DNA of 64,000 bases from Nitrospinaceae bacterium (GTDB lineage Bacteria; Nitrospinota; Nitrospinia; Nitrospinales; Nitrospinaceae): the NCBI GenBank assembly GCA_029261395.1, contig JAJDBJ010000017.1, positions 1 through 64,000 on the forward strand, read 5' to 3'. Positions 1 through 64,000 of this stretch are shown here, piece by piece. The notes beneath the pieces are model-generated. The model did not search any database and was not told the DNA's origin. It worked only from the letters and a program-made list of their open reading frames with translations. The position numbers were made by a program, and so were the translations under genes. Numbering within the stretch: the stretch's first letter is position 1; each line of letters begins with the position of its first letter.

Positions 1-249
1 GGGGCGGGGCCGGGCAAACAACGGCTTCAGGATTTGGTGGGCAATAAAATCGTTGATCATGATTGCCAGGAGGACAACGATGATAAACCAGAGCCCCTGT
101 TTTTTCCTCAATACCAAAAGGGCGACAACGGCGGCGATTGCCGGAACCGGGTAAATGTTTTTATCGGTGAGCAGGTCAACCCAAGCGTTCAAGGTCAGGG
201 ATTGCAAATGTTCCTTGATCCAGTAGAATACCGCGGTGTCGAAATCCAT
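1..249 (-). CDS. PAP2-family phosphatase, N-terminal part (truncated by window edge)
   Basis: Reading the minus strand from an ATG at 249 gives an uninterrupted 83-codon frame running off the window start. The protein begins MDFDTAVFYWIKEHLQ, has two hydrophobic segments (about residues 34-48 and 54-68), and reaches KPLFARPRP, the KX6RP signature that opens the catalytic site of type-2 phosphatidic acid phosphatases. A GGAAG ribosome site lies five bases upstream of the ATG. Known members dephosphorylate lipid phosphates such as undecaprenyl pyrophosphate or phosphatidate at the membrane. The SGH and second His motifs lie outside the window, so substrate and activity cannot be judged. It is divergent from the glycosyltransferase gene at 367. 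Confidence 0.82.
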   Translation of the reverse strand, partial: MDFDTAVFYWIKEHLQSLTLNAWVDLLTDKNIYPVPAIAAVVALLVLRKKQGLWFIIVVLLAIMINDFIAHQILKPLFARPRP

Positions 250-366
250 AAAGCTTCCGGTATGGGAAATAAAAGGCAGGTGTTTCAGTTTGGGATTAGA
301 TCGGCTCAAGTCTATGGAGATTAAAAGAGTGAGTCAATTGATTTATTGCATGGGGATTATTCTTTA

Positions 367-1062
367 ATGACACGCACCTCGGACCAGGCTTTGATCCTGT
401 TTGCGAAGGACCCGGTGGAAGGTCAGGTGAAAACCCGTTTGGGATCTCTTCTGGACGCTACAGCCACGCTTAGCCTGTACCGTCATTTTTTGAGAGACAG
501 TATAGAGAAGATTGGCTCCGTCGCTGGGGGAGACCGTTTTATCGGCATAGCGTCCGACCCGAAAACCGGTTACTTCGATGACGTGTCCCGGAACCATCCA
601 GTTCAGTTGTTTGTGCAGGAGGGCGGCAATCTGGGAGAGCGCATGCGGCGGGTCTTTGAGGACCGCTTTAAGGAGGGGTACGAACGGGTGGTGATCATCG
701 GTGCCGACAGTCCGACCCTGCCCACTGCGTACATTGAGCAGGCCCTGAAGTCGGAAAAGGAGGTTGTGATCGGGCCCAGTACCGACGGCGGGTATTATCT
801 GATCGGCATGCGAGGCAAGGTGACTGATATTTTCGAAGGTGTCCCCTGGGGCACTGACCGGGTTTTGTCGGAAACCTTGAATGTGTTGAAGGGCCGACGT
901 GCGGAAGCGGAGCTGTTACCCGTATGGTATGATGTCGATCTTCCGGAAGACCTTCGCTTTCTGAAGACTCATTTGGAATGGATGGTTCATGCAGGCTCGC
1001 TCAAGGGCAATCAGGCGACCCTGGAATTTTTAAATCAATTACCGCTCGAATCAAAGACATGA
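367..1062 (+). CDS. DUF2064 / TIGR04282-type glycosyltransferase
   Basis: A GT-A-like nucleotidyl/glycosyl transferase of about 231 residues. Visible signatures are FAKDPVEGQVKTRL near the N-terminus (the nucleotide-binding segment of this family), GADSPTLP near the middle (DxD-like metal site) and STDGGYYLIGM in the second half. Members are annotated as arsenosugar-biosynthesis-type glycosyltransferases, but many have no proven substrate. A TTG 21 bases upstream (346) is also in frame; I chose the ATG at 367 because the family motif follows at the usual distance. Its stop overlaps the hisD start (ATGA), so the two are probably translated together although functionally unrelated. Confidence 0.85.
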   Translation: MTRTSDQALILFAKDPVEGQVKTRLGSLLDATATLSLYRHFLRDSIEKIGSVAGGDRFIGIASDPKTGYFDDVSRNHPVQLFVQEGGNLGERMRRVFEDRFKEGYERVVIIGADSPTLPTAYIEQALKSEKEVVIGPSTDGGYYLIGMRGKVTDIFEGVPWGTDRVLSETLNVLKGRRAEAELLPVWYDVDLPEDLRFLKTHLEWMVHAGSLKGNQATLEFLNQLPLESKT

Positions 1063-2342
1063 AGATTATCAAATACAGTGACGATGCCTACTCGCAGGAA
1101 ATCGATGCGCTGGTAGAGCGGTGCGATGTGGATTTTCAATCGCAGGATGAAACCGTCCGCACCATTCTGGCGGCCGTCAAGAAGGATCGCGATGCAGCCC
1201 TGCTCAAGCTGACCAACCAGTTTGACCACACCGATTACCAGTTGAGCGATATCGAAGTTCAGCCGGAAGAAATCCAGGAAGCCTACAATCAGGTCGATCT
1301 GGCCGAGTTGGACGCGATGAAACTGGCGGCGAGCAACATCGAGCGGTTTCATGCGCGGCAGGTTCAGGAATCCTGGGAGTATAAGGAAGACGGCGTCACC
1401 CTCGGGCAGGCGATTCGACCGTTGTCGATCGTTGGTATCTATGTGCCCGGCGGCAAGGCGTCGTATCCCTCATCCGTGTTGATGAACGCCATTCCCGCGC
1501 GGGTGGCGGGGGTCGAGCAGGTGGTCATGTGTTCACCCACGCCCAGAGGAGTTGTCAGCCCGCATGCCCTGGTGGCGGCTGATATCGCTGGAGTGGACCG
1601 CATCTTCAAGGTCGGCGGAGCGCAGGCCGTGGCCGCGATGGCTTTGGGAACCGACATCATTCCACGCGTCGACAAGATTGTCGGCCCCGGAAATATATAC
1701 GTGGCTCTAGCGAAACGCATGGTGTTCGGTCTGGTGGATATCGACATGATTGCAGGTCCCAGCGAAATTCTGGTGGTGGCCGACGAGTCCGCTCGTCCCG
1801 ATTTTATCGCCGCGGATTTGCTGTCGCAGGCGGAGCATGATGAGGAAGCGGTGCCGATTCTGGTGACCCCGTCCGAGTCTCTGGCCAAGGCCACGCTCGA
1901 AGAAATTGAGAAGCAAAAGAAAGAATTGAAACGGACCGAGATTATAGAAGCGTCGTTGAATAGCAGATGCCGGTTGATTGTGACCGCGTCTCTTGATGAA
2001 GCGCTGGACCTGGCCAACCGGATCGCCCCGGAGCATTTGGAGCTGGCGGTTGAGAATCCACAGGAATGCGCCAAGCGAATTAAAAATGCCGGGGCTATTT
2101 TTCTGGGACACTACACCCCGGAAGCCGTCGGAGATTACCTCGCAGGGCCCAACCATGTACTGCCGACGAGCGGCACTGCCCGGTTCTCATCTCCCCTGGG
2201 CGTCTATGATTTTGTCAAGCGGACCAGTTTGATCACTTACAGCCGGGAGGCCCTGGTCCAGGCAGGAAAAGCATGCCGGATTTTGGCGGAAATGGAGGAC
2301 CTGGATGCACATGCCAGAGCCGTCCAAATCAGGATTTCCTGA
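1059..2342 (+). CDS. hisD: Histidinol dehydrogenase
   Basis: Catalyses the last two oxidations of histidine biosynthesis, L-histidinol to L-histidine, with two NAD+ and Zn2+ in the cytoplasm. At 427 residues it matches the family length. Seen motifs include IVGIYVPGGKASYPSSVLMN, KVGGAQAVAAMALGT, KIVGPGNIYVALAKR and DMIAGPSEILVVAD, followed by LSQAEHDEEA with the catalytic/Zn residues and the C-terminal SGTARFSSPLGVYDF. The frame is open further upstream, but the ATG at 1059 starts the conserved MKIIKYSDD segment and overlaps the previous stop by four bases. No other his genes are in the window, so this is a detached his gene. Confidence 0.96.
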   Translation: MKIIKYSDDAYSQEIDALVERCDVDFQSQDETVRTILAAVKKDRDAALLKLTNQFDHTDYQLSDIEVQPEEIQEAYNQVDLAELDAMKLAASNIERFHARQVQESWEYKEDGVTLGQAIRPLSIVGIYVPGGKASYPSSVLMNAIPARVAGVEQVVMCSPTPRGVVSPHALVAADIAGVDRIFKVGGAQAVAAMALGTDIIPRVDKIVGPGNIYVALAKRMVFGLVDIDMIAGPSEILVVADESARPDFIAADLLSQAEHDEEAVPILVTPSESLAKATLEEIEKQKKELKRTEIIEASLNSRCRLIVTASLDEALDLANRIAPEHLELAVENPQECAKRIKNAGAIFLGHYTPEAVGDYLAGPNHVLPTSGTARFSSPLGVYDFVKRTSLITYSREALVQAGKACRILAEMEDLDAHARAVQIRIS

Positions 2343-2391
2343 GAGGGTATTCCATTGGAAAGGCTTGAGTTTTGAAAGTTTAGAAAAGCCC

Positions 2392-2421
2392 TTGACACCT
2401 TTCAGTCCTTTATGGTAAATA
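2392..2421 (+). promoter_or_regulatory. Possible sigma70 promoter upstream of the bd-like oxidase operon
   Basis: TTGACA at 2392-2397 is a perfect -35 box; the AT-rich stretch around 2411-2421 (TATGGTAAATA) could supply a -10 at 17-18 bp spacing, but the -10 match is poor. If real, it would give a roughly 290-base leader for the gene at 2714. The leader contains the inverted repeat at 2543. Confidence 0.35.
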
Positions 2422-2542
2422 TCTGCGACTTTTTGTTTAGGTGAAGAGAAAGTGAACGAATCGAGCGATAACCACAAGTCCTTTAGTATCAGTAGGTTAG
2501 GGAATTGCGGCTGTCGCGCTCATGAGTTGCAGGGGCAATATT

Positions 2543-2559
2543 GGGAATAATATATTCCC
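2543..2559. repeat. Perfect 7-bp inverted repeat, possible operator
   Basis: GGGAATA-ATA-TATTCCC, perfect 7-bp arms around a 3-bp centre, in the 371-bp gene-free stretch between hisD and the bd-like oxidase gene. Its size and symmetry suit a dimeric regulator site. It lies about 155 bp before the start codon. Apart from this site and the weak promoter, I see nothing else in 2343-2713. Confidence 0.45.
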
Positions 2560-2713
2560 TTCAGTTGCCTTTTGAGCGAAAATAATACGGTTGATAATGT
2601 ATTGAGGGTTTGTCCTGAAAATGCTGAAACAATTTGGAAAACAAGTTTGAAAATATACCTGTTTGAATTGAAAATCCTAGGATATCCAGAGTTCCCCTTA
2701 AGGAGGTTAGGCA

Positions 2714-4687
2714 ATGTTTAATTCTGAAGCTAGAAGTATCAAGTGGCTCCCTTGGACACTTGTTCTGGCAGTTACGCTGTTAATTGTTCCGGGCCTGAGC
2801 AGTCAAGCTTTTGCCAAAGAAGTATTTGCGGAACAGGCTTTTGCGGAAGAAGCTTTCGCGAAAGAAGTCCTCGCTCAAGAAGGCGAAGAAGAAGGTGGTG
2901 AGCCCAAGGTTGAATGGGGTCAGGACGTCTTTTATAAGGATTGGGAAGGTAATCCTTTGAAAGGTCCCATCAGTGGATTTCCTGCCCCGGAATTAGGGGA
3001 AGAGGACTACAACAATTATGAGTTTGCGCCGAGCCGCATGTTGCTCTGGGTGGCAAACCAACAGCATCTCTATTTCGGAAGCTTTGTACTCGCGGTTCCG
3101 ATTTTCTGTATGCTCATCGAATTTGTTGGTATCCGCACCAAGGAAAGTGATCCGGTCTTGTCCGCAAAATACGACAAGCTGGCTCAGGACCTGATGAAGG
3201 TCAGCCTGACGGCGTATTCCTGGACTGCGATTCTCGGTGGTATTCTGCTGTTTACGTTTATCACGCTGTTTCCGGGATTCTTCAAATATATGGCCGGTAT
3301 TTTCCGCCCTGTAATGCACGTCTACGCTTTGATGTTTCTGGCCGAAAGTGGCGTCTTGTACGTTTACTATTATGGCTGGGAAAAAATGAAAGACGACCCG
3401 TTCCTGAAGTGGGTCCATTGTAGCCTGGCGGTTCTGCTGAACTTGATCGGAACCATTCTGATGTACCTGGCCAACTCTTGGGCGACTTTCATGCAAGCTC
3501 CCGGCGGAATTGATGAGAAGGGCCAGTTCCTCGGTAACATCTGGCACGTCATTCATTCCACGTTGTGGAATCCGGTTGGTGTGCATCGCATCCTCGGTAA
3601 CATCGTTTTTGGCGGCGGTATCGTTGGAGCGTATGCGGCGTATCATTATCTCACAGCCAAGACGGCTGAAGAGAAAGCTCATTATGACTGGATGTGTTAC
3701 ATCGCGATGTTTATCGCAATTTTCGGTCTCATCCCCCTGCCGTTTGCTGGCTACTGGCTGATGAAGGAAGTGTATGCTTTCCGTCAGCAGATGGGTATTA
3801 CCCTCATGGGCGGCATCATGGCCTGGTTGTTTATCATTCAGGCGGTAATGATTGGTCTCCTGTTCTTTGGAGCCAACTCTTATCTGCATAACTCCATGTC
3901 CCGGATCAAAGGTTCGCACCGGTACATGAAATACGCCAAGTACATGGTTCTTCTGTTGATCGTTTGTTTCACCATGTGGATGACGCCGCACACCATCGTT
4001 ATGACTCCGGCGGAGTTGAAGGACATGGGTGGCGCACAGCATCCGATTGTGGGTCACTTTGGTGTTATGTCTGCCAAGAACACCGCAGTGAACTTGATGA
4101 TCACCACCACCATTCTTTGTTTTCTGTTGTATCAGAGGGCGAACAAGAAGATCAATGTCAGTTGGTCCACGCAGGGAAATGCATGGATTGCCGCTATTTT
4201 CGTTCTGGCGGCGCTCAATATCATCTTCCTCGGCGTGTACGGATACGCCCTGCCAGCCAACCAGCGGGTAGGTCTGTCGGTGCCGCAGGTGACGACGACG
4301 TTGACGACCTTGTTTGCAGGTACGGCCATCAATATTTCCATGTTTAAGGATTCTGATTCGTATGGAGATATCGAATGGGGAACCCAGTCCAAAGTCGCGA
4401 CCTACGCGATTTTTCTGATGGCGATTTCCTTCACCTGGTTGATGGGCCTGATGGGTTACATCCGATCCGCTGTACGCTTGTTCTGGCATGTTACTGAGGT
4501 TGTTCGTGATAACTCGGTAGATGCTTACACGCTGACAATTGGTGAAGCCGGTAAAATGCTGACGTTCAACGCCCTGTTTGTATGGGTACAGTTCGTCATC
4601 GTGTTCTGGGTAGGTAGCCTGACGGCTAAGAAAGCCCCGGCGAAGGCACCTGAAGGTGTTCCCGTACCCGCTCAGCAACAGCAATAA
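2714..4687 (+). CDS. Cytochrome bd-like oxidase subunit I (CydA-like, divergent)
   Basis: A 657-residue polytopic membrane protein with about a dozen hydrophobic helices. It has the general layout of cytochrome bd subunit I: a His early in the first core helix (NQQHLYFG, H119), an acidic helix (H202, LAESG with E211), and later His-containing helices (H281, H291 in GVHRILGN). The quinol-loop motif GRQPW of true CydA is not present, which suggests a different electron donor. An N-terminal hydrophobic segment (residues 14-32, ending SSQAFA) looks like a signal peptide and is followed by a degenerate pentapeptide repeat (about 31-56) and an acidic stretch. A strong AAGGAGG site precedes the ATG. 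It heads a co-directional set with three cytochrome c genes, so it is probably the oxygen-reducing or membrane electron-transfer subunit. The family call is firm only at superfamily level. Confidence 0.8.
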   Translation: MFNSEARSIKWLPWTLVLAVTLLIVPGLSSQAFAKEVFAEQAFAEEAFAKEVLAQEGEEEGGEPKVEWGQDVFYKDWEGNPLKGPISGFPAPELGEEDYNNYEFAPSRMLLWVANQQHLYFGSFVLAVPIFCMLIEFVGIRTKESDPVLSAKYDKLAQDLMKVSLTAYSWTAILGGILLFTFITLFPGFFKYMAGIFRPVMHVYALMFLAESGVLYVYYYGWEKMKDDPFLKWVHCSLAVLLNLIGTILMYLANSWATFMQAPGGIDEKGQFLGNIWHVIHSTLWNPVGVHRILGNIVFGGGIVGAYAAYHYLTAKTAEEKAHYDWMCYIAMFIAIFGLIPLPFAGYWLMKEVYAFRQQMGITLMGGIMAWLFIIQAVMIGLLFFGANSYLHNSMSRIKGSHRYMKYAKYMVLLLIVCFTMWMTPHTIVMTPAELKDMGGAQHPIVGHFGVMSAKNTAVNLMITTTILCFLLYQRANKKINVSWSTQGNAWIAAIFVLAALNIIFLGVYGYALPANQRVGLSVPQVTTTLTTLFAGTAINISMFKDSDSYGDIEWGTQSKVATYAIFLMAISFTWLMGLMGYIRSAVRLFWHVTEVVRDNSVDAYTLTIGEAGKMLTFNALFVWVQFVIVFWVGSLTAKKAPAKAPEGVPVPAQQQQ

Positions 4688-4749
4688 CGTTTATTAGAGT
4701 TACGAATTTAACTTTTTTTAAATATACCAAAGAATGAGAGGAGAGAAGG

Positions 4750-6090
4750 ATGCTTCCTGAACAAGCAGACATCCTGTGGACGTTTGTCACAATCATTTTT
4801 ACGCTGTTCTCCCTATTCGTTTTCGCAAATGTGATTCAGCATTGTCGATCTCGTGAGGGGACCAACACGGTATTGTGGGGATCGGTTTTTGGCGCAGGCT
4901 TCATCGTTAATTTGATGATGACCAATCATATGTTCGATTTGAATCAGCAAGAACAGCTGGGTTTTATTTCCAACCAGGTGTTGGCGGTATTTTTAACCCT
5001 GCTCATTTGGGGGCTGTTTTTCAAAAGTGAGAATATCGAAAGCCAGTCGCCCCCGCTGATTCGGGCCGCTTTTTTCTATTCTACGATTTCCATCCTTCTG
5101 GCGGGGTACACCAACTGGTTGCCTCAGCAAAGAAGTGATCCTCCGCCGAAACCGCAGGCGATTGACGCATCCAGCTTGACCATGGATATCTACGTGGGTA
5201 TGGGTGAGACAATCGTTTTCGGTAAAGAGCGGGTAGCAGGTTCGAAGGCCATTGGTAAGGGGCAGTGTCCTCTCTGTCATACCTTCGATGCGGGTGACAA
5301 CATTGGTCGTTGTCCCAACCTGTTTGGTGTGGAAGAACGTAGCCATACGCGGATCAAGGAGGATCGTTATCTGAATGATCCGATTAAGATCGGCGAAAAG
5401 GATGGAGCTACCGGGATCATAAAGGGTAAGCCGGACCAGGTTCCCGAGGAGTATCGCCGTGCAGATGCAAGTGAACTGACCGGGGAAGACTACCTGCGTG
5501 AATCGTTGATGTGTCCCTCTTGTTACGTGGTTAAGGGGTACGGTAAGGCGGGCGACACCAAGAGCCCGATGCCGGTAATCAACAAGCCACCGATCAGTTT
5601 GGGGCCGGTGGAATTCAACGCGGTTATGGCGTGGCTTCAGGCCAAGGATACACCCGGCGATTTTGCCAATGTTACGATTCCTCTGCCGACAGGTGAAGCA
5701 CCTAAAAAGGAGGAAGAGGAGGAGGGTGATGCGCCAGTATTTGTAACGGGTGCAGAGCCGATTGATGAGATGATCAACACTTTGGGTTGTCCGCTGTGTC
5801 ACACCATTCCGGGTATTGAGGGAGCGGTGGGCGAGTTGGGACCCAAACTGCATGAGAAGATCAATGCTCCGAATCGTATCAAGGATCCAAATTATAAGGG
5901 CAAGGCCAAGACAGGACGCGATTATGTTCGAGAGTCCATTCTTAACCCCAATGCTTATATCGTGTTTAATGAAGCGGAAGGGGAGCCGTATCCGGAGGGC
6001 GTGATGCCTGCCGATTTTGCCAACAAAATATCCGTCAGTGGACTTGATAAATTGGTGGATTTTATTAGTAACACCCAGCCGGAAGGCTAA
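4750..6090 (+). CDS. Membrane-anchored cytochrome c with duplicated heme domain
   Basis: 446 residues: four hydrophobic helices (roughly 8-28, 36-58, 68-92, 103-122), then a large presumably periplasmic part. It has two canonical heme c sites, C173-P-L-C176-H177 and C347-P-L-C350-H351, each followed by a likely Met ligand (SPMPVI; GVMPADF). The two halves look like an internal duplication: YLRESLMCPSCYVV parallels YVRESILNPNAYIV. The first copy thus has an additional C255-P-S-C258-Y, which resembles a heme site but lacks the His. The linker around residues 315-330 is rich in Glu/Lys. A GAGAGGAGAGAAGG ribosome site precedes the ATG, 62 bases after the oxidase gene. Likely delivers electrons from periplasmic donors to the oxidase. 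Confidence 0.85.
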   Translation: MLPEQADILWTFVTIIFTLFSLFVFANVIQHCRSREGTNTVLWGSVFGAGFIVNLMMTNHMFDLNQQEQLGFISNQVLAVFLTLLIWGLFFKSENIESQSPPLIRAAFFYSTISILLAGYTNWLPQQRSDPPPKPQAIDASSLTMDIYVGMGETIVFGKERVAGSKAIGKGQCPLCHTFDAGDNIGRCPNLFGVEERSHTRIKEDRYLNDPIKIGEKDGATGIIKGKPDQVPEEYRRADASELTGEDYLRESLMCPSCYVVKGYGKAGDTKSPMPVINKPPISLGPVEFNAVMAWLQAKDTPGDFANVTIPLPTGEAPKKEEEEEGDAPVFVTGAEPIDEMINTLGCPLCHTIPGIEGAVGELGPKLHEKINAPNRIKDPNYKGKAKTGRDYVRESILNPNAYIVFNEAEGEPYPEGVMPADFANKISVSGLDKLVDFISNTQPEG

Positions 6091-6109
6091 CCCAGGAGGG
6101 ATTTGAGGG

Positions 6110-7084
6110 ATGAACAATGTAGTGAAAGGAATACTCTTATACGTGGTCGGTTGGGCCGCTTTCCACTATGGTTTGTTTGACTTGATGAAACCTAAGGAAT
6201 TTTCCTGGATAGCTAACCGATACGTTTACTTTCTACTGTTTGTATTTTATTGCATAGGTTTCAACCTCGTGTTGAAGCTGAAACCCCCGATCTCCTTGAA
6301 CGGCTTGGTCGTTTGGTTGTTGGGACTGTACTTCTATACGAATATTTTGTATCCGCCGGTTCCGTGGACTCTGCTCATCACTTATATGATGCTGTGGACT
6401 ATTGGTACCTTCCTGTATATTTCTCAGGATCCGGTCACCTTCGCGGAATTTAGAAAACCGATTGTCAAGACAGTGATCGGCGAATACAAAATTGCTCGTT
6501 ATATAGTCTTTATTGCTTTGCCTTTGTTGGTGGGTTTTGGGACTTACAAGTCTCTTGAGCCTAAGTTTGAGGAGCCGGTTGAGTTGCGTACAGTTCACCC
6601 GGCACCACCGGCGACCACCAAGGTGCATGGAAAGAGCTACAAGTTGGAAGGATTGCAGAATCCTTTTCGAACGGATGAGCAGGACAATTATAAAGACAGC
6701 TTTCCATTCCTTGATGCCGACAAGCAGGAGTATATGAAGTCGGTTACAGAGGGTGGGACGATTTTCTTTCAGAATTGTCATTACTGCCACGGTGACCAGT
6801 TGAACGGACAGGGGATGTTCTCCCACGTGTTCAACCCGACCCCGGCAAACTTCGTTGATCCTGGAACGATCGCCATGTTGCGCGAGTCTTTCCTGTTCTG
6901 GCGGGTTTCCAAGGGCGGACCTGGGTTGCCAAATGAATCGACTCCGTGGTCCTCGGCGATGCCGCCTTGGGAAGAACATTTGAAAACGGAGGAAATCTGG
7001 AAGGTCATCTTGTTTGAGTACTGGTATACCGGGTGGCATCCACGAACCTTCGATGAAGAGTCTTCTTCAGGTGGTGGGGAATAA
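6110..7084 (+). CDS. Membrane-bound monoheme cytochrome c
   Basis: 324 residues with about five hydrophobic helices in the first 145 residues, then a class I cytochrome c domain with C223-H-Y-C226-H227 and a C-terminal Met ligand in SAMPPWEEHL, followed by the usual amphipathic helix (EEIWKVILFEYW). The fold arrangement recalls CcoP-like or photosynthetic-type membrane cytochromes, but no closer family is certain. It begins 20 bases after the previous gene behind an AGGAGGGA sequence and ends three bases before an in-frame upstream ATG of the next gene, so the cluster is surely one transcription unit. Probable role: electron relay within the oxidase complex. Confidence 0.82.
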   Translation: MNNVVKGILLYVVGWAAFHYGLFDLMKPKEFSWIANRYVYFLLFVFYCIGFNLVLKLKPPISLNGLVVWLLGLYFYTNILYPPVPWTLLITYMMLWTIGTFLYISQDPVTFAEFRKPIVKTVIGEYKIARYIVFIALPLLVGFGTYKSLEPKFEEPVELRTVHPAPPATTKVHGKSYKLEGLQNPFRTDEQDNYKDSFPFLDADKQEYMKSVTEGGTIFFQNCHYCHGDQLNGQGMFSHVFNPTPANFVDPGTIAMLRESFLFWRVSKGGPGLPNESTPWSSAMPPWEEHLKTEEIWKVILFEYWYTGWHPRTFDEESSSGGGE

Positions 7085-7135
7085 TCAATGAATCCAACCA
7101 TTTCATTTATGAAATATTTAAATAAAGAGGGAGCT

Positions 7136-8857
7136 ATGCTAACGGAGCCTAGAAAAAAAGTAAGGCAATTCCTGGTCGCTTTGGTGATGGTCCTGATCGT
7201 GGGGTTACCATCGGTTGTTCTGGCGCAGGAAGCGAAAAGGCCGGATCCGGTTCTGAAGGATAAACTGGAACTCGGTAAAAAGACGTATTTCAAACGTTGT
7301 GTCTGGTGCCACGGCGTTGAAGGCGGCGGCGACGGTCCTTCTGCTGATCGACTGTTCACACGCCCCAGAAACTTTATTCAGGGTACCTTTAAAATTCGCT
7401 GGACGGATTCGGGTGAGCTTCCGTTGGATCGGAACCTGATCGATACCGTCAAAAACGGTTTGCCGGGATCAGCGATGCCGGCTTGGAGTAACGTCCTGAG
7501 TGAGGATGAAATCGTATCCGTAGTTCAGTTCGTTAAAACTCTGGTTCAAGACCGGGATTTTGAGGACGAGGATGAAGAAGTGTTCATTCAGGATTTTGGT
7601 AAGAATCCCTGGGGAACGACTGGACCGTATCACTTGGGAATTCCCCAAGCAGATATCGATGCGGGAAAAGAAGTTTTCCTGAAGAATAAATGTTTTGAGT
7701 GTCATGGCGGCGAAGGCCGAGGTGACGGTAACCCAACGATGAAGGATGACTGGGGTTTTCCGATTTTCGCGGCAGACTGGCAGCAATGCTGGAACTTCCG
7801 TGGTAGTCGACGGAATCATTATGATCCTTTCAACGTTGTTCGGACGGTATCAACCGGTATGAACGGTACACCCATGCCGAACTTCAAGGACAAGATCACG
7901 GTTGAAGATCGATGGAAGCTGGCGGCATTCGTCAACTCCCTGTGTCCGCGGAAGAAGATTGATAAGTTGGCGAGTAAACCGATCAATGACTTCCTGATTA
8001 AGTCCAAGTTCACTAAAGGTCCGATTTCAACGGATTTCAACGATCCGATGTGGCAGGCTCCAGATGATGACTTTACCATTAAGTCAAGGCCGGAAGGATT
8101 CACCGGTAAGAAAAATCAGCGTTGGCATTATGTTGCTCTCGCTGGTCAGATTACCCGTGGTGATCGGAACTTCAAACCTAAAGTAGATAACCTGTGGGTT
8201 ATGTCTAACTGGTCTGAAGAAGAAAATGCGGTCTACTATCTGGTTGAATATCACAACCGGTTTCTATCAATAGATCCAGCGTTTCCGGATGCTGTAGCAA
8301 TGCAGTGGCCGGGGCAGTTGGGGGATCTGTATGGTGCAGAAAAGCCGTACTTTATTTACGGTGATGCCAAGAAGCCTGTGGATGTTTGGAAGGCCAATTT
8401 TTTGGTCAAGGATTACAATGACACCAACGCACCGAATCCTAATGGATATGATCTGGATGTGTCTGTTAAGGAATTTGTGGGTAGAGGGTTTGATGCTATT
8501 TCTGATAAGGAAACCCCCGGTGGTGTTACGGTTGTGAACTCCAAGTATCATCAAGGTCGAGTGAAAATCATGTTCAAGCGTTCTCTCACAACTGAGAACC
8601 CGGACAAGACCGATGTTCAGATTCCGGTTAAGGCTTTTATTCCGGTATCATTCATGCAGTGGTCGGGCTGGGATAAAGAACATGATGAACACATGGCTAT
8701 TTCTACCTGGTGTTACACGATTCTTGAGCCTGATAATCCTGCCTCCATGGTGTACATGCCTCCGATTTTGGGTGTGGCATTCTTTGGATTCCAAATGTGG
8801 TTGGTATGGATGACCAAGCGTACTCGTAAGATGGCTGCAGAGGGTAAAGTTAAATAA
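7136..8857 (+). CDS. Diheme cytochrome c fused to ethylbenzene dehydrogenase-like (NxrC/DdhC-type) heme domain
   Basis: 573 residues. The start at 7136 gives a textbook signal peptide (MLTEPRKK..., hydrophobic core, cleavage after VLAQ) behind AAGAGGGAG; an in-frame ATG at 7088 would bury it. Two cytochrome c domains follow: C55-V-W-C58-H59 and C186-F-E-C189-H190, each with a Met-Pro ligand (GSAMPAW; GTPMPNF). Residues about 275-530 resemble the EB_dh domain of heme-b gamma subunits of DMSO-reductase-type enzymes (WHYVALAGQITRGD, DAVAMQWPG). A C-terminal membrane helix lies about 535-558. Such gamma subunits include those of nitrite oxidoreductase, ethylbenzene and selenate dehydrogenases. 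No molybdenum catalytic subunit is nearby. It is the last gene of the oxidase operon and is followed by an intrinsic terminator. Confidence 0.82.
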   Translation: MLTEPRKKVRQFLVALVMVLIVGLPSVVLAQEAKRPDPVLKDKLELGKKTYFKRCVWCHGVEGGGDGPSADRLFTRPRNFIQGTFKIRWTDSGELPLDRNLIDTVKNGLPGSAMPAWSNVLSEDEIVSVVQFVKTLVQDRDFEDEDEEVFIQDFGKNPWGTTGPYHLGIPQADIDAGKEVFLKNKCFECHGGEGRGDGNPTMKDDWGFPIFAADWQQCWNFRGSRRNHYDPFNVVRTVSTGMNGTPMPNFKDKITVEDRWKLAAFVNSLCPRKKIDKLASKPINDFLIKSKFTKGPISTDFNDPMWQAPDDDFTIKSRPEGFTGKKNQRWHYVALAGQITRGDRNFKPKVDNLWVMSNWSEEENAVYYLVEYHNRFLSIDPAFPDAVAMQWPGQLGDLYGAEKPYFIYGDAKKPVDVWKANFLVKDYNDTNAPNPNGYDLDVSVKEFVGRGFDAISDKETPGGVTVVNSKYHQGRVKIMFKRSLTTENPDKTDVQIPVKAFIPVSFMQWSGWDKEHDEHMAISTWCYTILEPDNPASMVYMPPILGVAFFGFQMWLVWMTKRTRKMAAEGKVK

Positions 8858-8888
8858 TCCTCTAAAGTTGTTGCACAACTAGCTATAG

Positions 8889-8922
8889 AAAAAGCCCGTC
8901 CAGTTTGGACGGGCTTTTTTTT
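8889..8922 (+). terminator. Intrinsic terminator of the oxidase operon
   Basis: GCCCGTCC (8894-8901), AGTTT loop and GGACGGGC (8907-8914) followed by eight T residues; 32 bases after the stop of the last cytochrome gene. Confidence 0.93.
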
Positions 8923-8929
8923 ATTGAGT

Positions 8930-8986
8930 TTGGTATGGGTGGCCCAGTACACACGTAAGAGCGTTTCAGAGGATGAAGTTGAATAA
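8930..8986 (+). pseudogene. Decayed 3' end of a duplicated copy of the diheme/EB_dh gene
   Basis: Eighteen codons and a stop lie between the two terminators. They read LVWVAQYTRKSVSEDEVE, matching LVWMTKRTRKMAAEGKVK at the C-terminus of the intact gene position by position, with the stop codon in the same place. The downstream spacer and terminator are also alike. Upstream of LVW the similarity stops at the first terminator. This is best read as the tail of a tandem duplicate of the operon's last gene (or operon) whose body was deleted. It has no start and should not be expressed. Confidence 0.75.
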
Positions 8987-9019
8987 TTCACCCTGCCCCT
9001 TGCACGCTAATACAACAGA

Positions 9020-9052
9020 AAAGGCCTGTCCGAATTGGACAGGCCTTTTTTT
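9020..9052 (+). terminator. Second intrinsic terminator
   Basis: GGCCTGTCC (9023-9031), GAATT loop and GGACAGGCC (9037-9045) with a seven-T tract. Resembles the terminator at 8889 in stem and loop size, as expected if both derive from a duplication. Flanking A-runs make it potentially bidirectional, so it may also serve rpoZ from the other strand. Confidence 0.9.
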
Positions 9053-9107
9053 ATTTGTGCCAAGTATAGTGAGAAATAGTTGGGGGTCGAAATTTCAGCA
9101 GGGGGGA

Positions 9108-9329
9108 TTAGCTTGCGATCTGTTCTAAATCCATATTGCCTTCAATAATTTCCCGGAGGGCGAGCTCGTAATAGGTTTTGGGATTTTCATATTCATTTTC
9201 GCCCACCTCGATGCAAGGCTGTGCTCCCTTTTCCAGTTGGTGAATCCGCTGGGCTACGAGGATGCACAACAGGTATCGGCTTTTGATAACGTCTAAGGCC
9301 AGTTTTTCCAGTTCCAGTAATTCCTGCAT
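9108..9329 (-). CDS. rpoZ: DNA-directed RNA polymerase omega subunit
   Basis: A 73-residue protein with the omega/Rpb6 core: DVIKSRYLLCILVAQRIHQL, then TYYELALREIIEGNM. Omega binds the beta-prime subunit and aids RNA polymerase assembly. Length fits the family. An AAGGAG site precedes the ATG by six bases, and a near-consensus promoter lies at 9369-9397. The gene is between the threonine aldolase gene (same strand) and the converging terminators of the oxidase operon. It is not next to gmk, as it is in many bacteria. Confidence 0.88.
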   Translation of the reverse strand: MQELLELEKLALDVIKSRYLLCILVAQRIHQLEKGAQPCIEVGENEYENPKTYYELALREIIEGNMDLEQIAS

Positions 9330-9368
9330 TGATACTCCTTAACAATAAGTGGAATGTTCTTCTTGGGT

Positions 9369-9397
9369 ATTCTAATCTCTATGGAGGGGTCTGTCAA
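9369..9397 (-). promoter_or_regulatory. Sigma70 promoter for rpoZ
   Basis: On the minus strand TTGACA (9397-9392), a 17-bp spacer and TAGAAT (9374-9369), about 40 bp before the rpoZ start. The -35 is perfect and the -10 matches five of six bases. Confidence 0.8.
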
Positions 9398-9411
9398 ACC
9401 TTCGATTGCCT

Positions 9412-10452
9412 CTATTGTCGTTCGAGGATCGATTTCGTTATTTGAAGCGCTGACTGGGTGTGCTCTTGAGTGACCATCCGGTTCAGAACCGCCCGGAATA
9501 CCCCACCTTCCATCAACAGCAGTTTGATTCCCTGGGACTCCATGTGCGCCAAAAAGTCCTCGGGAGTCACTTTCGGATGGTCCAGTTTAAAGAAGAGAAT
9601 ATTGGTTGGATTCTTTTCAGGGTCGATTTTAATGCCGGACAGGTTTTTCAGCCCCTGGGCCAGAGTTCGGGCATTGAGGTGGTCCTCAGCCAGGCGGTCC
9701 ACCTGGGTTTCCAGCGCCACGATTCCAGCGGCGGCGAGGTGACCGGCCTGCCGCATGCCGCCCCCCACCATTTTCCGCCATTTGCGGGCTCTTTCTATCC
9801 AATCCCGGGGTCCACAGAGGACAGAACCTACAGGAGCGGACAGGCCTTTGGACAGGCAGAACATCACCGAGTCCGCCTGGCGGGTCAACTCCCTGACATT
9901 GATTGATAAGGCGACAGAAGCGTTGAAAATACGTGCTCCATCCACATGGACCTTTAATCCGTATTTGTGAGCTAATTCGGTCACAGAATCCATATATTGG
10001 GGCGTCAGTGGTGACCCGAAGCAATAATTCTGAGTATTCTCCAGGCAGATCAGGCGGGTCGGGGGGTAATGCAGGTCGCTGTGTCGGATGGCACCTTCCA
10101 GAGCCTCCAAGGGAATCGTTCCGTCATCCCGGTTGGGGAGGGTATGCGGATGAATCCCTCCCAGTGCGGACAATCCGCCCACTTCATTGAGGAAGATGTG
10201 GCTCCGGTCTCCCAGGAGGATCTCATCGCCTCGACCGCAGTGGGTCAACAGGCCCACCAGGTTGGCCATGGTACCGCTGGGAAGAAACAGTGCCGCTTCC
10301 TTGCCCAGCTTTTCGGCGGACATATCTTGAAGCTGATGAATCGTGGGGTCTTCGTCGAACACGTCATCCCCCACTTCGGCTCGGGCCATGGCTTCACGCA
10401 TGGCCTCTGTCGGCTGAGTCATGGTGTCGCTTCTCAAGTCAATGATCTGCAT
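9412..10452 (-). CDS. ltaE: Low-specificity L-threonine aldolase
   Basis: A PLP-dependent fold-type I enzyme of 346 residues that splits L-threonine or L-allo-threonine into glycine and acetaldehyde. It shows the family N-terminus IDLRSDTMTQPT, GDDVFDEDPT, the substrate-pocket LPSGTMANL, HVDGARIFNA with the PLP-contacting Asp, and CLSKGLSAPVGS with the Schiff-base lysine. Its first 14 bases overlap the end of the small membrane protein gene upstream, suggesting coupled translation. Confidence 0.94.
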   Translation of the reverse strand: MQIIDLRSDTMTQPTEAMREAMARAEVGDDVFDEDPTIHQLQDMSAEKLGKEAALFLPSGTMANLVGLLTHCGRGDEILLGDRSHIFLNEVGGLSALGGIHPHTLPNRDDGTIPLEALEGAIRHSDLHYPPTRLICLENTQNYCFGSPLTPQYMDSVTELAHKYGLKVHVDGARIFNASVALSINVRELTRQADSVMFCLSKGLSAPVGSVLCGPRDWIERARKWRKMVGGGMRQAGHLAAAGIVALETQVDRLAEDHLNARTLAQGLKNLSGIKIDPEKNPTNILFFKLDHPKVTPEDFLAHMESQGIKLLLMEGGVFRAVLNRMVTQEHTQSALQITKSILERQ

Positions 10453-10786
10453 TCGTATCTCCGGTTGAGGGCGGCTGTGAGGAATGTTCCAAACGGGATC
10501 TTTTAATCCGGTAGTACACCAGGGAAATTAGAAATACGGGAGCGGCAAATCCAGCCAACAGAACCGTGCTTGCGGATGAGGCTGGAAACTCCATGTCGAT
10601 AAGGATATCCATTTCCTGGGTGATGCAAAGCACGAGGGCCACGATGGTGAACAAAAGATAACCCAGCTTTTTAGACCCCGGTCCACCGGGGAACACGATG
10701 GCGCAGGCGACAAAGTTCAGACCCAGAAACAGCAGGCCGTTCAAAAACATGAGATAGATAATCTGATTTTGGGTCGGGTTCAACAA
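10439..10786 (-). CDS. Small membrane protein of unknown function
   Basis: 115 residues with about three hydrophobic segments (roughly 9-32, 42-58, 73-93), ending in a charged tail. No family recognised. The start is a TTG at 10786 with AGGAA six bases upstream on the minus strand; an alternative ATG begins at residue 13 but would cut into the first membrane segment. It overlaps the ltaE start, so it is likely a real translated gene rather than a chance frame. Confidence 0.55.
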   Translation of the reverse strand: MLNPTQNQIIYLMFLNGLLFLGLNFVACAIVFPGGPGSKKLGYLLFTIVALVLCITQEMDILIDMEFPASSASTVLLAGFAAPVFLISLVYYRIKRSRLEHSSQPPSTGDTNADH

Positions 10787-10862
10787 AGTGATTTCCTGAA
10801 AGGGTAGTGGTGCGGTTATTGTAACGATTTCGTCTGCGGGAATAAAGCCCTTACCGGGGGAA

Positions 10863-11001
10863 GTGGCGAATCGCCACGAATAAACTTAAAATCTCGGATG
10901 GCGAAAGTAGTCCATAGATAGCGAGAGTGCGCACCAGCGTTATTGGCCCTGCGCCGAGCAGGGTCCAGCGTCACGCCAGCTCTTCCGGGTAGGAGGCCAA
11001 T
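10863..11001. other. Structured intergenic segment (candidate RNA element)
   Basis: The 286-bp gap between the porin and the small membrane protein gene is rich in dyads: GTGGCGA-A-TCGCCAC (10863-10877), CCCTGC-GCCGA-GCAGGG (10947-10963), and ATTGGCC (10942-10948) pairing with GGCCAAT (10995-11001). The last two share bases 10947-10948, so full-length forms of both cannot coexist. No known riboswitch or ncRNA family was recognised, and the strand is uncertain. A weak 75-codon frame across it is not convincing. Confidence 0.35.
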
Positions 11002-11046
11002 AAAAAAGCCCGGAGAAACCCTGCCTGCGAAGCCAAGTCTCACCGG
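11002..11046 (-). terminator. Probable terminator of the glnB-amtB-porin unit
   Basis: On the minus strand CCGGTGAGA (11046-11038) can pair with TCTCCGG (11016-11010) with one bulged base, enclosing a 21-base loop with extra pairing. G-C and a six-T run (11007-11002) follow. It starts 26 bases after the porin stop. Confidence 0.6.
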
Positions 11047-11072
11047 ACCTTTTTCAAGGAAGTCACCGGTTG

Positions 11073-12290
11073 TTAGAAGTGGATCAGGGCGTTCATGGCG
11101 AACGTATCCTGATGGCTGGTGCCGGCACCTCTGCTGTTTTCAAATACGCCCAGGTTGGATTGATCGTGACGGTACTCGAAACGCACCACCATGTTTTGAG
11201 CGATGCGGAATTCGGGAGTCAAGGTCACTTCCCACAACTTGTTGCCCACCGCGCCCAGGCGGAATCCATCGTCATCATTGAAATGGGCGCCGCGAATATT
11301 CATGGAAAACCATTTGTTGAAATCGTAGCGGACGATGCTGGCATATCCCCACCACTTAGCTGTGTCCCCGATAGCCGTTCCGTTTTGCTCGGTGCCCAGG
11401 TCGGCATTCAATTGTAAGGACAACCGCTCGGTCAATGCAATATCAACCACGATATCGTAAATGTTTCGGAAATTGCTATTTGTACTGGGAGGCGCTCCCG
11501 CTACCCGTATGACCCCTTGGTTACCGCCAACCCAGTTAAAAAGGATGCCGACTTTTTCGACAGGGGTATAGCCGATCTGGAATCCAAAGGTTTTATCTGT
11601 ATTATTGTCGGCGACCCCCGCTTCCTCCCAGTTATTAGCAAGCATAGCCATAACGGTCAACTGGTCGGTAAATTCGTAAGTGGCACGAAGCCCGGTATGG
11701 TTGAAGGGAATACCCCAGCCGAACACGAAGGTGCGGGAAAAGTTCATATTCCAGCCGTCGTAGCCTTCAAACACTTCGGCACCGACGTGGGTGATGAATT
11801 TACCCAAATCCAGCTGAAGGCCGTTTCCGATAGGAGCTTTCCAGGAAACATAGGCCTGTTGAAGATCGAAATCGTCATTAGGTGTGGCAAGGGTTGATGA
11901 AGGGGTGGCTACGGCGGAGCTGTGGTGCCTTTGGGCTGCCTCCGGCAGGCTGAAGCCAAATGTCAGGTCAAACCGGAACCCGATGTCCCCGACATCCGGA
12001 GTTTCCTTGAGGAATACCAGCTCGGTGTTATCCAGTTTGAAAGTGTTGTCATCCTGATCAAAAATGCGGACACAACCGGAAAGCAGGGCTGGGTTGCCGC
12101 AGTTGGTTTGGGACTGGGGTTTGTTGAAGTTGTAACTGTAGGAGGATGAAACGAATCCGTGAATTTCCATATCCTCGAAAAATTTAAATACGTTTTTTCC
12201 TGCCCAGGCCTGGCTGGGTAATAGCAGGATCAACCCAAATAGAGCGACCCGCCCGAGCCGTGTGCCATATAAGTTTGAAAACTTTTTCAT
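11073..12290 (-). CDS. Outer-membrane beta-barrel porin (BBP2/OmpL-like)
   Basis: 405 residues with a clear signal peptide (basic start, hydrophobic core, cleavage after SQAWA). The mature part alternates polar and hydrophobic residues as in beta-barrels, contains DLQQAYVSWKAPIGNGLQLD, VGAEVFEGYDGWN and RTFVFGWGIPFNHTGLRA, which are typical of putative beta-barrel porin-2 proteins, and ends in a terminal Phe (NALIHF). It likely allows diffusion of small solutes through the outer membrane. A strong GGAGGAGG site lies before the ATG. It sits 42 bp downstream of amtB, which suggests that it takes part in uptake of ammonium or related nitrogen solutes; this is inference from position only. Confidence 0.85.
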   Translation of the reverse strand: MKKFSNLYGTRLGRVALFGLILLLPSQAWAGKNVFKFFEDMEIHGFVSSSYSYNFNKPQSQTNCGNPALLSGCVRIFDQDDNTFKLDNTELVFLKETPDVGDIGFRFDLTFGFSLPEAAQRHHSSAVATPSSTLATPNDDFDLQQAYVSWKAPIGNGLQLDLGKFITHVGAEVFEGYDGWNMNFSRTFVFGWGIPFNHTGLRATYEFTDQLTVMAMLANNWEEAGVADNNTDKTFGFQIGYTPVEKVGILFNWVGGNQGVIRVAGAPPSTNSNFRNIYDIVVDIALTERLSLQLNADLGTEQNGTAIGDTAKWWGYASIVRYDFNKWFSMNIRGAHFNDDDGFRLGAVGNKLWEVTLTPEFRIAQNMVVRFEYRHDQSNLGVFENSRGAGTSHQDTFAMNALIHF

Positions 12291-12332
12291 CGAACCTCCT
12301 CCTTAGTTCAGAAAATTTTAAAAATCAGAAAA

Positions 12333-13643
12333 TCACAGGTTGTATCCGCGTTCATCATGCTGGGACAGGTCCAAGCCTTCCGTTTCTTCGTCTTGGCTGA
12401 CCCGCAACCCGATAACAGCATCCAGTCCCTTCAAAATAATAAAACTGGCGATTCCGGAATAAACCAACGTTGCGCCGACGCCGATGAGCTGAACCCAAAC
12501 CTGGCCGCCGATACCGGTGTTGTCACCGCCGAAACCGACTCCTCCCAGACTTTCGGCGCAAAAGACACCTGTCAGAATGGCTCCGATTATCCCGCCGACG
12601 GCATGGACGCCGAAGACATCCAGAGAATCGTCATAACCCAGAAGGCGTTTGATCTTGGTCGAAGCGAGGAAACAACCCACGCCTGCGGCGGCTCCAATGG
12701 CAATTGCACCCATGGGGCCCACGGCTCCTGAGGCGGGAGTGATGGCGACCAGTCCTGCCACAGCTCCCGAGGCAATACCCAACGCACTGGGTTTGCCGTG
12801 GTCTCCCCATTCCATGAACATCCAACCCAATGCGGCGGCGGCAGTGGCGATTTGCGTCACGGCCATGGCCATGCCTGCGGTGCCATCGGCGGCCAGTTCA
12901 CTGCCTGCGTTGAAACCGAACCAGCCGACCCACAGCATGGATGCTCCCATGAGTGTGTAACCCAGATTATGAGGAGGCATATGCCTTTCGGGGTATCCCT
13001 TGCGTTTACCCAGAACGATGGCGGCCACCAGACCGGCAATCCCGGCATTGATGTGGACGACCGTACCACCGGCAAAATCGAGAATGCCTTTGGACCCGAG
13101 CCATCCGCCTTCTCCCCAGACCCAGTGGCACACGGGGGCGTAAACGATGGTGAACCAGAGAGCCATAAAAATCAGCATCGCAGAGAATTTCATCCGTTCT
13201 GCAAACGCGCCGACGATCAGCGCGGGAGTGATGATGGCGAACGTCATTTGGAACGTCATAAAAACGGTTTCAGGTATAGTGCCGCTAAGCGAGTCGACCG
13301 TCACACCTTTCAGGAACATCTTGGACAATCCTCCCCAAAAGGAGCCCGCTTCACCGAAGGCCATGCTATAGCCGTAAATAACCCACAAAACAGTCATGAG
13401 GGAAGTGATCGCAAAGCATTGCATCAATACGGACAGGACGTTCTTGCTGCGCACCATACCCGCGTAAAACAGCGACAAACCGGGGATGGTCATAAAAAGT
13501 ACCAAAGCAGTTGCCGTCAACATCCACGCGGTATCGCCTGAATTAAGAACCGGGACTTCGTCTGCCAGGGCGAGGCCGGGAAAACAAACTGCCAGCAAAA
13601 TTATTAAGACGATCAACGATTGCGACCGAAATCTCATCTGCAT
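12333..13643 (-). CDS. amtB: Ammonium transporter
   Basis: 436 residues with a signal sequence (cleavage around ALADE) and eleven membrane helices. It carries MTIPGLSLFYAGMVRSKNVLSV, GGTVVHINAG and DVFGVHAVGG, the latter two bearing the twin pore histidines. The family conducts ammonium/ammonia across the inner membrane and is blocked by GlnB/GlnK binding. The order glnB-amtB on the same strand with a 42-bp gap supports this partnership. A GGAAGGAG site precedes the first of two close ATG codons. Confidence 0.96.
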   Translation of the reverse strand: MQMRFRSQSLIVLIILLAVCFPGLALADEVPVLNSGDTAWMLTATALVLFMTIPGLSLFYAGMVRSKNVLSVLMQCFAITSLMTVLWVIYGYSMAFGEAGSFWGGLSKMFLKGVTVDSLSGTIPETVFMTFQMTFAIITPALIVGAFAERMKFSAMLIFMALWFTIVYAPVCHWVWGEGGWLGSKGILDFAGGTVVHINAGIAGLVAAIVLGKRKGYPERHMPPHNLGYTLMGASMLWVGWFGFNAGSELAADGTAGMAMAVTQIATAAAALGWMFMEWGDHGKPSALGIASGAVAGLVAITPASGAVGPMGAIAIGAAAGVGCFLASTKIKRLLGYDDSLDVFGVHAVGGIIGAILTGVFCAESLGGVGFGGDNTGIGGQVWVQLIGVGATLVYSGIASFIILKGLDAVIGLRVSQDEETEGLDLSQHDERGYNL

Positions 13644-13685
13644 TTAATTTTTCTCCTTCCAAATGTTAGTGAGGTCCGCCTTCAG

Positions 13686-14024
<339 letters not shown>

Positions 14025-14112
14025 TCAAAAAGACTCCTGACACGTTGGGCCGATCAAACCGTCAATGGGATTGATAGATTTAATTCCAGGTAAAGGAGAG
14101 ATTGACTTAAAG

Positions 14113-14174
14113 CCGCCGATCCCGGGATTTGATAGATATAGTTCAATTCCTGTACCAAATTCCGGAAGCGGCGG
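14113..14174. repeat. Long imperfect inverted repeat upstream of glnB
   Basis: CCGCCGATCCCGG (14113-14125) is matched at 11 of 13 positions by the reverse complement of CCGGAAGCGGCGG (14162-14174), with a 36-bp AT-rich centre. Could be a leader hairpin of the glnB transcript or a paired operator. No sigma54-type GG/GC promoter was seen here. Confidence 0.4.
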
Positions 14175-14279
14175 TTTCCTACCCTTTGAAATAAAGAAAC
14201 CATTTAATTTTCAATAAGTTACAATAGTGAGAGTTGCTCTTTAAGCGGCCAGGGAGGGACTGAAGGAGGGATTTATTTT

Positions 14280-14379
14280 GCGTAAAAAACGCGCATAACC
14301 CGGTTATATGCAATAAAAACGAACAGATACTCAAGTATTGAGCGAGTTTAACCGTGAAAGATATATAAGGTTGTAACCT
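14280..14379. repeat. Series of four short palindromes in the glnB/fliL divergent region
   Basis: GCGT-AAAAA-ACGC (14280-14292), ATAACC-C-GGTTAT (14295-14307), CTCAA-GTA-TTGAG (14330-14342) and AGGTT-GT-AACCT (14368-14379). All arms are perfect. Such a cluster suits several regulator-binding sites in a control region shared by the nitrogen and flagellar operons. Apart from these, the repeat at 14113 and the promoter at 14487, nothing was recognised in 14025-14565. Confidence 0.45.
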
Positions 14380-14486
14380 GTTGAAATCGATATTTATTCC
14401 ACTCTCCCGAAGCTCAATCCTGAAAAAGGGAACGGTGAGAGGGGAGGGGATAGAGAGGTTTGTCTGAGATTCACTCTTAGGGAGAT

Positions 14487-14515
14487 TTGGGTTATGGCTT
14501 ATATGGATTTATAAT
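14487..14515 (+). promoter_or_regulatory. Sigma70 promoter of the flagellar operon
   Basis: TTGGGT (14487-14492), a 17-bp spacer and a perfect TATAAT (14510-14515). The predicted start near 14522 leaves a 45-base leader before fliL. The -35 matches only three of six bases, so an activator may help. Confidence 0.65.
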
Positions 14516-14534
14516 GTAATTGAGGTGTTTTCTC

Positions 14535-14573
14535 ATGGATCCTCTAGACAGGGAGAACTTGGCTCATGGCTGA
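14535..14573 (+). other. Possible 12-codon leader ORF overlapping the fliL start
   Basis: An ATG at 14535 with GAGGTG seven bases upstream opens a frame of 12 codons (MDPLDRENLAHG) that stops at 14573, eight bases inside fliL. It could couple translation into fliL. It may also be chance. Confidence 0.3.
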
Positions 14574-15084
14574 GGAACAACCAATTTTAGAAAATGTTCA
14601 AACGGGACCTGCACCCCGAGGTTCCTTTATGAATATTCTTTTGGTGGTGGTGCTGATCCTGATCGCCGGAGTGGCAGGTTATTTTGTTCAAGAGTTGATT
14701 ACCGAAAACCCCGAACCCAAAGCTCCGTCTTCTCGCGCGCAGACTCAACCCGGCAGGTCGGCCCGACCGGTACCGCCGGCAGTGGGTGTCATGGTTCCTC
14801 TGGAACCTTTTATGGTGAATCTGGCAAGGAGCAAGGGGAGTCGGATTTTAAAAGTGACCGTCACTCTGGAATTGAACAATCCGGCAGTCCAACCGGAAGT
14901 TGAAGGCAATCGCCAGAAAATTATGGATTCCATTCTGGTATTGCTGAGCAGTAAAACGTTCGAAGATGTGTATTCGATTCAAGGGAAGTTTAAACTGAAA
15001 GATGAAATCACTACACGGGTCAACCGATTCCTGGCAGTAGGGCATGTCAAGGAAGTGTATTTCTCTGAATTTTTGATTCAATAG
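14566..15084 (+). CDS. fliL: Flagellar basal body-associated protein FliL
   Basis: 172 residues: short cytoplasmic part, one membrane helix (about 22-45), a Pro-rich linker (50-68) and the periplasmic FliL domain with PLEPFMVNL, RILKVTVTLEL and FLIQ at the C-terminus. FliL surrounds the MotAB stator at the basal body and supports torque. It is the first gene of the large flagellar operon, 480 bp divergent from glnB. GGGAG lies nine bases before the ATG. Confidence 0.92.
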   Translation: MAEEQPILENVQTGPAPRGSFMNILLVVVLILIAGVAGYFVQELITENPEPKAPSSRAQTQPGRSARPVPPAVGVMVPLEPFMVNLARSKGSRILKVTVTLELNNPAVQPEVEGNRQKIMDSILVLLSSKTFEDVYSIQGKFKLKDEITTRVNRFLAVGHVKEVYFSEFLIQ

Positions 15085-15128
15085 GCCTTTAGCAATTTTT
15101 TGGTAAGGGTTCGGCGAGGTGGGTTGAT

Positions 15129-16100
15129 ATGGAACAGGTTTTATCTCAAGGAGAAGTCGATGCCTTGTTGAGAGGTGTCAGCGACGGTCAAATCGAAACG
15201 GAGACCGATGCTCCTGAGGAAGTCAGTGGAGTGGTTCCCTACGACCTGACCAGTCAGGAAAAAATAGTTCGTGGGCGTCTCCCGACACTGGATATTATCA
15301 ATCAGATGTTTTCGAGACTGTTTCGGAACTCGTTCTCCAGTTTGATGCGCAAATCAGCCGATATCAGCGCGGTCTCCACCGACTCGCTTAAGTTCGGCGA
15401 ATTTTTGCGGTCTCTATCGGTGCCCTCCAGTTTGCATGTGTTTCGCATGGAGCCGCTACGCGGGTTTGGACTGATGGTGATCGAAAGCCGTCTGGTATTT
15501 TCCTTTGTTGATAATTTTTTCGGGGGAACGGGAACCTCTGATATCGAAGCGGTGGACCGGGATTTCAGTGCCATTGAAATTCGAATGACCAAGAAAGTGG
15601 TTCAGAATGCTTTGGAAGATTGGGAACGTGCCTGGAAATCTGTTCATCCTGTGGCGTGCACTTATGTTCGCTCAGAAGTCAATCCTCAGTTTGCGGCGAT
15701 TGTTCCACCTACAGATGTGGTTTTGGTGATTGTGTTCGATATTGAAATGGAAAATTCTTCAGGAACTGCCACCATTTGTATTCCCTATTCCATGATCGAG
15801 CCCATCATCAATAAGCTCAAAGCAAACTTCCAAAGTGAACAGATGGAAGTGGATGAGGTATGGATCGACCGCCTGCGGAAAGAATTGATGCAAACTGAGG
15901 TGGAGATGGTGGCGGAGTTGGGTCAAGCGCAAATGACTCCCAGGGATTTACTGGGTCTTCAAGAGGGTAATGTGTTGATGCTGAACAAGGATGTCTCCGA
16001 CCCGCTTTATATCAAAACCGAGGGAACGGCTAAATTCAGGGGCTACTCGGGTGTATCGCGGGGAATGAAGGCTGTTCAAATTACAGAAGTTCTTCAATAG
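15129..16100 (+). CDS. fliM: Flagellar motor switch protein FliM
   Basis: 323 residues. It begins with the CheY-binding peptide LSQGEVDALLRGV, then the CheC-like middle domain, and ends with a SpoA (surface presentation) domain that contacts FliN. FliM forms the middle of the C-ring and couples CheY-P binding to rotation direction. Conserved segments such as LSVPSSLHVFRMEPLRG are present. It lies 44 bp after fliL and 11 bp before fliN. Confidence 0.95.
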   Translation: MEQVLSQGEVDALLRGVSDGQIETETDAPEEVSGVVPYDLTSQEKIVRGRLPTLDIINQMFSRLFRNSFSSLMRKSADISAVSTDSLKFGEFLRSLSVPSSLHVFRMEPLRGFGLMVIESRLVFSFVDNFFGGTGTSDIEAVDRDFSAIEIRMTKKVVQNALEDWERAWKSVHPVACTYVRSEVNPQFAAIVPPTDVVLVIVFDIEMENSSGTATICIPYSMIEPIINKLKANFQSEQMEVDEVWIDRLRKELMQTEVEMVAELGQAQMTPRDLLGLQEGNVLMLNKDVSDPLYIKTEGTAKFRGYSGVSRGMKAVQITEVLQ

Positions 16101-16111
16101 GGTGAACTATT

Positions 16112-16480
16112 ATGGCTGAACATCAAGACGATTTTGAAGCATTGGATGATATTGATAACCTGGACCAATTCAAGCAGGATCAAAATGTGTCCGGTACCGG
16201 AACTTTGTCTAAAAAGGAAACCAAAAATCTAGACCTGATTTTGGATATTCCTTTGACGGTTACCGTGGAATTAGGCCGGTCCAAAATGCTGATCAACGAT
16301 TTGCTTCAGCTGGGCCAGGGCTCGGTGATTGAGTTGACCAAGTTGGTGGGTGAGCCGTTGGAGGTTTTGGTCAATGACAAGCTGGTGGCTCGCGGCGAAG
16401 TGGTCGTTGTGAATGACAAGTTCGGGGTCCGTCTGACCGATATCGTTTCTCCCATGGAGCGGGTCCAATCCCTGACCTGA
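16112..16480 (+). CDS. fliN: Flagellar motor switch protein FliN
   Basis: 122 residues with an acidic N-terminal tail and a C-terminal SpoA domain: LILDIPLTVTVELGRSKM, LLQLGQGSVIELTKL, EPLEVLVNDKLVARGEVVV and FGVRLTDIVS. FliN forms the base of the C-ring and helps dock export cargo. Length and domain order are normal. A 219-bp stretch without a recognised element separates it from fliO; no terminator was found there. Confidence 0.95.
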   Translation: MAEHQDDFEALDDIDNLDQFKQDQNVSGTGTLSKKETKNLDLILDIPLTVTVELGRSKMLINDLLQLGQGSVIELTKLVGEPLEVLVNDKLVARGEVVVVNDKFGVRLTDIVSPMERVQSLT

Positions 16481-16699
16481 TGAGCCCGTTTCTCTGTTTT
16501 TCCGTTTAGACCCCAGAGTTTCCCCTCAGGCCTATTTTCTCCGCAAGCAACTCTTTATTCATATCTACTATAGACTCCCTTCTTCATTGTAAAACCTCAT
16601 AGACTCGATAATTTCGGTACGGCCTTTGCATTTATCCATTTGGATCATTAGTGTCGGTATTTTTGACGCTATTCGTACGTTCAATGGAAAGGTCAATTT

Positions 16700-18034
16700 A
16701 TGAAGGTTATCAGACAGGTCGCGGCAGGAACCCTTGGGTTTGTCTTGCTTTGGACGCATCTCGCTTTTTCTGCGCAGTCGCTTTCGAATCACAACTTGCT
16801 ACAGGATGTCACTGTGGACCGAAAGGGTGGAGAACTGCATGTTCAACTGAAATTCAAAAAACCACCCGTTCATTTTGAAGACCTGAAGTTTTTTAAAAAA
16901 TCCATTCAGATGGATTTCCCTTTCGCTTATGTGACTCCATCCAAGCGTTATTTTGATACGGGGGATGACCGGATTCAGCAGGTCTATGTCTCGCAGTTTG
17001 ATCCCAAGCGACTGCGCTTGCGTTTGATCCTGGCTGAGGGCGTTTCTGTTCTCAACGATGAGGCCGTGGTGGAGCAGGTGGGAGATATACTTCGAATTCG
17101 AATCAACTCCGGCACACCGGAACCCGCTCCAATCAAAACCCATGCAGTTTCCGATCCTCTGGAGAGTTTATTGGCGCAGGCTTCGCGCATCCAGCGAACC
17201 AAAGTGATTCAAACCAAAACAACATCTGGGCTATTGTCTAAACCCGATCTTCCTGCAACACCGTCGCAGGTTTCCCCGCAAGCAAAAGCAGTGAAATCCC
17301 CGAATTCAGTGAAGAAAACGGACAACATGTCTACGCCTCTGTCGCAAGTGCTTGGTGCCGGTCTGAAGGGTGAGCAGCCTGAAAAAAAGACTTCATCCGA
17401 ACCCCTGGTCTTGAAAACTAAAAAAGCCGGGCTACTCGACTTTGAAGATGACCTGTCCGTTGGAAAACCTGATTTATTCTCGGCCAGTCTCAAGATGGTT
17501 TACACCCTGGGTTTGGTTTTAGGTGTGATGTTTCTCATCGTTCACTTGTTTAAAAAGTTTGGCCTGAAGAACAGCGTCTTCGGCGGCGAAGGAAAGCCCA
17601 TTAAGGTTTTATCGACCGGATTTCTGGCGCCCAGAAAAAGTATCGCGCTGGTAGAAGTGGCGGGAGATGTTCTGGTCATAGGGATTTCCAATGATCAGAT
17701 TTCATTGCTGGGAAACGTTCAAGATCCGGAAAGGATTGAACAGATCAAAGGCACGATTCATAAAAAAGGTCATGAACAGAAACCGACAGCTACTCCTCCC
17801 AAACGCAATGATGCCGTGAGTCCACCGCAGACCGTGAAATCGGAAAATAAACCGCCGACCAAGAGGCAGGGCGTCGATGTTTATAACAAACGGTTGGTTC
17901 AGTCCGGTTCAACCAATTCGTTTGGGGAGTACGTGAAGCAATTTGAAAATACTTCCGCAACAGAACAACCTGCGATGAAGGGTGTTGCTTCACGCGTCAA
18001 AAAACATCTAGGCGAGGTACCGGTTTTCAAATGA
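16700..18034 (+). CDS. fliO: FliO-like flagellar biosynthesis protein with N-terminal AMIN-like domain
   Basis: 444 residues, far longer than usual FliO (about 100-150). An N-terminal signal or anchor (MKVIRQVAAGTLGFVLLW) is followed by an AMIN-like beta domain (about 30-145), a Pro/Lys/Ser-rich linker, a membrane helix (about 265-285) and the FliO domain proper: IKVLSTGFLAPRKSIALVEV and LVIGISNDQISLL. A basic, low-complexity tail follows. FliO helps assemble the FliPQR export gate. The identity rests on the C-terminal domain and on position immediately before fliP, with an ATGA-type overlap. An N-terminal AMIN-like domain would place a peptidoglycan- or septum-binding module in the periplasm. 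Confidence 0.82.
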   Translation: MKVIRQVAAGTLGFVLLWTHLAFSAQSLSNHNLLQDVTVDRKGGELHVQLKFKKPPVHFEDLKFFKKSIQMDFPFAYVTPSKRYFDTGDDRIQQVYVSQFDPKRLRLRLILAEGVSVLNDEAVVEQVGDILRIRINSGTPEPAPIKTHAVSDPLESLLAQASRIQRTKVIQTKTTSGLLSKPDLPATPSQVSPQAKAVKSPNSVKKTDNMSTPLSQVLGAGLKGEQPEKKTSSEPLVLKTKKAGLLDFEDDLSVGKPDLFSASLKMVYTLGLVLGVMFLIVHLFKKFGLKNSVFGGEGKPIKVLSTGFLAPRKSIALVEVAGDVLVIGISNDQISLLGNVQDPERIEQIKGTIHKKGHEQKPTATPPKRNDAVSPPQTVKSENKPPTKRQGVDVYNKRLVQSGSTNSFGEYVKQFENTSATEQPAMKGVASRVKKHLGEVPVFK

Positions 18035-18792
18035 AACGATTGACACTCATTTTAATTTCAGTGTTTGCACTGTGGGCGACGGTTGAGTTTATCAACCCTC
18101 AGGATGCATCCGCCATTCCTATTCCCACCGTTCAGTTTGGGATGGAGGATGCCGGGGAACCCAGCACCTTGTCGACCGCTTTGCAGGTCATGTTTCTGCT
18201 GACAATTTTAACGCTGGCGCCATCGATCCTGATAATGATGACGTCGTTTTCCCGCTTTGTCATTGTCTTGTCTTTTCTCAGGCAAGCGATGGGGACCCAG
18301 CAGACGCCACCGACACAAGTGTTGATCGGGCTGGCCCTGTTCCTGACCTTTTTTGTGATGAGCCCAGTACTTATCGAAATCAACGACAAGGCCCTGCAAC
18401 CGTATCTGAATGAAGAGATCACACAGAGCAAAGCTCTGGAGATTGCACAAACGCCTATTAAAACATTCATGTTGAGGCAGACCCGAGAAAAGGATCTGGC
18501 TTTGTTCGTCAACATGAATCAAGGGAAAAGACCGGATACGCTGGAGGAAGTCAAAATTCAGTCGGTGGTACCTGCGTTTGTGATCAGCGAACTGAAGACA
18601 GCGTTTCAAATCGGTTTTCTGATCTATATTCCCTTTTTGATACTCGACATGGTTGTGGCCAGTATTCTGCTTTCGATGGGAATGATGATGTTGCCGCCTG
18701 TGCTGATTTCTCTACCGTTTAAATTGATGTTGTTTGTGATGGTCGATGGCTGGCATTTAACCGTCGGTTCCCTCGTCAAAAGTTTTTCATAG
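18031..18792 (+). CDS. fliP: Flagellar type III export gate protein FliP
   Basis: 253 residues with a signal peptide (cleavage after ASA) and four helices. Conserved segments: TSFSRFVIVLSFLRQAMGTQQTP, quoted only in part here as FSRFVIVLSFLRQA and GTQQTPPTQVLIGLALFL, then VVPAFVISELKTAFQIGF and MGMMMLPPVLISLPFKL. FliP forms the pentameric core of the export gate with FliQ and FliR. Overlaps fliO by four bases. Confidence 0.97.
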   Translation: MKRLTLILISVFALWATVEFINPQDASAIPIPTVQFGMEDAGEPSTLSTALQVMFLLTILTLAPSILIMMTSFSRFVIVLSFLRQAMGTQQTPPTQVLIGLALFLTFFVMSPVLIEINDKALQPYLNEEITQSKALEIAQTPIKTFMLRQTREKDLALFVNMNQGKRPDTLEEVKIQSVVPAFVISELKTAFQIGFLIYIPFLILDMVVASILLSMGMMMLPPVLISLPFKLMLFVMVDGWHLTVGSLVKSFS

Positions 18793-18801
18793 GATGGAGC
18801 G

Positions 18802-19071
18802 ATGACTGAACAATTTATCGTAGACTTTGCCATGAGTTCCATTAAAACCACGCTTATGGTTTCTGCACCCATGCTGGGTTTTGGGTTGATCACCGGGCTG
18901 GTGATATCCATTTTTCAGGCGGTCACCTCCATTCAGGAACTGACGTTGACGTTTATCCCCAAAATCCTGGCAGTGTTTCTGGCGTTGTTCCTGTTTTTCC
19001 CATGGATCATGCGGGTCATGCTGAGTTTTACTGAAGAGGTTCTTGTGAACTTCCCCAGTTACATTGGCTGA
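18802..19071 (+). CDS. fliQ: Flagellar type III export gate protein FliQ
   Basis: 89 residues with two membrane helices, as expected. GLVISIFQAVTSIQELTLTF and PKILAVFLALFLFFPWIM are the family core. It packs around the FliP-FliR gate. Preceded by AGGATGGAG and nine bases after fliP. Confidence 0.95.
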   Translation: MTEQFIVDFAMSSIKTTLMVSAPMLGFGLITGLVISIFQAVTSIQELTLTFIPKILAVFLALFLFFPWIMRVMLSFTEEVLVNFPSYIG

Positions 19072-19853
19072 TGGAACTCTTCAATCTATCGTATGCTGAA
19101 TTTGAGCGCTTCATCTTCGTTTTGGTTCGGGTGGGGGCTTTTATTGTGTTCGTTCCCATACTGGGAAGCCAGCAGTTTCCCGCCCGGATTAAAATCGGTT
19201 TCATTCTCCTTCTCAGCCTGAGTATCTTTCCATTGGTCCGTCATTTACCCATGATCGAACCTAAGGGTGTGATTGATTTTTCCATTTACCTGTTTTCCGA
19301 AGCGACTGTTGGGCTGGCGCTGGCTTATGCCACGCGGTTGATTTTTGCCGCAGTCCAAATTGCCGGAACGGTGGTGGACTTTCAAATGGGGTTCGGCGTG
19401 GTCAACGTGATCGACCCGCAAACCCAGTCGCAAGTTTCCATCACTGCCCAGTTTCAGAATATCTTCACTATCCTGCTCTATCTGGCGCTGAACGCGCATC
19501 ATTTGACCATTCACGCGCTGGTCGAGAGTTTTCAGCTGATCAATCCACAGCAGTTTGGTTTTTCCGCTGGAACCATGGCGTTGATCCTGAAGTTGTTTGC
19601 GACCACGTTTGTGGTGGCCGTTAAAATCGCCGCTCCCATCATGGCAATTTTGTTTTTTATCAGTGTAGGGTTGGGATTGGTGGCCCGCACGGTTCCGCAG
19701 ATGAATGTCTTTATCGTCGGGTTTCCATTGCAGATCGGGGTAGGGCTCTTGATGGTGGGACTCACCATGAGTTTTTTCAGTATGGTGATGACGCAACACA
19801 TATCACAACTACCCAGCTGGTTGATGGGCTTGATGCACACTATGGCAAAATGA
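19071..19853 (+). CDS. fliR: Flagellar type III export gate protein FliR
   Basis: 260 residues with about six helices. Family signatures include RVGAFIVFVPILG, QFPARIKIGFILLLSL, ATVGLALAYATRLIFAAVQ, MGFGVVNVIDPQTQSQVS and FPLQIGVGLLMVGL. One FliR subunit completes the FliP5R1 gate. It overlaps the fliQ stop by one base (TGATG), a coupling arrangement. Confidence 0.96.
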   Translation: MELFNLSYAEFERFIFVLVRVGAFIVFVPILGSQQFPARIKIGFILLLSLSIFPLVRHLPMIEPKGVIDFSIYLFSEATVGLALAYATRLIFAAVQIAGTVVDFQMGFGVVNVIDPQTQSQVSITAQFQNIFTILLYLALNAHHLTIHALVESFQLINPQQFGFSAGTMALILKLFATTFVVAVKIAAPIMAILFFISVGLGLVARTVPQMNVFIVGFPLQIGVGLLMVGLTMSFFSMVMTQHISQLPSWLMGLMHTMAK

Positions 19854-19885
19854 TTTCCTGTAATAGAATTTAAAGGATTGCGGTT

Positions 19886-20962
19886 ATGGCAGAAGAATCC
19901 AGCGTCGATCAGAAAACTGAAGAGCCGTCAGCGAAACGAATCCAGGATGCAGAGGAAAAAGGTAACTTTGCCCACAGCCGGGAACTGACTTCAGCCTTCG
20001 TCCTGTTGGCCGCTATTTTATCGTTTGCTATGGCCGGGGCGTTCAGCACACGGCATCTGATGGCAACCTGGCATCACCTTTTGACTCAGCTCCATGTCAT
20101 CCAACCCAATCTACAGGGTATGAGAGAATTGCTGGCGTGGGTGATGGGCAACTCTTTTACCATTCTTAGTCCCATTTTATTTTCCATCATGCTGGGAGGC
20201 ATCGTCGCCAACCTGGTGCAAACCGGGGGCGTCCGGTTTTCCCTCCATCCTCTCCTGCCACGATTTCATAAAATGAATCCCGGAAAAGGGTTCAAGCGTC
20301 TGTTCAGCCGAAATTCTTTGATGGAGCTGTTTAAGTCCGTTTTCAAAGTGACCCTCATTTCGTTGATCGCCTATCTCACCATCAAGGGACGCTTCGATGA
20401 AATTCCTCCCATGATGGGAAAGAGCGTCGGACAGATTTTAATCATCATGGGAGAAATGGCGCTCGAGATCATGATTAATGTGTTGGTGGCGATGATTTTT
20501 CTGGCGTTCCTCGATTATATGTTTCAACGGTTCACCTACCTCAAAAACCTGCGCATGACCAAGCAGGAAGTCAAGGACGAGCGGAAGGATACAGAGGGGA
20601 ACCCGCAAATCAAACAGCGGGTGCGCTCCGCTCAAATGGAAATGATGAAACGCCGCATGATGTCCGCCGTACCGGGCGCGGATGTGGTGATCACCAACCC
20701 GACGCATATTTCGGTGGCCATCCAATACGATCAGGAAAATTCGGATGCTCCCATGGTGGTGGCCAAAGGGAAAGGCGTCATCGCGGAAAAAATACGTGAG
20801 CTCGCCAAGGAACATGACATTCCCATAGTGGAGGACAAACCGCTGGCCCGCCTGCTGTTCAAGACAGTGGATATCGGGCAGTTTATCCCGGGTCATCTCT
20901 ACAAAGCCGTGGCTGAAATCCTGGCATACGTTTATCGGCTGAAAGGGAAGTCCTTGGTATAA
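19886..20962 (+). CDS. flhB: Flagellar export switch protein FlhB
   Basis: 358 residues: hydrophilic N-terminus with TEEPSAKRIQDAEEKGNFAHS, four membrane helices, and a cytoplasmic autocleaving domain with N271-P272-T273-H274 in the VVITNPTHISVAIQY segment. Cleavage between Asn and Pro switches export from rod/hook to filament substrates. The C-terminal IPIVEDKPLARLLFKTVDIG is also typical. A weak terminator-like hairpin follows before flhA. Confidence 0.97.
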   Translation: MAEESSVDQKTEEPSAKRIQDAEEKGNFAHSRELTSAFVLLAAILSFAMAGAFSTRHLMATWHHLLTQLHVIQPNLQGMRELLAWVMGNSFTILSPILFSIMLGGIVANLVQTGGVRFSLHPLLPRFHKMNPGKGFKRLFSRNSLMELFKSVFKVTLISLIAYLTIKGRFDEIPPMMGKSVGQILIIMGEMALEIMINVLVAMIFLAFLDYMFQRFTYLKNLRMTKQEVKDERKDTEGNPQIKQRVRSAQMEMMKRRMMSAVPGADVVITNPTHISVAIQYDQENSDAPMVVAKGKGVIAEKIRELAKEHDIPIVEDKPLARLLFKTVDIGQFIPGHLYKAVAEILAYVYRLKGKSLV

Positions 20963-20986
20963 AGATTGCACTTAATACTGGTTACG

Positions 20987-21016
20987 GCGCCATTTGCCTT
21001 GGATTTTGGCGCTTTT
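20987..21016 (+). terminator. Weak terminator or attenuator between flhB and flhA
   Basis: GCGCCA (20987-20992) pairs with TGGCGC (21007-21012) across a 14-base loop, followed by TTTTAACTTTTT. The stem is short, so it may only reduce transcription into flhA. Confidence 0.45.
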
Positions 21017-21124
21017 AACTTTTTGGAAACCGGTGGTATTCGTTGAAACCATTTAAGCATAACAACTTAGTGATTTGCGCCCGCACACGGGGTGCGTCAA
21101 TTTTTTGGGTGGAAAATAGGTAGC

Positions 21125-23209
21125 ATGGCCAATCGTATAGAAAATTACATGTCTGCCCGACCGCAAGAGCTGGCAGTTGCCGTGGGTATCATCGCTATTT
21201 TGGTGGTGATGGTGATCCCGATTCCAACCTTCATGCTGGACTTGCTGCTGTCCTTCAGTATCACTTTTTCGCTGATCATCCTGCTTGTCGCTATATTCAT
21301 GCTGACGCCCTTGGAGTTTTCCGTGTTCCCGTCGATGCTTTTGGTGGTGACGCTGATTCGCTTGTCACTGAATGTCGCCTCCACTCGCATCATTCTCTTG
21401 CATGGCAACGAGGGGCCTGCGGCGGCAGGGCAGGTGATCCAATCGTTCGGATCGTTTGTGGTGGGTGGCAATTACGTCGTCGGCGCGGTAATTTTTATCA
21501 TCTTGGTGCTGATCAATTTTATCGTCATCACCAAAGGTTCAGTTCGCACATCCGAAGTCGCCGCACGATTCACGTTGGACGCCATCCCCGGCAAGCAGAT
21601 GAGTATCGACGCCGACCTCAACGCGGGGATCATCACCGAAGAAGACGCGCGGGCACGCAGGCGCATGTTGGAGCGGGAAGCGGATTTTTACGGATCGATG
21701 GACGGTTCCATCCGGTTTGTCCGGGGTGATGCCATCGCTGGAATTTTGATCGCATTGATTAATGTGGTCGGAGGATTCGCTATCGGTGTGTTTCAGCAGG
21801 ACATGGACGTGGCCGAAGCCGCCAAAGTGTATACCCTGCTCACCATTGGTGACGGTCTGGTCACTCAACTGCCGGCGCTGGTGGTTTCCACTGCCGCCGG
21901 TATTATCGTGACCCGCGCCACCACGGATAAAAACCTTCCCAATGAATTGATTGGACAGATGTCCAATAATCCGGCGGCGTTTTCCATTGCCGCGGCGGCG
22001 TTATTCTTTTTCGGCACCATTCCCGGTTTGCCGCACATACCATTTTTTGTGTTGTCCGCTCTGGTGGGATGGATCAGCTACCGGTTGTATCAGGGGCGTC
22101 AGCAAACGGAACGTGTTGAGCAGAAAAAAATTGACGACGAAAAGAAAATTCCCATTCCCGAAAAGGTGGAGTCCATTTTACCGTTGGACGTCATGGAGCT
22201 GGAAGTGGGTTACGAATTGATTCCTCTGGTCGATGCCGATCGTAACGGTGAACTGCTGGAGCGCATCAAATCCGTGCGCAGACAGTTCGCGTTGGAGTTG
22301 GGGTTCATCGTGCCGCCTTTGCATATTCGGGACAATTTACAGCTCAAGGCCAGTGACTACGCAATTGTGATCAAGGGCGTGGAAGTGGCCCGTGGGTCCG
22401 TTATGACGGGACGTCTGTTGGCGATGAGCCCTGGCAAAACCGAAAAGGAAATCGCTGGCGTCAAGACACAGGAGCCGACGTTCGGATTGCCTTCGATTTG
22501 GATCAACACTTCGGCTAAACAGGAAGCGCAAATGGCCGGGTATACCGTGGTTGACCCGGCGACGGTCATCACCACTCATATCAAGGAAACCATCAAGCGC
22601 AATGCGCAGGAATTGCTGGGTCGTCAGGAAGTGCAGACCCTGCTCGATAAGTTCAAGGAAACCAATCCCAAGGTAGTGGAAGAGCTGGTGCCCAACCTGA
22701 TGACACTCGGCAAGGTACAGAAGGTGCTTCAGAATCTTTTGCGCGAACAGATTTCCATCCGGGATTTGCGAACCATTCTTGAAAGCCTGGCCGATTTTGC
22801 GCCCAAGGTGGAGGATACAGATATCTTGACAGAATACGTTCGGCAGGCGTTGTCGCGGCCGATTACCAAAAAATATTTGGCGAAGGACGGGTCGCTTTCG
22901 GTGATGACTCTGGACCAGAAAATAGAAGGGCTGATCCAACAGGCGATCCAGAAAACGGAACTGAGCTCCTATCTGGCGCTGGAGCCAACGGTCGCAGAAA
23001 AAATTCTCTCCAAAATTCGGGAGGGAGTCGAAGCCATCACCCCGATGCTGGAAACGGCACCGGTTCTACTGGCCTCGCCCCTGGTTCGCATGTATTTACG
23101 GAAACTCACCGAACGGTTTTTACCGGACTTGGTCGTGCTTTCTCACAGTGAAATTGTTCCGACCGTTCAGATTCGGACTTTACGTGTGGTGACGCTGAAT
23201 GCGAATTAA
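21125..23209 (+). CDS. flhA: Flagellar export apparatus protein FlhA
   Basis: 694 residues: eight helices in the N-terminal half including MLLVVTLIRLSLNVASTRII and the cytoplasmic FHIPEP segment, where RFTLDAIPGKQMSIDADLNA and ARRRMLEREADFYGSMDGS are clear. The C-terminal domain forms the nonameric ring that docks chaperone-substrate complexes. A GTG at 21092 is also in frame, but the ATG at 21125 follows ATAGGT and begins at the usual distance. The 3' end overlaps flhF by 11 bases. Confidence 0.96.
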   Translation: MANRIENYMSARPQELAVAVGIIAILVVMVIPIPTFMLDLLLSFSITFSLIILLVAIFMLTPLEFSVFPSMLLVVTLIRLSLNVASTRIILLHGNEGPAAAGQVIQSFGSFVVGGNYVVGAVIFIILVLINFIVITKGSVRTSEVAARFTLDAIPGKQMSIDADLNAGIITEEDARARRRMLEREADFYGSMDGSIRFVRGDAIAGILIALINVVGGFAIGVFQQDMDVAEAAKVYTLLTIGDGLVTQLPALVVSTAAGIIVTRATTDKNLPNELIGQMSNNPAAFSIAAAALFFFGTIPGLPHIPFFVLSALVGWISYRLYQGRQQTERVEQKKIDDEKKIPIPEKVESILPLDVMELEVGYELIPLVDADRNGELLERIKSVRRQFALELGFIVPPLHIRDNLQLKASDYAIVIKGVEVARGSVMTGRLLAMSPGKTEKEIAGVKTQEPTFGLPSIWINTSAKQEAQMAGYTVVDPATVITTHIKETIKRNAQELLGRQEVQTLLDKFKETNPKVVEELVPNLMTLGKVQKVLQNLLREQISIRDLRTILESLADFAPKVEDTDILTEYVRQALSRPITKKYLAKDGSLSVMTLDQKIEGLIQQAIQKTELSSYLALEPTVAEKILSKIREGVEAITPMLETAPVLLASPLVRMYLRKLTERFLPDLVVLSHSEIVPTVQIRTLRVVTLNAN

Positions 23210-24296
23210 AAAAGTGATTGCCAACAATTACAGCGAGGCTTTGGGCCGAGTGAAAAGTGAACTGGGAGAGGACGCGATGGTACTTTCGACTCGCTCCATC
23301 AAGTTCAATAACGATCAGGACGGCGGTCAGTGTTCTTCTCTGGTAGAGATCACCGCCGCATTGGATAACGATTCCCATCGGGAACCGGTAGCCGTCGCTG
23401 AAGAAGTCTCGAGTGAAAAGGAATGGATGTCTAATGATCAAGGTGGGGAGATACGAGAACTTCGCACCATGATTGCATCTTTGCTGACCCAGACGGATAA
23501 AGCCAAATCCCTGGGTCTGGATGAAACTCTACTGCCGGTTTATGAAAAGCTGATTGGCCGTGGGGTGAACGACCGGGTGGCCGCCCGGGTGTTTAAAAGG
23601 ATCCACGAAACAAAACAAAGGGAGGAGGGGGACCCTTTCATCGGCGAGAGCGATCTTGCCGCTGTGATGAAAGGAGCGGTGAAGTGTGAAGGGCCCATCC
23701 GGCTGGAATCGGCCGGGCCCAAGATGGTGGCGCTGGTAGGCCCCACCGGGGCCGGCAAGACCACCACCATTGCCAAGTTGGCGGCTCAATTCGCGCTTCA
23801 GCAGAAAAAAAAGGTGGCGCTGGTTTCGCTCGATACTTATCGCATGGGAGCCTGGGAACAATTGGAGGCGTATGGCGAGCTGATGCAGGTTCCGGTATCT
23901 CTGGCCGCCGACCGCAACGAATTCGCACGGATCATGCAGGAACATCAGGACAAGGATGTGATTCTGGTCGATACCATGGGCAAGTCGCATCGCGACTTGG
24001 ATTACTGCAAACGATTGAAGCAGGTGTTGGAAGCTGCGCCCGAGGTTGAAATTCACCTGGTGCAAAGCGCCACGGCGCAAGAGTCGGTGGTCACCGAATG
24101 CTTCAAGCAGTTTGCACCTTTGGGGATTGATCGGGTGTTGTTCACCAAGCTGGATGAAGCGGTGCATTTCGGTTTGATATTCAACTGTTCGGTTCGCTAT
24201 CGGATTCCATTTTCGTATTTCACAACCGGACAGAGTGTGCCCGAGGATATTGAAGTCGCGGCGCAGGATAAGGTTATTCGTTTGATTTTTAACTGA
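23199..24296 (+). CDS. flhF: Flagellar SRP-like GTPase FlhF
   Basis: 365 residues: an N-terminal FlhF-specific segment (KVIANNYSEALGRVKSELGEDAMV), a helical N domain and a SRP-type G domain with GPTGAGKTTTIAKLAA, VSLDTYRMGAWEQLEAY, DTMGKSHRD and LFTKLDEAVHFG. FlhF recruits FliF to the pole and determines where and how many flagella form, together with FlhG. Overlap with flhA and the following flhG show a conserved order. Confidence 0.96.
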   Translation: MRIKKVIANNYSEALGRVKSELGEDAMVLSTRSIKFNNDQDGGQCSSLVEITAALDNDSHREPVAVAEEVSSEKEWMSNDQGGEIRELRTMIASLLTQTDKAKSLGLDETLLPVYEKLIGRGVNDRVAARVFKRIHETKQREEGDPFIGESDLAAVMKGAVKCEGPIRLESAGPKMVALVGPTGAGKTTTIAKLAAQFALQQKKKVALVSLDTYRMGAWEQLEAYGELMQVPVSLAADRNEFARIMQEHQDKDVILVDTMGKSHRDLDYCKRLKQVLEAAPEVEIHLVQSATAQESVVTECFKQFAPLGIDRVLFTKLDEAVHFGLIFNCSVRYRIPFSYFTTGQSVPEDIEVAAQDKVIRLIFN

Positions 24297-24324
24297 TTTG
24301 GGATTAAAGTGAAAAGGCTAAGTT

Positions 24325-25212
24325 ATGGTTTTTACAGGAGTAATTGGCAAGTCAGGCCGACAGGCCGACACCTTGAGGAGAGTGATGGGAAAGAGGCAAA
24401 GTAACATGCCATCGAAAGTTCTGGCTGTCAGCAGTGGCAAGGGAGGCGTGGGGAAAACCAACGTTGTGGCCAATCTTGCAACGGCGTTGACCCGGAAAGG
24501 ACACCGGGTACTCATCTTCGATGCGGATATTGGACTGAACAATATCGATATAGTTTTGGGTCTGGCTCCCCACTATCACATCGGACATGTGTTTAATGGT
24601 GAGAAAACCCTGGAAGAAATTCTGGTCGAAGGCCCCCGGGGACTTAAGGTGCTGCCCGCCAGCAATGGCTGGCAGGAATTGACCACCCTCGATAACGAAA
24701 AAAAGATGATCCTGCTGGAAGAGTTGGACCATTTGATGGGCGATTACGATTTTCTCATTTTCGATACCGGAGCGGGCATATCATCCAACGTCACCTACTT
24801 TTGCAGTGCGGCGCATGAAACGCTTTTGGTGGCGACACCAGAACCGACCTCCCATACCGATGTCTATGCCCTGATCAAGGTTCTATTCCAGAAGCACAAT
24901 CAAAAAAAGTTTCAGCTCATTATCAATTCCGTAAAATCGGAAAGAGAAGCGCTTGAAATTTATCGGCGGTTGACCGATGTGGTGGACCGTTTTCTGTCTC
25001 ATGTTTCGCTCGAGTACTTCGGATATATTCTCTACGATGAGAATGTCACCCGTTCAGTCCGTCAACAGAAGCCGGTGGTGGAATTATATCCGCATTCCCC
25101 GGTGAGCCAGTGCATCCTTCGCCTGAGCGAAAAGGTGATCGAAACCCGTAGCCGGATACCGGATGACGGGGACCGTCCTTTTTACTGGAAAAACGTTTTT
25201 GAAGTGAGATGA
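24325..25212 (+). CDS. flhG: Flagellar number regulator FlhG (MinD-like ATPase)
   Basis: 295 residues. An N-terminal extension with QADTLRRVM resembles the FlhF-activating helix (DQAxxLR). A deviant Walker A, SSGKGGVGKTNVVANLA, is followed by FDADIGLNNIDIVLGL and FDTGAGISSNVTYF. FlhG stimulates FlhF GTPase activity and limits flagellar number. In polar flagellates the gene follows flhF and precedes fliA, as here. Confidence 0.94.
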   Translation: MVFTGVIGKSGRQADTLRRVMGKRQSNMPSKVLAVSSGKGGVGKTNVVANLATALTRKGHRVLIFDADIGLNNIDIVLGLAPHYHIGHVFNGEKTLEEILVEGPRGLKVLPASNGWQELTTLDNEKKMILLEELDHLMGDYDFLIFDTGAGISSNVTYFCSAAHETLLVATPEPTSHTDVYALIKVLFQKHNQKKFQLIINSVKSEREALEIYRRLTDVVDRFLSHVSLEYFGYILYDENVTRSVRQQKPVVELYPHSPVSQCILRLSEKVIETRSRIPDDGDRPFYWKNVFEVR

Positions 25213-25213
25213 G

Positions 25214-25456
25214 ATGAGTCGAATATCGATAAAGAAATTTTCTGTAGTGGCGGGTCTGCTTTCGTTTACGTTAATTTTTTTCGGGAGCTGGATTTATGGC
25301 GCCCGTATTTTTTCCTCCTTAATTAGAGGGGTGGAAGGATTTGCAATTTTTGGTTTGTTGACTTGGTTGATTTTGCGCGGGTGGGCCGCCATGAAATCCG
25401 AAGACCGCCTTGAGGGAGGCAAAGCTAAGGGTGTCAACCTGGATCAAACTGCCTGA
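25214..25456 (+). CDS. Small two-helix membrane protein inside the flagellar operon
   Basis: 80 residues: basic N-terminus, helices about 10-30 and 39-58, then a charged tail with LEGGKAKG. No family recognised. The ATG follows the flhG stop by one base within GATGAGATGAG, and the stop lies 14 bases before fliA. Such tight packing argues for a real gene, perhaps with a flagellar or chemotaxis-related role, but no function can be assigned. Confidence 0.6.
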   Translation: MSRISIKKFSVVAGLLSFTLIFFGSWIYGARIFSSLIRGVEGFAIFGLLTWLILRGWAAMKSEDRLEGGKAKGVNLDQTA

Positions 25457-25470
25457 TGGAGAGACCCTAA

Positions 25471-26232
25471 ATGGCTGGAAAGCCTCAAGCAAATGAAGAG
25501 ATAGAGATTTGTTCGGAAAATACGGATCAGATCGTTCAGGAGTATTCTTCCATGATCAAATATGTGGCGAACCGGATTGCTCTGCGTCTGCCACCACATA
25601 TCGAAGTGGATGACCTGATCAGTGTGGGTGCCATCGGGTTGATGGATGCCATCGAAAAATACGATCCGACCCGTGGCGCGAAATTCAAGACCTATGCCGA
25701 GTTTCGCGTTAGAGGTTCCATTCTGGACGAACTGCGTTCGCTGGATTGGGTACCGCGGTCGGTCCGCCAGAAAGCGTCCAAACTGGATGCCGTGGCCAAT
25801 AAACTCCAGTCCAAATTGGGCCGGCCCCCTGAAGATGAGGAGCTTGCGGAAGAAATGGAAATTACTTTGGAAGAACTGTTCACGACCATCAATGAAACGC
25901 GCAACATGCCTCTGTTGAGCCTGGATGATCTGGGGATCGCCAACGATTCCGGAGACAAGCAAAACCTGCTTGATACCCTGGCGGGTAAAAGTGATGTGGA
26001 CCCGCAAACGCAACTCCGGCTGAGCGAACTCAAAGCTCTCATTGCTTCTGCGATCGACACACTTCCCGAAAAGGAACGGTTGATGGTCTCTCTTTATTAT
26101 TATGAAGAGCTGACGATGAAAGAAATAGGCGAAGTGTTAGGGATCACCGAATCGCGTATCTCGCAGATTCATTCCAAAGCGGTTTATCGTCTACGAACCA
26201 AACTGAAATCCCTGATTGCCGAAGAGTCCTGA
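25471..26232 (+). CDS. fliA: Flagellar sigma factor (sigma28)
   Basis: 253 residues with sigma70 regions 2, 3 and 4: VDDLISVGAIGLMDAIEKYD (2.1-2.2), FKTYAEFRVRGSILDELR, WVPRSVRQKA (region 2.4/3), and the region 4 helix-turn-helix MKEIGEVLGITESRISQIHS. Directs RNA polymerase to late flagellar promoters, normally held by FlgM, which is not in this window. Last gene of the flagellar operon; the next gene converges from the opposite strand. Confidence 0.96.
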   Translation: MAGKPQANEEIEICSENTDQIVQEYSSMIKYVANRIALRLPPHIEVDDLISVGAIGLMDAIEKYDPTRGAKFKTYAEFRVRGSILDELRSLDWVPRSVRQKASKLDAVANKLQSKLGRPPEDEELAEEMEITLEELFTTINETRNMPLLSLDDLGIANDSGDKQNLLDTLAGKSDVDPQTQLRLSELKALIASAIDTLPEKERLMVSLYYYEELTMKEIGEVLGITESRISQIHSKAVYRLRTKLKSLIAEES

Positions 26233-26280
26233 TGCTGAGTTTGAATAACGGATTGCGTTTGCGATCCCGTTAAGCACGCT

Positions 26281-27285
26281 TCAATAAATGGTATTGCGTC
26301 CTTCCTCCGGCGGGCGGGTTTTCCATCGGCGGTGAAACCACATCCACGGCTCCGGCCTTTCCCGGATTATTTTCTCCAGCACTTTTTGGTATTCCTCCGT
26401 CCATCGAAAAATATCCGCATCCTTGTCCCCGGTTTTTTCCAGTTTCAGTTCAGGAAAGAGAACAGCTTGATAGGTTCCTTTTTCGGTGGGATAGGGGATG
26501 AGCGGAAGCACGGGTGCGCCGGTGGAATAACTCAGCAATGCCAGTGATCGGGGAGTCGCGGCTTTCTTGTCAAAAAAATCCACGAACAATCCGCCGATAC
26601 CGCCGTTTTGATCCATCATGACTCCCACACAGTAATTCTTCTTCAAAGCGCGAACTACTTTTAGAGGAGAACCTTCTTTGTGAAAAACACCACCTCCAGA
26701 AGAGGTCCTTAAATTGATTATAAATTTTTCGAAATGAGGATTGTCCAACTTCCGCGCAATCGAGTACACCTGTGAGAAATTATTATATCCCCAATACATT
26801 CCAAGAGCCTCCCAGTTGCCATAATGTGCCATCAGGTAAAAAGCGCCCTTGCCGCGCTTCAGAGCCAGATCCAGGTGCTCGATTCCTTCAGGCCGGGATG
26901 GAAACAGCTGGTAGATCCTTTGTTTCGTATTGCGTGTGACCCAGAGGCATTGCAGGGCAATCATGACCATATAAATCATGGATTGCTGGGCGATGCGTTT
27001 TTTTTCTTCAACGGTTTTGGTGTCGCCAAACGCAATGTCCAAATTGATCCGTGCGATTTCCCTCCGCTTGGCGAAAGCGTGATACAGCGTATTGCCAAGA
27101 AACTGCGCCAGGAGGCAGACTCCCTTGAGAGAGAGCATTTGCATGGGAAATAAAATAATCCGGAACAAACTGTATTCCAGAAGATAGCGGATCTTTTTTG
27201 GGATTGTTTGGCGGCGGTCCAATGTGAAAGCTCTAAGTATTAGGAAGGTCTGGGTTTGAAAAGTGTCGGAATCCGACGCGGTCAT
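26281..27285 (-). CDS. LpxL/HtrB-family lipid acyltransferase
   Basis: 334 residues with one N-terminal hydrophobic segment and the catalytic HxxxxE in AHYGNWEALG, followed by KLDNPHFEKFI and VGVMMDQNGG, then PWMWFHRRWKTRP near the end, all typical of lipid A late acyltransferases. It probably adds a secondary acyl chain to lipid A at the inner membrane; a related acyltransfer substrate cannot be excluded. It starts three bases after the acpS stop, so both belong to one unit concerned with acyl-carrier-protein chemistry. Confidence 0.88.
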   Translation of the reverse strand: MTASDSDTFQTQTFLILRAFTLDRRQTIPKKIRYLLEYSLFRIILFPMQMLSLKGVCLLAQFLGNTLYHAFAKRREIARINLDIAFGDTKTVEEKKRIAQQSMIYMVMIALQCLWVTRNTKQRIYQLFPSRPEGIEHLDLALKRGKGAFYLMAHYGNWEALGMYWGYNNFSQVYSIARKLDNPHFEKFIINLRTSSGGGVFHKEGSPLKVVRALKKNYCVGVMMDQNGGIGGLFVDFFDKKAATPRSLALLSYSTGAPVLPLIPYPTEKGTYQAVLFPELKLEKTGDKDADIFRWTEEYQKVLEKIIRERPEPWMWFHRRWKTRPPEEGRNTIY

Positions 27286-27288
27286 TCA

Positions 27289-27669
27289 TCAGTTCATCTC
27301 AGCGATAGCCTGGGCGACAGCGTATTGTTTGTCATGGGTCATGGAAATATGGATAGTACTCAGATTCAGCGAATTAAAGATATCCCGGCCTTTGCCGCTC
27401 AGGCTCAATACCGGTCGCCCTGATTCCTGATTTAGAATTTCCATGTCTTTCCAGGAGATGCCTTCAGCCATGCCGGTTCCCAATGATTTCAGAACGGCTT
27501 CTTTAGCGGCAAACCGGGCGGCGAAATGTTTGAAGGGGTCGGCCTTGGAGCGGCAGTAGTTGATTTCTTTCGTTGTGAACACCCGCTCTTCAAATTTTCC
27601 GGAGTACTTTTGAATCGAATTTTTGATCCGGGATATTTCGATGAGGTCCACTCCCGTTCCATGAATCAT
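27289..27669 (-). CDS. acpS: Holo-[acyl-carrier-protein] synthase
   Basis: 126 residues. It transfers 4'-phosphopantetheine from CoA to apo-ACP, using the metal-binding Asp in GTGVDLIEISRI and the Glu in RFAAKEAVLKSLGTG. The C-terminal HISMTHDKQYAVAQAI matches the family. The frame extends upstream to 27747, but the ATG at 27669 with AAGGATG before it gives the normal N-terminus MIHGTGVDLIEI. Confidence 0.95.
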   Translation of the reverse strand: MIHGTGVDLIEISRIKNSIQKYSGKFEERVFTTKEINYCRSKADPFKHFAARFAAKEAVLKSLGTGMAEGISWKDMEILNQESGRPVLSLSGKGRDIFNSLNLSTIHISMTHDKQYAVAQAIAEMN

Positions 27670-27773
27670 GCTGGCATCCTTTGAGTGTAAAAAAACGATC
27701 CGCGTCCTATTATTATAGGGCATGACGGGAAAATTCGTAAGCTTCAATTTTGGAGTTTGCCGAATGTCGGCTT

Positions 27774-28418
27774 CTATTGTATCGGGAGTACGGATTCCAA
27801 ATCACTACGGGACAGGGCTCCCTCTCGGATAAGAGTCGGCGGGTTCGTGATGGTATCAAGGATTGTGGACACTTTGCCTCCGGGAGCCGGACCGCCATCG
27901 ACGATCAGGTTCAGTTTTTCTCCCAGAGTATTTTCTACCTGTCGAGCCGTCTGCAGTTCTTGGGCATTGCTGATGTTGGCGCTGGGCGCGGTCAGTGGTC
28001 GGTCCAGCGTTTCAAGAAGCTCGCGGGTGAAGGGGTGACCCGGCAGGCGGATTCCCAGAGTACCCGTTCCCGCCGTCAGTGCATCGGGGAGTCCGGCCGC
28101 CGCTTTGAATATCAGAGTCAGGGGTCCCGGCCAAAAACGCTCCATGAGCTGGCGGGCGCTATCGGTCACTTCTTGGGTGAGGTCCGCCAGTTGATCGAGG
28201 GAGTGGATCAGCACCAGTAACGGTTTGTCCGCCGGCCGTTGTTTGATTTGGAAAATCCTGGAGAGGGCGTCCGGATTGAACGGGTCGGCTCCCAACCCGT
28301 AAAACGTATCCGTGGGAAACGCGATCACTCCGCCGGAGTTCAAAACGGATTGAATATTCTCGATGGCCTTGCTGGAGGTGCCCGGTTGTTCAAAATCGAC
28401 GTGCAGAACGTTAGCCAT
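27774..28418 (-). CDS. tsaC: L-threonylcarbamoyladenylate synthase
   Basis: 214 residues of the YrdC/Sua5 family, which makes the threonylcarbamoyl-AMP used for t6A37 in tRNAs. Motifs: GGVIAFPTDTFYGLGADP, KQRPADKPL, WPGPLTLIF, TLGIRLPGHP and LTAPSANISNA. It lacks the C-terminal Sua5 domain, hence TsaC-type. The gene starts inside the end of purE (overlap of eight bases). Confidence 0.92.
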   Translation of the reverse strand: MANVLHVDFEQPGTSSKAIENIQSVLNSGGVIAFPTDTFYGLGADPFNPDALSRIFQIKQRPADKPLLVLIHSLDQLADLTQEVTDSARQLMERFWPGPLTLIFKAAAGLPDALTAGTGTLGIRLPGHPFTRELLETLDRPLTAPSANISNAQELQTARQVENTLGEKLNLIVDGGPAPGGKVSTILDTITNPPTLIREGALSRSDLESVLPIQ

Positions 28419-28935
28419 GTTCCGCTTCGAGTTTCCGGCTTTTCGCTTCCACCTGTTTGGCCATGTCTTTTTTGTACTGGTCCAGCTTTTTGGTCAGACG
28501 GGCATCGCTCAGCGCCAACATTTGAACGGCAAGGATTCCCGCATTTTTTGCTCCGGCTTTGCCGATGGCCATGGTGGCAACGGAAACGCCTCCCGGCATT
28601 TGTGCGGTGGACAAAAGGGCATCGAATCCCTGCAAGGGACTGGAGCCGATCGGTACGCCGATGACCGGTAAAATTGTTTCGGCGGCGATGACACCGGCGA
28701 GATGAGCGGCGGCACCGGCTCCGGCGACCAATACCTTGATGCCACGTTTACGGCACTGCTCAACATATTTTCGGGTGCGTGCCGGGGTGCGGTGCGCCGA
28801 GGTCACCAATACTTCGTTGGCGACTCCGAACTGGTCCAGAATTTTTGATGTCTCACACATGATGGCATAATCTGAATCGCTTCCCATCACGATTCCAACT
28901 AACGGTTTTGCGGTTTTATTTTTAGATGTGGCCAA
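28411..28935 (-). CDS. purE: N5-carboxyaminoimidazole ribonucleotide mutase
   Basis: 174 residues, class I PurE. Carries the phosphate-binding GSDSDYAIM, SAHRTPAR with the catalytic His, and GAGAAAHLAGVIAAETILPV plus GVPIGSSPLQGFDALLS. It converts N5-CAIR to CAIR in purine synthesis. No purK is visible beside it. GGGAGGATAAG precedes the start, with a TATAAT box 43 bp upstream. Confidence 0.96.
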   Translation of the reverse strand: MATSKNKTAKPLVGIVMGSDSDYAIMCETSKILDQFGVANEVLVTSAHRTPARTRKYVEQCRKRGIKVLVAGAGAAAHLAGVIAAETILPVIGVPIGSSPLQGFDALLSTAQMPGGVSVATMAIGKAGAKNAGILAVQMLALSDARLTKKLDQYKKDMAKQVEAKSRKLEAEHG

Positions 28936-28977
28936 AATCTTATCCTCCCTATCAGTGCAAGAATTTTTGAGAACTTA

Positions 28978-29008
28978 ATTATATAGCAATTTTACCGAAC
29001 TCAGGCAA
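28978..29008 (-). promoter_or_regulatory. Likely promoter of purE-tsaC
   Basis: Minus-strand TATAAT (28983-28978) is perfect; the best -35 is TTGCCT (29008-29003) at an overlong 19-bp spacing. Lies in the short gap between the MFS gene and purE. Confidence 0.4.
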
Positions 29009-29037
29009 GCAAAGTCTGTGCTGGTTCCTCATAGAGA

Positions 29038-30276
29038 TCAGGGAACCACCTGGGAGGAAGGGATATGTTTCCCACGACCGTGCTTGATTTCAGGGATGAG
29101 CATCAAAGTTGCCAGTATCATCAGGCTGAACGAAACCATCCCGATAGCGGACGGCCCGATCTGTTGTACGGTCCAGAATCCGACCAGTGGACCCAGAGTG
29201 CCGCGCACTCCCGTCAGGAATACGTGCACCGACATGTAAGCCCCCACTTTTTCCGGGGGTGCGTACTTGGTGACCCACAGGCCCCACGCCACCGTGCCGC
29301 CGCCAAAGGCGATACCGATCAGGGCCGAGGCGATCCCGATCACATAAGGGTCCTTGGTCAGAAAGAACAGACCGACTCCGAGTGCGAAGACGACGTTGAT
29401 GATCATCCTGAGAACGATAAAATTCATGCGGTCGAACAACTTCGCAAACAGCGGCGCAGAAAAAGCCCGCATGAGATCCGGGATGATGGTGATGAGGGTG
29501 GCGACGAACAATGCGGAGCCTGCAATGCCATAGGTGCTCGACGTGAGGTAATCCACCCGCAGGGGCAGTATCCACAGGTTGGCGAATCCCATGATGAACC
29601 ACGTCAACAAGACATAGCCAAAGGAGCGGTCCTCCCACACCAGTTTCATGTGATTGAACGGATTGGTGTGGTTGTGGTCCTCGATTTTATCCGAGGGCAG
29701 GTTCCAGATAGCGTAGGCTTTCCCCAGGCCTGCCACGCCCAGAGCGATCAGCACCCACCGGTAAAAGGCCGGATCCTGATCCATCAGCGAAGACCCCCAA
29801 AATCCTGAAACGATGGAAACCAGCACGGTGACGAGTACGGCTTTGGAATAAAAAGCGCCGCGTCGGTTCGCCGGATAGTTGTCATGGTAAATGGACGTCA
29901 GGAATGGAATGATCGCCGTCAGCAACATGAATCCCAACACGATGCACAGGGTGTAAGACCACAATGAGTCGGCGCTGGCGGCAAGGATCAGTAGCGCTCC
30001 GCACACAATCATCGGCAGACTGCCGCACACGGATTTTTTTAAATTCGTCAGGGCGGCGTAATGAAACAGGAACAGCGAAAAGATCATTCCCATGAAAGGC
30101 GCTGAACCGATCAGCGATTTTGATAAAAGGTCAGCATCGAAATAGCGGATGGCGATGAACAAGCCGAAGGTTTGAGTGCCGGAGGTGATGACGCCTCGGA
30201 AGAATCCGCGAAGCAAATCCCATCGGAACGTTTTTTGCGCCAGAACTTCCGGGGATAAATTAGAGAAATCAATCAT
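29038..30276 (-). CDS. Major facilitator superfamily transporter (copy 1)
   Basis: 412 residues with about twelve hydrophobic helices. A short amphipathic N-terminus (DFSNLSPEVLAQKTFRWDLL) precedes the first helix. The central loop is hydrophilic (EDHNHTNPFNHM) and HDNYPANRRGAFYSK resembles the conserved MFS loop 2-3/8-9 basic motif. Substrate unknown. It is a close paralogue of the neighbouring transporter along the full length, including the C-terminal GRGKHIPSSQ tail. The pair arose by tandem duplication. Confidence 0.78.
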   Translation of the reverse strand: MIDFSNLSPEVLAQKTFRWDLLRGFFRGVITSGTQTFGLFIAIRYFDADLLSKSLIGSAPFMGMIFSLFLFHYAALTNLKKSVCGSLPMIVCGALLILAASADSLWSYTLCIVLGFMLLTAIIPFLTSIYHDNYPANRRGAFYSKAVLVTVLVSIVSGFWGSSLMDQDPAFYRWVLIALGVAGLGKAYAIWNLPSDKIEDHNHTNPFNHMKLVWEDRSFGYVLLTWFIMGFANLWILPLRVDYLTSSTYGIAGSALFVATLITIIPDLMRAFSAPLFAKLFDRMNFIVLRMIINVVFALGVGLFFLTKDPYVIGIASALIGIAFGGGTVAWGLWVTKYAPPEKVGAYMSVHVFLTGVRGTLGPLVGFWTVQQIGPSAIGMVSFSLMILATLMLIPEIKHGRGKHIPSSQVVP

Positions 30277-30476
30277 CAGTGATCAAACAATCAAAAAAGA
30301 AACGATACAGGCGGAAGAGGGTGGGGTAGTAATAGGAACCCGTCAAGATCGATCAGTGCATATTATTTTTACGATTCAATCAAGGTTATAGCAATGGGGA
30401 GTAGCCGTCCACGAAAAACGGGCCATCGAAGGCCGGAATTGATTCTCCTCCGCAATGTCTGGTTCGGTATCATTTT
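30277..30476. repeat. Duplicated upstream segment, copy 1
   Basis: This gap matches 31719-31902, as both have the ordered blocks CGGAAGA, AACCCG, TCAAGGTTATA, AAAAACG and GGAATTGATT. It covers the upstream side of the transporter copy and extends to what would be the start of cinA. It contains no gene. Confidence 0.7.
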
Positions 30477-31718
30477 TTACGGCACGGGCACCTGAGTGGC
30501 GGGGATATGCTTTCCTCGACCGTGCTTGATTTCAGGGATGAGCATCAGTGTTGCTAAAATCATCAGGCTCAATGAGACCATCCCGATTGCGGTCGGTCCG
30601 ATATGCCGCACCGTCCAGAATCCGATCAATGGACCCAGGGTACCGCGCACTCCGGTCAGGAATACGTGGACCGACATGTAAGCTCCCACTTTTCCCGGCG
30701 GTGCGTACTTGGTGACCCATAAGCCCCATGCCACCGAACCGCCGCCAAAGGCGATACCGATCAGGACCGATCCGATTGCGATGATAAAAGGGTCCTTGGT
30801 CAGAAAAAAAATTGCAATGCCGCATCCGAAAATAACGTTGATGATCATCCTGAGGTGAATGAAGTTCAGGCGGTCGAACAACTGCGCCAACAACGGTGCC
30901 GAAAAGGCCTTCATGAGCTCTGGAATAATGGTGACGAGGGTGGCTACAAATAACGCGGAACCCTCGATCCCGTAGGTGCTCGAGGTGAGATAATCGACAC
31001 GCAGGGGAAGCACCCACAGGTTGGCGAACCCCATGATAAACCACGTCAATAGAACATAACCGAAGGAGCGGTCCTCCAGCACTATTTTTAAGTTAGTGAA
31101 CGGATTGGTATGGTTATGGACTTCAATTTGATGCGACGGAAAGTTCCAGAGAGCATAGGCACATCCCAAACCGGCTATGCCCATTGCCAGCAGAACCCAC
31201 CGGTAAAAGTCCGGGTCTTGATCCATCAATGAGGAGCCGAAAAATCCTGAAAGAACGGAAGTCAGAACCATTACCATGACTATCTTGGAGTACAAAACGC
31301 CGCGCCGGTTCGCTGGATAGTTGTCATTGTAAATGGACGTCAGGAAGGGATCAATGGCATTCAACAGGATTAATGCCGACACCACACACAAAGTGTAAGG
31401 CCAAATGGAGTCGGATGCGGTGGAAAGCACCAATAGAACTCCGCACATGACTACTGGCAAGCTTGCACACACAGATTTTTTTAATTCCGTTGTGGCCGCG
31501 TAATGAAACAGAAGCAGTGAAAAAATCATTCCGATATAAGGAGCGGAACCGATCAGCGATTTGGAGAACAGGCCGGTGTGAAAATAACGGATGGCAATGA
31601 ACAGCACGAAGGTCTGGGTGCCCGAAGTCAGGACTCCACGAAACAGGCCCCGTAGCAGATCCCAACGGAATGTTTTTTGGGCCAGTAATTCCGGAGACAA
31701 ATTGGAGGAATCAATCAT
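30477..31718 (-). CDS. Major facilitator superfamily transporter (copy 2)
   Basis: 413 residues, aligning end to end with the copy at 29038: DSSNLSPELLAQKTFRWDLL, NDNYPANRRGVLYSK, EVHNHTNPFTNL and GRGKHIPATQ correspond in order. Twelve helices are likely. Differences are mostly conservative, implying both copies remained under selection. Substrate unknown. It is divergent from cinA with a 184-bp intergenic segment duplicated upstream of copy 1. Confidence 0.78.
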   Translation of the reverse strand: MIDSSNLSPELLAQKTFRWDLLRGLFRGVLTSGTQTFVLFIAIRYFHTGLFSKSLIGSAPYIGMIFSLLLFHYAATTELKKSVCASLPVVMCGVLLVLSTASDSIWPYTLCVVSALILLNAIDPFLTSIYNDNYPANRRGVLYSKIVMVMVLTSVLSGFFGSSLMDQDPDFYRWVLLAMGIAGLGCAYALWNFPSHQIEVHNHTNPFTNLKIVLEDRSFGYVLLTWFIMGFANLWVLPLRVDYLTSSTYGIEGSALFVATLVTIIPELMKAFSAPLLAQLFDRLNFIHLRMIINVIFGCGIAIFFLTKDPFIIAIGSVLIGIAFGGGSVAWGLWVTKYAPPGKVGAYMSVHVFLTGVRGTLGPLIGFWTVRHIGPTAIGMVSLSLMILATLMLIPEIKHGRGKHIPATQVPVP

Positions 31719-31902
31719 CAGCTGTCAGATAATCCAAAGAAGAAACGACACTGGCGGAAGAATACTGGATGGTAACAAGAACCCGGCAAGGTCGATCGAT
31801 GTGTATTGTTTTACATCGAGATCAAGGTTATAACAATAGGGCCTATGCGTCCATAAAAAACGATCTGTCGAAGGCAGGAATTGATTTTTTGGAGAGATTT
31901 TA
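31719..31902. repeat. Duplicated upstream segment, copy 2 (next to cinA)
   Basis: The likely parent version of 30277-30476, since it still ends at the true ribosome site and start of cinA. Conserved TTGATC/TTGATT with an AT-rich region downstream, read on the minus strand, may be the shared transporter promoter. Confidence 0.65.
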
Positions 31903-33156
31903 ATGCAACCCACCCCATGTCGTTCTGAAATTTTGACGATCGGCAACGAAATCATAACCGGTTTAGTGGCAGATACCAACTCCGGTGTCATCACTCGGCG
32001 GCTGGAGACTCTCGGCATTTCCGTTAAACGCCATGTCTCGGTGGGGGATGATGCCGATGAGATCATTGATGCCTTGAAGCAGGCGCTGGAGAGGGTCGAT
32101 TGCGTGATCCTCACCGGCGGGTTGGGTCCCACGCATGATGATATCACCAAGCAGGTGCTGTGCCGGTTCTTCAATTCGAAGCTGGTGACGGATGCCAAGG
32201 TCAGGCGCCGGATCGATCTCATATTCCAGTCGCGCGGCAAAGAGACTCCCGAAGCCGCTTACACCCAGGCGGAGGTGCCGGAGAAGGCCACGATTCTTCA
32301 CAACTCTAAAGGTACCGCACCCGGCCTCTTGTTTGAAAAAAATGGAAAACGTGTTTACTCCCTGCCCGGCGTTCCCCATGAGGCGGAGCATTTATTGGAA
32401 ACTTATATCGTTCCGCATCTGGAAAAACCGGGCACGCTCAAGACAGAGCACCGGATTTTAAAAACTACCGGTATGCCTGAATCCATTCTGTGGCAGGAGA
32501 TCGGTCCGGTGGCTCCTTTCGAGGAACATGTGAAGGTGGCCTCATTGCCGTCACTCCTGGGCGTTCGCATCCGTTTTACCGCGACCGGCAAGGACTTGAA
32601 AGAAACCAGCGCTAAACTCGACGCCGCCGAAAAACTATTGAGGCGGAAGATCGATCACCATATCTTCGCGGTCGATGACGAAACCCTGGAAGGTAATCTT
32701 GGCGAATGGCTGAAGAAAAATAAAAAGACCCTTGCGATAGCGGAATCGTGTACCGGAGGATTGATCGGCCATCGTCTGACCAACATTTCGGGAAGCTCCG
32801 ATTATTTTCTGGAAGGGGCGGTGACCTATAGTAATGAGGCCAAGCAAAATCGCCTCGGTGTGGACCCGGCATTGATCGAAACTCACGGTGCAGTCAGCGA
32901 GCCGGTGGCGAAAGCGATGGCGGAAGGAATCCGCCAGAAATCCGGAAGCGATTTCGGGTTGGCGGTGACGGGCATTGCCGGTCCGACAGGCGGCTCTCCA
33001 GAGAAGCCGGTGGGCCTCACCTTCATCGCCGTAACCGGAGCGCAGGGAACCCGATGCGAACAGTTTCGGTTTCACCAGGACCGGATCCGCAACAAGGAGC
33101 GTGCCGCTCAGGCGGCGTTGAATCTGCTCCGCCTGTACCTCCTCAATGAATCCTGA
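31903..33156 (+). CDS. cinA: CinA-family protein (MoCF domain plus NMN amidohydrolase domain)
   Basis: 417 residues. The N-terminal molybdopterin-binding-like domain has ILTIGNEIITGLVADTNS and LTGGLGPTHDDITK; the C-terminal PncC-type domain has AESCTGGLIGHRLTNISGSS, VTYSNEAK and VTGIAGPTGGSPEKPVG. Family members hydrolyse nicotinamide mononucleotide or ADP-ribose in pyridine-nucleotide recycling. Full length with both domains. Divergent from the MFS gene. Confidence 0.94.
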   Translation: MQPTPCRSEILTIGNEIITGLVADTNSGVITRRLETLGISVKRHVSVGDDADEIIDALKQALERVDCVILTGGLGPTHDDITKQVLCRFFNSKLVTDAKVRRRIDLIFQSRGKETPEAAYTQAEVPEKATILHNSKGTAPGLLFEKNGKRVYSLPGVPHEAEHLLETYIVPHLEKPGTLKTEHRILKTTGMPESILWQEIGPVAPFEEHVKVASLPSLLGVRIRFTATGKDLKETSAKLDAAEKLLRRKIDHHIFAVDDETLEGNLGEWLKKNKKTLAIAESCTGGLIGHRLTNISGSSDYFLEGAVTYSNEAKQNRLGVDPALIETHGAVSEPVAKAMAEGIRQKSGSDFGLAVTGIAGPTGGSPEKPVGLTFIAVTGAQGTRCEQFRFHQDRIRNKERAAQAALNLLRLYLLNES

Positions 33157-33203
33157 CCGGAAAGCATCTGTCGGCCGGAGATAAACCGTGTTATTCTTTA
33201 AAT

Positions 33204-33389
33204 ATGGAAACGAGACTGTGTTCTCAATGCAAAGGGGAGTTTGACCGTCAATTGGAGGAGTGTCCGCACTGCGGCACGCCGGTTCCGATTCCCAATTACC
33301 CGCGGTTCGGTAATGGTGTTTTCGTGGCGATGTGGATCTTTTTTGTGATCCTGATCATCGTGCTCCTGGTTTCCATGTTCACGGTTTAG
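33204..33389 (+). CDS. Zinc-ribbon mini membrane protein
   Basis: 61 residues: an N-terminal zinc-ribbon with C-S-Q-C and C-P-H-C pairs (residues 6-9 and 20-23) and one membrane helix (about 38-59). No specific family can be named. The stop overlaps the converging rhomboid gene by four bases. The ribosome site is weak, but the paired CxxC motifs make a chance frame unlikely. Confidence 0.62.
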   Translation: METRLCSQCKGEFDRQLEECPHCGTPVPIPNYPRFGNGVFVAMWIFFVILIIVLLVSMFTV

Positions 33390-34060
33390 AGCGCTCTCGG
33401 TCTTGGCCGGGACGGTTTGAGAGAAGCCTTGAATGGTAAGATCAAAATCATCCCCGCCGCGAAGCCCCCAATGTGAGCCATAAACGCCACACCCCCTTCC
33501 ACGTTACCCGAAGCCATGTTGCTGTAGATTTGAATCCCCAGCCAGAAGATCAGTAAAAAAGCCGCTGGAATGCGAACGATGGTGATGAGAATCCCGAGGA
33601 ATACCAGCGTCTTCACTTTGGCTTTGGGAAACAGCACCAAATAGGCACCGAGGATTCCAGAGATCGCTCCGCTGGCACCGACCATGGGAATCTCCGACCG
33701 GGTATCCATGAACACGTGGCACAGGGCCGCAATCACCCCGCACAGAAGATAGAAGGTGATGAAGCGGATCTTGCCCAGCACATCCTCGATGTTATTCCCG
33801 AATATCCACAGAAAAAGCATATTACCCGCCAGGTGCATAAGTCCGGCATGCAGGAACATGGCGGAGAATACGTTGGGATAGGTTTGAATCGGCGCCTCGA
33901 CAAAATGACTGGGAACCAGACCGTAGTTGGTGAACAGCGACGCGATCTGACCGGGATAGGAAAACTCCCAGAAAAACACGAAAATATTCGAGCCGATCAG
34001 CGCGATCGTGAGCAGGGGGAAATGCCGGGTCGGGATTTCGTCGTGAAATGGGAAAAACAT
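33386..34060 (-). CDS. Rhomboid family intramembrane serine protease
   Basis: About 224 residues and six to seven helices. Active-site serine in GASGAISGILGAY, partner histidine in MAHIGGFAAGM, and HLAGNMLFLWIFG with the conserved HxxxN. Cleaves membrane-spanning substrates. An open frame continues to 34216 but the ATG at 34060 begins MFFPFHDEIPTRHFP, the usual rhomboid N-terminus. The opposite-strand NACHT gene starts 78 bp away, giving a divergent promoter region. Substrates unknown. Confidence 0.9.
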   Translation of the reverse strand: MFFPFHDEIPTRHFPLLTIALIGSNIFVFFWEFSYPGQIASLFTNYGLVPSHFVEAPIQTYPNVFSAMFLHAGLMHLAGNMLFLWIFGNNIEDVLGKIRFITFYLLCGVIAALCHVFMDTRSEIPMVGASGAISGILGAYLVLFPKAKVKTLVFLGILITIVRIPAAFLLIFWLGIQIYSNMASGNVEGGVAFMAHIGGFAAGMILILPFKASLKPSRPRPRAL

Positions 34061-34137
34061 GTGTTTTTGTCGGGTTGGAAAGGTGAATATGATAGACTCT
34101 GGGGTAATTCCTAAATTGATTATATGAAAAAAACCGT

Positions 34138-36543
34138 ATGAGTGAAAGCAAGGATATACCGATTTTAAGATCGGAAGGGGAGCTCCCGGAGGTACAGGTT
34201 CGGCCGGAGGAATCACCTGAGTGGGTTATCGCCACCTATCGCAAGCACCGACTCGTGCAAATCACGGCAGAGTTGAATACTACTCTCGGCAAAGGCCGGG
34301 GAGAAGAGGTTTATATCGAACCGGTTTTGCTCGATATGAACCTGATTGTGCATCGGCAGAGCCTCCAGGAACAGGTATTTCATAATCCCCGCGAAGTCAC
34401 CGAAAACCTTCTCGACGTCCAAACCTCGAAGGTCATGCTGGAAGCGGATTCCGGTATGGGGAAAACCACCTTTCTCCAGGTTTATCTGGAGCGGCTTCTG
34501 CAGGCGGAAGCCACTCGCGAATATCCCATGCCGGTTTACTTTGACCTGTCGCAATTGCCGGAGGGTAGCGGGTTTCGTGAGTTTTATCCAGAGCTGTACC
34601 GGCAGGTGATGGCCGTGGTTCTCCTGGAGCGGGAGGAACAGCCGGATTTGGAAATTCAGGAGTCCCTGTTGGAACGCACCGTCAATCGTCTGGTGTTGAC
34701 CGGGCAGATTCTCTTTTTGCTCGACGGGTTTGATCAACTCATACCGGAAGACCGGTTCCAGATTTATTTTGACGTGGTGGTCGATGGCGACGCCTTGCGT
34801 GATAATTTTGTGATGATCGTCACCCGGCCTGTCGGATTCGGTCCCTTCGCCACCACTTCCATCGTCAAGCGGGGGCAGGACTCGATGTTTCGTACTGCCA
34901 TCCAACCCGTCAGTGACATACAGCGAAGACACTACTTACCCGCGGCCTCGATCAAACCCCAAGCTGAAAAGTTCCAGTTGTTTTATCCGGAGCTGTTTCA
35001 GAATCCCCTTCTATTAAAAATGATCCGGTCTCTGGCGGAGAGTGAAAAACTCGAAGGCGTCACTTCGCGGACACACCTTTACCGTGCGTGGATCGATGAG
35101 GTGTTTGCGGACAAGGAGTCGCCGGATGCGGAGACTCAGGAATGTCTGAAGACTCTGGAAGACATCTCCCTGCAATTGGTGCGGGAAGGCCATCGGCAAC
35201 GCCAGCAGGATGCGGAAACGGGGTTTGAATTGAAGCTATTTGAGGACCGTGGCGCGCATCTCAAAAAACTCTATGCCGACGGCCAAGTGTGCGCTCCCTT
35301 TGACCGGTTGATCCAATGGACCCCCACGCGCTGGCAGTTTCGTCATCCCTCGTTTCAGGAATACTTTGCGGGACGGGCGTTGGCCCGGGATGCTGAGTGG
35401 GAACCGGTGTTGCGGGAACACGGCCGCGACGGTACCTGGCAAAACCTGTTTCAATTTTTCGCCGGCACGACTTCTGTTGCTCCCGATAGCCTGATCGATA
35501 TTCTTTTGGAGGAAGGCGCGTTGTTCCTGGCGGGGCATGTGTTGGCGGAAGTGGATGAGGTGTCCGAAAACCGCCGCTTGATCGTCGGTCAGTTATTGAA
35601 GTATCAGTGTCCCGAAGCTGAACCGCAGTTTTCGAAAAACCGGTTGGTGCGGCTGGCAACGGTTTTGGATCAAAATGACCGCGACGCTCTGCAGACGTTG
35701 ACCTGCAATCTCCTCAAGCGGGAGAAGCGCGACTCCCGAATTCTTTATGGCGTACTCGATCTATTGCTGGCTCTCCATAAAATCGACTGGAAAGAGGTCA
35801 TCGACAATCAGAATTTTGAAGCCGTACTGGCACTGCCCGACCTTCAGGAATTTTTGAATGAACATGAGGATTCAAAAACGGTCAGCACCGCAGTGATTAA
35901 AAAATGGACGGAGATGGTGACCGTGCCGGCGGGAAAATTTATTTATCAGGATGAAAAAGACGAAGAAGACCAGATCGAGATGAAAGAATTTTCGATCATG
36001 AAATACCTCACCACCAACGAGTTGTACCAGCAGTTCGATCCTCGGTTCCAGCACCGTTTTCCCAAGTACTCCTGGAGCAAGGACCAACCGGTCGTCGGCA
36101 TCAACTATTACGAGGCCACGGTATTTGCGCTGTGGTTGGGATTGCGGCTTCCGACTGAAAAGGAGTGGGAGAAGACCTCGCGTGGAATCGATGGCCGCGA
36201 TTATCCCTGGGGAGAAGCCATGGGGTACCAGACCGGATTCTGCAACACCGCCGACTTTGTGGTCGGTCACACCAACGCAGTGACAGAATTTGAGGAAGGC
36301 ATCTCCCCCTACGGCTGTTTTGATATGGCGGGCAATGCCTGGGAATGGTGCGTTCAATTATTTTCCTCCCAATTTACCACCCAGAAAATCGTCCGCGGAG
36401 GATCCTGGCTCAATTATATGGTGAATGCCAAATGCCACTTCCGAAACTCCTTTGACCCTGCCGAAAGACACCCCGGAGTGAGCGTCCGGTGCACCACCCT
36501 GCCTCTGGTCGAAGTGGAAAAAGAGGACGAGGACGATTTCTGA
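34138..36543 (+). CDS. NACHT-type STAND ATPase with C-terminal FGE/SUMF1-like (C-type-lectin-fold) domain
   Basis: 801 residues. After a charged N-terminus comes a NACHT NTPase: Walker A G106-M-G108-K109-T110-T111 in MLEADSGMGKTTFLQVYL and Walker B with D196 and D199 in LFLLDGFDQL. A helical middle (about 260-590) has no clear repeats; FRHPSFQEYFAGRALA is typical of NACHT winged-helix/HETHS regions. The C-terminal domain (about 593-795) resembles formylglycine-generating enzyme (VTVPAGKF, RLPTEKEWEKTSRG, DMAGNAWEW, RGGSW). The catalytic Cys positions after RGGSW are not conserved (N759, A764), so it is likely a binding or sensor fold. Candidate defence or signalling protein; no partner gene is obvious. 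Confidence 0.82.
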   Translation: MSESKDIPILRSEGELPEVQVRPEESPEWVIATYRKHRLVQITAELNTTLGKGRGEEVYIEPVLLDMNLIVHRQSLQEQVFHNPREVTENLLDVQTSKVMLEADSGMGKTTFLQVYLERLLQAEATREYPMPVYFDLSQLPEGSGFREFYPELYRQVMAVVLLEREEQPDLEIQESLLERTVNRLVLTGQILFLLDGFDQLIPEDRFQIYFDVVVDGDALRDNFVMIVTRPVGFGPFATTSIVKRGQDSMFRTAIQPVSDIQRRHYLPAASIKPQAEKFQLFYPELFQNPLLLKMIRSLAESEKLEGVTSRTHLYRAWIDEVFADKESPDAETQECLKTLEDISLQLVREGHRQRQQDAETGFELKLFEDRGAHLKKLYADGQVCAPFDRLIQWTPTRWQFRHPSFQEYFAGRALARDAEWEPVLREHGRDGTWQNLFQFFAGTTSVAPDSLIDILLEEGALFLAGHVLAEVDEVSENRRLIVGQLLKYQCPEAEPQFSKNRLVRLATVLDQNDRDALQTLTCNLLKREKRDSRILYGVLDLLLALHKIDWKEVIDNQNFEAVLALPDLQEFLNEHEDSKTVSTAVIKKWTEMVTVPAGKFIYQDEKDEEDQIEMKEFSIMKYLTTNELYQQFDPRFQHRFPKYSWSKDQPVVGINYYEATVFALWLGLRLPTEKEWEKTSRGIDGRDYPWGEAMGYQTGFCNTADFVVGHTNAVTEFEEGISPYGCFDMAGNAWEWCVQLFSSQFTTQKIVRGGSWLNYMVNAKCHFRNSFDPAERHPGVSVRCTTLPLVEVEKEDEDDF

Positions 36544-36562
36544 TTCCTATCCCACTCGGTTT

Positions 36563-36588
36563 CAAACCTTTTAGAGAATGAAGGTTTG
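36563..36588. repeat. Perfect 8-bp hairpin after the NACHT gene
   Basis: CAAACCTT (36563-36570) and AAGGTTTG (36581-36588) around a 10-base loop, 19 bases after the stop. No T-run follows, so it is at best a factor-dependent terminator or mRNA 3' stabiliser. Confidence 0.4.
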
Positions 36589-36631
36589 GAGAAGCCTCAG
36601 CCTATCATCCCGGATCTTGATAAACTTTTAC

Positions 36632-36661
36632 TTGACAATACTTTAGGTCACTTCCTATTCT
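36632..36661 (+). promoter_or_regulatory. Sigma70 promoter before the response regulator/motAB genes
   Basis: TTGACA (36632-36637), an 18-bp spacer and TATTCT (36656-36661). Predicted start near 36668 leaves a 129-base G-rich leader (with GGGCCC and a C-run) before the GTG start. Confidence 0.65.
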
Positions 36662-36796
36662 GAAGGAACAGAGCCTATTATGGAGAAGTGGGCCCAGTTT
36701 CGGGGAAGATTTTTGGGTCGCCCCCCGCAGACATGGGTGCCGTCGAAAGCCTATGCACATCATTCCAAAGTCCTCCCAGCCGTCGGGTGAACATCC

Positions 36797-38080
36797 GTGA
36801 CCGCTACCGACTCGAAAAAAAAGTTACTGTTTGTGGATGATGATCCCGCTATGGTTAAAGTAGTCGGGAAAATCCTGGGCAATGCCCTGGGGCCAGAATT
36901 GATCGAGTTTCATGAGGCCGAGTCCGGCGAGAAGGGACTCGAAATAGCGGGTGAACTGCAACCGGATATTGTGATTTGCGATATCAATTTACCCGGTATG
37001 AATGGGTTTGAGTTTTGCCGCAAGATCCGTCAATCAAGACTCCATGCCACCGTTATTTTGATGTCCGCTTACGATGAGAACGAAGACTACGCTCTCGAGG
37101 CCAAAGAGACCGGAGCCGATGCTTTTTTGATCAAGCCGATTAAAAAAGGCGAGTTGCTTTTTGTCGTCAACTTTATTCTTCGAATTGAACATCTCAATGA
37201 AACCGTTCTCGGTAAAAATCATGAGCTTCAGGAGGATCAACGTCGGCTGAACGACAATCTTAAAGATATCATGCAGATGAATTCGAAGTTGGAATCCCAG
37301 AACACCCAGATTTCTTCGATGAACAAGGAACTGGTTGAGCGGTTCGACTCTACGGTGGGACTGCTCACGAACATCATCGAGCTCAATCAATCCCAGCACC
37401 GGGGACACTCGGAGCGGGTGGCGGAAATCGCCGTTTGCATCGCTCAGAATATGGGGATGTCCCAAGACTCCATTGGCTCTCTCAGAACCGCCGCACGCTT
37501 GCATGAGTTGGGAATCGTCAGTCTGCCGCGCGACGAAACCGTGGAGGAAGCGCTTGATGAAGGGAAAAGCCGACCTGTGACCAGTCACCCGATGGTTGCA
37601 GAAATGCTTCTAAAGGGATTCGCTGGATTTGAATCCGTTGCCGAACTCATCCGGCACATGCATGAAAATGTCGATGGCTCGGGAAAACCCGATGGTCTGG
37701 TGGGCGAACAGATTCCTTTAGGATCGCGGATTCTTTCCGCCGCCAGTTTTTACGACCATTATATGATGGCTCATCCGGACAGTTCTATTTTGGAAGTTAT
37801 AAAAAAGGTGGAGCAGGCCAACGGTACCTGGTTCGACGAAAACGTGGTTTCGTTTCTTTCCGGTTATGCGTTGTCCCAAAGCCAGAGCAGTGACGAGAAA
37901 ACCCTCAGTTGTTCCGTATTCGCTCTCAAGGAGGGCATGGTATTGGCCTCGGACCTTTATTCTGAGTCCGGCATCAACCTGCTTCGCAAAGGCACGGTGC
38001 TGGATCGGGACATGGTGAATAAAATTCTTAAATTCAATAACGTGGATCCCATTGCGGGACAGGTTCAAGTAAAGTCATAA
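36797..38080 (+). CDS. Response regulator with degenerate HD-GYP domain
   Basis: 427 residues starting at GTG. A receiver domain (about 9-125) has the acidic pocket VDDD, phosphoacceptor D62 in VICDINLPGMNGFEF and KP near 112. A coiled-coil linker (about 130-185) follows, then an HD-GYP-like domain. Its metal-binding HD is H236-E237 (AARLHELGIVSL), and the GYP signature is G296-K297-P298 (DGSGKPDGL). The HHE motif is HMHEN. These substitutions at the dyad suggest reduced or absent c-di-GMP phosphodiesterase activity. A C-terminal extension follows. It lies seven bases upstream of motA, so it probably controls or senses the flagellar motor. Confidence 0.85.
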   Translation: MTATDSKKKLLFVDDDPAMVKVVGKILGNALGPELIEFHEAESGEKGLEIAGELQPDIVICDINLPGMNGFEFCRKIRQSRLHATVILMSAYDENEDYALEAKETGADAFLIKPIKKGELLFVVNFILRIEHLNETVLGKNHELQEDQRRLNDNLKDIMQMNSKLESQNTQISSMNKELVERFDSTVGLLTNIIELNQSQHRGHSERVAEIAVCIAQNMGMSQDSIGSLRTAARLHELGIVSLPRDETVEEALDEGKSRPVTSHPMVAEMLLKGFAGFESVAELIRHMHENVDGSGKPDGLVGEQIPLGSRILSAASFYDHYMMAHPDSSILEVIKKVEQANGTWFDENVVSFLSGYALSQSQSSDEKTLSCSVFALKEGMVLASDLYSESGINLLRKGTVLDRDMVNKILKFNNVDPIAGQVQVKS

Positions 38081-38087
38081 CCTTCTT

Positions 38088-38909
38088 ATGGATATAGCAA
38101 CCTTATTAGGCATTTTTTCCGGGATAGCCCTGTTGTTGGCTTCCATCATGCAGAACAGCGGGCTGGAGTTGTTTGTCAGTGCGCCTTCGGCGATGATCGT
38201 GCTGGGCGGAACCATTGCCGCGACCCTCGTGGCGTATCCCATCAATGAGTTGTTTGGTGTTCTGGGTCTCTTCGTCAAGGTGTTCATGACCAAAAAACAC
38301 GATCTCTATGATTTGATCGACACCATGGTGATGACCTGCAGTGTCGCCCGCAAGGGAGGGGTTCTGGCGATTGAGTCACGCCTGGATGATATCGACAACG
38401 GTTTTCTCAAAAGAGGATTGCAGTACACCGTCGACGGGAAGGACGAAAAAACCGTGGTGACTCTCCTTAAAAAGGAGATCCGACAAATTCAGCAGAAGCA
38501 CCGCGACGGATGGGAAATCATGAGTGAAATGGGACGGTTTGCTCCGGCTTTTGGGATGGTCGGCACACTCATCGGATTGATCCAGATGTTGTCCGCTCTC
38601 GACGACGTTAAAACCGTCGGTCCGAAAATGGCCGTGGCCCTGATCACCACATTCTACGGCGCACTGTTGGCCAATCTGGTGTTTATTCCCATGACGGTCA
38701 AACTGAGACGCCGCAGTGCAGTGGAGACCCTGGAGATGGATCTTGTGCTGGAAGGCATCACCTTCATCCGCAAGGGAGTGAATCCCCGGTTCATGAAAGA
38801 GACTCTGGAAAATATTCTGGAGAACGCCATCGGTAAAAAGTTGAGAAGAGATGACGTGCAGGTTTCCAAACCGGTAACCAAACCCGTTCCCAAACCTCCG
38901 GCAAGGTAA
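38088..38909 (+). CDS. motA: Flagellar stator protein MotA
   Basis: 273 residues with four helices. It shows the MotA/ExbB channel segment MGRFAPAFGMVGTLIGLIQM and VALITTFYGALLANLVFIPM with the conserved prolines. Starts MDIATLLGIFSGIALL. It forms the ion channel with MotB and drives rotation; the Pro-Lys-rich tail is variable. The gene is directly before motB (one-base gap). Confidence 0.95.
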   Translation: MDIATLLGIFSGIALLLASIMQNSGLELFVSAPSAMIVLGGTIAATLVAYPINELFGVLGLFVKVFMTKKHDLYDLIDTMVMTCSVARKGGVLAIESRLDDIDNGFLKRGLQYTVDGKDEKTVVTLLKKEIRQIQQKHRDGWEIMSEMGRFAPAFGMVGTLIGLIQMLSALDDVKTVGPKMAVALITTFYGALLANLVFIPMTVKLRRRSAVETLEMDLVLEGITFIRKGVNPRFMKETLENILENAIGKKLRRDDVQVSKPVTKPVPKPPAR

Positions 38910-38910
38910 G

Positions 38911-39705
38911 ATGTCCATGTCCGAACACGAAGATAACCTTGACGATGAAATAGAGTACGCCATCGAAGAGTCCCGGGGGATTGCTCCCTGGATCATCACC
39001 TTCGCCGACATGGTTACGTTGCTCATGGTGTTCTTCATTCTCTTGTTCGCCATCGGTACGGTCGAGCAGGAAAAATGGCGTCAGATCAAGGAGTCGCTAC
39101 GGGTAGCGCTGGGCGCGGATAATGTCGAGGAACTGGGAACCAAGCAGGGCTTGGATGTGATTACCCAAGTCGACGAGCAAACGGTGCATGCGGTCGATGA
39201 AGTCGGCGCCATGGTGAACCGGGAGATGGCAGATATCATTTCCGAGGTGGATGAATTCGTTTTCAAAAACAAGCTCTCAGGCCAAGTCGAGGTTGCCTCG
39301 GACGAGCGTGGGGCGGTGATCACCATTTCCGACGTGGTGGTGTTTCCTCCCGGATCGGCAGACATGACTGCGAAGGGCCGCAAGACCCTGCGTCAGGTAT
39401 TTGATGTGTTGAAACAGTTCAACTACAACGTCAAGGTGGAGGGCCATACCGACAATACCCCCATTCATACGTTGAGATATCCCTCCAATTGGGAGTTGTC
39501 GGCTTCCCGGGCGGCTGAAGTGGCCCATATGCTGATCGACGACGGGTTCCCTCCAGAACGGTTGTCAGTGGAAGGTTTTGCGGAGTTTCGGCCGATTGTT
39601 CCCAATACCAGCGTGAAAAACCGATCCAGGAATCGTCGCATCGAGGTGGTCTACCAGCGTGGCAGTATCCGCAAGCGCATGGTCAAAATATTGAAACGTA
39701 AATGA
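38911..39705 (+). CDS. motB: Flagellar stator protein MotB
   Basis: 264 residues: an acidic N-terminus, one membrane helix (about 26-48) with the ion-binding D33 in ITFADMVTLLMVFF, a plug/linker and a C-terminal OmpA-like peptidoglycan-binding domain (VEGHTDNTPIH, NWELSASRAAEVAH, GFAEFRPIVPN, NRRIEVVY). It anchors the stator to the cell wall. H+ or Na+ specificity cannot be read with certainty. Confidence 0.95.
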   Translation: MSMSEHEDNLDDEIEYAIEESRGIAPWIITFADMVTLLMVFFILLFAIGTVEQEKWRQIKESLRVALGADNVEELGTKQGLDVITQVDEQTVHAVDEVGAMVNREMADIISEVDEFVFKNKLSGQVEVASDERGAVITISDVVVFPPGSADMTAKGRKTLRQVFDVLKQFNYNVKVEGHTDNTPIHTLRYPSNWELSASRAAEVAHMLIDDGFPPERLSVEGFAEFRPIVPNTSVKNRSRNRRIEVVYQRGSIRKRMVKILKRK

Positions 39706-39760
39706 TCTTGGCCGGAGCGCCATCACTCATAAAAGCTATTGTATTTCAATAATTTGCGTT

Positions 39761-39789
39761 TTGACAACCCTTTGCATCTCTGCTAATTT
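39761..39789 (+). promoter_or_regulatory. Promoter of the riboflavin operon
   Basis: TTGACA (39761-39766), 17-bp spacer, TAATTT (39784-39789). The -35 is perfect, the -10 weak. The leader of about 57 bases is too short for an FMN riboswitch and shows none of its conserved sequence. Confidence 0.55.
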
Positions 39790-39853
39790 AAAGCGATTCC
39801 CTCTAATTTTGCGGTAATACCGGCGGAGTCGGATTGCCCCTAACGGTAAAATC

Positions 39854-40954
39854 TTGAAACAGGAACATCAGGAACAGTGGATGCGGCGGGCTTTGGAACT
39901 GGCCGGAAAAGCGGCGGGCCGAACCTCGCCCAACCCCATGGTTGGGGCGGTTATCGTGAAAAACGGCCGTGTCATCGCAGAGGGCTACCATAAAAAGGCG
40001 GGCCGTCCTCATGGCGAGATCGAGGCCCTGCGGAAAGCGGGGAAGCGGGCCAGGGGAGCGCAGATGTTTGTCAATCTGGAACCCTGTTGCCATCAGGGAC
40101 GTACGCCGCCCTGCACCGATGCCATCATCGAGAGCGGCCTCAAAGAGGTATTTGTAGGCATGCGCGACCCCAATCCGCTGGTAGCGGGGAAGGGCATCCG
40201 CCAGCTGAAACGGGCTGGGATCGCGGTTCACAGCGGCTTGTTGAAGTCCGAATGCCTGCGACTTAACGAGGTGTTCGTCAAATATATACAGACAGGAATG
40301 CCGTTTGTGATCTTAAAATCTGCCCTGTCGTTGGATGGCAAAATCGCCACCTCTACCGGACAATCGCAATGGATCACCGGACCCGAGGCGAGGGAGCGGG
40401 TACATCGGATGCGGGATCAGGTCGATGCCATTCTGGTAGGCGCCGGAACGGTGCTCAAGGATAATCCGCGCCTGACCACACGCCTCAAAAAGGATAAGGG
40501 GCACAACCCGGCTCGTGTTATTCTGGATGCCAGGGCGGAAATCCCGCTGAAGGCAAAGGTGTTTCATCACGCCAAACGGGACCGAGTGATTTACGTCACC
40601 ACCAGCAAGGCTTCCACTTTGAGGACCAACCGGCTCCACAAGGCGGGGATATTTATTTATGTGTTACCTGAAATAGAAAACCGTATCTCATTGAAAAAAT
40701 TAGTTAAGTTGTTAGGGCAATCGGGGATTGCTTCGATATTGGTCGAGAGCGGAAGCGGTCTCAATGCCAGTATTCTTAAAGCGGGAATGGTGGACAAACT
40801 TGTGCTGTTTTTAGCACCCCTGATTATCGGAGGAGAGATGGCCCCCGGTGTGGTGGGCGGGCCGGGCACCAAAAATTTGAAGCAGGCGCTCCCAATTAAA
40901 AATATGACAGTCACTCCTGTGGGTGCCGATTGGATGGTAGAAGGATATATTTAA
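39854..40954 (+). CDS. ribD: Riboflavin biosynthesis deaminase/reductase
   Basis: 366 residues. N-terminal deaminase with SPNPMVGAVIV, HGEIEALRKAG and the zinc motif EPCCHQGRTPPCTDAII; C-terminal reductase with LKSALSLDGKIAT, SQWITGPEAR and DAILVGAGTVLKDNPRLT. It carries out steps two and three of riboflavin synthesis. The start is a TTG that retains the family's acidic residue and EQWMRRALELA; an ATG at 39881 with AGGAA before it is possible. First gene of the rib operon. Confidence 0.95.
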   Translation: MKQEHQEQWMRRALELAGKAAGRTSPNPMVGAVIVKNGRVIAEGYHKKAGRPHGEIEALRKAGKRARGAQMFVNLEPCCHQGRTPPCTDAIIESGLKEVFVGMRDPNPLVAGKGIRQLKRAGIAVHSGLLKSECLRLNEVFVKYIQTGMPFVILKSALSLDGKIATSTGQSQWITGPEARERVHRMRDQVDAILVGAGTVLKDNPRLTTRLKKDKGHNPARVILDARAEIPLKAKVFHHAKRDRVIYVTTSKASTLRTNRLHKAGIFIYVLPEIENRISLKKLVKLLGQSGIASILVESGSGLNASILKAGMVDKLVLFLAPLIIGGEMAPGVVGGPGTKNLKQALPIKNMTVTPVGADWMVEGYI

Positions 40955-40957
40955 ATT

Positions 40958-41611
40958 ATGTTTACTGGAATCATAGAAGAGGTCGGGACGGTCGGGTCCC
41001 TGGTCCTTAAAGATGACAAAGCCCGGATGCGGGTGGATACGAACCCGCGATTCTCCCATTTTGAGATGGGGGAGAGCATCGCCGTCAATGGTGTTTGCCT
41101 GACGGTGGTGGACATGGGAGAGCACTGGTTCGCCGTGGATATGACGACCGAAACTCTGGACCGGACCAGCTTCAAGCAGGTGAAGGAAGGGTCTCGCGTG
41201 AATCTGGAGCGCGCTCTCACGCCCTCCAAGAAAATGAGCGGGCATTTCGTTACGGGTCATATCGACAACGTCGCGAAGGTGGTCAGCATCGACGAGAAGC
41301 CGGGTGAGGTTTTGTTCCGATTCGAACATCCCCCTGAGTTGGCTCCGTATCTGATTGAGAAGGGTTCGGCGGCGGTGGATGGCATCAGCCTGACGGTGTT
41401 TGACTGCCGGGACAACCGATTCACGGTATCGATTATTCCGTTTACGTTGGAACACACCAACTTAAAAGATCGGAAGGCCGGGGACGGAGTTAATATCGAA
41501 TGTGATATGATTGGTAAATATGTAATTCGAGCATGTGAAACGGTGTTCGGTGGCTCTGCCAAGGGCTCCGAGATTTCTCCTGAATTTTTAAAGGAACGTG
41601 GATTTCTATGA
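40958..41611 (+). CDS. ribE: Riboflavin synthase alpha subunit
   Basis: 217 residues formed of two lumazine-binding repeats: [15 protein letters not shown] and [22 protein letters not shown] in the first, [20 protein letters not shown] in the second. It dismutates two molecules of dimethylribityllumazine into riboflavin. Three bases after ribD; its stop overlaps the ribBA start. Confidence 0.96.
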
Positions 41612-42831
41612 CAACCGATAAAGCGAGTCCATTCAGCTCCATTCCCGACGCGATCGAAGATGTCAAGCAAGGGAAGATGATTATCATTGTGGATGATGAA
41701 GACCGCGAAAACGAAGGCGACTTGATGATCGCCGCCGATAGCTGTACTCCCGAGGCGGTCAACTTCATGGCGAAATACGGGCGCGGGCTGGTCTGCCTGA
41801 CGCTGACCGAAGAGCGGACCGCTCAGTTGGGTTTGCCGATGATGGTGCGGGAGAATCAGGCGCAGTTTGGAACACCTTTTACGGTATCGATTGACGCGAA
41901 AAAGGACATCACGACCGGCATCTCTGCCGCGGACCGGGCGAAGACAATTGAGGTGACGATGGATCCCGAAGCCACGCAATACGATCTGGTCATGCCGGGG
42001 CATATTTTTCCCCTGCGTGCGCGGGATGGTGGAGTGCTGGTACGGGCGGGCCAAACCGAGGGCTCTGTTGATATTGCCCGTCTGGCGGGCCTGAAGCCGG
42101 CGGGGGTGATCTGCGAGATCATGAACGACGATGGCACTATGGCGCGTGTTCCCGAGCTTTCCAAATTCGTTAAGGAACATAATCTGAAAATGATCACCAT
42201 CAAGGATTTGGTGGAGTATCGACTGAACAGCGAAACCCTCGTGGAAGAAGTGGCGGTGACGCAACTGCCCACTGACTTCGGAGATTTCAAGGCCGTTGCG
42301 TTTCGCAATAAATTGATCGATCAGGTGCATATCGCCCTGGTCAAGGGAGAGATAACTCCGGATATACCCACGCTGGTGCGGGTGCATTCCCAATGCCTGA
42401 CCGGTGATGTGTTCGGTTCCCATCGTTGCGACTGCGGCGAGCAGTTGGCACAGGCCTTGAATATGATCGAAAAGGAAGGGCACGGCGTTCTGCTCTATTT
42501 GTATCAAGAGGGACGTGGCATCGGCATCCTCAATAAACTGAAAGCCTACGCGTTACAGGATGAAGGGCACGATACGGTGGAGGCCAACGCAGAGTTGGGC
42601 TTCAAGCCGGACCTGCGGGACTACGGGATCGGCGCGCAGATTCTACGCGCTCTCGGATTGGGGAAGATTAGAATCATGAGCAACAATCCCCGAAAAATTG
42701 TCGGGCTCGAAGCGTACGGCCTGAATATGGTGGAACGGGTGCCGATTGAAGTGGAACCTAAAAAGCACAATATCAAATACCTCAAGACCAAGCAGGACAA
42801 GATGGGACACCTGATTAAAAACGTTTTCTGA
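41608..42831 (+). CDS. ribBA: Bifunctional DHBP synthase / GTP cyclohydrolase II
   Basis: 407 residues. The N-terminal domain makes 3,4-dihydroxy-2-butanone 4-phosphate ([19 protein letters not shown] replaced by [14 protein letters not shown]). The C-terminal domain is GTP cyclohydrolase II, with zinc ligands in [21 protein letters not shown] (partly shown) and [20 protein letters not shown]. Together they supply both precursors of riboflavin. Overlaps ribE by four bases. Confidence 0.97.
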
Positions 42832-42845
42832 GTGGGACGAGAGCA

Positions 42846-43310
42846 TTGCCAAAATCATTTCAAGGAGACTTGAGCGGGGCGGGTCACAAAGTAGGGATCG
42901 TGGTGAGCCGGTTCAACGAATTTATCACCGGTCGGCTTTTAGAGGGCGCGGTAGACTGCCTGGTGCGACAGGGCGTGAAGGACGAGGATATCGAAGTCGT
43001 GCATGTGCCGGGGGCTTTTGAAATCCCCATGACGGCCAGGCGGATGGTCGGTAAAAAGAAATACGATGCAATCCTTTGCCTGGGTGCGGTGATTCGCGGA
43101 GGCACACCTCACTTCGAATACGTTGCGGGAGAAGCGGCGAAAGGTGTTGGCGCGGTTGCTTTGGAAGCCTCCATTCCCATTTTGTTCGGGGTGCTGACCA
43201 CGGATAACCTGGAACAGGCGACCGAACGCGCCGGGGCTAAATCCGGCAACAAGGGATGGGAAACGGCATTGGCCGCTATCGAAATGATCAATTTGTACAA
43301 GCAACTTTAA
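42846..43310 (+). CDS. ribH: 6,7-dimethyl-8-ribityllumazine synthase
   Basis: 154 residues with [53 protein letters not shown] and [17 protein letters not shown], all typical of the capsid-forming lumazine synthase. TTG start at 42846. Completes the pathway before ribE acts. Confidence 0.96.
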
Positions 43311-43326
43311 CGCGGATAGTGTTCTT

Positions 43327-43758
43327 ATGGGTAACAGGCGGTTTTCAAGAGAATTGGTGATACAGTTTCTTTATCTTACCGAGATGAACGAGGGCGAAAC
43401 TGAGGATCAACTGGAGTCCTTCTGGAAAAACAACTCCTGCAAGGAAAAAGATGTTCAGAGTTTTACCGAAGATATTCTGAGGGATATATTCGATCATAAA
43501 AAAGAGATTGATGCTCTGCTGGAAAAATTCAGTGACAACTGGACACTCTCAAGAATGACGGTGATCGACCGCAACCTGCTCCGAATGGCGGCTTCCGAAC
43601 TGATGTACAGTAAAACCGTTCCGCCCAAGGTGGCCATCGACGAAGCCGTTGAAATCGCCAAGAAATTCGGCACTGCAGACTCTCCCAATTTTATCAACGG
43701 CGTTCTGGATCGTATTTTAAAGGAATTGAAGCCGGACGTTCCCCTTAAATCAGCCTGA
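43327..43758 (+). CDS. nusB: Transcription antitermination factor NusB
   Basis: 143 residues, all-helical. [14 protein letters not shown] at the N-terminus and [15 protein letters not shown] plus [20 protein letters not shown] in the C-terminal half are conserved. NusB with NusE binds boxA RNA in rRNA antitermination. The ribH-nusB order is widespread. Confidence 0.95.
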
Positions 43759-43787
43759 ATCAATAACCGTTTAAAAACCGGTTCGCT

Positions 43788-44531
43788 ATGGTTTATCTCA
43801 TTTTTTCCGATTTGCACAGCAACCTGGAATCGCTGGAGAAGTTCATTGAGGTCAGCGAAACGATTCCGCACGATCAGAAGGTGTGCCTTGGGGATATCGT
43901 CGGGTACAATGCCGACCCCAACCCTTGCGTGGACTGGGTTCGCGATAACGTGGATATCGTGCTTGCCGGCAACCACGATTATGCGGCAGTGAAGAAAATA
44001 GATCCTTCCTATTTCAATCCCTACGCTTTGGAAGCCTGTTTATGGACGCGGGAAGCTTTGACCGAGCGCAACATCGAGTACCTGAGCTCGCTCCCCACTA
44101 AAAAAGAACAGGATGGTATTTTGTGGGTACACTCCTCTCCTTTTGAGGAGGAGGAATGGCATTACGTGAACAATCAATATGATGGAGAGGACAACTTTCC
44201 TCATTTTGATACTCAGTGGTGCTTTCTCGGGCACTCCCACAAGCCGGTCATCTTGGAAAAGCCTCCCCAAGGCAAGGTAGAAGCCGTGTATGGTGGGGCA
44301 GTGCATCATTGGGAGCATATCCTTAAACAGGACTGCCGATACATCATCAATGTCGGCAGTTTAGGGCAACCCCGCGATGGTATTCCATCCCCCTGCTTCG
44401 TAGTGTTCGATTCTGACTCGCTGTCAGTGGAATTCCGGCGATATGACTACGATGTCCAACGGACCCAGGAAAAAATAAGACTCAACAAGCTTCCCCCGTT
44501 TCTTGCCGAGCGCCTGAGCGCAGGATTTTAA
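43788..44531 (+). CDS. Calcineurin-like metallophosphoesterase
   Basis: 247 residues. It has the full two-metal motif set: FSDLHSNLESLEKF, GDIVGYNADPNPCVDWV, GNHDYAAV, VHSSP and GHSHKPV. Related proteins act as YfcE/Icc-like or protein phosphatases; substrate is not predictable. It follows nusB by 29 bp and probably ends the rib operon, since a good promoter follows. Confidence 0.9.
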   Translation: MVYLIFSDLHSNLESLEKFIEVSETIPHDQKVCLGDIVGYNADPNPCVDWVRDNVDIVLAGNHDYAAVKKIDPSYFNPYALEACLWTREALTERNIEYLSSLPTKKEQDGILWVHSSPFEEEEWHYVNNQYDGEDNFPHFDTQWCFLGHSHKPVILEKPPQGKVEAVYGGAVHHWEHILKQDCRYIINVGSLGQPRDGIPSPCFVVFDSDSLSVEFRRYDYDVQRTQEKIRLNKLPPFLAERLSAGF

Positions 44532-44550
44532 CTGCCGATTTTTCAGCGTC

Positions 44551-44579
44551 TTGACGACACCCCCTAAAGGTGATATAGT
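44551..44579 (+). promoter_or_regulatory. Promoter of the amidase gene
   Basis: TTGACG (44551-44556), 17-bp spacer, TATAGT (44574-44579): five of six matches in each box, 75 bp upstream of the amidase start. Confidence 0.7.
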
Positions 44580-44653
44580 CAAAACCTTAATGAAATTAGT
44601 AAGTTATGCTGATTTCTCTGGCATTGTTCTCGAGTTTGAAAAGGAATGGTTTA

Positions 44654-46333
44654 ATGGGTCTTGGACATCTGAAATCTTTTGGGCAGAGAGCGCTGTGGAT
44701 GGTTTCTGCTTTCTGTCTTGTGATTGCATTTTCAGGGGGACCTGTCTGGGCGAAACTGGATTCCTCGGCATCTTCTCAGAAGCGGTATGCCATTGCGAAA
44801 AAGGAATATCAAAACCTTTTGTATTCCAAGAGTAAGATGAAATACCGGAAAAACTGGATGCAGGCCATTGCTGGATTTCAGTCGGTATTGAAAAAATATC
44901 CAAAGACTCAGGAAAGTTACAAGTCGGTTTTTACCCTGGGCCGTTTGTTTCACAAGCTGGGAAAACGAACCGGACTACGGTCCGATATCGACAAGGCATT
45001 GTCGTATTATCATCGCCTCGAGGCGGAATTCCCCGCAGGTTGGTTGACCGATGACGCTCTGTATTTTGCCGGCCAATTGTATGTCGGTCGCAAGAGTTAT
45101 GCCGAGGGGCGTGTCGCGTTTCAGAAAATTCTGACTCATTATCCCAAGGGTGATTTTGTCCCCAAAGCCAGGCGACAGTTAAATAGCCAAGTCCTGAAAG
45201 TTAACAAAAAGATTCCGGTTCTACAGCCCACCGTTATATTGAGGGACCTGACCTTTGTCAGCGGAGCCAATGAAACCCGTGTGGTTTTGAAGGTCGATGG
45301 ATCAATCAAGTATTCCAAGAAAAGGCTGAGAAACCCCGACCGCGTGTATTTTGATTTTCAAAATGCCCGATGGGATGAGCATATTCCCGATAATATCTCT
45401 GTGGAAGACGGTCGGGTTGAGCAGTTGCGGATGACCGATACAAAGGGATCCCCCAGTCGCCTGGTGCTGGACTTGGATGAGGACGCGAAGCAGAAGGTGG
45501 CGGTTCGAGTCAGCAAGAATCAGTTGATCATTGTTGTTCCCCAGCATAAAAAGAAATTCGTAGCTCTCAAAACCAAATCTCTCAAAAAGAAACCGTCCCT
45601 CCGTGTAGTGAGAAATACCATATCCTCCAAGGCGCAAGCCAACCGGAAGACACCGGTGGTGGTTCTGGATGCAGGGCACGGGGGTAAGGATTATGGGGCT
45701 CTGGGAGCCCATGGCTTGTTCGAGAAAGAGCTCAACCTCCGGATTTCCAAGCAGGTCCAGAAGATTCTGCTGAAGCGATATCACTACAAAGTTATCATGA
45801 CCCGTAAAAATGATACTTTTATTGAACTCAAGGATCGGGGGAAAATCGCGAATAAACATGACGCCGATTTGTTTGTCTCTATCCACGCCAATGCCGCCAA
45901 GCGGAAATCTGCGAAAGGCATCGAAACCTATTATCTGGGGTCGGGTTCCAATGAACAGGCCCGGGAAACGGCAGAGCGTGAAAATGGAGACCTGGTTCAT
46001 TCTGTGGCGGATGATGCGGTGCAGGAGATACTGGCCAGTCTCATCTCAACCACCAAAATCAATGATTCTTCTCGTTTGGCCGCTATTGTGCAAAAACGGT
46101 TGCATAAGACCATGTCCAAAAAGTTTTCCGGTATTCAAAACCTTGGCGTGAAAGAGGGCCCCTTCTTCGTGCTTCATGACACCAATATGCCAAGCATTTT
46201 GGTGGAGGTAGGTTTTGTAACCAATGGTCGGGAAGGTCGGCAATTGAAGAGGAAGACCTATCAGAAATGGTTGGCGGAGTCCATTGCCCGTGGCATTCAT
46301 GAATACTTGGAAGAAATAGCCCCCTCCATCTAA
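44654..46333 (+). CDS. N-acetylmuramoyl-L-alanine amidase (TPR-AMIN-Amidase_3)
   Basis: 559 residues from the ATG at 44654, chosen because AAGGAATGG precedes it and it gives a clean signal peptide (cleavage after PVWA); an upstream ATG at 44606 is less likely. TPR-like repeats (about 45-175) are followed by an AMIN domain (about 185-290) and a zinc amidase domain with DAGHGGKDYGALG, the Glu in FEKELNLR, SIHANAAK and the C-terminal LVEVGF catalytic Glu. It cleaves peptide stems from glycan strands at the septum, like AmiC. Confidence 0.93.
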   Translation: MGLGHLKSFGQRALWMVSAFCLVIAFSGGPVWAKLDSSASSQKRYAIAKKEYQNLLYSKSKMKYRKNWMQAIAGFQSVLKKYPKTQESYKSVFTLGRLFHKLGKRTGLRSDIDKALSYYHRLEAEFPAGWLTDDALYFAGQLYVGRKSYAEGRVAFQKILTHYPKGDFVPKARRQLNSQVLKVNKKIPVLQPTVILRDLTFVSGANETRVVLKVDGSIKYSKKRLRNPDRVYFDFQNARWDEHIPDNISVEDGRVEQLRMTDTKGSPSRLVLDLDEDAKQKVAVRVSKNQLIIVVPQHKKKFVALKTKSLKKKPSLRVVRNTISSKAQANRKTPVVVLDAGHGGKDYGALGAHGLFEKELNLRISKQVQKILLKRYHYKVIMTRKNDTFIELKDRGKIANKHDADLFVSIHANAAKRKSAKGIETYYLGSGSNEQARETAERENGDLVHSVADDAVQEILASLISTTKINDSSRLAAIVQKRLHKTMSKKFSGIQNLGVKEGPFFVLHDTNMPSILVEVGFVTNGREGRQLKRKTYQKWLAESIARGIHEYLEEIAPSI

Positions 46334-46358
46334 CCTTCCCAAGAATCGAGATGATGCT

Positions 46359-47684
46359 ATGTCCATTCCCCAAGTTGCCATCATCGGAAGAGCCAATGTC
46401 GGCAAGTCCACCCTGTTCAACAAAATCATCAAAAAACGCGCTGCGATTGTAAACGATACGCCGGGAGTAACACGTGACCGGATGTTCAGTCGGGCGGAGT
46501 GGTTTGGGAAACCATTCATGCTGATTGATACCGGTGGGATCGATCTTGACGCCGACAATGAAATTGAACTCCAGGTTAAACTGCAGGCGGATATTGCAAT
46601 CGCTGAAGCCGACTATATCCTGTTCGTGGGTGATGGCCAGCAAGGTTTGACTCCGCAGGATCAGGAAGTCATCTCCAAAGTTCGGTCCTCGGGCAAACCT
46701 CTGATTGTTGTGGTCAACAAGGTGGATGATCTCAGCCATGAGTCGATGATCCACGACTTTTTTAAGATGGGGGTCGAAAAGACTTTCGCGCTTTCTGCTG
46801 AGCACGGTACCGGAGTTGAAGCCATGCTGGAGGAGTTGGTGAAAGGTTTTGCCGAAGCGGAAGAGGAACCGGCTGAGGTGTCCAGGGGAATCCGCGTCGC
46901 GGTGATCGGGAAACCCAATGCCGGCAAATCGTCACTCATCAATAAGCTGTTGAAATCTGATCGCTGTATCGTTTCTGAAATTCCCGGAACCACGCGTGAC
47001 GCGGTGGACACGTCCATCGAATTCGAGGGGCAGGAGTTTGTATTGGTGGATACTGCCGGTATCCGGCGCAAAGGCAAAACCACGCGTCTGCTTGAGAAGT
47101 ACAGCGTGATCATGGCCTTGAAGGCTTTGGAGCGGTGTGACGTCGCGGTTATGGTTGTGGATGGAGAAACAGGTGTGAGCGATCAGGATGCCACCATTGC
47201 CGGGTACGCCTTTGAGCAGGGCAGGGGATGTATTCTCGCTATTAACAAGTGTGATCTTCTGGAGCGCGAGAAAGGTGTCCATGAGGCTATTGCGGAGAAA
47301 GTGAAGGATAAATTGAGATTTTTGGAATTTGCTCCGGTATTATTTGTCTCCGCCAAATCTGGATATGGATTGAAACATTTTTTCCCGGAAGTGGGAAGAG
47401 TCTATTCGCAATACTCGAGAAGGATCCCCACAGGGAAATTAAACGACTGTTTTGCCAGGGCCATTGAAAAAAATCCACTCAGCAGTTATCGAGGGAAATT
47501 TCTCAAGTTGTATTACTCCACTCAGATAAAAAATTCTCCTCCCACGTTTCAATGTTTCGTGAATTATCCAGAGGGCATTCATTTTTCATATCGCAGATAT
47601 CTGACGAACAGCTTGAGACAGGAGTTTGGCTTTTCGGGAACACCGGTGCACCTGAAGTTTACTGCCCGGCGTTCCGGTGACTAG
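46359..47684 (+). CDS. der: Ribosome-associated GTPase Der (EngA)
   Basis: 441 residues with two consecutive GTPase domains: G1 motifs GRANVGKSTLFN and GKPNAGKSSLIN, DTGGI and DTAGIRRKG, NKVD and NKCD, followed by a KH-like domain with NSPPTFQCFVNYPEGIHFSY and GFSGTPVHL. Der acts in 50S subunit maturation. Normal length. Confidence 0.97.
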   Translation: MSIPQVAIIGRANVGKSTLFNKIIKKRAAIVNDTPGVTRDRMFSRAEWFGKPFMLIDTGGIDLDADNEIELQVKLQADIAIAEADYILFVGDGQQGLTPQDQEVISKVRSSGKPLIVVVNKVDDLSHESMIHDFFKMGVEKTFALSAEHGTGVEAMLEELVKGFAEAEEEPAEVSRGIRVAVIGKPNAGKSSLINKLLKSDRCIVSEIPGTTRDAVDTSIEFEGQEFVLVDTAGIRRKGKTTRLLEKYSVIMALKALERCDVAVMVVDGETGVSDQDATIAGYAFEQGRGCILAINKCDLLEREKGVHEAIAEKVKDKLRFLEFAPVLFVSAKSGYGLKHFFPEVGRVYSQYSRRIPTGKLNDCFARAIEKNPLSSYRGKFLKLYYSTQIKNSPPTFQCFVNYPEGIHFSYRRYLTNSLRQEFGFSGTPVHLKFTARRSGD

Positions 47685-47687
47685 TTT

Positions 47688-50081
47688 ATGGCAAATCCCA
47701 AAGGGCACAGTATATATAAAGGCTATAACTTTCGGGTTTTGAAGATCAAGGGATTCGATCCTATCTGTTTTGGATGCCCCCCGGGAATAGTCAAGGATTT
47801 CAGCAGACGATCCGAAGCGCTTCCCTCCAAGTATGTGCTTCCCATAAGAACCTTTGTTCAGGGAAAAAATAATTTTGATTTTGAGTTTATTGTCTATACG
47901 TTCCTCTTCGCTCGCCCCTCCAACGAAAAGATAGAAGTCTACTGCACCGCTGATCAGAGAGCCCGGCTGAAATCCATTCTCCATGAAACTTTATTTGGTC
48001 CTGATTTTTCGAATATGATTCATGCTCAATTCCGTCGGTTTGGCCGTGACCGCGGGTTTACGGACACGGAATTGAAACGGTATCGACAATTTTTGGATCA
48101 GGTGGCGGAAAGCAAGAAGCTACTCAATTTGTACAGCCGCCTTCTCAAACTAAACACGCCTGACCGTCAAATTCAAGCCGAGATCAGAAGCGCTTTTGAA
48201 ATCCTGATGCGCGGCAAACAGTGGTTGATGAATAAATCCAACTCCAGAACGGCTTCACTTTTTGCCCGAAACTATATTACCTGTGCGCAGTTGCAAAAGG
48301 AGATGGATCTGTTTTCCATTTCCAAGGAAAAAAACAAGGACGAATTTATCTGCTCACTGATCGAGTTTCAAATATTCAATGAGCAGAATACGGTGACGAT
48401 AAAAGCCGCAGAGAACCGGGGGAAAGCGTTGAGAATAGTTCAGACCCGGCCCGCAGATTTTGATATTCATCAGCCGGGGCGGCAGAAATTTTCTGTCAAT
48501 ATGTTGAAACCTGACTTGCCTCCAAAACCAGACGTTGTTACGCCTTTGGAGAAACCCTTTATGGGAGTCACTTACCTTGGTGTGGGATCAGGGTTTTCAC
48601 ATAACCGGAAAAACAGTTGTCTGATTGTCTGGTCCGAGGGCAAGGGTATTATGGTGGATGCTTTCAACGAGCATAACGAGTCTACGCTAAAATACGGGAT
48701 AACGGAGAAGGATATCAGCTATATTATTCTCTCTCACGTTCACTCCGACCATGACTCCGGTTTGATCGAAAAAATTCTATCGGGTCATCGTGTCAAGTTG
48801 ATCACGACGCGAATTATTTTCGAAAGTTTTCTGAGAAAAGTTCAGGGCATCAGCCGATTCCCAAAAGAAGTGATTGAAGAGTTTGTGGATTTGCTGGAGG
48901 TGGAAGCCGGTAACGAAATCAAACTGCCCGGTTTCAAAAACACCTATCTGTTGTTTGATTATTCCCTTCATTCGATTCCAGCCGGTCGATTCAAAGTGAT
49001 ATACCGCCCTCCTGGAAAAAATGAAAAAACGATCAGTCACTCCGGAGACACCAAGTATGACGAAGATTTGACCTACCGGTGGTGGGAGATGGGTAACTTT
49101 TCTCGCAAACGGAGGGACAGTATTCTGGGATTTGTCTGGGATGCGGATTTAATTATTCAGGAAGTGGGGGGAGGCAATTTGCACACCGAGTTGGCTTCTC
49201 TCACTCACATCGATCCTCCTCTCGCTAAGAAGGTCGTGCTTGTTCATCAACATAAGGAGCCTTTTAATCATCCCTATTTTCGGTTTGCTCGTGAAGGTGA
49301 GACAGATGTGTTGATCAAAAGCAGAAAATCCAAGGTTCGAACCAAACGGGATTTGATCAAAGATGCGATTTTGTTTAATGGTGTTAAAAGATCACAGCTG
49401 ACAAAAATTGCGGAGCAATCGAAAATCCAGAAACTAAAACCTGGAGCAGTTGTTTTTTCTAAAAATGAAGTTGGGAATGAGTTTTTCGTAATACTGGATG
49501 GTTTCGCGGAAATCGCTATCAATAAGAACCAATCGGTCGTTTACGAGAAAGGGATGTTTTTCGGAGAATTGGCTGTTTCTACCTCCAATCCACTCCGCCG
49601 GGCCACCGTCAAAGCTTTGTCGGACCTGACCCTTCTGAAGATCCCCAAGAAATTTTATACCCAATCCGGCCTGCCTAAAATTATTGATGAATTTTACCAA
49701 TTGAGTAATTATTTCAATAATATAATACGTCCCGGTTTGATCGCATCCCTGGGTTTCGGAGACCTTCGGCATTGGAAAAAAGACGAAGCTATTTTCGCCA
49801 AAGATTTGGACGGAGATCTGGTTTTTATCATCATTTCAGGGAGAGTTAAAATTTGCCCACCGGGCACAAAAAACGTTGCTTTTCTGTCGAGTGGCGATAT
49901 TATGGGGCAAATTCCAGACTGGAAGCATGTCCCATTAATGAATCAGGCTGTGGTTGATACCGAACGGGTATTGGCTGTGGGAATCAGTTGCCGCGAATTA
50001 AACCAGCTCTTTCGTCTTTACCCGTCTTTTTACGGTACGGTTTTTCAAAAGATGAAACGGTTGGAGTCGGTTTTATGCTGA
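47688..50081 (+). CDS. Metallo-beta-lactamase-fold protein with two C-terminal cNMP-binding-like domains
   Basis: 797 residues. Residues 1-280 show no recognised family (begins MANPKGHSIYKGYNF). A metallo-beta-lactamase domain follows with H350-V-H352-S-D354-H355, then SHSGDTKYDED and VLVHQHKEP as further metal ligands. Two cyclic-nucleotide-binding folds follow (about 570-650 and 685-790): LKPGAVVFSKNEVGNEFFVIL with GMFFGELAV, and HWKKDEAIFAKDLDGDLVFIII with FLSSGDIMGQIPD. Ligand-binding RA in the first phosphate cassette appears as LRRAT. It starts three bases after der, suggesting co-transcription. Plausibly a nucleotide-regulated hydrolase; substrate unknown. Confidence 0.78.
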   Translation: MANPKGHSIYKGYNFRVLKIKGFDPICFGCPPGIVKDFSRRSEALPSKYVLPIRTFVQGKNNFDFEFIVYTFLFARPSNEKIEVYCTADQRARLKSILHETLFGPDFSNMIHAQFRRFGRDRGFTDTELKRYRQFLDQVAESKKLLNLYSRLLKLNTPDRQIQAEIRSAFEILMRGKQWLMNKSNSRTASLFARNYITCAQLQKEMDLFSISKEKNKDEFICSLIEFQIFNEQNTVTIKAAENRGKALRIVQTRPADFDIHQPGRQKFSVNMLKPDLPPKPDVVTPLEKPFMGVTYLGVGSGFSHNRKNSCLIVWSEGKGIMVDAFNEHNESTLKYGITEKDISYIILSHVHSDHDSGLIEKILSGHRVKLITTRIIFESFLRKVQGISRFPKEVIEEFVDLLEVEAGNEIKLPGFKNTYLLFDYSLHSIPAGRFKVIYRPPGKNEKTISHSGDTKYDEDLTYRWWEMGNFSRKRRDSILGFVWDADLIIQEVGGGNLHTELASLTHIDPPLAKKVVLVHQHKEPFNHPYFRFAREGETDVLIKSRKSKVRTKRDLIKDAILFNGVKRSQLTKIAEQSKIQKLKPGAVVFSKNEVGNEFFVILDGFAEIAINKNQSVVYEKGMFFGELAVSTSNPLRRATVKALSDLTLLKIPKKFYTQSGLPKIIDEFYQLSNYFNNIIRPGLIASLGFGDLRHWKKDEAIFAKDLDGDLVFIIISGRVKICPPGTKNVAFLSSGDIMGQIPDWKHVPLMNQAVVDTERVLAVGISCRELNQLFRLYPSFYGTVFQKMKRLESVLC

Positions 50082-50178
50082 TTCTTTTTGGGATATCGAG
50101 GGTGTCCAGTCAAAATCTCTTTGTACATATACAAGTTTAAAGATTTAAGTTAAGGATAGCTCTTTAAATTGGTAATAT

Positions 50179-50213
50179 TGCACTTGTTGAAGTGCATAGG
50201 TTTTTTGTAAAAT
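50179..50213 (+). promoter_or_regulatory. Hairpin plus possible promoter before the EF-G-like gene
   Basis: TGCACTT-GTTG-AAGTGCA (50179-50196), then TAGG and six T residues: looks like an intrinsic terminator for the upstream gene. The same stretch holds TTGTTG (50184-50189) and TAAAAT (50208-50213) at 18-bp spacing, a weak promoter for the gene at 50235. Which role is real is unclear. Confidence 0.4.
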
Positions 50214-50234
50214 CCGCCTACCGGGGGGAGAAGC

Positions 50235-52319
50235 ATGAAATCGTACAAAGTTGAGCAGATCAGGAATGTTGCATTTGTCGGCCATGCTGGGGCGGGAAAA
50301 ACCTCAGTAGTGGAAGGCCTGTTATTTTTGTCAGGTGTCTCCGACCGTCTGGGAAAAGTAGGTGACAACTCTTCCATCATGGATTACGACCCCGATGAAA
50401 TTCGACGGGGTCATTCCATCAACGCCTCATTCGCCGTCAGCGAATGGCAAAAATACAAACTCAATATTTTAGATACTCCCGGGAACGGGAACTTTATTGC
50501 GGATACTCCGGGTTGCATCCGTGTTTCCGATGGCGTGGTGGTTGTTATTGCCGCAGATTCAGGGATTCAGTTTTACACTGAAAAAGTTTGGCAATGGGCG
50601 AATGAAAGCTCCCTCAAACGAATTGTATTCATCAATAAAATGGACAGCGAACAGGCCTCCATTCAATCCATCCTGGCATCCTTAAAAAAGAAATTTAACG
50701 CCCAACCTTTTCTGATGCATGTGCCCGTTGGGAGTGCTGATAATTTTTCCGGTATTGTGGACTTGGTTGAGAACAAATACTATTGTTACGAACGGGATGG
50801 TAAGGGGGTGGGCACCGCTTCCAGCATTCCCGATGAATTGAAAGATGAAGTGGAAATCCGCCGCGCTGAATTGGTCGAAGCGGTTGCCGAGGCGGATGAC
50901 GAACTGATTGAGTCTTATCTCGATAAGGGTGAATTGAGCGATGAGGAGTTTGACGCCGGCCTCAGAAAAGGCGTGGAAAGCGGTCGGTTGGTTCCGGTTA
51001 TTCTGGGTTCCGCGCTTCATAACATCGGGACCGACCGGTTGGCGAAAGCGATCATCGACTATTTACCCTCGCCCGATCACAGCCCGATCCAACTCGCTAA
51101 AGCCTTGAGTGGGGATGATGCCATAGAAGTGAAGCCGGGCAACGGGATGCTCGCCAGCCTCGTCTTTAAAACTATTGTCGATCCCTATGCCGGTAAGTTG
51201 ACTCTGTTTCGTGTTTACTCCGGATCGGTGAAACCGGATACGTCCGTGTTCAATGCCAATCACGAAGCCGACGAACGGGTCGGTCAGCTATTTACCCTGC
51301 AGGGGAAAAAACAGATTCCACTCCCTGAAGTCATTGCTGGAGATATGGGGACGGTTGCCAAGCTTAAGGTCACCACCACGGGAGACACGTTGACGACGAA
51401 GAGTGAGGGCGTGCAATTTGATCCAATCGTTTTTCCCAATCCAGTGTTGGCGCGTGCTATGGTCCCCAAAACAAGGGCGGACGAGGAAAAAATCAGTCAC
51501 TCTCTGATTCGTCTTAACGAAGAGGATCCCTCTCTTAAAGTGGAGCGGGATGCCCAGACCCACGAATTGCTGGTTTCCGGTATGGGGACGGAGCATCTCG
51601 ATGTGACCATTGAACGCTTGAAACGGCGGTTTGGGGTGGAGGTTGAGATGAAGCCTCCCAAGATTCCGTACCGAGAAACTATTCGCGGCAAAACCAAAGT
51701 GCAAGGCAAGCACAAAAAGCAATCCGGCGGTCATGGCCAGTTTGGCGATACCTGGCTGGAAATATCGCCTTTGCCCCGAGGCGGGGGATTTGAGTTTGAA
51801 AGCCGAATTGTGGGTGGTGCCATCCCCAAAACGTATATCCCCGCAGTCGAAAAAGGTGTGCAGGAAGCCATGTCGCAGGGGGTTCTGGCGAATTTCCCCA
51901 TGGTCGACGTGAAAGTAGCCTTGTACGACGGCTCCTATCACGATGTCGACTCATCGGAAATGGCTTTCAAGATAGCCGGCTCAATCGGATTCAAAAAGGG
52001 GGTTTTAGAGTGCCGCCCGATCCTTCTGGAGCCGCTTATGACCATGGAGGTGATCGTTCCCAGTGAGTTTGTCGGAGATGTGATTGGCGATCTTAACTCA
52101 AAGCGTGGTAAAATCCTGGGTGTCGATGCCAACGATGACAATCAGAATGTCCGTGCTCATGTTCCGATGGCATCGATTTTGAATTATGCTCCGGAACTTC
52201 GCGCATTGACCAGCGGTCGCGGAATTTTCGTAATGGAGTTTGATCATTATGATGTTGTGCCTGAGCACCTGACTGCGAAAATTATAGAAGAAGCTAAAAA
52301 AGAAATGAACGAAGTATAA
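50235..52319 (+). CDS. Elongation factor G-like GTPase (EF-G2 type)
   Basis: 694 residues with the complete EF-G domain set. G1 GHAGAGKTSVV, G4 NKMD, domain II-III, domain IV with SGGHGQFGDTWLE, and the C-terminal RGIFVMEFDHYDVVP. The G3 motif reads D80-T-P-G-N84-G-N-F where ordinary EF-G has DTPGHVDF, so the catalytic His is replaced by Asn. That fits EF-G paralogues of unclear function rather than the main translocase. It is not beside rpsL/rpsG/tuf. GGGGGGAG precedes the ATG. Confidence 0.88.
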   Translation: MKSYKVEQIRNVAFVGHAGAGKTSVVEGLLFLSGVSDRLGKVGDNSSIMDYDPDEIRRGHSINASFAVSEWQKYKLNILDTPGNGNFIADTPGCIRVSDGVVVVIAADSGIQFYTEKVWQWANESSLKRIVFINKMDSEQASIQSILASLKKKFNAQPFLMHVPVGSADNFSGIVDLVENKYYCYERDGKGVGTASSIPDELKDEVEIRRAELVEAVAEADDELIESYLDKGELSDEEFDAGLRKGVESGRLVPVILGSALHNIGTDRLAKAIIDYLPSPDHSPIQLAKALSGDDAIEVKPGNGMLASLVFKTIVDPYAGKLTLFRVYSGSVKPDTSVFNANHEADERVGQLFTLQGKKQIPLPEVIAGDMGTVAKLKVTTTGDTLTTKSEGVQFDPIVFPNPVLARAMVPKTRADEEKISHSLIRLNEEDPSLKVERDAQTHELLVSGMGTEHLDVTIERLKRRFGVEVEMKPPKIPYRETIRGKTKVQGKHKKQSGGHGQFGDTWLEISPLPRGGGFEFESRIVGGAIPKTYIPAVEKGVQEAMSQGVLANFPMVDVKVALYDGSYHDVDSSEMAFKIAGSIGFKKGVLECRPILLEPLMTMEVIVPSEFVGDVIGDLNSKRGKILGVDANDDNQNVRAHVPMASILNYAPELRALTSGRGIFVMEFDHYDVVPEHLTAKIIEEAKKEMNEV

Positions 52320-52338
52320 CTTTTTTGTCGAGGTGCTT

Positions 52339-52668
52339 ATGACAAAAGGATCAGAACTGGGTACTATAGTGAAATCGAATATTGTTGACCGGGTTTATGA
52401 GCGGGTTGGTTTTACCCGGCAGGAAGCCGCTTCAGCGGTGGATGTCGTGCTGGATGAAATCAAGGCGGTATTGAGCAAGGGTGAAAGTGTTCGTATCGTC
52501 GGATTTGCCAGTTTTAATTTAAGGGATAAAAAAGCCCGCAATGCGAGGAACCCCAGAACGGGCGAGCCGATTATTATTAAACCCCGGCGGGTTTTAACAT
52601 TCAAGCCCAGTAAGCATTTACTGGACTCAACCAATAGTAAGGATCATGAAACCATCCATTCCGGATAA
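52339..52668 (+). CDS. ihfA: Integration host factor alpha / HU-family DNA-binding protein
   Basis: 109 residues. HU/IHF fold with [40 protein letters not shown] and the DNA-intercalating arm [20 protein letters not shown]. IhfA-like pattern rather than HU; binds and bends DNA. GTG at 52333 is in frame, but the ATG at 52339 with GAGGTG upstream is better. Overlaps the merR-like gene by 23 bases. Confidence 0.9.
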
Positions 52669-53014
52669 GCTGTTTTTCAAGATAGGTGAAGTGGCCGAAA
52701 TCGCAGAGGTGGAGCAACACGTCCTCCGTTACTGGGAAGACGAGTTTGATGTTCTCAAGCCCAATAAAAACCGTTCCGGTCAGCGTTTGTATCAGAAGAA
52801 AGATATCGATCAGGTTCTGGAAATCAAACAATTGCTGTATACGGATAAGTTCACTATCGCAGGCGCCAAAAATAAATTGAAGCAAAAAAAATCCAATAAT
52901 GGAGGATCTCAGATGGATTTTGGTTTCGACCGTGAGGCGCTTGCAGTCTGGAAAAAGAAAGCCACGCAGGATCTTAAATCAATTTTGAATATTCTGGACA
53001 AAAAGTCAAAATAA
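52646..53014 (+). CDS. MerR-family transcriptional regulator
   Basis: 122 residues: a MerR winged helix-turn-helix with [22 protein letters not shown]-type sequence (seen as [20 protein letters not shown]), [20 protein letters not shown] and a short helical tail. The target is unknown. It overlaps ihfA, an arrangement seen in many proteobacteria-like genomes. No effector-binding domain is visible. Confidence 0.9.
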
Positions 53015-53079
53015 CCTCCCTCACAGAGGATCGGCCTGCCTGCCCCAGACCTAGAAGCCTGCTCCATTATCCTGATTGG

Positions 53080-53170
53080 GAACGGGCCGTCATCACCTTG
53101 CCTGCGGTCCCAAATGGCCAGAATAATTGAGTCGAAGCATTGAGCCCATCGAGGTGATGGGAACCCGTTC
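53080..53170. repeat. Long imperfect inverted repeat in a gene-free gap
   Basis: GAACGGG...CATCACCT (53080-53098) pairs with AGGTGATG...CCCGTTC (53152-53170); only the four-base middle segments mismatch. The loop is about 53 bases. There is no T-run, so it is not a simple terminator; a structured transcript or repeat element is possible. Nothing else was found in 53015-53283. Confidence 0.4.
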
Positions 53171-53283
53171 TGCCAACCCCTTCAAAATACTCCCCTAAAG
53201 AAATTATTAATTATTTTGTTTGTGATCCCTCCCTCGAATTTGCTACTTTGAAGGAGTCGGTTATCTCTCGAAAGGACTCCTGA

Positions 53284-54900
53284 ATGAAGAATAGATATAT
53301 TGGGATGGTTTTGATATTGCTACTGGGCGGGATCGTTTCTCCCATGGGAAGCGGTGTGGCGCAGGCCAGTCACTTGGGAGCCGTGGGAGAAGACCCTCAG
53401 GAGGGAAAGCGGCCTCTATATGTTTATCCGGGGAATTACCGGGAGGAGATCAGCCGTCTCAAGGAAAAATTCAAATCAGCCTTCGGGTATGAACTGATGG
53501 ATTTGGACGACGGATGGCGGCCCGAAGAGGTTGAACGTCTGCACAATGCGTTCTCCCGCCTGCCTGAAAATTTTTATCGCATCGAGGGATTGAAAGGTTT
53601 TTACCGGGGTGCTCAATTACGAGTCGAAAATAAGGGGTCCGACACTTCGGGAATCCCCGCCGCCACCTTTCCCCGGTTCACCTCGATTTACCGAAAGGCG
53701 CATCAAAGTTATCAGGTGATTCTTGCAGATGAACCACTTCGTATTGAATTTTACAATGCCCTGTTTTATGAGAGTGAAGAAGATTTCGAAAATATCGTGC
53801 ATCATGAAATGGCGCACGTGTTTGATCTGAGTCATGGGTTTTTGACTTTCCAGAACGAATGGCTGGAGTTGTCCCACTTTCATATTCTTCACCTGCCGGC
53901 GCTCGACGGAAAAGCGGACAGCGATTTTCTATACACGCTGATCAGTGATCCCGACGTTCTCAATTACGGCCCCGTTTCTTTGCGGCATCTGCCGACTTAC
54001 TCCCGTGAGAACCCGCAGGAGGATTTTGCCAATTCAGTGGCCGCGTACATTCACTATCCCTATTTCCAATACACGCATCCTAAACGTTACCAGTTTATAA
54101 AGGACCGTGTTTTCGGTACGAAGGAGTATTTTCAGAAAAGAGAAGAGGACTATGCTTTTCTCATGGTGAAGGATTTTAAGGAGGCGCTTGCCAAGCAGGA
54201 TTGGACGCAGGTGATCCGGTTGGCGCGGGAGCAGAGCCGCGTTTTGGATATATCTGTCGAGAAGAAAATGGTGGAGGCGCTACGTCATGCCGTCGATCAA
54301 AAAATTTCGGGTGAAGCTGATTTGAAACTGGCCATCGCCAGTTGTTATCTGATCCATCCCAAGGCTCTGGACTTGAGGAAAGAGTTATTGGTTGGCCGCC
54401 GCATCCAGCCGGCTAAAGTGTTGCGGGAATCCCGTTGCCGCCGCATGGGGGGGCAAGTGTTTGAAGGAGACCAGGCAAAATGGCCATTGACTCATCTGCA
54501 GTTTTATCGGGAAAAGGGAAGGGCGAAGGTGCAGTTTCTGGATCCGGTGGCTCTGACGGCCTATGCCCGTGGGTTTGAGACGCGCTATCAGTGGAAACTT
54601 TCTATAACCTCTCCCCGCTCCAAAGTTATCTCGCAAGGGGAATCGGTTGGCTCAATGGAACCCAACGGAGCGTTCCAAATCGATCTCGAAAAAACAGCTC
54701 AAGGAAGATACATTTTACCGGAAGGCAGAGTGCTGATCCTTGAGGTGAACGCATTGCGGACCCATCCACAAAAGACGAAACCCCTGGAATCCCCATGGAC
54801 CCCCATACGGTTTGTCGTGCAACCCGGCTACGAATACTTGGGCCCGTCGCAGGCTTCCTTTCGGGTCCTCTATCCGTCGTCCTGGATATCGATGCAGTGA
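53284..54900 (+). CDS. Secreted HExxH protein, putative zinc metallopeptidase
   Basis: 538 residues with a signal peptide (cleavage after VAQA). The zinc-binding H174-E175-M176-A177-H178 in VHHEMAHVFDLSHG is followed about 80 residues on by NPQEDFANSVAAYIHY, a plausible third-ligand Glu. The family is not recognised. The C-terminal third has few motifs. It is likely exported to the periplasm or beyond. GAAAGGACTCCTGA precedes the ATG. Confidence 0.7.
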   Translation: MKNRYIGMVLILLLGGIVSPMGSGVAQASHLGAVGEDPQEGKRPLYVYPGNYREEISRLKEKFKSAFGYELMDLDDGWRPEEVERLHNAFSRLPENFYRIEGLKGFYRGAQLRVENKGSDTSGIPAATFPRFTSIYRKAHQSYQVILADEPLRIEFYNALFYESEEDFENIVHHEMAHVFDLSHGFLTFQNEWLELSHFHILHLPALDGKADSDFLYTLISDPDVLNYGPVSLRHLPTYSRENPQEDFANSVAAYIHYPYFQYTHPKRYQFIKDRVFGTKEYFQKREEDYAFLMVKDFKEALAKQDWTQVIRLAREQSRVLDISVEKKMVEALRHAVDQKISGEADLKLAIASCYLIHPKALDLRKELLVGRRIQPAKVLRESRCRRMGGQVFEGDQAKWPLTHLQFYREKGRAKVQFLDPVALTAYARGFETRYQWKLSITSPRSKVISQGESVGSMEPNGAFQIDLEKTAQGRYILPEGRVLILEVNALRTHPQKTKPLESPWTPIRFVVQPGYEYLGPSQASFRVLYPSSWISMQ

Positions 54901-54907
54901 TCCGGGT

Positions 54908-55327
54908 TTAGAGACTTCGGACCAACCGGACCGCCATGTTCAGGTTGGCATACTGTGAGGGCCAGACTTTTATCCCATCCTCGTATTGAATGATGAGTGC
55001 CGACGAATCCTTGGTGTCTTCCGTCCAGGTCACTCCTGCGCTTCCCGGCTCGAAAACAGGATCGAGGTAGATGTCGTCTCCGTACTTGTCCGGGCTGGAT
55101 TTTTCCAATTCAAACAGGCTGTAGGCTTCCTCCTCGAAGGGGTATCGCCAGTCCTCAAACCCGCCGAACCGTTCCAGGTTTACGATTTGCATGTACTCGT
55201 GCCCGGTAAACCAGTTCTTCCACTTTTTGGTGTCTTGGAACGAGTCTGTTTTTTTCCACATCAAATGGGTTGTGGTGTCGGTAATGGTTCCATTGCCGTT
55301 GTCGATATAACGTGTATTGTCAGTCAT
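54908..55327 (-). CDS. DUF1566 domain protein
   Basis: 139 residues. DNGNGTITDTTTHLMWKK and the Trp/Asp-rich pattern ending NMAVRLVRSL are typical of DUF1566 (Lcl C-terminal-like, C-type-lectin fold). No signal peptide. Function unknown. It converges with the HExxH gene, seven bases apart. Confidence 0.8.
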   Translation of the reverse strand: MTDNTRYIDNGNGTITDTTTHLMWKKTDSFQDTKKWKNWFTGHEYMQIVNLERFGGFEDWRYPFEEEAYSLFELEKSSPDKYGDDIYLDPVFEPGSAGVTWTEDTKDSSALIIQYEDGIKVWPSQYANLNMAVRLVRSL

Positions 55328-55350
55328 GATGGTAAGTCGCTCGTTTAAAG

Positions 55351-56781
55351 TTAATCTAGATAGTGATTCATGACCAGAAGTTTGATCTCCGTCATTTCCT
55401 CGATACTGTATTTCAGGCCTTCCCTGCCAAACCCGGAATCCTTCACTCCGCCGTATGGCATGTTGTCGACACGGAAGGTGGGCACATCGTTGAGCACCAC
55501 GCCCCCCACTTCCAGTTGGTTGAAGGCGCGCATGGCCTTGTCCAACTGATTGGTGAACACTCCTGCCTGCAGGCCAAAGTCGGAGTGGTTGATGGTTTTA
55601 ACCGCCTGGTAGAAGTCGTTGTAAGGCTCCACGATCAGCACAGGGCCAAAGGCTTCCTCGCAGATGATTTTCTGGCCGGACCCGACCCGGGTCAATACGG
55701 TCGGTTCAAAAAAAGCGCCGTCGCGTTTGCCGCCGGTGATCAATTGTGCCCCGCCATCGATGGCTTCCTGAATCCATGACTCGATGCGCTCGGCGTTTCC
55801 GGTATCGATCATCGGTCCGAAAGTCACCGTCTCGTCCAAGGGATCACCGGATTTCAACAGACTCACTTCCCGCTTCAATCGGTCCATGAAAGCATCAAAG
55901 CAAGACTCGTGGACGTAGGTCCGTTGCACGGAGATGCACACCTGACCGGAAAAGGCGAAGGCACCGAAACATATTTTCTTGGCGGCGAAGTCGAGGTCGG
56001 CATCCGGTTCGACGATCACTCCGGCATTACCGCCCAACTCCAGAGTGACCTTTTTCTTGCCGGCTCGTCGCTTGATATCCCAACCGATGGGCGGACTGCC
56101 TGTGAAGGTGACCATCTTCAATCGTTCATCTTCCACCAGAGCCGTGGCATCCGAACTTTTGCAGGGCAACACGCTGAAGCTTCCATCCACCGCATCGGTT
56201 TCACTGACCACCTTGCCTAGCAGGAGAGCGGTGAGTGGAGTGGATGAGGCGGGTTTCAAAATGATAGGATTGCCACAGGCCATCGCCGGTGCCACCTTGT
56301 GCGCCACCAGGTTCAGTGGAAAGTTGAACGGAGAGATGCCGGAGACGGGGCCGATCGGAAACCGGCGAACGAGACCGGTTTTACCTTTTGCCGACTCTGT
56401 AATGTCCAAGTGCAGGACCTCTCCGTGAATTCTTGAGGCTTCTTCTGCGGCAATACGGAAAGTGGAAATCGAGCGGGCCACCTCGGCCCGGGAGTAGAGG
56501 AGTGGCTTTCCAGATTCTTTAGAAATGGTTTCGGCAAACTCCTCTTTTCTGTCTTCGATACCCTGGGCGATCTGCAAGCAGATACGGCTTCTCAGATAGG
56601 TGGGAAAGGTTCGCGTTTTCTCGAAGGCCTTGACGGCGAGATCAATCGCTCCATCAATCTCAGCAGTCCCAGCCAGGCTGACTTTAGCAAACACTTCCTG
56701 GCTGTAGGGGTTGATGACGGGGAGGGTATGGGCGGTTTCGCGCCATTCGCTTCCAATCATAAAAGGATGTTTGTGCGTCAT
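55351..56781 (-). CDS. Aldehyde dehydrogenase family protein
   Basis: 476 residues. NAD(P)-dependent: ISPFNFPLNLVAHK, the general-base Glu in LELGGNAGVIV, and nucleophilic Cys in FSGQVCISVQRTYVH, with EEAFGPVLIVEPY near the end. Closest in look to glyceraldehyde-3-phosphate-, lactaldehyde- or succinate-semialdehyde-type ALDHs, but substrate cannot be told. It ends 23 bases before the DUF1566 gene. Confidence 0.93.
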   Translation of the reverse strand: MTHKHPFMIGSEWRETAHTLPVINPYSQEVFAKVSLAGTAEIDGAIDLAVKAFEKTRTFPTYLRSRICLQIAQGIEDRKEEFAETISKESGKPLLYSRAEVARSISTFRIAAEEASRIHGEVLHLDITESAKGKTGLVRRFPIGPVSGISPFNFPLNLVAHKVAPAMACGNPIILKPASSTPLTALLLGKVVSETDAVDGSFSVLPCKSSDATALVEDERLKMVTFTGSPPIGWDIKRRAGKKKVTLELGGNAGVIVEPDADLDFAAKKICFGAFAFSGQVCISVQRTYVHESCFDAFMDRLKREVSLLKSGDPLDETVTFGPMIDTGNAERIESWIQEAIDGGAQLITGGKRDGAFFEPTVLTRVGSGQKIICEEAFGPVLIVEPYNDFYQAVKTINHSDFGLQAGVFTNQLDKAMRAFNQLEVGGVVLNDVPTFRVDNMPYGGVKDSGFGREGLKYSIEEMTEIKLLVMNHYLD

Positions 56782-56909
56782 AGTGGTTTAAACCGGTGAA
56801 GCTTCCCTGAAGGACTTATTATTCAGAAATATGGATTTCGCCTGAGGACCCATTATACGGATTTTGAGCGCAATTGATAAGAGGGGGATTACACAAATTT
56901 GGAGGGGGG

Positions 56910-59222
56910 TTATTGGGCATTTTCCAGGATTTCCGGGTTTGTCTGAGAGGAGCCGACGTGAGTGGTGGATGAAGGATCTGGAAATTCGAGGGTAAAAATG
57001 GTTCCCTTGGGCTCATTGGAGCGAACCTGGATGGTCCCCTGATGATCCGTAATGATACGGGTCACTATCGCCAGGCCCAGGCCGGTGCCGCGCTTTTTGG
57101 TCGTAAAATGGGGGAGGAACAGTTTGTCCCGGTCCGGTGGATTGATGCCCATGCCGTTATCCGAAAAGTCAATTTTGACACGCTTGGTCTCGTGATCCCA
57201 ATGGGTGGCAATCTCAATCAGGCCCTCCTGCTCATCCAGGGCATCCAGAGCGTTGTCAAACAGGTTGATGAACACGCGTCGTATCTGCTCGGGATCGATA
57301 TAGAGGAGGTTGACGTTCGGGTCCAGGTATTTGTTGATGGTCATACCCTTCTCATGGTTGATATAGAGACGGGTCACATCGTCGATAATGGTATGCACGG
57401 AATACAATTTGGGGTGAGGTGTGGGCATCCGAGAAAACCGGAGAAACTCGTTCAGCAAGTCCTTCATGCCTTCCACTTCCTGCGTGATGATCCGGATGCA
57501 TTCATCAAATACCTTGGCGAAGGACTCCTTGTCCTCGTAATATTTCTTTTTCAGACGTTGCGTGTTCAGCTGGATCGGTGTTAGAGGATTTTTAATTTCG
57601 TGGGCGATGCCCTGCGCGACTTCCTGCCAGGCCGCAAGTTTCTGGGCTTTGATGAGCTGGGTGACATCTTCAAACACCAGCAGAAGGCCCAGGTATTTTT
57701 TTCGTTCGTCGCGCATGAACTTGATATTTGCCAGTAGGGTCAGATTGTTTTCGCCTACATTCAATTCCACCTGTTCCTCGTAGCTTTCCTTATGGTCCTC
57801 GCTCATTTTTTTAATCAAGTTTCGGATAGGTTCGTGGAAAGAAGGATCGAACGCATCTTTGTAGTTGAGTCCGGTGATTTCCTTGTCCTCGGCATTGAGC
57901 AGACGCTTGGCACCTTTATTGAGGGTGGTGATTCGTCCTTTTTTATCGATGGAGATTACACCGGCACCGATATTCTCCAGGATGGTTTCAGTGTAATTGC
58001 GACGTTCATCCAATTCGATATTTGAAATCTGAAGGCTTTCATGAGCTTCTTCGAGAGTTTTGCGGCTGGTCCTCAGCTGGTCCGTCATGGTATTGAAGGA
58101 ATTGACCAGGAGTCCGATTTCATCGCCAGTGTCCAAGTTGACTTTGACGTCGAGATCGCCTTCGGCCACGCGCCGGGTTCCTGCGGCCAATTGCTGGATG
58201 GGGATGGTGATGCCCCGCGCCATATAAATTCCGAGCCAGATAGCCGAAAACAGGATTAACAGGGTTATCAATATAAAGGTGATGTAGTAGTTGGCGCTGA
58301 CCGGAAGCTTGAGGAAGCTTTGTTTCTTGTAATCCTCAAACGTATTACGGATGCCCTCAATTTTGATCATCGTGCTTTTGGGGATTTTGGACAGAGTTAA
58401 GATATATCCCCATATGGAAGGCTTGCCTTCCACCGTTTGTTTGAGTGGAAGGAGTACCACCAGATAGTTGCCTTTGGTGTGTGACCGCATTTCAGCAGTG
58501 CCCTCGCTTTCCATGCTTTCGCGGATCAGATCCGCATAGTCCAGGTTGGTGTAATTCTGCGGCATGGATTTGTTGGCATAAGACACGACGACTTGTCCCT
58601 GCTGATCGTATACGATGACTCCACCCAACTCATACTCTTCAGTTTTGGTTTCCACTAGCCGTTGCAGAGTGTTCCGCTTGTCCTGCAGGTACAGTTGATT
58701 TTTAGTGATCAGCTCTTCCAGTTTCCGTGCATGGAACTGGCTTTTGCGTTCCACATGGGAATAGTATTCGCGTGCCACCTCCATCGATTGTTGCAGGGAG
58801 CGTTCCACCTGAATGCTGAACCAGTTTCCGATGCTATAACTGAAGAGTTTGCTGGCGACGAAAAACAGCAGGATGGCGGGGACCAGAGCCAGTACCAAAA
58901 AGGCGAGGATCATCTTGGTCTGAAATTTGGCGCCGATGGTTCTGCTTTTCCGTTCATTGTACAACTTGATCAGGTTGCGCGTGATCATCACAATCAGCAA
59001 TACGAGCAGAATGATGATTACATTGAACAGAAAAATTATATTGATGTTGTCGGCAATGCTGGCTTGTTGCTGTTTGAGAAAATAGACTTCCAGCACGGTC
59101 AAACCGACCAGAGTGACAACTAACCACGCAATATTACGCCGCGCACGCTTTTTCTTTAAAAGGATTTGCTCTTCGGAGAGCTTGATGTACTGGGGGTTAC
59201 TGGTTAAAGGATCGGATACCAT
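56910..59222 (-). CDS. NtrY-like sensor histidine kinase
   Basis: 770 residues. Two to three N-terminal helices, a periplasmic sensor part (about 130-305), a further helix (about 310-330), HAMP, PAS (about 415-520), HisKA with the phosphorylated His in GIAHEIKNPLTPIQLNTQRL, and HATPase with DNALDAL, FSDNGMGI and RGTGLGLAIV. Such kinases respond to membrane or nitrogen signals with NtrX as partner; no NtrX gene follows here. It overlaps the DUF4390 gene by 26 bases. Confidence 0.92.
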   Translation of the reverse strand: MVSDPLTSNPQYIKLSEEQILLKKKRARRNIAWLVVTLVGLTVLEVYFLKQQQASIADNINIIFLFNVIIILLVLLIVMITRNLIKLYNERKSRTIGAKFQTKMILAFLVLALVPAILLFFVASKLFSYSIGNWFSIQVERSLQQSMEVAREYYSHVERKSQFHARKLEELITKNQLYLQDKRNTLQRLVETKTEEYELGGVIVYDQQGQVVVSYANKSMPQNYTNLDYADLIRESMESEGTAEMRSHTKGNYLVVLLPLKQTVEGKPSIWGYILTLSKIPKSTMIKIEGIRNTFEDYKKQSFLKLPVSANYYITFILITLLILFSAIWLGIYMARGITIPIQQLAAGTRRVAEGDLDVKVNLDTGDEIGLLVNSFNTMTDQLRTSRKTLEEAHESLQISNIELDERRNYTETILENIGAGVISIDKKGRITTLNKGAKRLLNAEDKEITGLNYKDAFDPSFHEPIRNLIKKMSEDHKESYEEQVELNVGENNLTLLANIKFMRDERKKYLGLLLVFEDVTQLIKAQKLAAWQEVAQGIAHEIKNPLTPIQLNTQRLKKKYYEDKESFAKVFDECIRIITQEVEGMKDLLNEFLRFSRMPTPHPKLYSVHTIIDDVTRLYINHEKGMTINKYLDPNVNLLYIDPEQIRRVFINLFDNALDALDEQEGLIEIATHWDHETKRVKIDFSDNGMGINPPDRDKLFLPHFTTKKRGTGLGLAIVTRIITDHQGTIQVRSNEPKGTIFTLEFPDPSSTTHVGSSQTNPEILENAQ

Positions 59223-59871
59223 CTGCTACCCCTTTCGCAGGGATTGCCGGTTTGGACTTTTTTTGTGAAACTTCAATTCCAAAAGCCGGATCCATTTTAA
59301 CAGTCAGAGGGGTGGACTGAGCCCAGGAAGTTTCAAATTCGTTGAAAGGCACGAAGAACAGAAGGTAGTTGAATGGGAACCACAGTCCTTCCGCTTCCAT
59401 TTCTGCTTTCACACGAGCATAATACTTTTTCTCCGGATCCAGTTTGAAGATGTGGGCGATGGGAATATCCTTGAGGGTCAACATCAACTGCTGATACTTC
59501 TCTGTACTTTTGGTGGCAACCTCCCGGTTGACATTTTTCCCCTGCGAGGAAAACTGGTAGACTTTTTTCAGCGTGTCGTACTGGATGGTGTGGGTGATCT
59601 TGTTTTGCGATACCACTTCGCCCCCAAATACAGAGGACTCTTTGATCAACTCGATTTCGAACGTGAACGTCATGGCGACGCCGCTTTCGATCGCTTCCCC
59701 GACCTTGTCAGTGAAAGCATCGATCAATTCGGCATCGAGAGTGACAATTTCCTTTTCGGTATTGAGACTTATTTTGGATATGGTGGGTTCGGCCCAGGCG
59801 GGAGCAGTGAGAAAACAGCCTACCCAGAAAATCAAAGCAAGGACTCGGAGGAATTTAGAGAAATTATTCAT
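59197..59871 (-). CDS. DUF4390 secreted protein
   Basis: 224 residues with a signal peptide (cleavage after APAWA). IAHIFKLDPEKKYYARVKAE and GLWFPFNYLLFFVPF match DUF4390 proteins, which sit next to NtrY-like kinases in deltaproteobacteria and relatives. Probably a periplasmic partner of the kinase sensor part, but unproven. Confidence 0.82.
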   Translation of the reverse strand: MNNFSKFLRVLALIFWVGCFLTAPAWAEPTISKISLNTEKEIVTLDAELIDAFTDKVGEAIESGVAMTFTFEIELIKESSVFGGEVVSQNKITHTIQYDTLKKVYQFSSQGKNVNREVATKSTEKYQQLMLTLKDIPIAHIFKLDPEKKYYARVKAEMEAEGLWFPFNYLLFFVPFNEFETSWAQSTPLTVKMDPAFGIEVSQKKSKPAIPAKGVADGIRSFNQ

Positions 59872-59963
59872 GCGGTTTCTATAAAAAATATTTTGTGTCG
59901 ATTGAACACAAACTAAAACAAGGGGTTTCCGTACAACTCGATTCGCTCAACCTATACACTGAT

Positions 59964-59992
59964 ATGATAAATTATTTTACATTGGTAGTAAA
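59964..59992 (-). promoter_or_regulatory. Promoter of the DUF4390-ntrY unit
   Basis: Minus-strand TTTACT (59992-59987), 17-bp spacer, TATCAT (59969-59964), about 90 bp before the DUF4390 start. The 266-bp gap 59872-60137 shows nothing else, and no terminator for mutS. Confidence 0.6.
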
Positions 59993-60137
59993 TACCCATT
60001 TTTATTGAAGTTGGGTGAAATAATGCCTGTTTTTTGCATCCCTTTTTTGGGGAATAGTTTAGGGAATTGTTTTTACGCAGTTTGTGGGAACTTTAAAACC
60101 TTCAATGCGGTATAAACTTTCAAAAAAAACAGGCAAA

Positions 60138-62795
60138 TCACTCGTTTTTCAGGATTTCAATGACCTCATACCATTGCTCCAGGGCTTCCCGCGGGGTCAA
60201 TTCATCGGGCCGGATTTCCTTCAGTTTCTGAACCAAGGGCGATGGCAGGGAGGCGAACAATCCCATTTGCTGGGGGCCGGTGGTGGACGGAGCGTCCTCA
60301 GAGCGGCCGATTTTAGGTGCTCCCACTTCATCGTATTCGCTGTTTTCCAGGTTGAATAATACTTCATGAGCCCGCTTCAATACCTTCTCCGGCAAACCCG
60401 CCAGCCGGGCGACCTGAATACCGTAACTCTTGTCGGCACCGCCGGGTGCGATTTTTCTCAGAAAGATAATCTCGTCGTTCCATTCCTTAACCTGGATGTT
60501 GAAGTTTTTGACCCCTGGAAGGGTCTCTTCGAGTTCGGTCAGTTCATGGTAATGGGTGGCGAACAGGGTTTTGGCGCCGATGCGTTCTGGTCCGTGCAGG
60601 TACTCGACCATCGACCAGGCGATGCTGATGCCGTCGAAGGTGCTGGTGCCCCGTCCGATTTCGTCCAGAATGATCAGGCTCTTCCGGGTCGCGTTATTGA
60701 GGATGTTGGCGGCTTCGTTCATCTCCACCATGAAGGTGGACTGTCCCTTCAGCAAATGATCCTGGGCGCCAACCCGTGAGAAAATGCGATCGACCAGCCC
60801 CAGCTCCGCTTCCTCCGCCGGAACGTAACTGCCGATCTGTGCCATCAATGTGATCAACGCCACCTGCCGAAGGTAAGTGGATTTCCCGGCCATGTTGGGA
60901 CCGGTGATGATCATGACCTGGTTGCCGTCGCAATCGAGAGTGGTGTCGTTGGGAATGAACGGGTTGGAGGGATCGATGAGTTCCACCAGCGGGTGCCGTC
61001 CGTTGACGAACCTTAGCTCTGTGTCTTCCCTAAGCGCCGGACGAGTGTACTGGTGCCGATGCGCCACTTCCGCCAGCGACGCCATCGCGTCCAACTCGCT
61101 CAGCAGAAGGGCCATGGCTTGAATGCGTTTGCCTTCCGTCGCCACCGCCCGCCGCACCTGCTGAAACAATTCCTGCTCGAGCGCCAGGATTTTTTCTTCC
61201 GCTCCGGTGATTTCTGTTTCGTGTTCTTTCAGCTCCGGTGAGATGAACCGCTCGCAGTTGACCAGCGATTGTTTGCGGATGTAATCCTCCGGCACCCGGT
61301 CGAGATTCTTTTTCGTCACCTCGATGTAATACCCGTAAATTTTATTGAAGCCGACTTTCAACTGCGGAATGCTGGTGCGTTCGCGTTCGCGTGCTTCCAA
61401 AGCGGCAATCGACTGGTTGCCGTCGCGCGAAATGGACTTCAACCGGTCCAGTTGTTCATGGCAACCAGGTTTGATCAGGTGGCCGTCCTTGAAGTTAAAG
61501 GGCGGGTCGTCCACGATCTTTTGGTCAATCAGTTGGTGCACCGATTCCAGATTGTCCCACGACTCGATGAATCTCTGCAGGTCCTTGGAATCACAATGTT
61601 GTAAAGTTTGTTGGATCTCCGGCAGAACGGCGAGTGAGCTTTTGAGTGCCGCCAAATCCCGGGGACTGCACGCGGACAGCGAGATGCGGCCCAGCAGACG
61701 TTCCAAGTCATAAATGTTACCGAGTTGGGAACGCAGGTCGTTGCGGTCCATGAGGTTGTCGTGAAACACGGTGACCCCGTTCAAGCGGTCTTCGATGGCG
61801 GTGCGGTCGACCAGCGGTTTCAGAATCCATTCCTTGAGTCGCCGGGCGCCCATCGGTGTGCAGGTTTCGTCGAGCAGACCGAGCAGGGAATGCTTGCGTT
61901 CGCCGTCGCTCGATTTCACCAACTCGAGACTGTTGACCGTTGCCTGGTCGAGCCACATGTAACTGTCAGCGCTGAAGGTGGACAGGGTGTTCACATGTTG
62001 CACTGCAGATTTTTGGGTGTCGCACAGATAGCGGATCAGTGCGCCCGCCGCGCTGATGGCATTTTTAAGGTTCTCGCAACCGAAGCCTTCGAGTGAATGT
62101 GTTTTGAAGTGATCGGTCAGGTTGCGGTAGGCTTCGCCGTGGCTGTAGGTCCAGTCCTCGCAGGGATTCAGGCAGTAGCTTCCGTTGGCAAGTCCGGCGA
62201 TGCCCGACCCTTCGTCATTGAGAATGGACTCGGGTACGATGACTTCGCGCGGGTCCAGCTTGTTCAACTCGTCTGCCAGCAGACTGTGCGATCCGGTGTC
62301 CTGGATTTCGGTCACCCTGAACTCCCCGGTGGACAGATCCACCGCCGCCAGTCCGGTGCCGTCCTTTCCGATGTAGATCGAGGCCAGATAGTGATGGCTT
62401 TTGGGATCGAGCAGGTGATCCTCCAGCACTGTTCCCGGCGTGATGACGCGCACCACTTCGCGCTTCACCAGTCCCTTGGTCAGTTTTGGGTCTTCCACCT
62501 GCTCGCAGATGGCAATTTTCTTGCCCTGCTTGACCAGCTTCGAAATGTACAGGTTGGAAGAGTGATGCGGAATGCCGCACATCGGGGTCGGATTCGGCTG
62601 ATTTTTATTACGCGCGGTGAGGGCGATCTCCAGAATTTTCGAGGCGATTTTCGCATCCTCGTTGAACATCTCGTAGAAGTCGCCCATCCGGAAAAACAGG
62701 ATGGCGTCCGGGTAGTCCCGCTTGATGCTCTGGTACTGCTGCATCATCGGCGTTTCGTCGGGCACGGGTTTTTTATTCTTAACGGTGTCGTTCAT
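60138..62795 (-). CDS. mutS: DNA mismatch repair protein MutS
   Basis: 885 residues. MMQQYQSIKRDYPDAILFFR and RMGDFYEMF carry the mismatch-probing Phe; GPNMAGKSTYLRQVALI is Walker A and LIILDEIGRGTSTFDGISIAW is the ABC signature/Walker B, followed by ATHYHELTELE. Full-length MutS1, initiating mismatch repair. It starts one base after the HIT gene stop. Confidence 0.98.
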   Translation of the reverse strand: MNDTVKNKKPVPDETPMMQQYQSIKRDYPDAILFFRMGDFYEMFNEDAKIASKILEIALTARNKNQPNPTPMCGIPHHSSNLYISKLVKQGKKIAICEQVEDPKLTKGLVKREVVRVITPGTVLEDHLLDPKSHHYLASIYIGKDGTGLAAVDLSTGEFRVTEIQDTGSHSLLADELNKLDPREVIVPESILNDEGSGIAGLANGSYCLNPCEDWTYSHGEAYRNLTDHFKTHSLEGFGCENLKNAISAAGALIRYLCDTQKSAVQHVNTLSTFSADSYMWLDQATVNSLELVKSSDGERKHSLLGLLDETCTPMGARRLKEWILKPLVDRTAIEDRLNGVTVFHDNLMDRNDLRSQLGNIYDLERLLGRISLSACSPRDLAALKSSLAVLPEIQQTLQHCDSKDLQRFIESWDNLESVHQLIDQKIVDDPPFNFKDGHLIKPGCHEQLDRLKSISRDGNQSIAALEARERERTSIPQLKVGFNKIYGYYIEVTKKNLDRVPEDYIRKQSLVNCERFISPELKEHETEITGAEEKILALEQELFQQVRRAVATEGKRIQAMALLLSELDAMASLAEVAHRHQYTRPALREDTELRFVNGRHPLVELIDPSNPFIPNDTTLDCDGNQVMIITGPNMAGKSTYLRQVALITLMAQIGSYVPAEEAELGLVDRIFSRVGAQDHLLKGQSTFMVEMNEAANILNNATRKSLIILDEIGRGTSTFDGISIAWSMVEYLHGPERIGAKTLFATHYHELTELEETLPGVKNFNIQVKEWNDEIIFLRKIAPGGADKSYGIQVARLAGLPEKVLKRAHEVLFNLENSEYDEVGAPKIGRSEDAPSTTGPQQMGLFASLPSPLVQKLKEIRPDELTPREALEQWYEVIEILKNE

Positions 62796-62796
62796 G

Positions 62797-63285
62797 TCAG
62801 AGTTTTAAATTTTGAAACAGCGGTTGCAAACGGTTGTAGGTACCTTCGATGAGTTCCGGGTGGACCTTGGTTTCGGCCAGCACCGGCATGAAATTGGTGT
62901 CGCCCGTCCAGCGCGGTACGATGTGGGCGTGGATGTGCGCGTCGAATCCCGCGCCGCCGCTTTTGCCGATATTGTAGCCGACGTTGAAGCCGTCCGGGGC
63001 ATAGGTCTCGCGCAGGATGTCCATCGACTTCTGGAGTAACTTACCGCTTTCCAGTAATTCGGCTTCGTTCAGCTTGGTCAGGCAGGCCAGATGCCGGTAC
63101 GGCGAGACCATCAGGTGTCCGTTCGAGTACGGAAAGATGTTGATCATCACAAAAGTGTGCTCGCCCCGGTACAGAATTTTTTTGCCGGGATCGTCGTTGG
63201 CCGGCGGGGCGGTGCAGAAGATGCACTCCGCTGTTTTGTCCGACACGATATACTCCATTCGCCAGGGGGCCCAGAGGTTTTGCAT
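62797..63285 (-). CDS. HIT-family hydrolase (Ap4A phosphorylase-like)
   Basis: 162 residues. CIFCTAPPANDDPG with zinc-binding Cys pair, YSNGHLMVSPYRHLACL and the HIT triad HIHAHIVPRW. Members cleave nucleoside polyphosphates or act on AMP-linked substrates; exact substrate unknown. Between ybeY and mutS. Confidence 0.9.
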   Translation of the reverse strand: MQNLWAPWRMEYIVSDKTAECIFCTAPPANDDPGKKILYRGEHTFVMINIFPYSNGHLMVSPYRHLACLTKLNEAELLESGKLLQKSMDILRETYAPDGFNVGYNIGKSGGAGFDAHIHAHIVPRWTGDTNFMPVLAETKVHPELIEGTYNRLQPLFQNLKL

Positions 63286-63340
63286 AGGATCGGGTCTCCG
63301 GTTGGTTGTAAAGAAATTTCCTCCTCCGGGCAGGAGGCGG

Positions 63341-63808
63341 TCAAAAATTACTGGTTCCCGAGGGACGCCGACCGGGAAACAGGGTTTCGAAAACGTCCTG
63401 AGTTTTGTCCTGCATGATGCGGGCGTCTTGCGGGGACCGTTCGTGGTCGTAGCCCAGCAGGTGAAGTATGCCGTGAATGGCCAGCAGGATCAACTCTTCA
63501 TTGAAACTGAGATGATGCTCCTCCGCCTGACGGGCCGCCGTTTCCACCGAAATCACCACGTCACCCAGCAGGGTGTCCCCGGATTCGTTGACTGCATCCT
63601 CGTCCTGCGGGAAGGAGAGCACATCCGTGGCCTTGTCGAGATCGCGGTACGTCCGGTTAAGCTCTTGAATTTCAATGTCATCGGTCAACAGCAGGCTCAG
63701 TTCGCAGTCGGTTTCGTCCAGTTTTTCAAGCACTTGACCGATCTGGGACTGGAAATAGGCGGCATCTACCGGGTGTTGTTTTTGGTTATTTTGGATCAGG
63801 ATTTCCAT
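63341..63808 (-). CDS. ybeY: Endoribonuclease YbeY
   Basis: 155 residues. Zinc site HGILHLLGYDHE, plus LNRTYRDLDKATDVLSFP. YbeY acts in 16S rRNA 3'-end processing and ribosome quality control. PhoH ends 20 bases before its start on the same strand, the usual phoH-ybeY pairing. Confidence 0.95.
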   Translation of the reverse strand: MEILIQNNQKQHPVDAAYFQSQIGQVLEKLDETDCELSLLLTDDIEIQELNRTYRDLDKATDVLSFPQDEDAVNESGDTLLGDVVISVETAARQAEEHHLSFNEELILLAIHGILHLLGYDHERSPQDARIMQDKTQDVFETLFPGRRPSGTSNF

Positions 63809-63828
63809 ATTTCCGGTAGGTTTGGCGG

Positions 63829-64000
63829 TCAGTCAGAATCTGGGCCGGAGTTGCCATTTTCGGAGGTTTTGCGTTCGTGTTCGTAGGCGTGGACGATTTT
63901 CTTGACCAGTTCATGCCGGACCACGTCTTTTTCGCTGAAATTGATGGTTCGGATGCCGTCGATATTTTTCAGGATGTTTTTGGCGTTGATGAGGCCCGAG
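63829..64000 (-). CDS. PhoH-like ATPase, C-terminal part (truncated by window edge)
   Basis: Fifty-six codons of a minus-strand frame entering at the window end: SGLINAKNILKNIDGI, INFSEKDVVRHELVKKIV and HAYE match the C-terminus of PhoH-like proteins (GI..V.F...DVVRH.LV). The ATPase core lies beyond the window. PhoH-YbeY-neighbouring genes link it to RNA metabolism. Confidence 0.85.
   Translation of the reverse strand, partial: SGLINAKNILKNIDGIRTINFSEKDVVRHELVKKIVHAYEHERKTSENGNSGPDSD

Follow-up and report, generated by a model that had tools for sequence, protein, structure and literature searches.

The window analysed here, a 64,000-nucleotide stretch from the genome of a marine, nitrite-oxidising member of the Nitrospinaceae, carries a gene for a protein resembling subunit I of cytochrome bd, followed by three genes for proteins with cytochrome c motifs. 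This raises the question of what supplies the bd-like protein with electrons, and what accepts them. Comparison of the sequences suggests that the four genes probably encode a membrane complex in which c-type cytochromes supply electrons to an unusual bd-like oxidase. The architecture is not new: the block is the bd-like oxidase/alternative-NxrC cluster that earlier publications describe from Nitrospina, Nitrospira and anammox bacteria.

Organization of the operon

The four open reading frames are co-directional, lie 62, 19 and 3 bases apart, and are followed by a strong terminator (Table 1). The sequence-only reading had described a block of these four genes in this order, with two membrane cytochromes c and a diheme EB_dh-domain protein beside a CydA-like gene. 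The genes and their order are as described, and the CxxCH motifs, predicted helices and profile matches bear out these identities. Promoter-like sites around the operon were fewer than in shuffled sequence and are given no weight.

Table 1. Features of the four-gene block, in window coordinates
Feature	Position	Strand	Basis
Protein 1: bd-like oxidase subunit, CydA homologue, OR-N type, 657 aa	2714..4687	+	PF01654, AF2, Foldseek
H118 codon; corresponds to the bd-type heme ligand H19 of E. coli CydA	3065..3067	+	Profile alignment to 6rko_A; invariant in 30/30 bd-like proteins
E211 codon, equivalent of E. coli CydA E107	3344..3346	+	Profile alignment to 6rko_A; conserved
H291 codon, invariant helix-5 His, probable equivalent of CydA H186 (b558 ligand)	3584..3586	+	30/30 bd-like proteins
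Q442-H443 codons; Gln at the position where the HH pair of other Nitrospinota begins	4037..4042	+	Sequence comparison
F590-W591-H592 codons; Phe at the position where the HxH motif of other Nitrospinota begins	4481..4489	+	Sequence comparison
Protein 2: membrane-anchored cytochrome c, 446 aa, CxxCH at residues 173 and 347	4750..6090	+	Motif scan, N-terminal anchor
Protein 3: membrane cytochrome c, 324 aa, CxxCH at residue 223	6110..7084	+	PF13442, membrane helices
Protein 4: alternative NxrC; signal region, two cytochrome c domains, EB_dh/NxrC-like domain, C-terminal membrane helix	7088..8857	+	Profile, Foldseek
Intrinsic terminator-like hairpin, closes the four-gene unit	8887..8921	+	16-bp stem, T-run

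A bd-type subunit without a Q-loop

Protein 1 matches PF01654 (E=4e-20) over profile positions 2-239 of 418 only, corresponding to the N-terminal half. Its AlphaFold model (pLDDT 74, pTM 0.74) contains a signal-like N-terminus and then 14 long membrane helices. When this model was used in Foldseek, all ten significant PDB matches were to bd-oxidase subunit I. A single-sequence search of the PDB gave no match; a profile search did match, with 6rko_A aligned. Heme-copper oxidase was rejected as an identity, there being no Pfam match to PF00115 and no significant Foldseek matches other than bd subunits. No relative was found in a scan of viral contigs, and a plasmid search returned a weak Streptomyces CydA as its sole match.

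In the model, helices six and seven are joined by a two-residue turn, so that there is no Q-loop; nor does a normal Q-loop appear in the profile alignment. The GRQPW string is absent from the sequence, and the PF01654 match upholds the earlier view of a divergent CydA-like protein lacking this motif. A Pfam search found no match to the CydB family among the four operon proteins. Protein 1 could in principle belong to a canonical, quinol-oxidising cytochrome bd whose accessory cytochromes are unusual, as its homology to CydA would allow. However, with Q-loop, GRQPW and an adjacent CydB all absent, and the homology confined to the N-terminal half, this identity is extremely improbable and was rejected. 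Protein 1 is a member of the OR-N group, which has been published as cytochrome c-linked.

Conserved and altered ligand positions

Analysis of the alignments indicates which heme ligands of CydA may be retained in protein 1. The equivalence of H291 rests on an alignment that moves by four residues near CydA H186 between profile matches, and the position of CydA E99 is an invariant tyrosine (Y204) in bd-like proteins. H118, Y204, E211, H235, H291, E352 and H592 are identical in 11 of 11 Nitrospinales compared, and in almost all others. The ligand set H119, H202, E211 and H281 offered by the sequence-only reading stands in part: its first histidine, really residue 118, and E211 are conserved. 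H202 and H281 fall away, being conserved inside Nitrospinales only and mostly I/W/Y and R/N/L, respectively, in other Nitrospinota; the true invariant histidine of helix 5 is H291, not H281.

Protein 1 has also lost two of four heme-copper-like ligands, histidine being replaced at Q442 and F590. Position 442 is glutamine in 47/47 Nitrospinales sequences and histidine in 12 of 15 other window-type proteins; position 590 is phenylalanine in the same 47 and histidine in 11 of those 15. The two losses are apparently coupled, as joint changes at both positions are seen in at least two lineages among the sequences compared. Gln and Phe changes of the same kind are described for the bd-like protein of the known cluster (PMC8026999). 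Under the residue mapping inferred here, the full heme-copper-like set proposed for Nitrospira Nide0901 is broken by Q442 and F590. The paired histidines at 442 and 590, carried by the putative oxidase type, are missing from the window protein, a point against reading it as an oxygen reductase.

The cytochrome c and NxrC-like subunits

Proteins 2, 3 and 4 together contain five CxxCH motifs (2 + 1 + 2). Protein 2 additionally carries a conserved CPSC at residues 255-258, which has no histidine, and protein 3 has conserved H163 and M284. The motifs of protein 4 are at residues 71 and 202, and its EB_dh/NxrC-like domain spans about 300-545; with its membrane helix, these are features of alternative NxrC. 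The EB_dh domain falls under the Pfam cut-off (E=0.012), but profile matches to the solved structures of NxrC (7b04_C, 6e-28) and EbdC (2ivf_C, 7e-17) establish it solidly. Protein 4 also matched 6h5l_B at profile level (3e-72), and Foldseek gave matches at 1e-16, 7e-12 and 4e-10. The heme-b ligands of EbdC are of the Met/Lys type (PMC8840923). At the EbdC/NxrC heme-b positions of protein 4, the methionine is replaced by Q406, and the lysine by N437, or is retained if a two-residue gap is allowed.

Distribution and a second bd-like protein

The four-gene order is kept at 35 of the 36 relatives' loci where the contig is long enough, and recurs in other orders of the class; co-occurrence elsewhere, on which the sequence-only reading had staked its proposal, is thus established. 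The window-type gene is present in 28/28 near-complete Nitrospinales genomes, many with full-length NxrA. A window organism lacking nitrite oxidoreductase (NXR) was rejected: two NxrA N-termini lie at contig ends of its genome, 94-96% identical to a relative's NxrA, an arrangement that fits a collapsed repeat. Three Mo-enzyme matches in this genome are NuoG/FdhA-like by eye. The module also occurs in relatives without detectable NxrA, so the nitrite link is not necessary and the module is not nitrite-specific. The earlier suggestion of a donor chain fed by nitrite or another high-potential donor is qualified to that extent. Paralogous clusters in two related genomes (L103 and L113) hold complex I/Mrp antiporter subunits; MrpD-like ion-pump subunits number two in L103, one in L113 and none in the window cluster.

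The window organism's genome contains a second bd-like gene (CydA'), not adjacent to the first, which forms a two-gene unit with a separate diheme cytochrome c. It was located across a contig break with a 38-bp exact overlap, and four relatives have it in the corresponding position. Window-type and CydA'-type proteins form separate clades in the tree, with 100/100 support. Of the Nitrospinales genomes with a completeness of at least 90%, 28 in all, 20-21 contain neither a full-length heme-copper oxidase nor a canonical CydA, which makes the two bd-like proteins the obvious candidates for oxygen reductase. One single-contig genome (G047) contains two NxrA frames, both bd-like genes and neither canonical oxidase. 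The window organism has a fused cbb3-type oxidase, and therefore needs no bd-like pair as its sole oxidase.

Proposed function and alternatives

The best explanation, to which an even chance is assigned, is that the operon encodes a membrane-bound, cytochrome c-linked bd-type reductase of the OR-N group, forming with CydA' a cytochrome c:O2 reductase without a quinol site. Periplasmic electrons, in the window organism those from nitrite oxidoreductase, would enter at the diheme/NxrC-like subunit and travel over the c-hemes of both membrane cytochromes to hemes on the CydA-like subunit, in the region of H118, E211, H291 and E352. This subunit would most likely pair with CydA', whose gene lies at another locus. 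Since the C-terminal half in Nitrospinales keeps only two of four heme-copper-like ligands, O2 would have to react at the bd-type heme site. A cytochrome c-fed bd-like oxidase has already been proposed for the family (PMC10839748, PMC8026999). The proposal in PMC10839748 is that OR-N enzymes take their electrons from cytochrome c and that OR-N1 and OR-N2 combine as CydAA'. The sequence-only reading had likewise favoured supply by cytochrome c rather than quinol; the absent Q-loop and GRQPW and the five c-heme motifs are consistent with this. Heme content, electron route, partnership with CydA' and O2 as acceptor are our inferences. In Nitrospira, the homologous cluster has transcripts that rank within the 40 strongest (PMC6606698); no published activity or structure was found in the literature for any member. 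More tentatively, and at rather less than even probability, the Nitrospinales pair may reduce O2 with cytochrome c on the bd-type heme site alone, using neither quinol nor a complete copper-like site, and serve most of these marine nitrite oxidisers as their sole terminal oxidase.

Two other roles have to be weighed. The complex could act as a complex III-like device for reverse electron transport, in which pmf drives electrons from nitrite, by way of NXR, cytochrome c or the NxrC-like subunit, to the quinone pool, as proposed for the N. gracilis cluster and the Nitrospira bd-like_3 cluster (PMC3578206, PMC6606698). A homologous cluster is retained in anammox bacteria, which are strict anaerobes (PMC3578206), and this speaks for some function besides reducing oxygen. 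The loss of heme-copper-like ligands in the window lineage points the same way, and the complex I/Mrp subunits of L103 and L113 would suit pmf-driven uphill transfer. Without Q-loop or GRQPW, however, the complex has no recognisable quinone site, and reverse transport would leave the 20-21 genomes above only CydA' or an unknown enzyme for oxygen reduction. This role is judged unlikely, if by no means negligible.

Alternatively, the bd-like subunit may be non-catalytic, and the complex a membrane anchor and relay that docks NXR and feeds soluble cytochrome c for another oxidase. An anchor role was suggested in PMC6606698. The fusion of an NxrC-like domain to two c-hemes resembles a docking module, the EbdC/NxrC heme-b positions look changed, and H442 and H590 are lost as a pair. 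Against this stand the near-universal identity of the seven residues from H118 to H592 and the presence of the module where NxrA is undetectable. Such a relay, with cbb3 as the receiving oxidase in the window organism and CydA' in others, is distinctly unlikely.

Significance and comparison with known systems

Among the known marine nitrite oxidisers, Nitrospinota are described as the most abundant (PMC10839748). The comparison narrows the question of which enzyme reduces oxygen in them: in most near-complete genomes the only candidates are two bd-like proteins, and in one of these a second, heme-copper-like set of ligands is partly lost. Occurrence of the cluster in relatives without detectable nitrite oxidoreductase is a warning against its use as a marker of nitrite oxidation.

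The clusters of Nitrospina gracilis, Nitrospira (bd-like_3 + alt_NxrC_2) and Kuenenia contain the same four kinds of component (PMC3578206, PMC6606698, PMC8026999). Their bd-like protein has 14 helices and Gln/Phe substitutions, and their synteny is described as highly conserved; the window matches in these respects. There is no essential difference, and the window cluster is an orthologue in an uncharacterised MAG from the same taxonomic order as Nitrospina. In PMC8026999 the two cytochromes c are counted as diheme and triheme, whereas the window cytochromes have two CxxCH and one CxxCH. With the OR-N family of cytochrome bd-type O2 reductases and CydAA' (PMC10839748, citing Murali et al. 2021), the window shares a CydA-like protein without a quinol site, a cytochrome c link and two divergent CydA-type proteins per genome.

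Protein 1 resembles E. coli CydAB (6rko) in its N-terminal fold, in the equivalents of H19 and E107 and probably in those of H186 and E445. It differs in having Tyr for E99, in lacking Q-loop, GRQPW and CydB, and in its extra C-terminal helices. The bd-like terminal oxidase complexes TO_1 and TO_2 of Ca. Manganitrophaceae (PMC9040806) combine a bd-like protein with a periplasmic cytochrome, as in the window; L103 and L113 resemble TO_2 with Mrp-like pumps, whereas the window cluster has no antiporter subunits. Protein 4 has the beta-sandwich EB_dh domain of the gamma subunits NxrC (7b04) and EbdC (2ivf). Unlike these, it carries two c-hemes and a membrane helix in the same polypeptide, with the heme-b methionine absent and the lysine absent or shifted. 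Its diheme half resembles the Kuenenia diheme cytochrome c Kustc0458 (6h5l; E=3e-72, 38% identity in structural alignment). In Kuenenia, Kustc0458 partners an HAO-like enzyme; in protein 4, the corresponding half is instead fused to the NxrC-like domain.

Organization and conservation of the locus

The genome (2.94 Mb, 97% complete), which includes the window's contig C17, encodes a bd-like protein (protein 1) with 93% identity to its best matches in Nitrospinaceae MAGs. The four genes of this block look like a single transcription unit. A histidinol-dehydrogenase-like gene, read by eye from the translation, lies upstream. The sequence-only reading recognized this block soundly, and it had already been published (PMC3578206, PMC6606698, PMC8026999, PMC10839748).

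Features in the window
Feature	Position	Description
Gene 1, bd-like	2714-4687	co-directional ORF
Gene 2, cytochrome c	4750-6090	co-directional ORF
CPSC of protein 2	5512-5523	residues 255-258
Gene 3, cytochrome c	6110-7084	co-directional ORF
Gene 4, NxrC-like fusion	7088-8857	co-directional ORF
Terminator hairpin	8887-8921	16 bp
Threonine-aldolase-like gene		downstream, convergent
801-aa protein	34138-36543	NACHT-type NTPase, C-terminal FGE-sulfatase domain

Conservation was counted over 47 loci found in named genomes. All four genes occur in order in 35; 11 are cut off by a contig end, and one (L047) is broken within gene 2. In this sole exception on a long contig (10001-12568), gene 2 breaks off after residue 174, and an incomplete homologue of gene 4 lies ~30 kb away. 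Outside Nitrospinales, the same order occurs at L106, L107, L112, L104, and L114, and up to the contig end at L109, L111, L115, L117, and L119; L102, in genome G001, is a rearranged variant.

Neither G001 (96% complete) nor G073 (86%), both with such clusters, contains an NxrA-sized match, and the module is therefore not bound to nitrite oxidation. At L109, the block is preceded by genes for another DMSO-reductase-II-like Mo enzyme; Fe-S-like, cytochrome c, and EB_dh-like genes lie nearby. In other Nitrospinota orders, bd-like genes adjoin various molybdopterin enzymes (L109 1-5525, L118 1413-6943, L108 8951-14350), whose partners are Fe-S-like, cytochrome c, or EB_dh-like. These neighbours suggest a general periplasmic electron-input module. 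In the present assembly, two NxrA N-termini sit at contig ends with the same last residue (L127 1-564, L128 1-513); this fits a collapsed repeat that leaves nxr broken, and the organism very probably oxidises nitrite.

Architecture of the four proteins

Protein 1 matches Cyt_bd_oxida_I in Pfam (E=4e-20) over profile positions 2-239 of 418 only, and the profile of its relatives matches the N-terminal half of solved CydA (9r2g, 2e-13; 5doq, 1e-9; 6rko, 9e-8). Its AlphaFold model (pLDDT 74, pTM 0.74) has 14 long helices past the signal region and lacks the long loop between helices six and seven; the GRQPW motif is also absent from the protein. All ten Foldseek matches to this model at E<0.001 are bd subunit I chains, with no heme-copper oxidase among them.

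In the profile alignment, H118 and E211 correspond to E. coli CydA H19 and E107, and Tyr204 occupies the E99 position. An alignment of 30 bd-like proteins, covering the two paralogue types, shows no variation at H118, Y204, H235, H291, or H592 and a single variant each at E211 and E352. H202 and H281, earlier proposed as heme ligands, are conserved within Nitrospinales only.

A second histidine set, H426/H442/H443/H590, is found in full in 11 of the 15 window-type proteins (those of the protein 1 type) outside Nitrospinales; all 47 Nitrospinales sequences have H, Q, H, and F. Gln and Phe changes in the bd-like protein have been reported (PMC8026999), and we take these to be Q442 and F590, because no other positions with His usual elsewhere have Gln or Phe in Nitrospinales. 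Across paralogue clades (window 4037-4042 and 4481-4489 vs L102-L121), the two positions covary as H/H, Q/F, Q/N, or Q/D, with N or D at 590 in the other Q442 clade (L104, L114, L121) and L102 (H442 with Y590) as the single exception. Such coupled loss in the alignments suggests that both residues may once have served one common site.

Proteins 2, 3, and 4 contain two, one, and two CxxCH motifs, respectively. Protein 2 also has a conserved CPSC near the distal Met loop; it is not followed by the His that a heme c motif would have, and 45 of 47 relatives retain the two Cys. Protein 4 is a fusion of a diheme cytochrome half, matching Kuenenia Kustc0458 (6h5l_B, 3e-72), and an NxrC/EbdC-like half, matching Kuenenia NxrC (7b04_C, 6e-28) and EbdC (2ivf_C, 7e-17); its AlphaFold model is consistent with this. 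EbdC-type heme b is ligated by Met and Lys (PMC8840923). The Met common to NxrC/EbdC in the alignment, the presumed ligand, is Gln in protein 4 and Gln, Glu, or Tyr in the 20 other sequences; the common Lys is Asn in protein 4, or Lys if a two-residue gap is allowed. Two protein 4 homologues (L113 5194-6735, L116 4921-6435) have swapped domain order: EB_dh, membrane helix, then two cytochrome c domains.

Candidate route to oxygen

The genome encodes one additional, more distant bd-like relative (~33%), of the CydA' type. Its gene is split, one part at an end of contig C61 and the other at an end of C42; the two share an exact 38-bp overlap (L055 9271-10290, L054 9599-10747), and a diheme cytochrome c gene follows. 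Four other genomes have an intact gene at the same place with the same neighbour. CydA' lacks the 426/442/443/590 set, retains the bd residue set, and separates from the window type in the tree with 100/100 support.

Oxidases were surveyed in the 28 Nitrospinales genomes with a completeness of 90% or more. Five of them (G000, G004, G016, G023, G028) have a full-length frame for a heme-copper oxidase and four (G010, G012, G016, G028) have canonical CydA, together seven genomes; in G009, CydA is only a short fragment with stops. The weak PF00115 matches elsewhere cover at most about a third of the profile. The example examined in G001 is a short COX1-like/DUF1858 protein (L126 3872-4660); comparably short, weak matches are found in many Nitrospinota and might be misread as an oxidase. 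The count leaves 20-21 of the 28 genomes with the two bd-like types only, including the single-contig G047, which has two full NxrA frames. MAG incompleteness could explain single absences, hardly 20. Two cultured Nitrospinae lack heme-copper oxidases, their route to oxygen having been called unclear (PMC8026999); the census extends that statement.

The proposal of a bd-like oxidase fed by cytochrome c instead of quinol is reasonable, and it too appears in the four papers cited for the block. We give about even odds to the block being a cytochrome c:O2 reductase, probably together with CydA'. We consider a reverse electron transport device rather unlikely and a non-catalytic relay or anchor improbable.

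Comparison with known systems

To the published record, the present analysis adds how widely the block is conserved, its presence in relatives where no NXR was detected, the count of oxidases by elimination, a corrected ligand set, and the joint loss of two histidines. Clusters at L103 (contig C12 of G001, 1864-10258) and L113 (contig C94 of G073, 634-6735) encode bd-like proteins with a fused C-terminal cytochrome c, complex I/Mrp antiporter subunits (PF00361; one or two per cluster), and homologues of proteins 3 and 4. They resemble the TO_2 complex of Ca. Manganitrophaceae, called restricted to that family (PMC9040806), yet are located in Nitrospinota. The genome of the window organism also encodes a single-gene fused cbb3-type oxidase (~949 aa; L056) combining subunit I with several c-heme motifs, like that reported for N. 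gracilis. Protein 1 likewise agrees with the N. gracilis bd-like protein, described as having 14 helices, with helices replacing the Q-loop and the quinol residues missing (PMC3578206).
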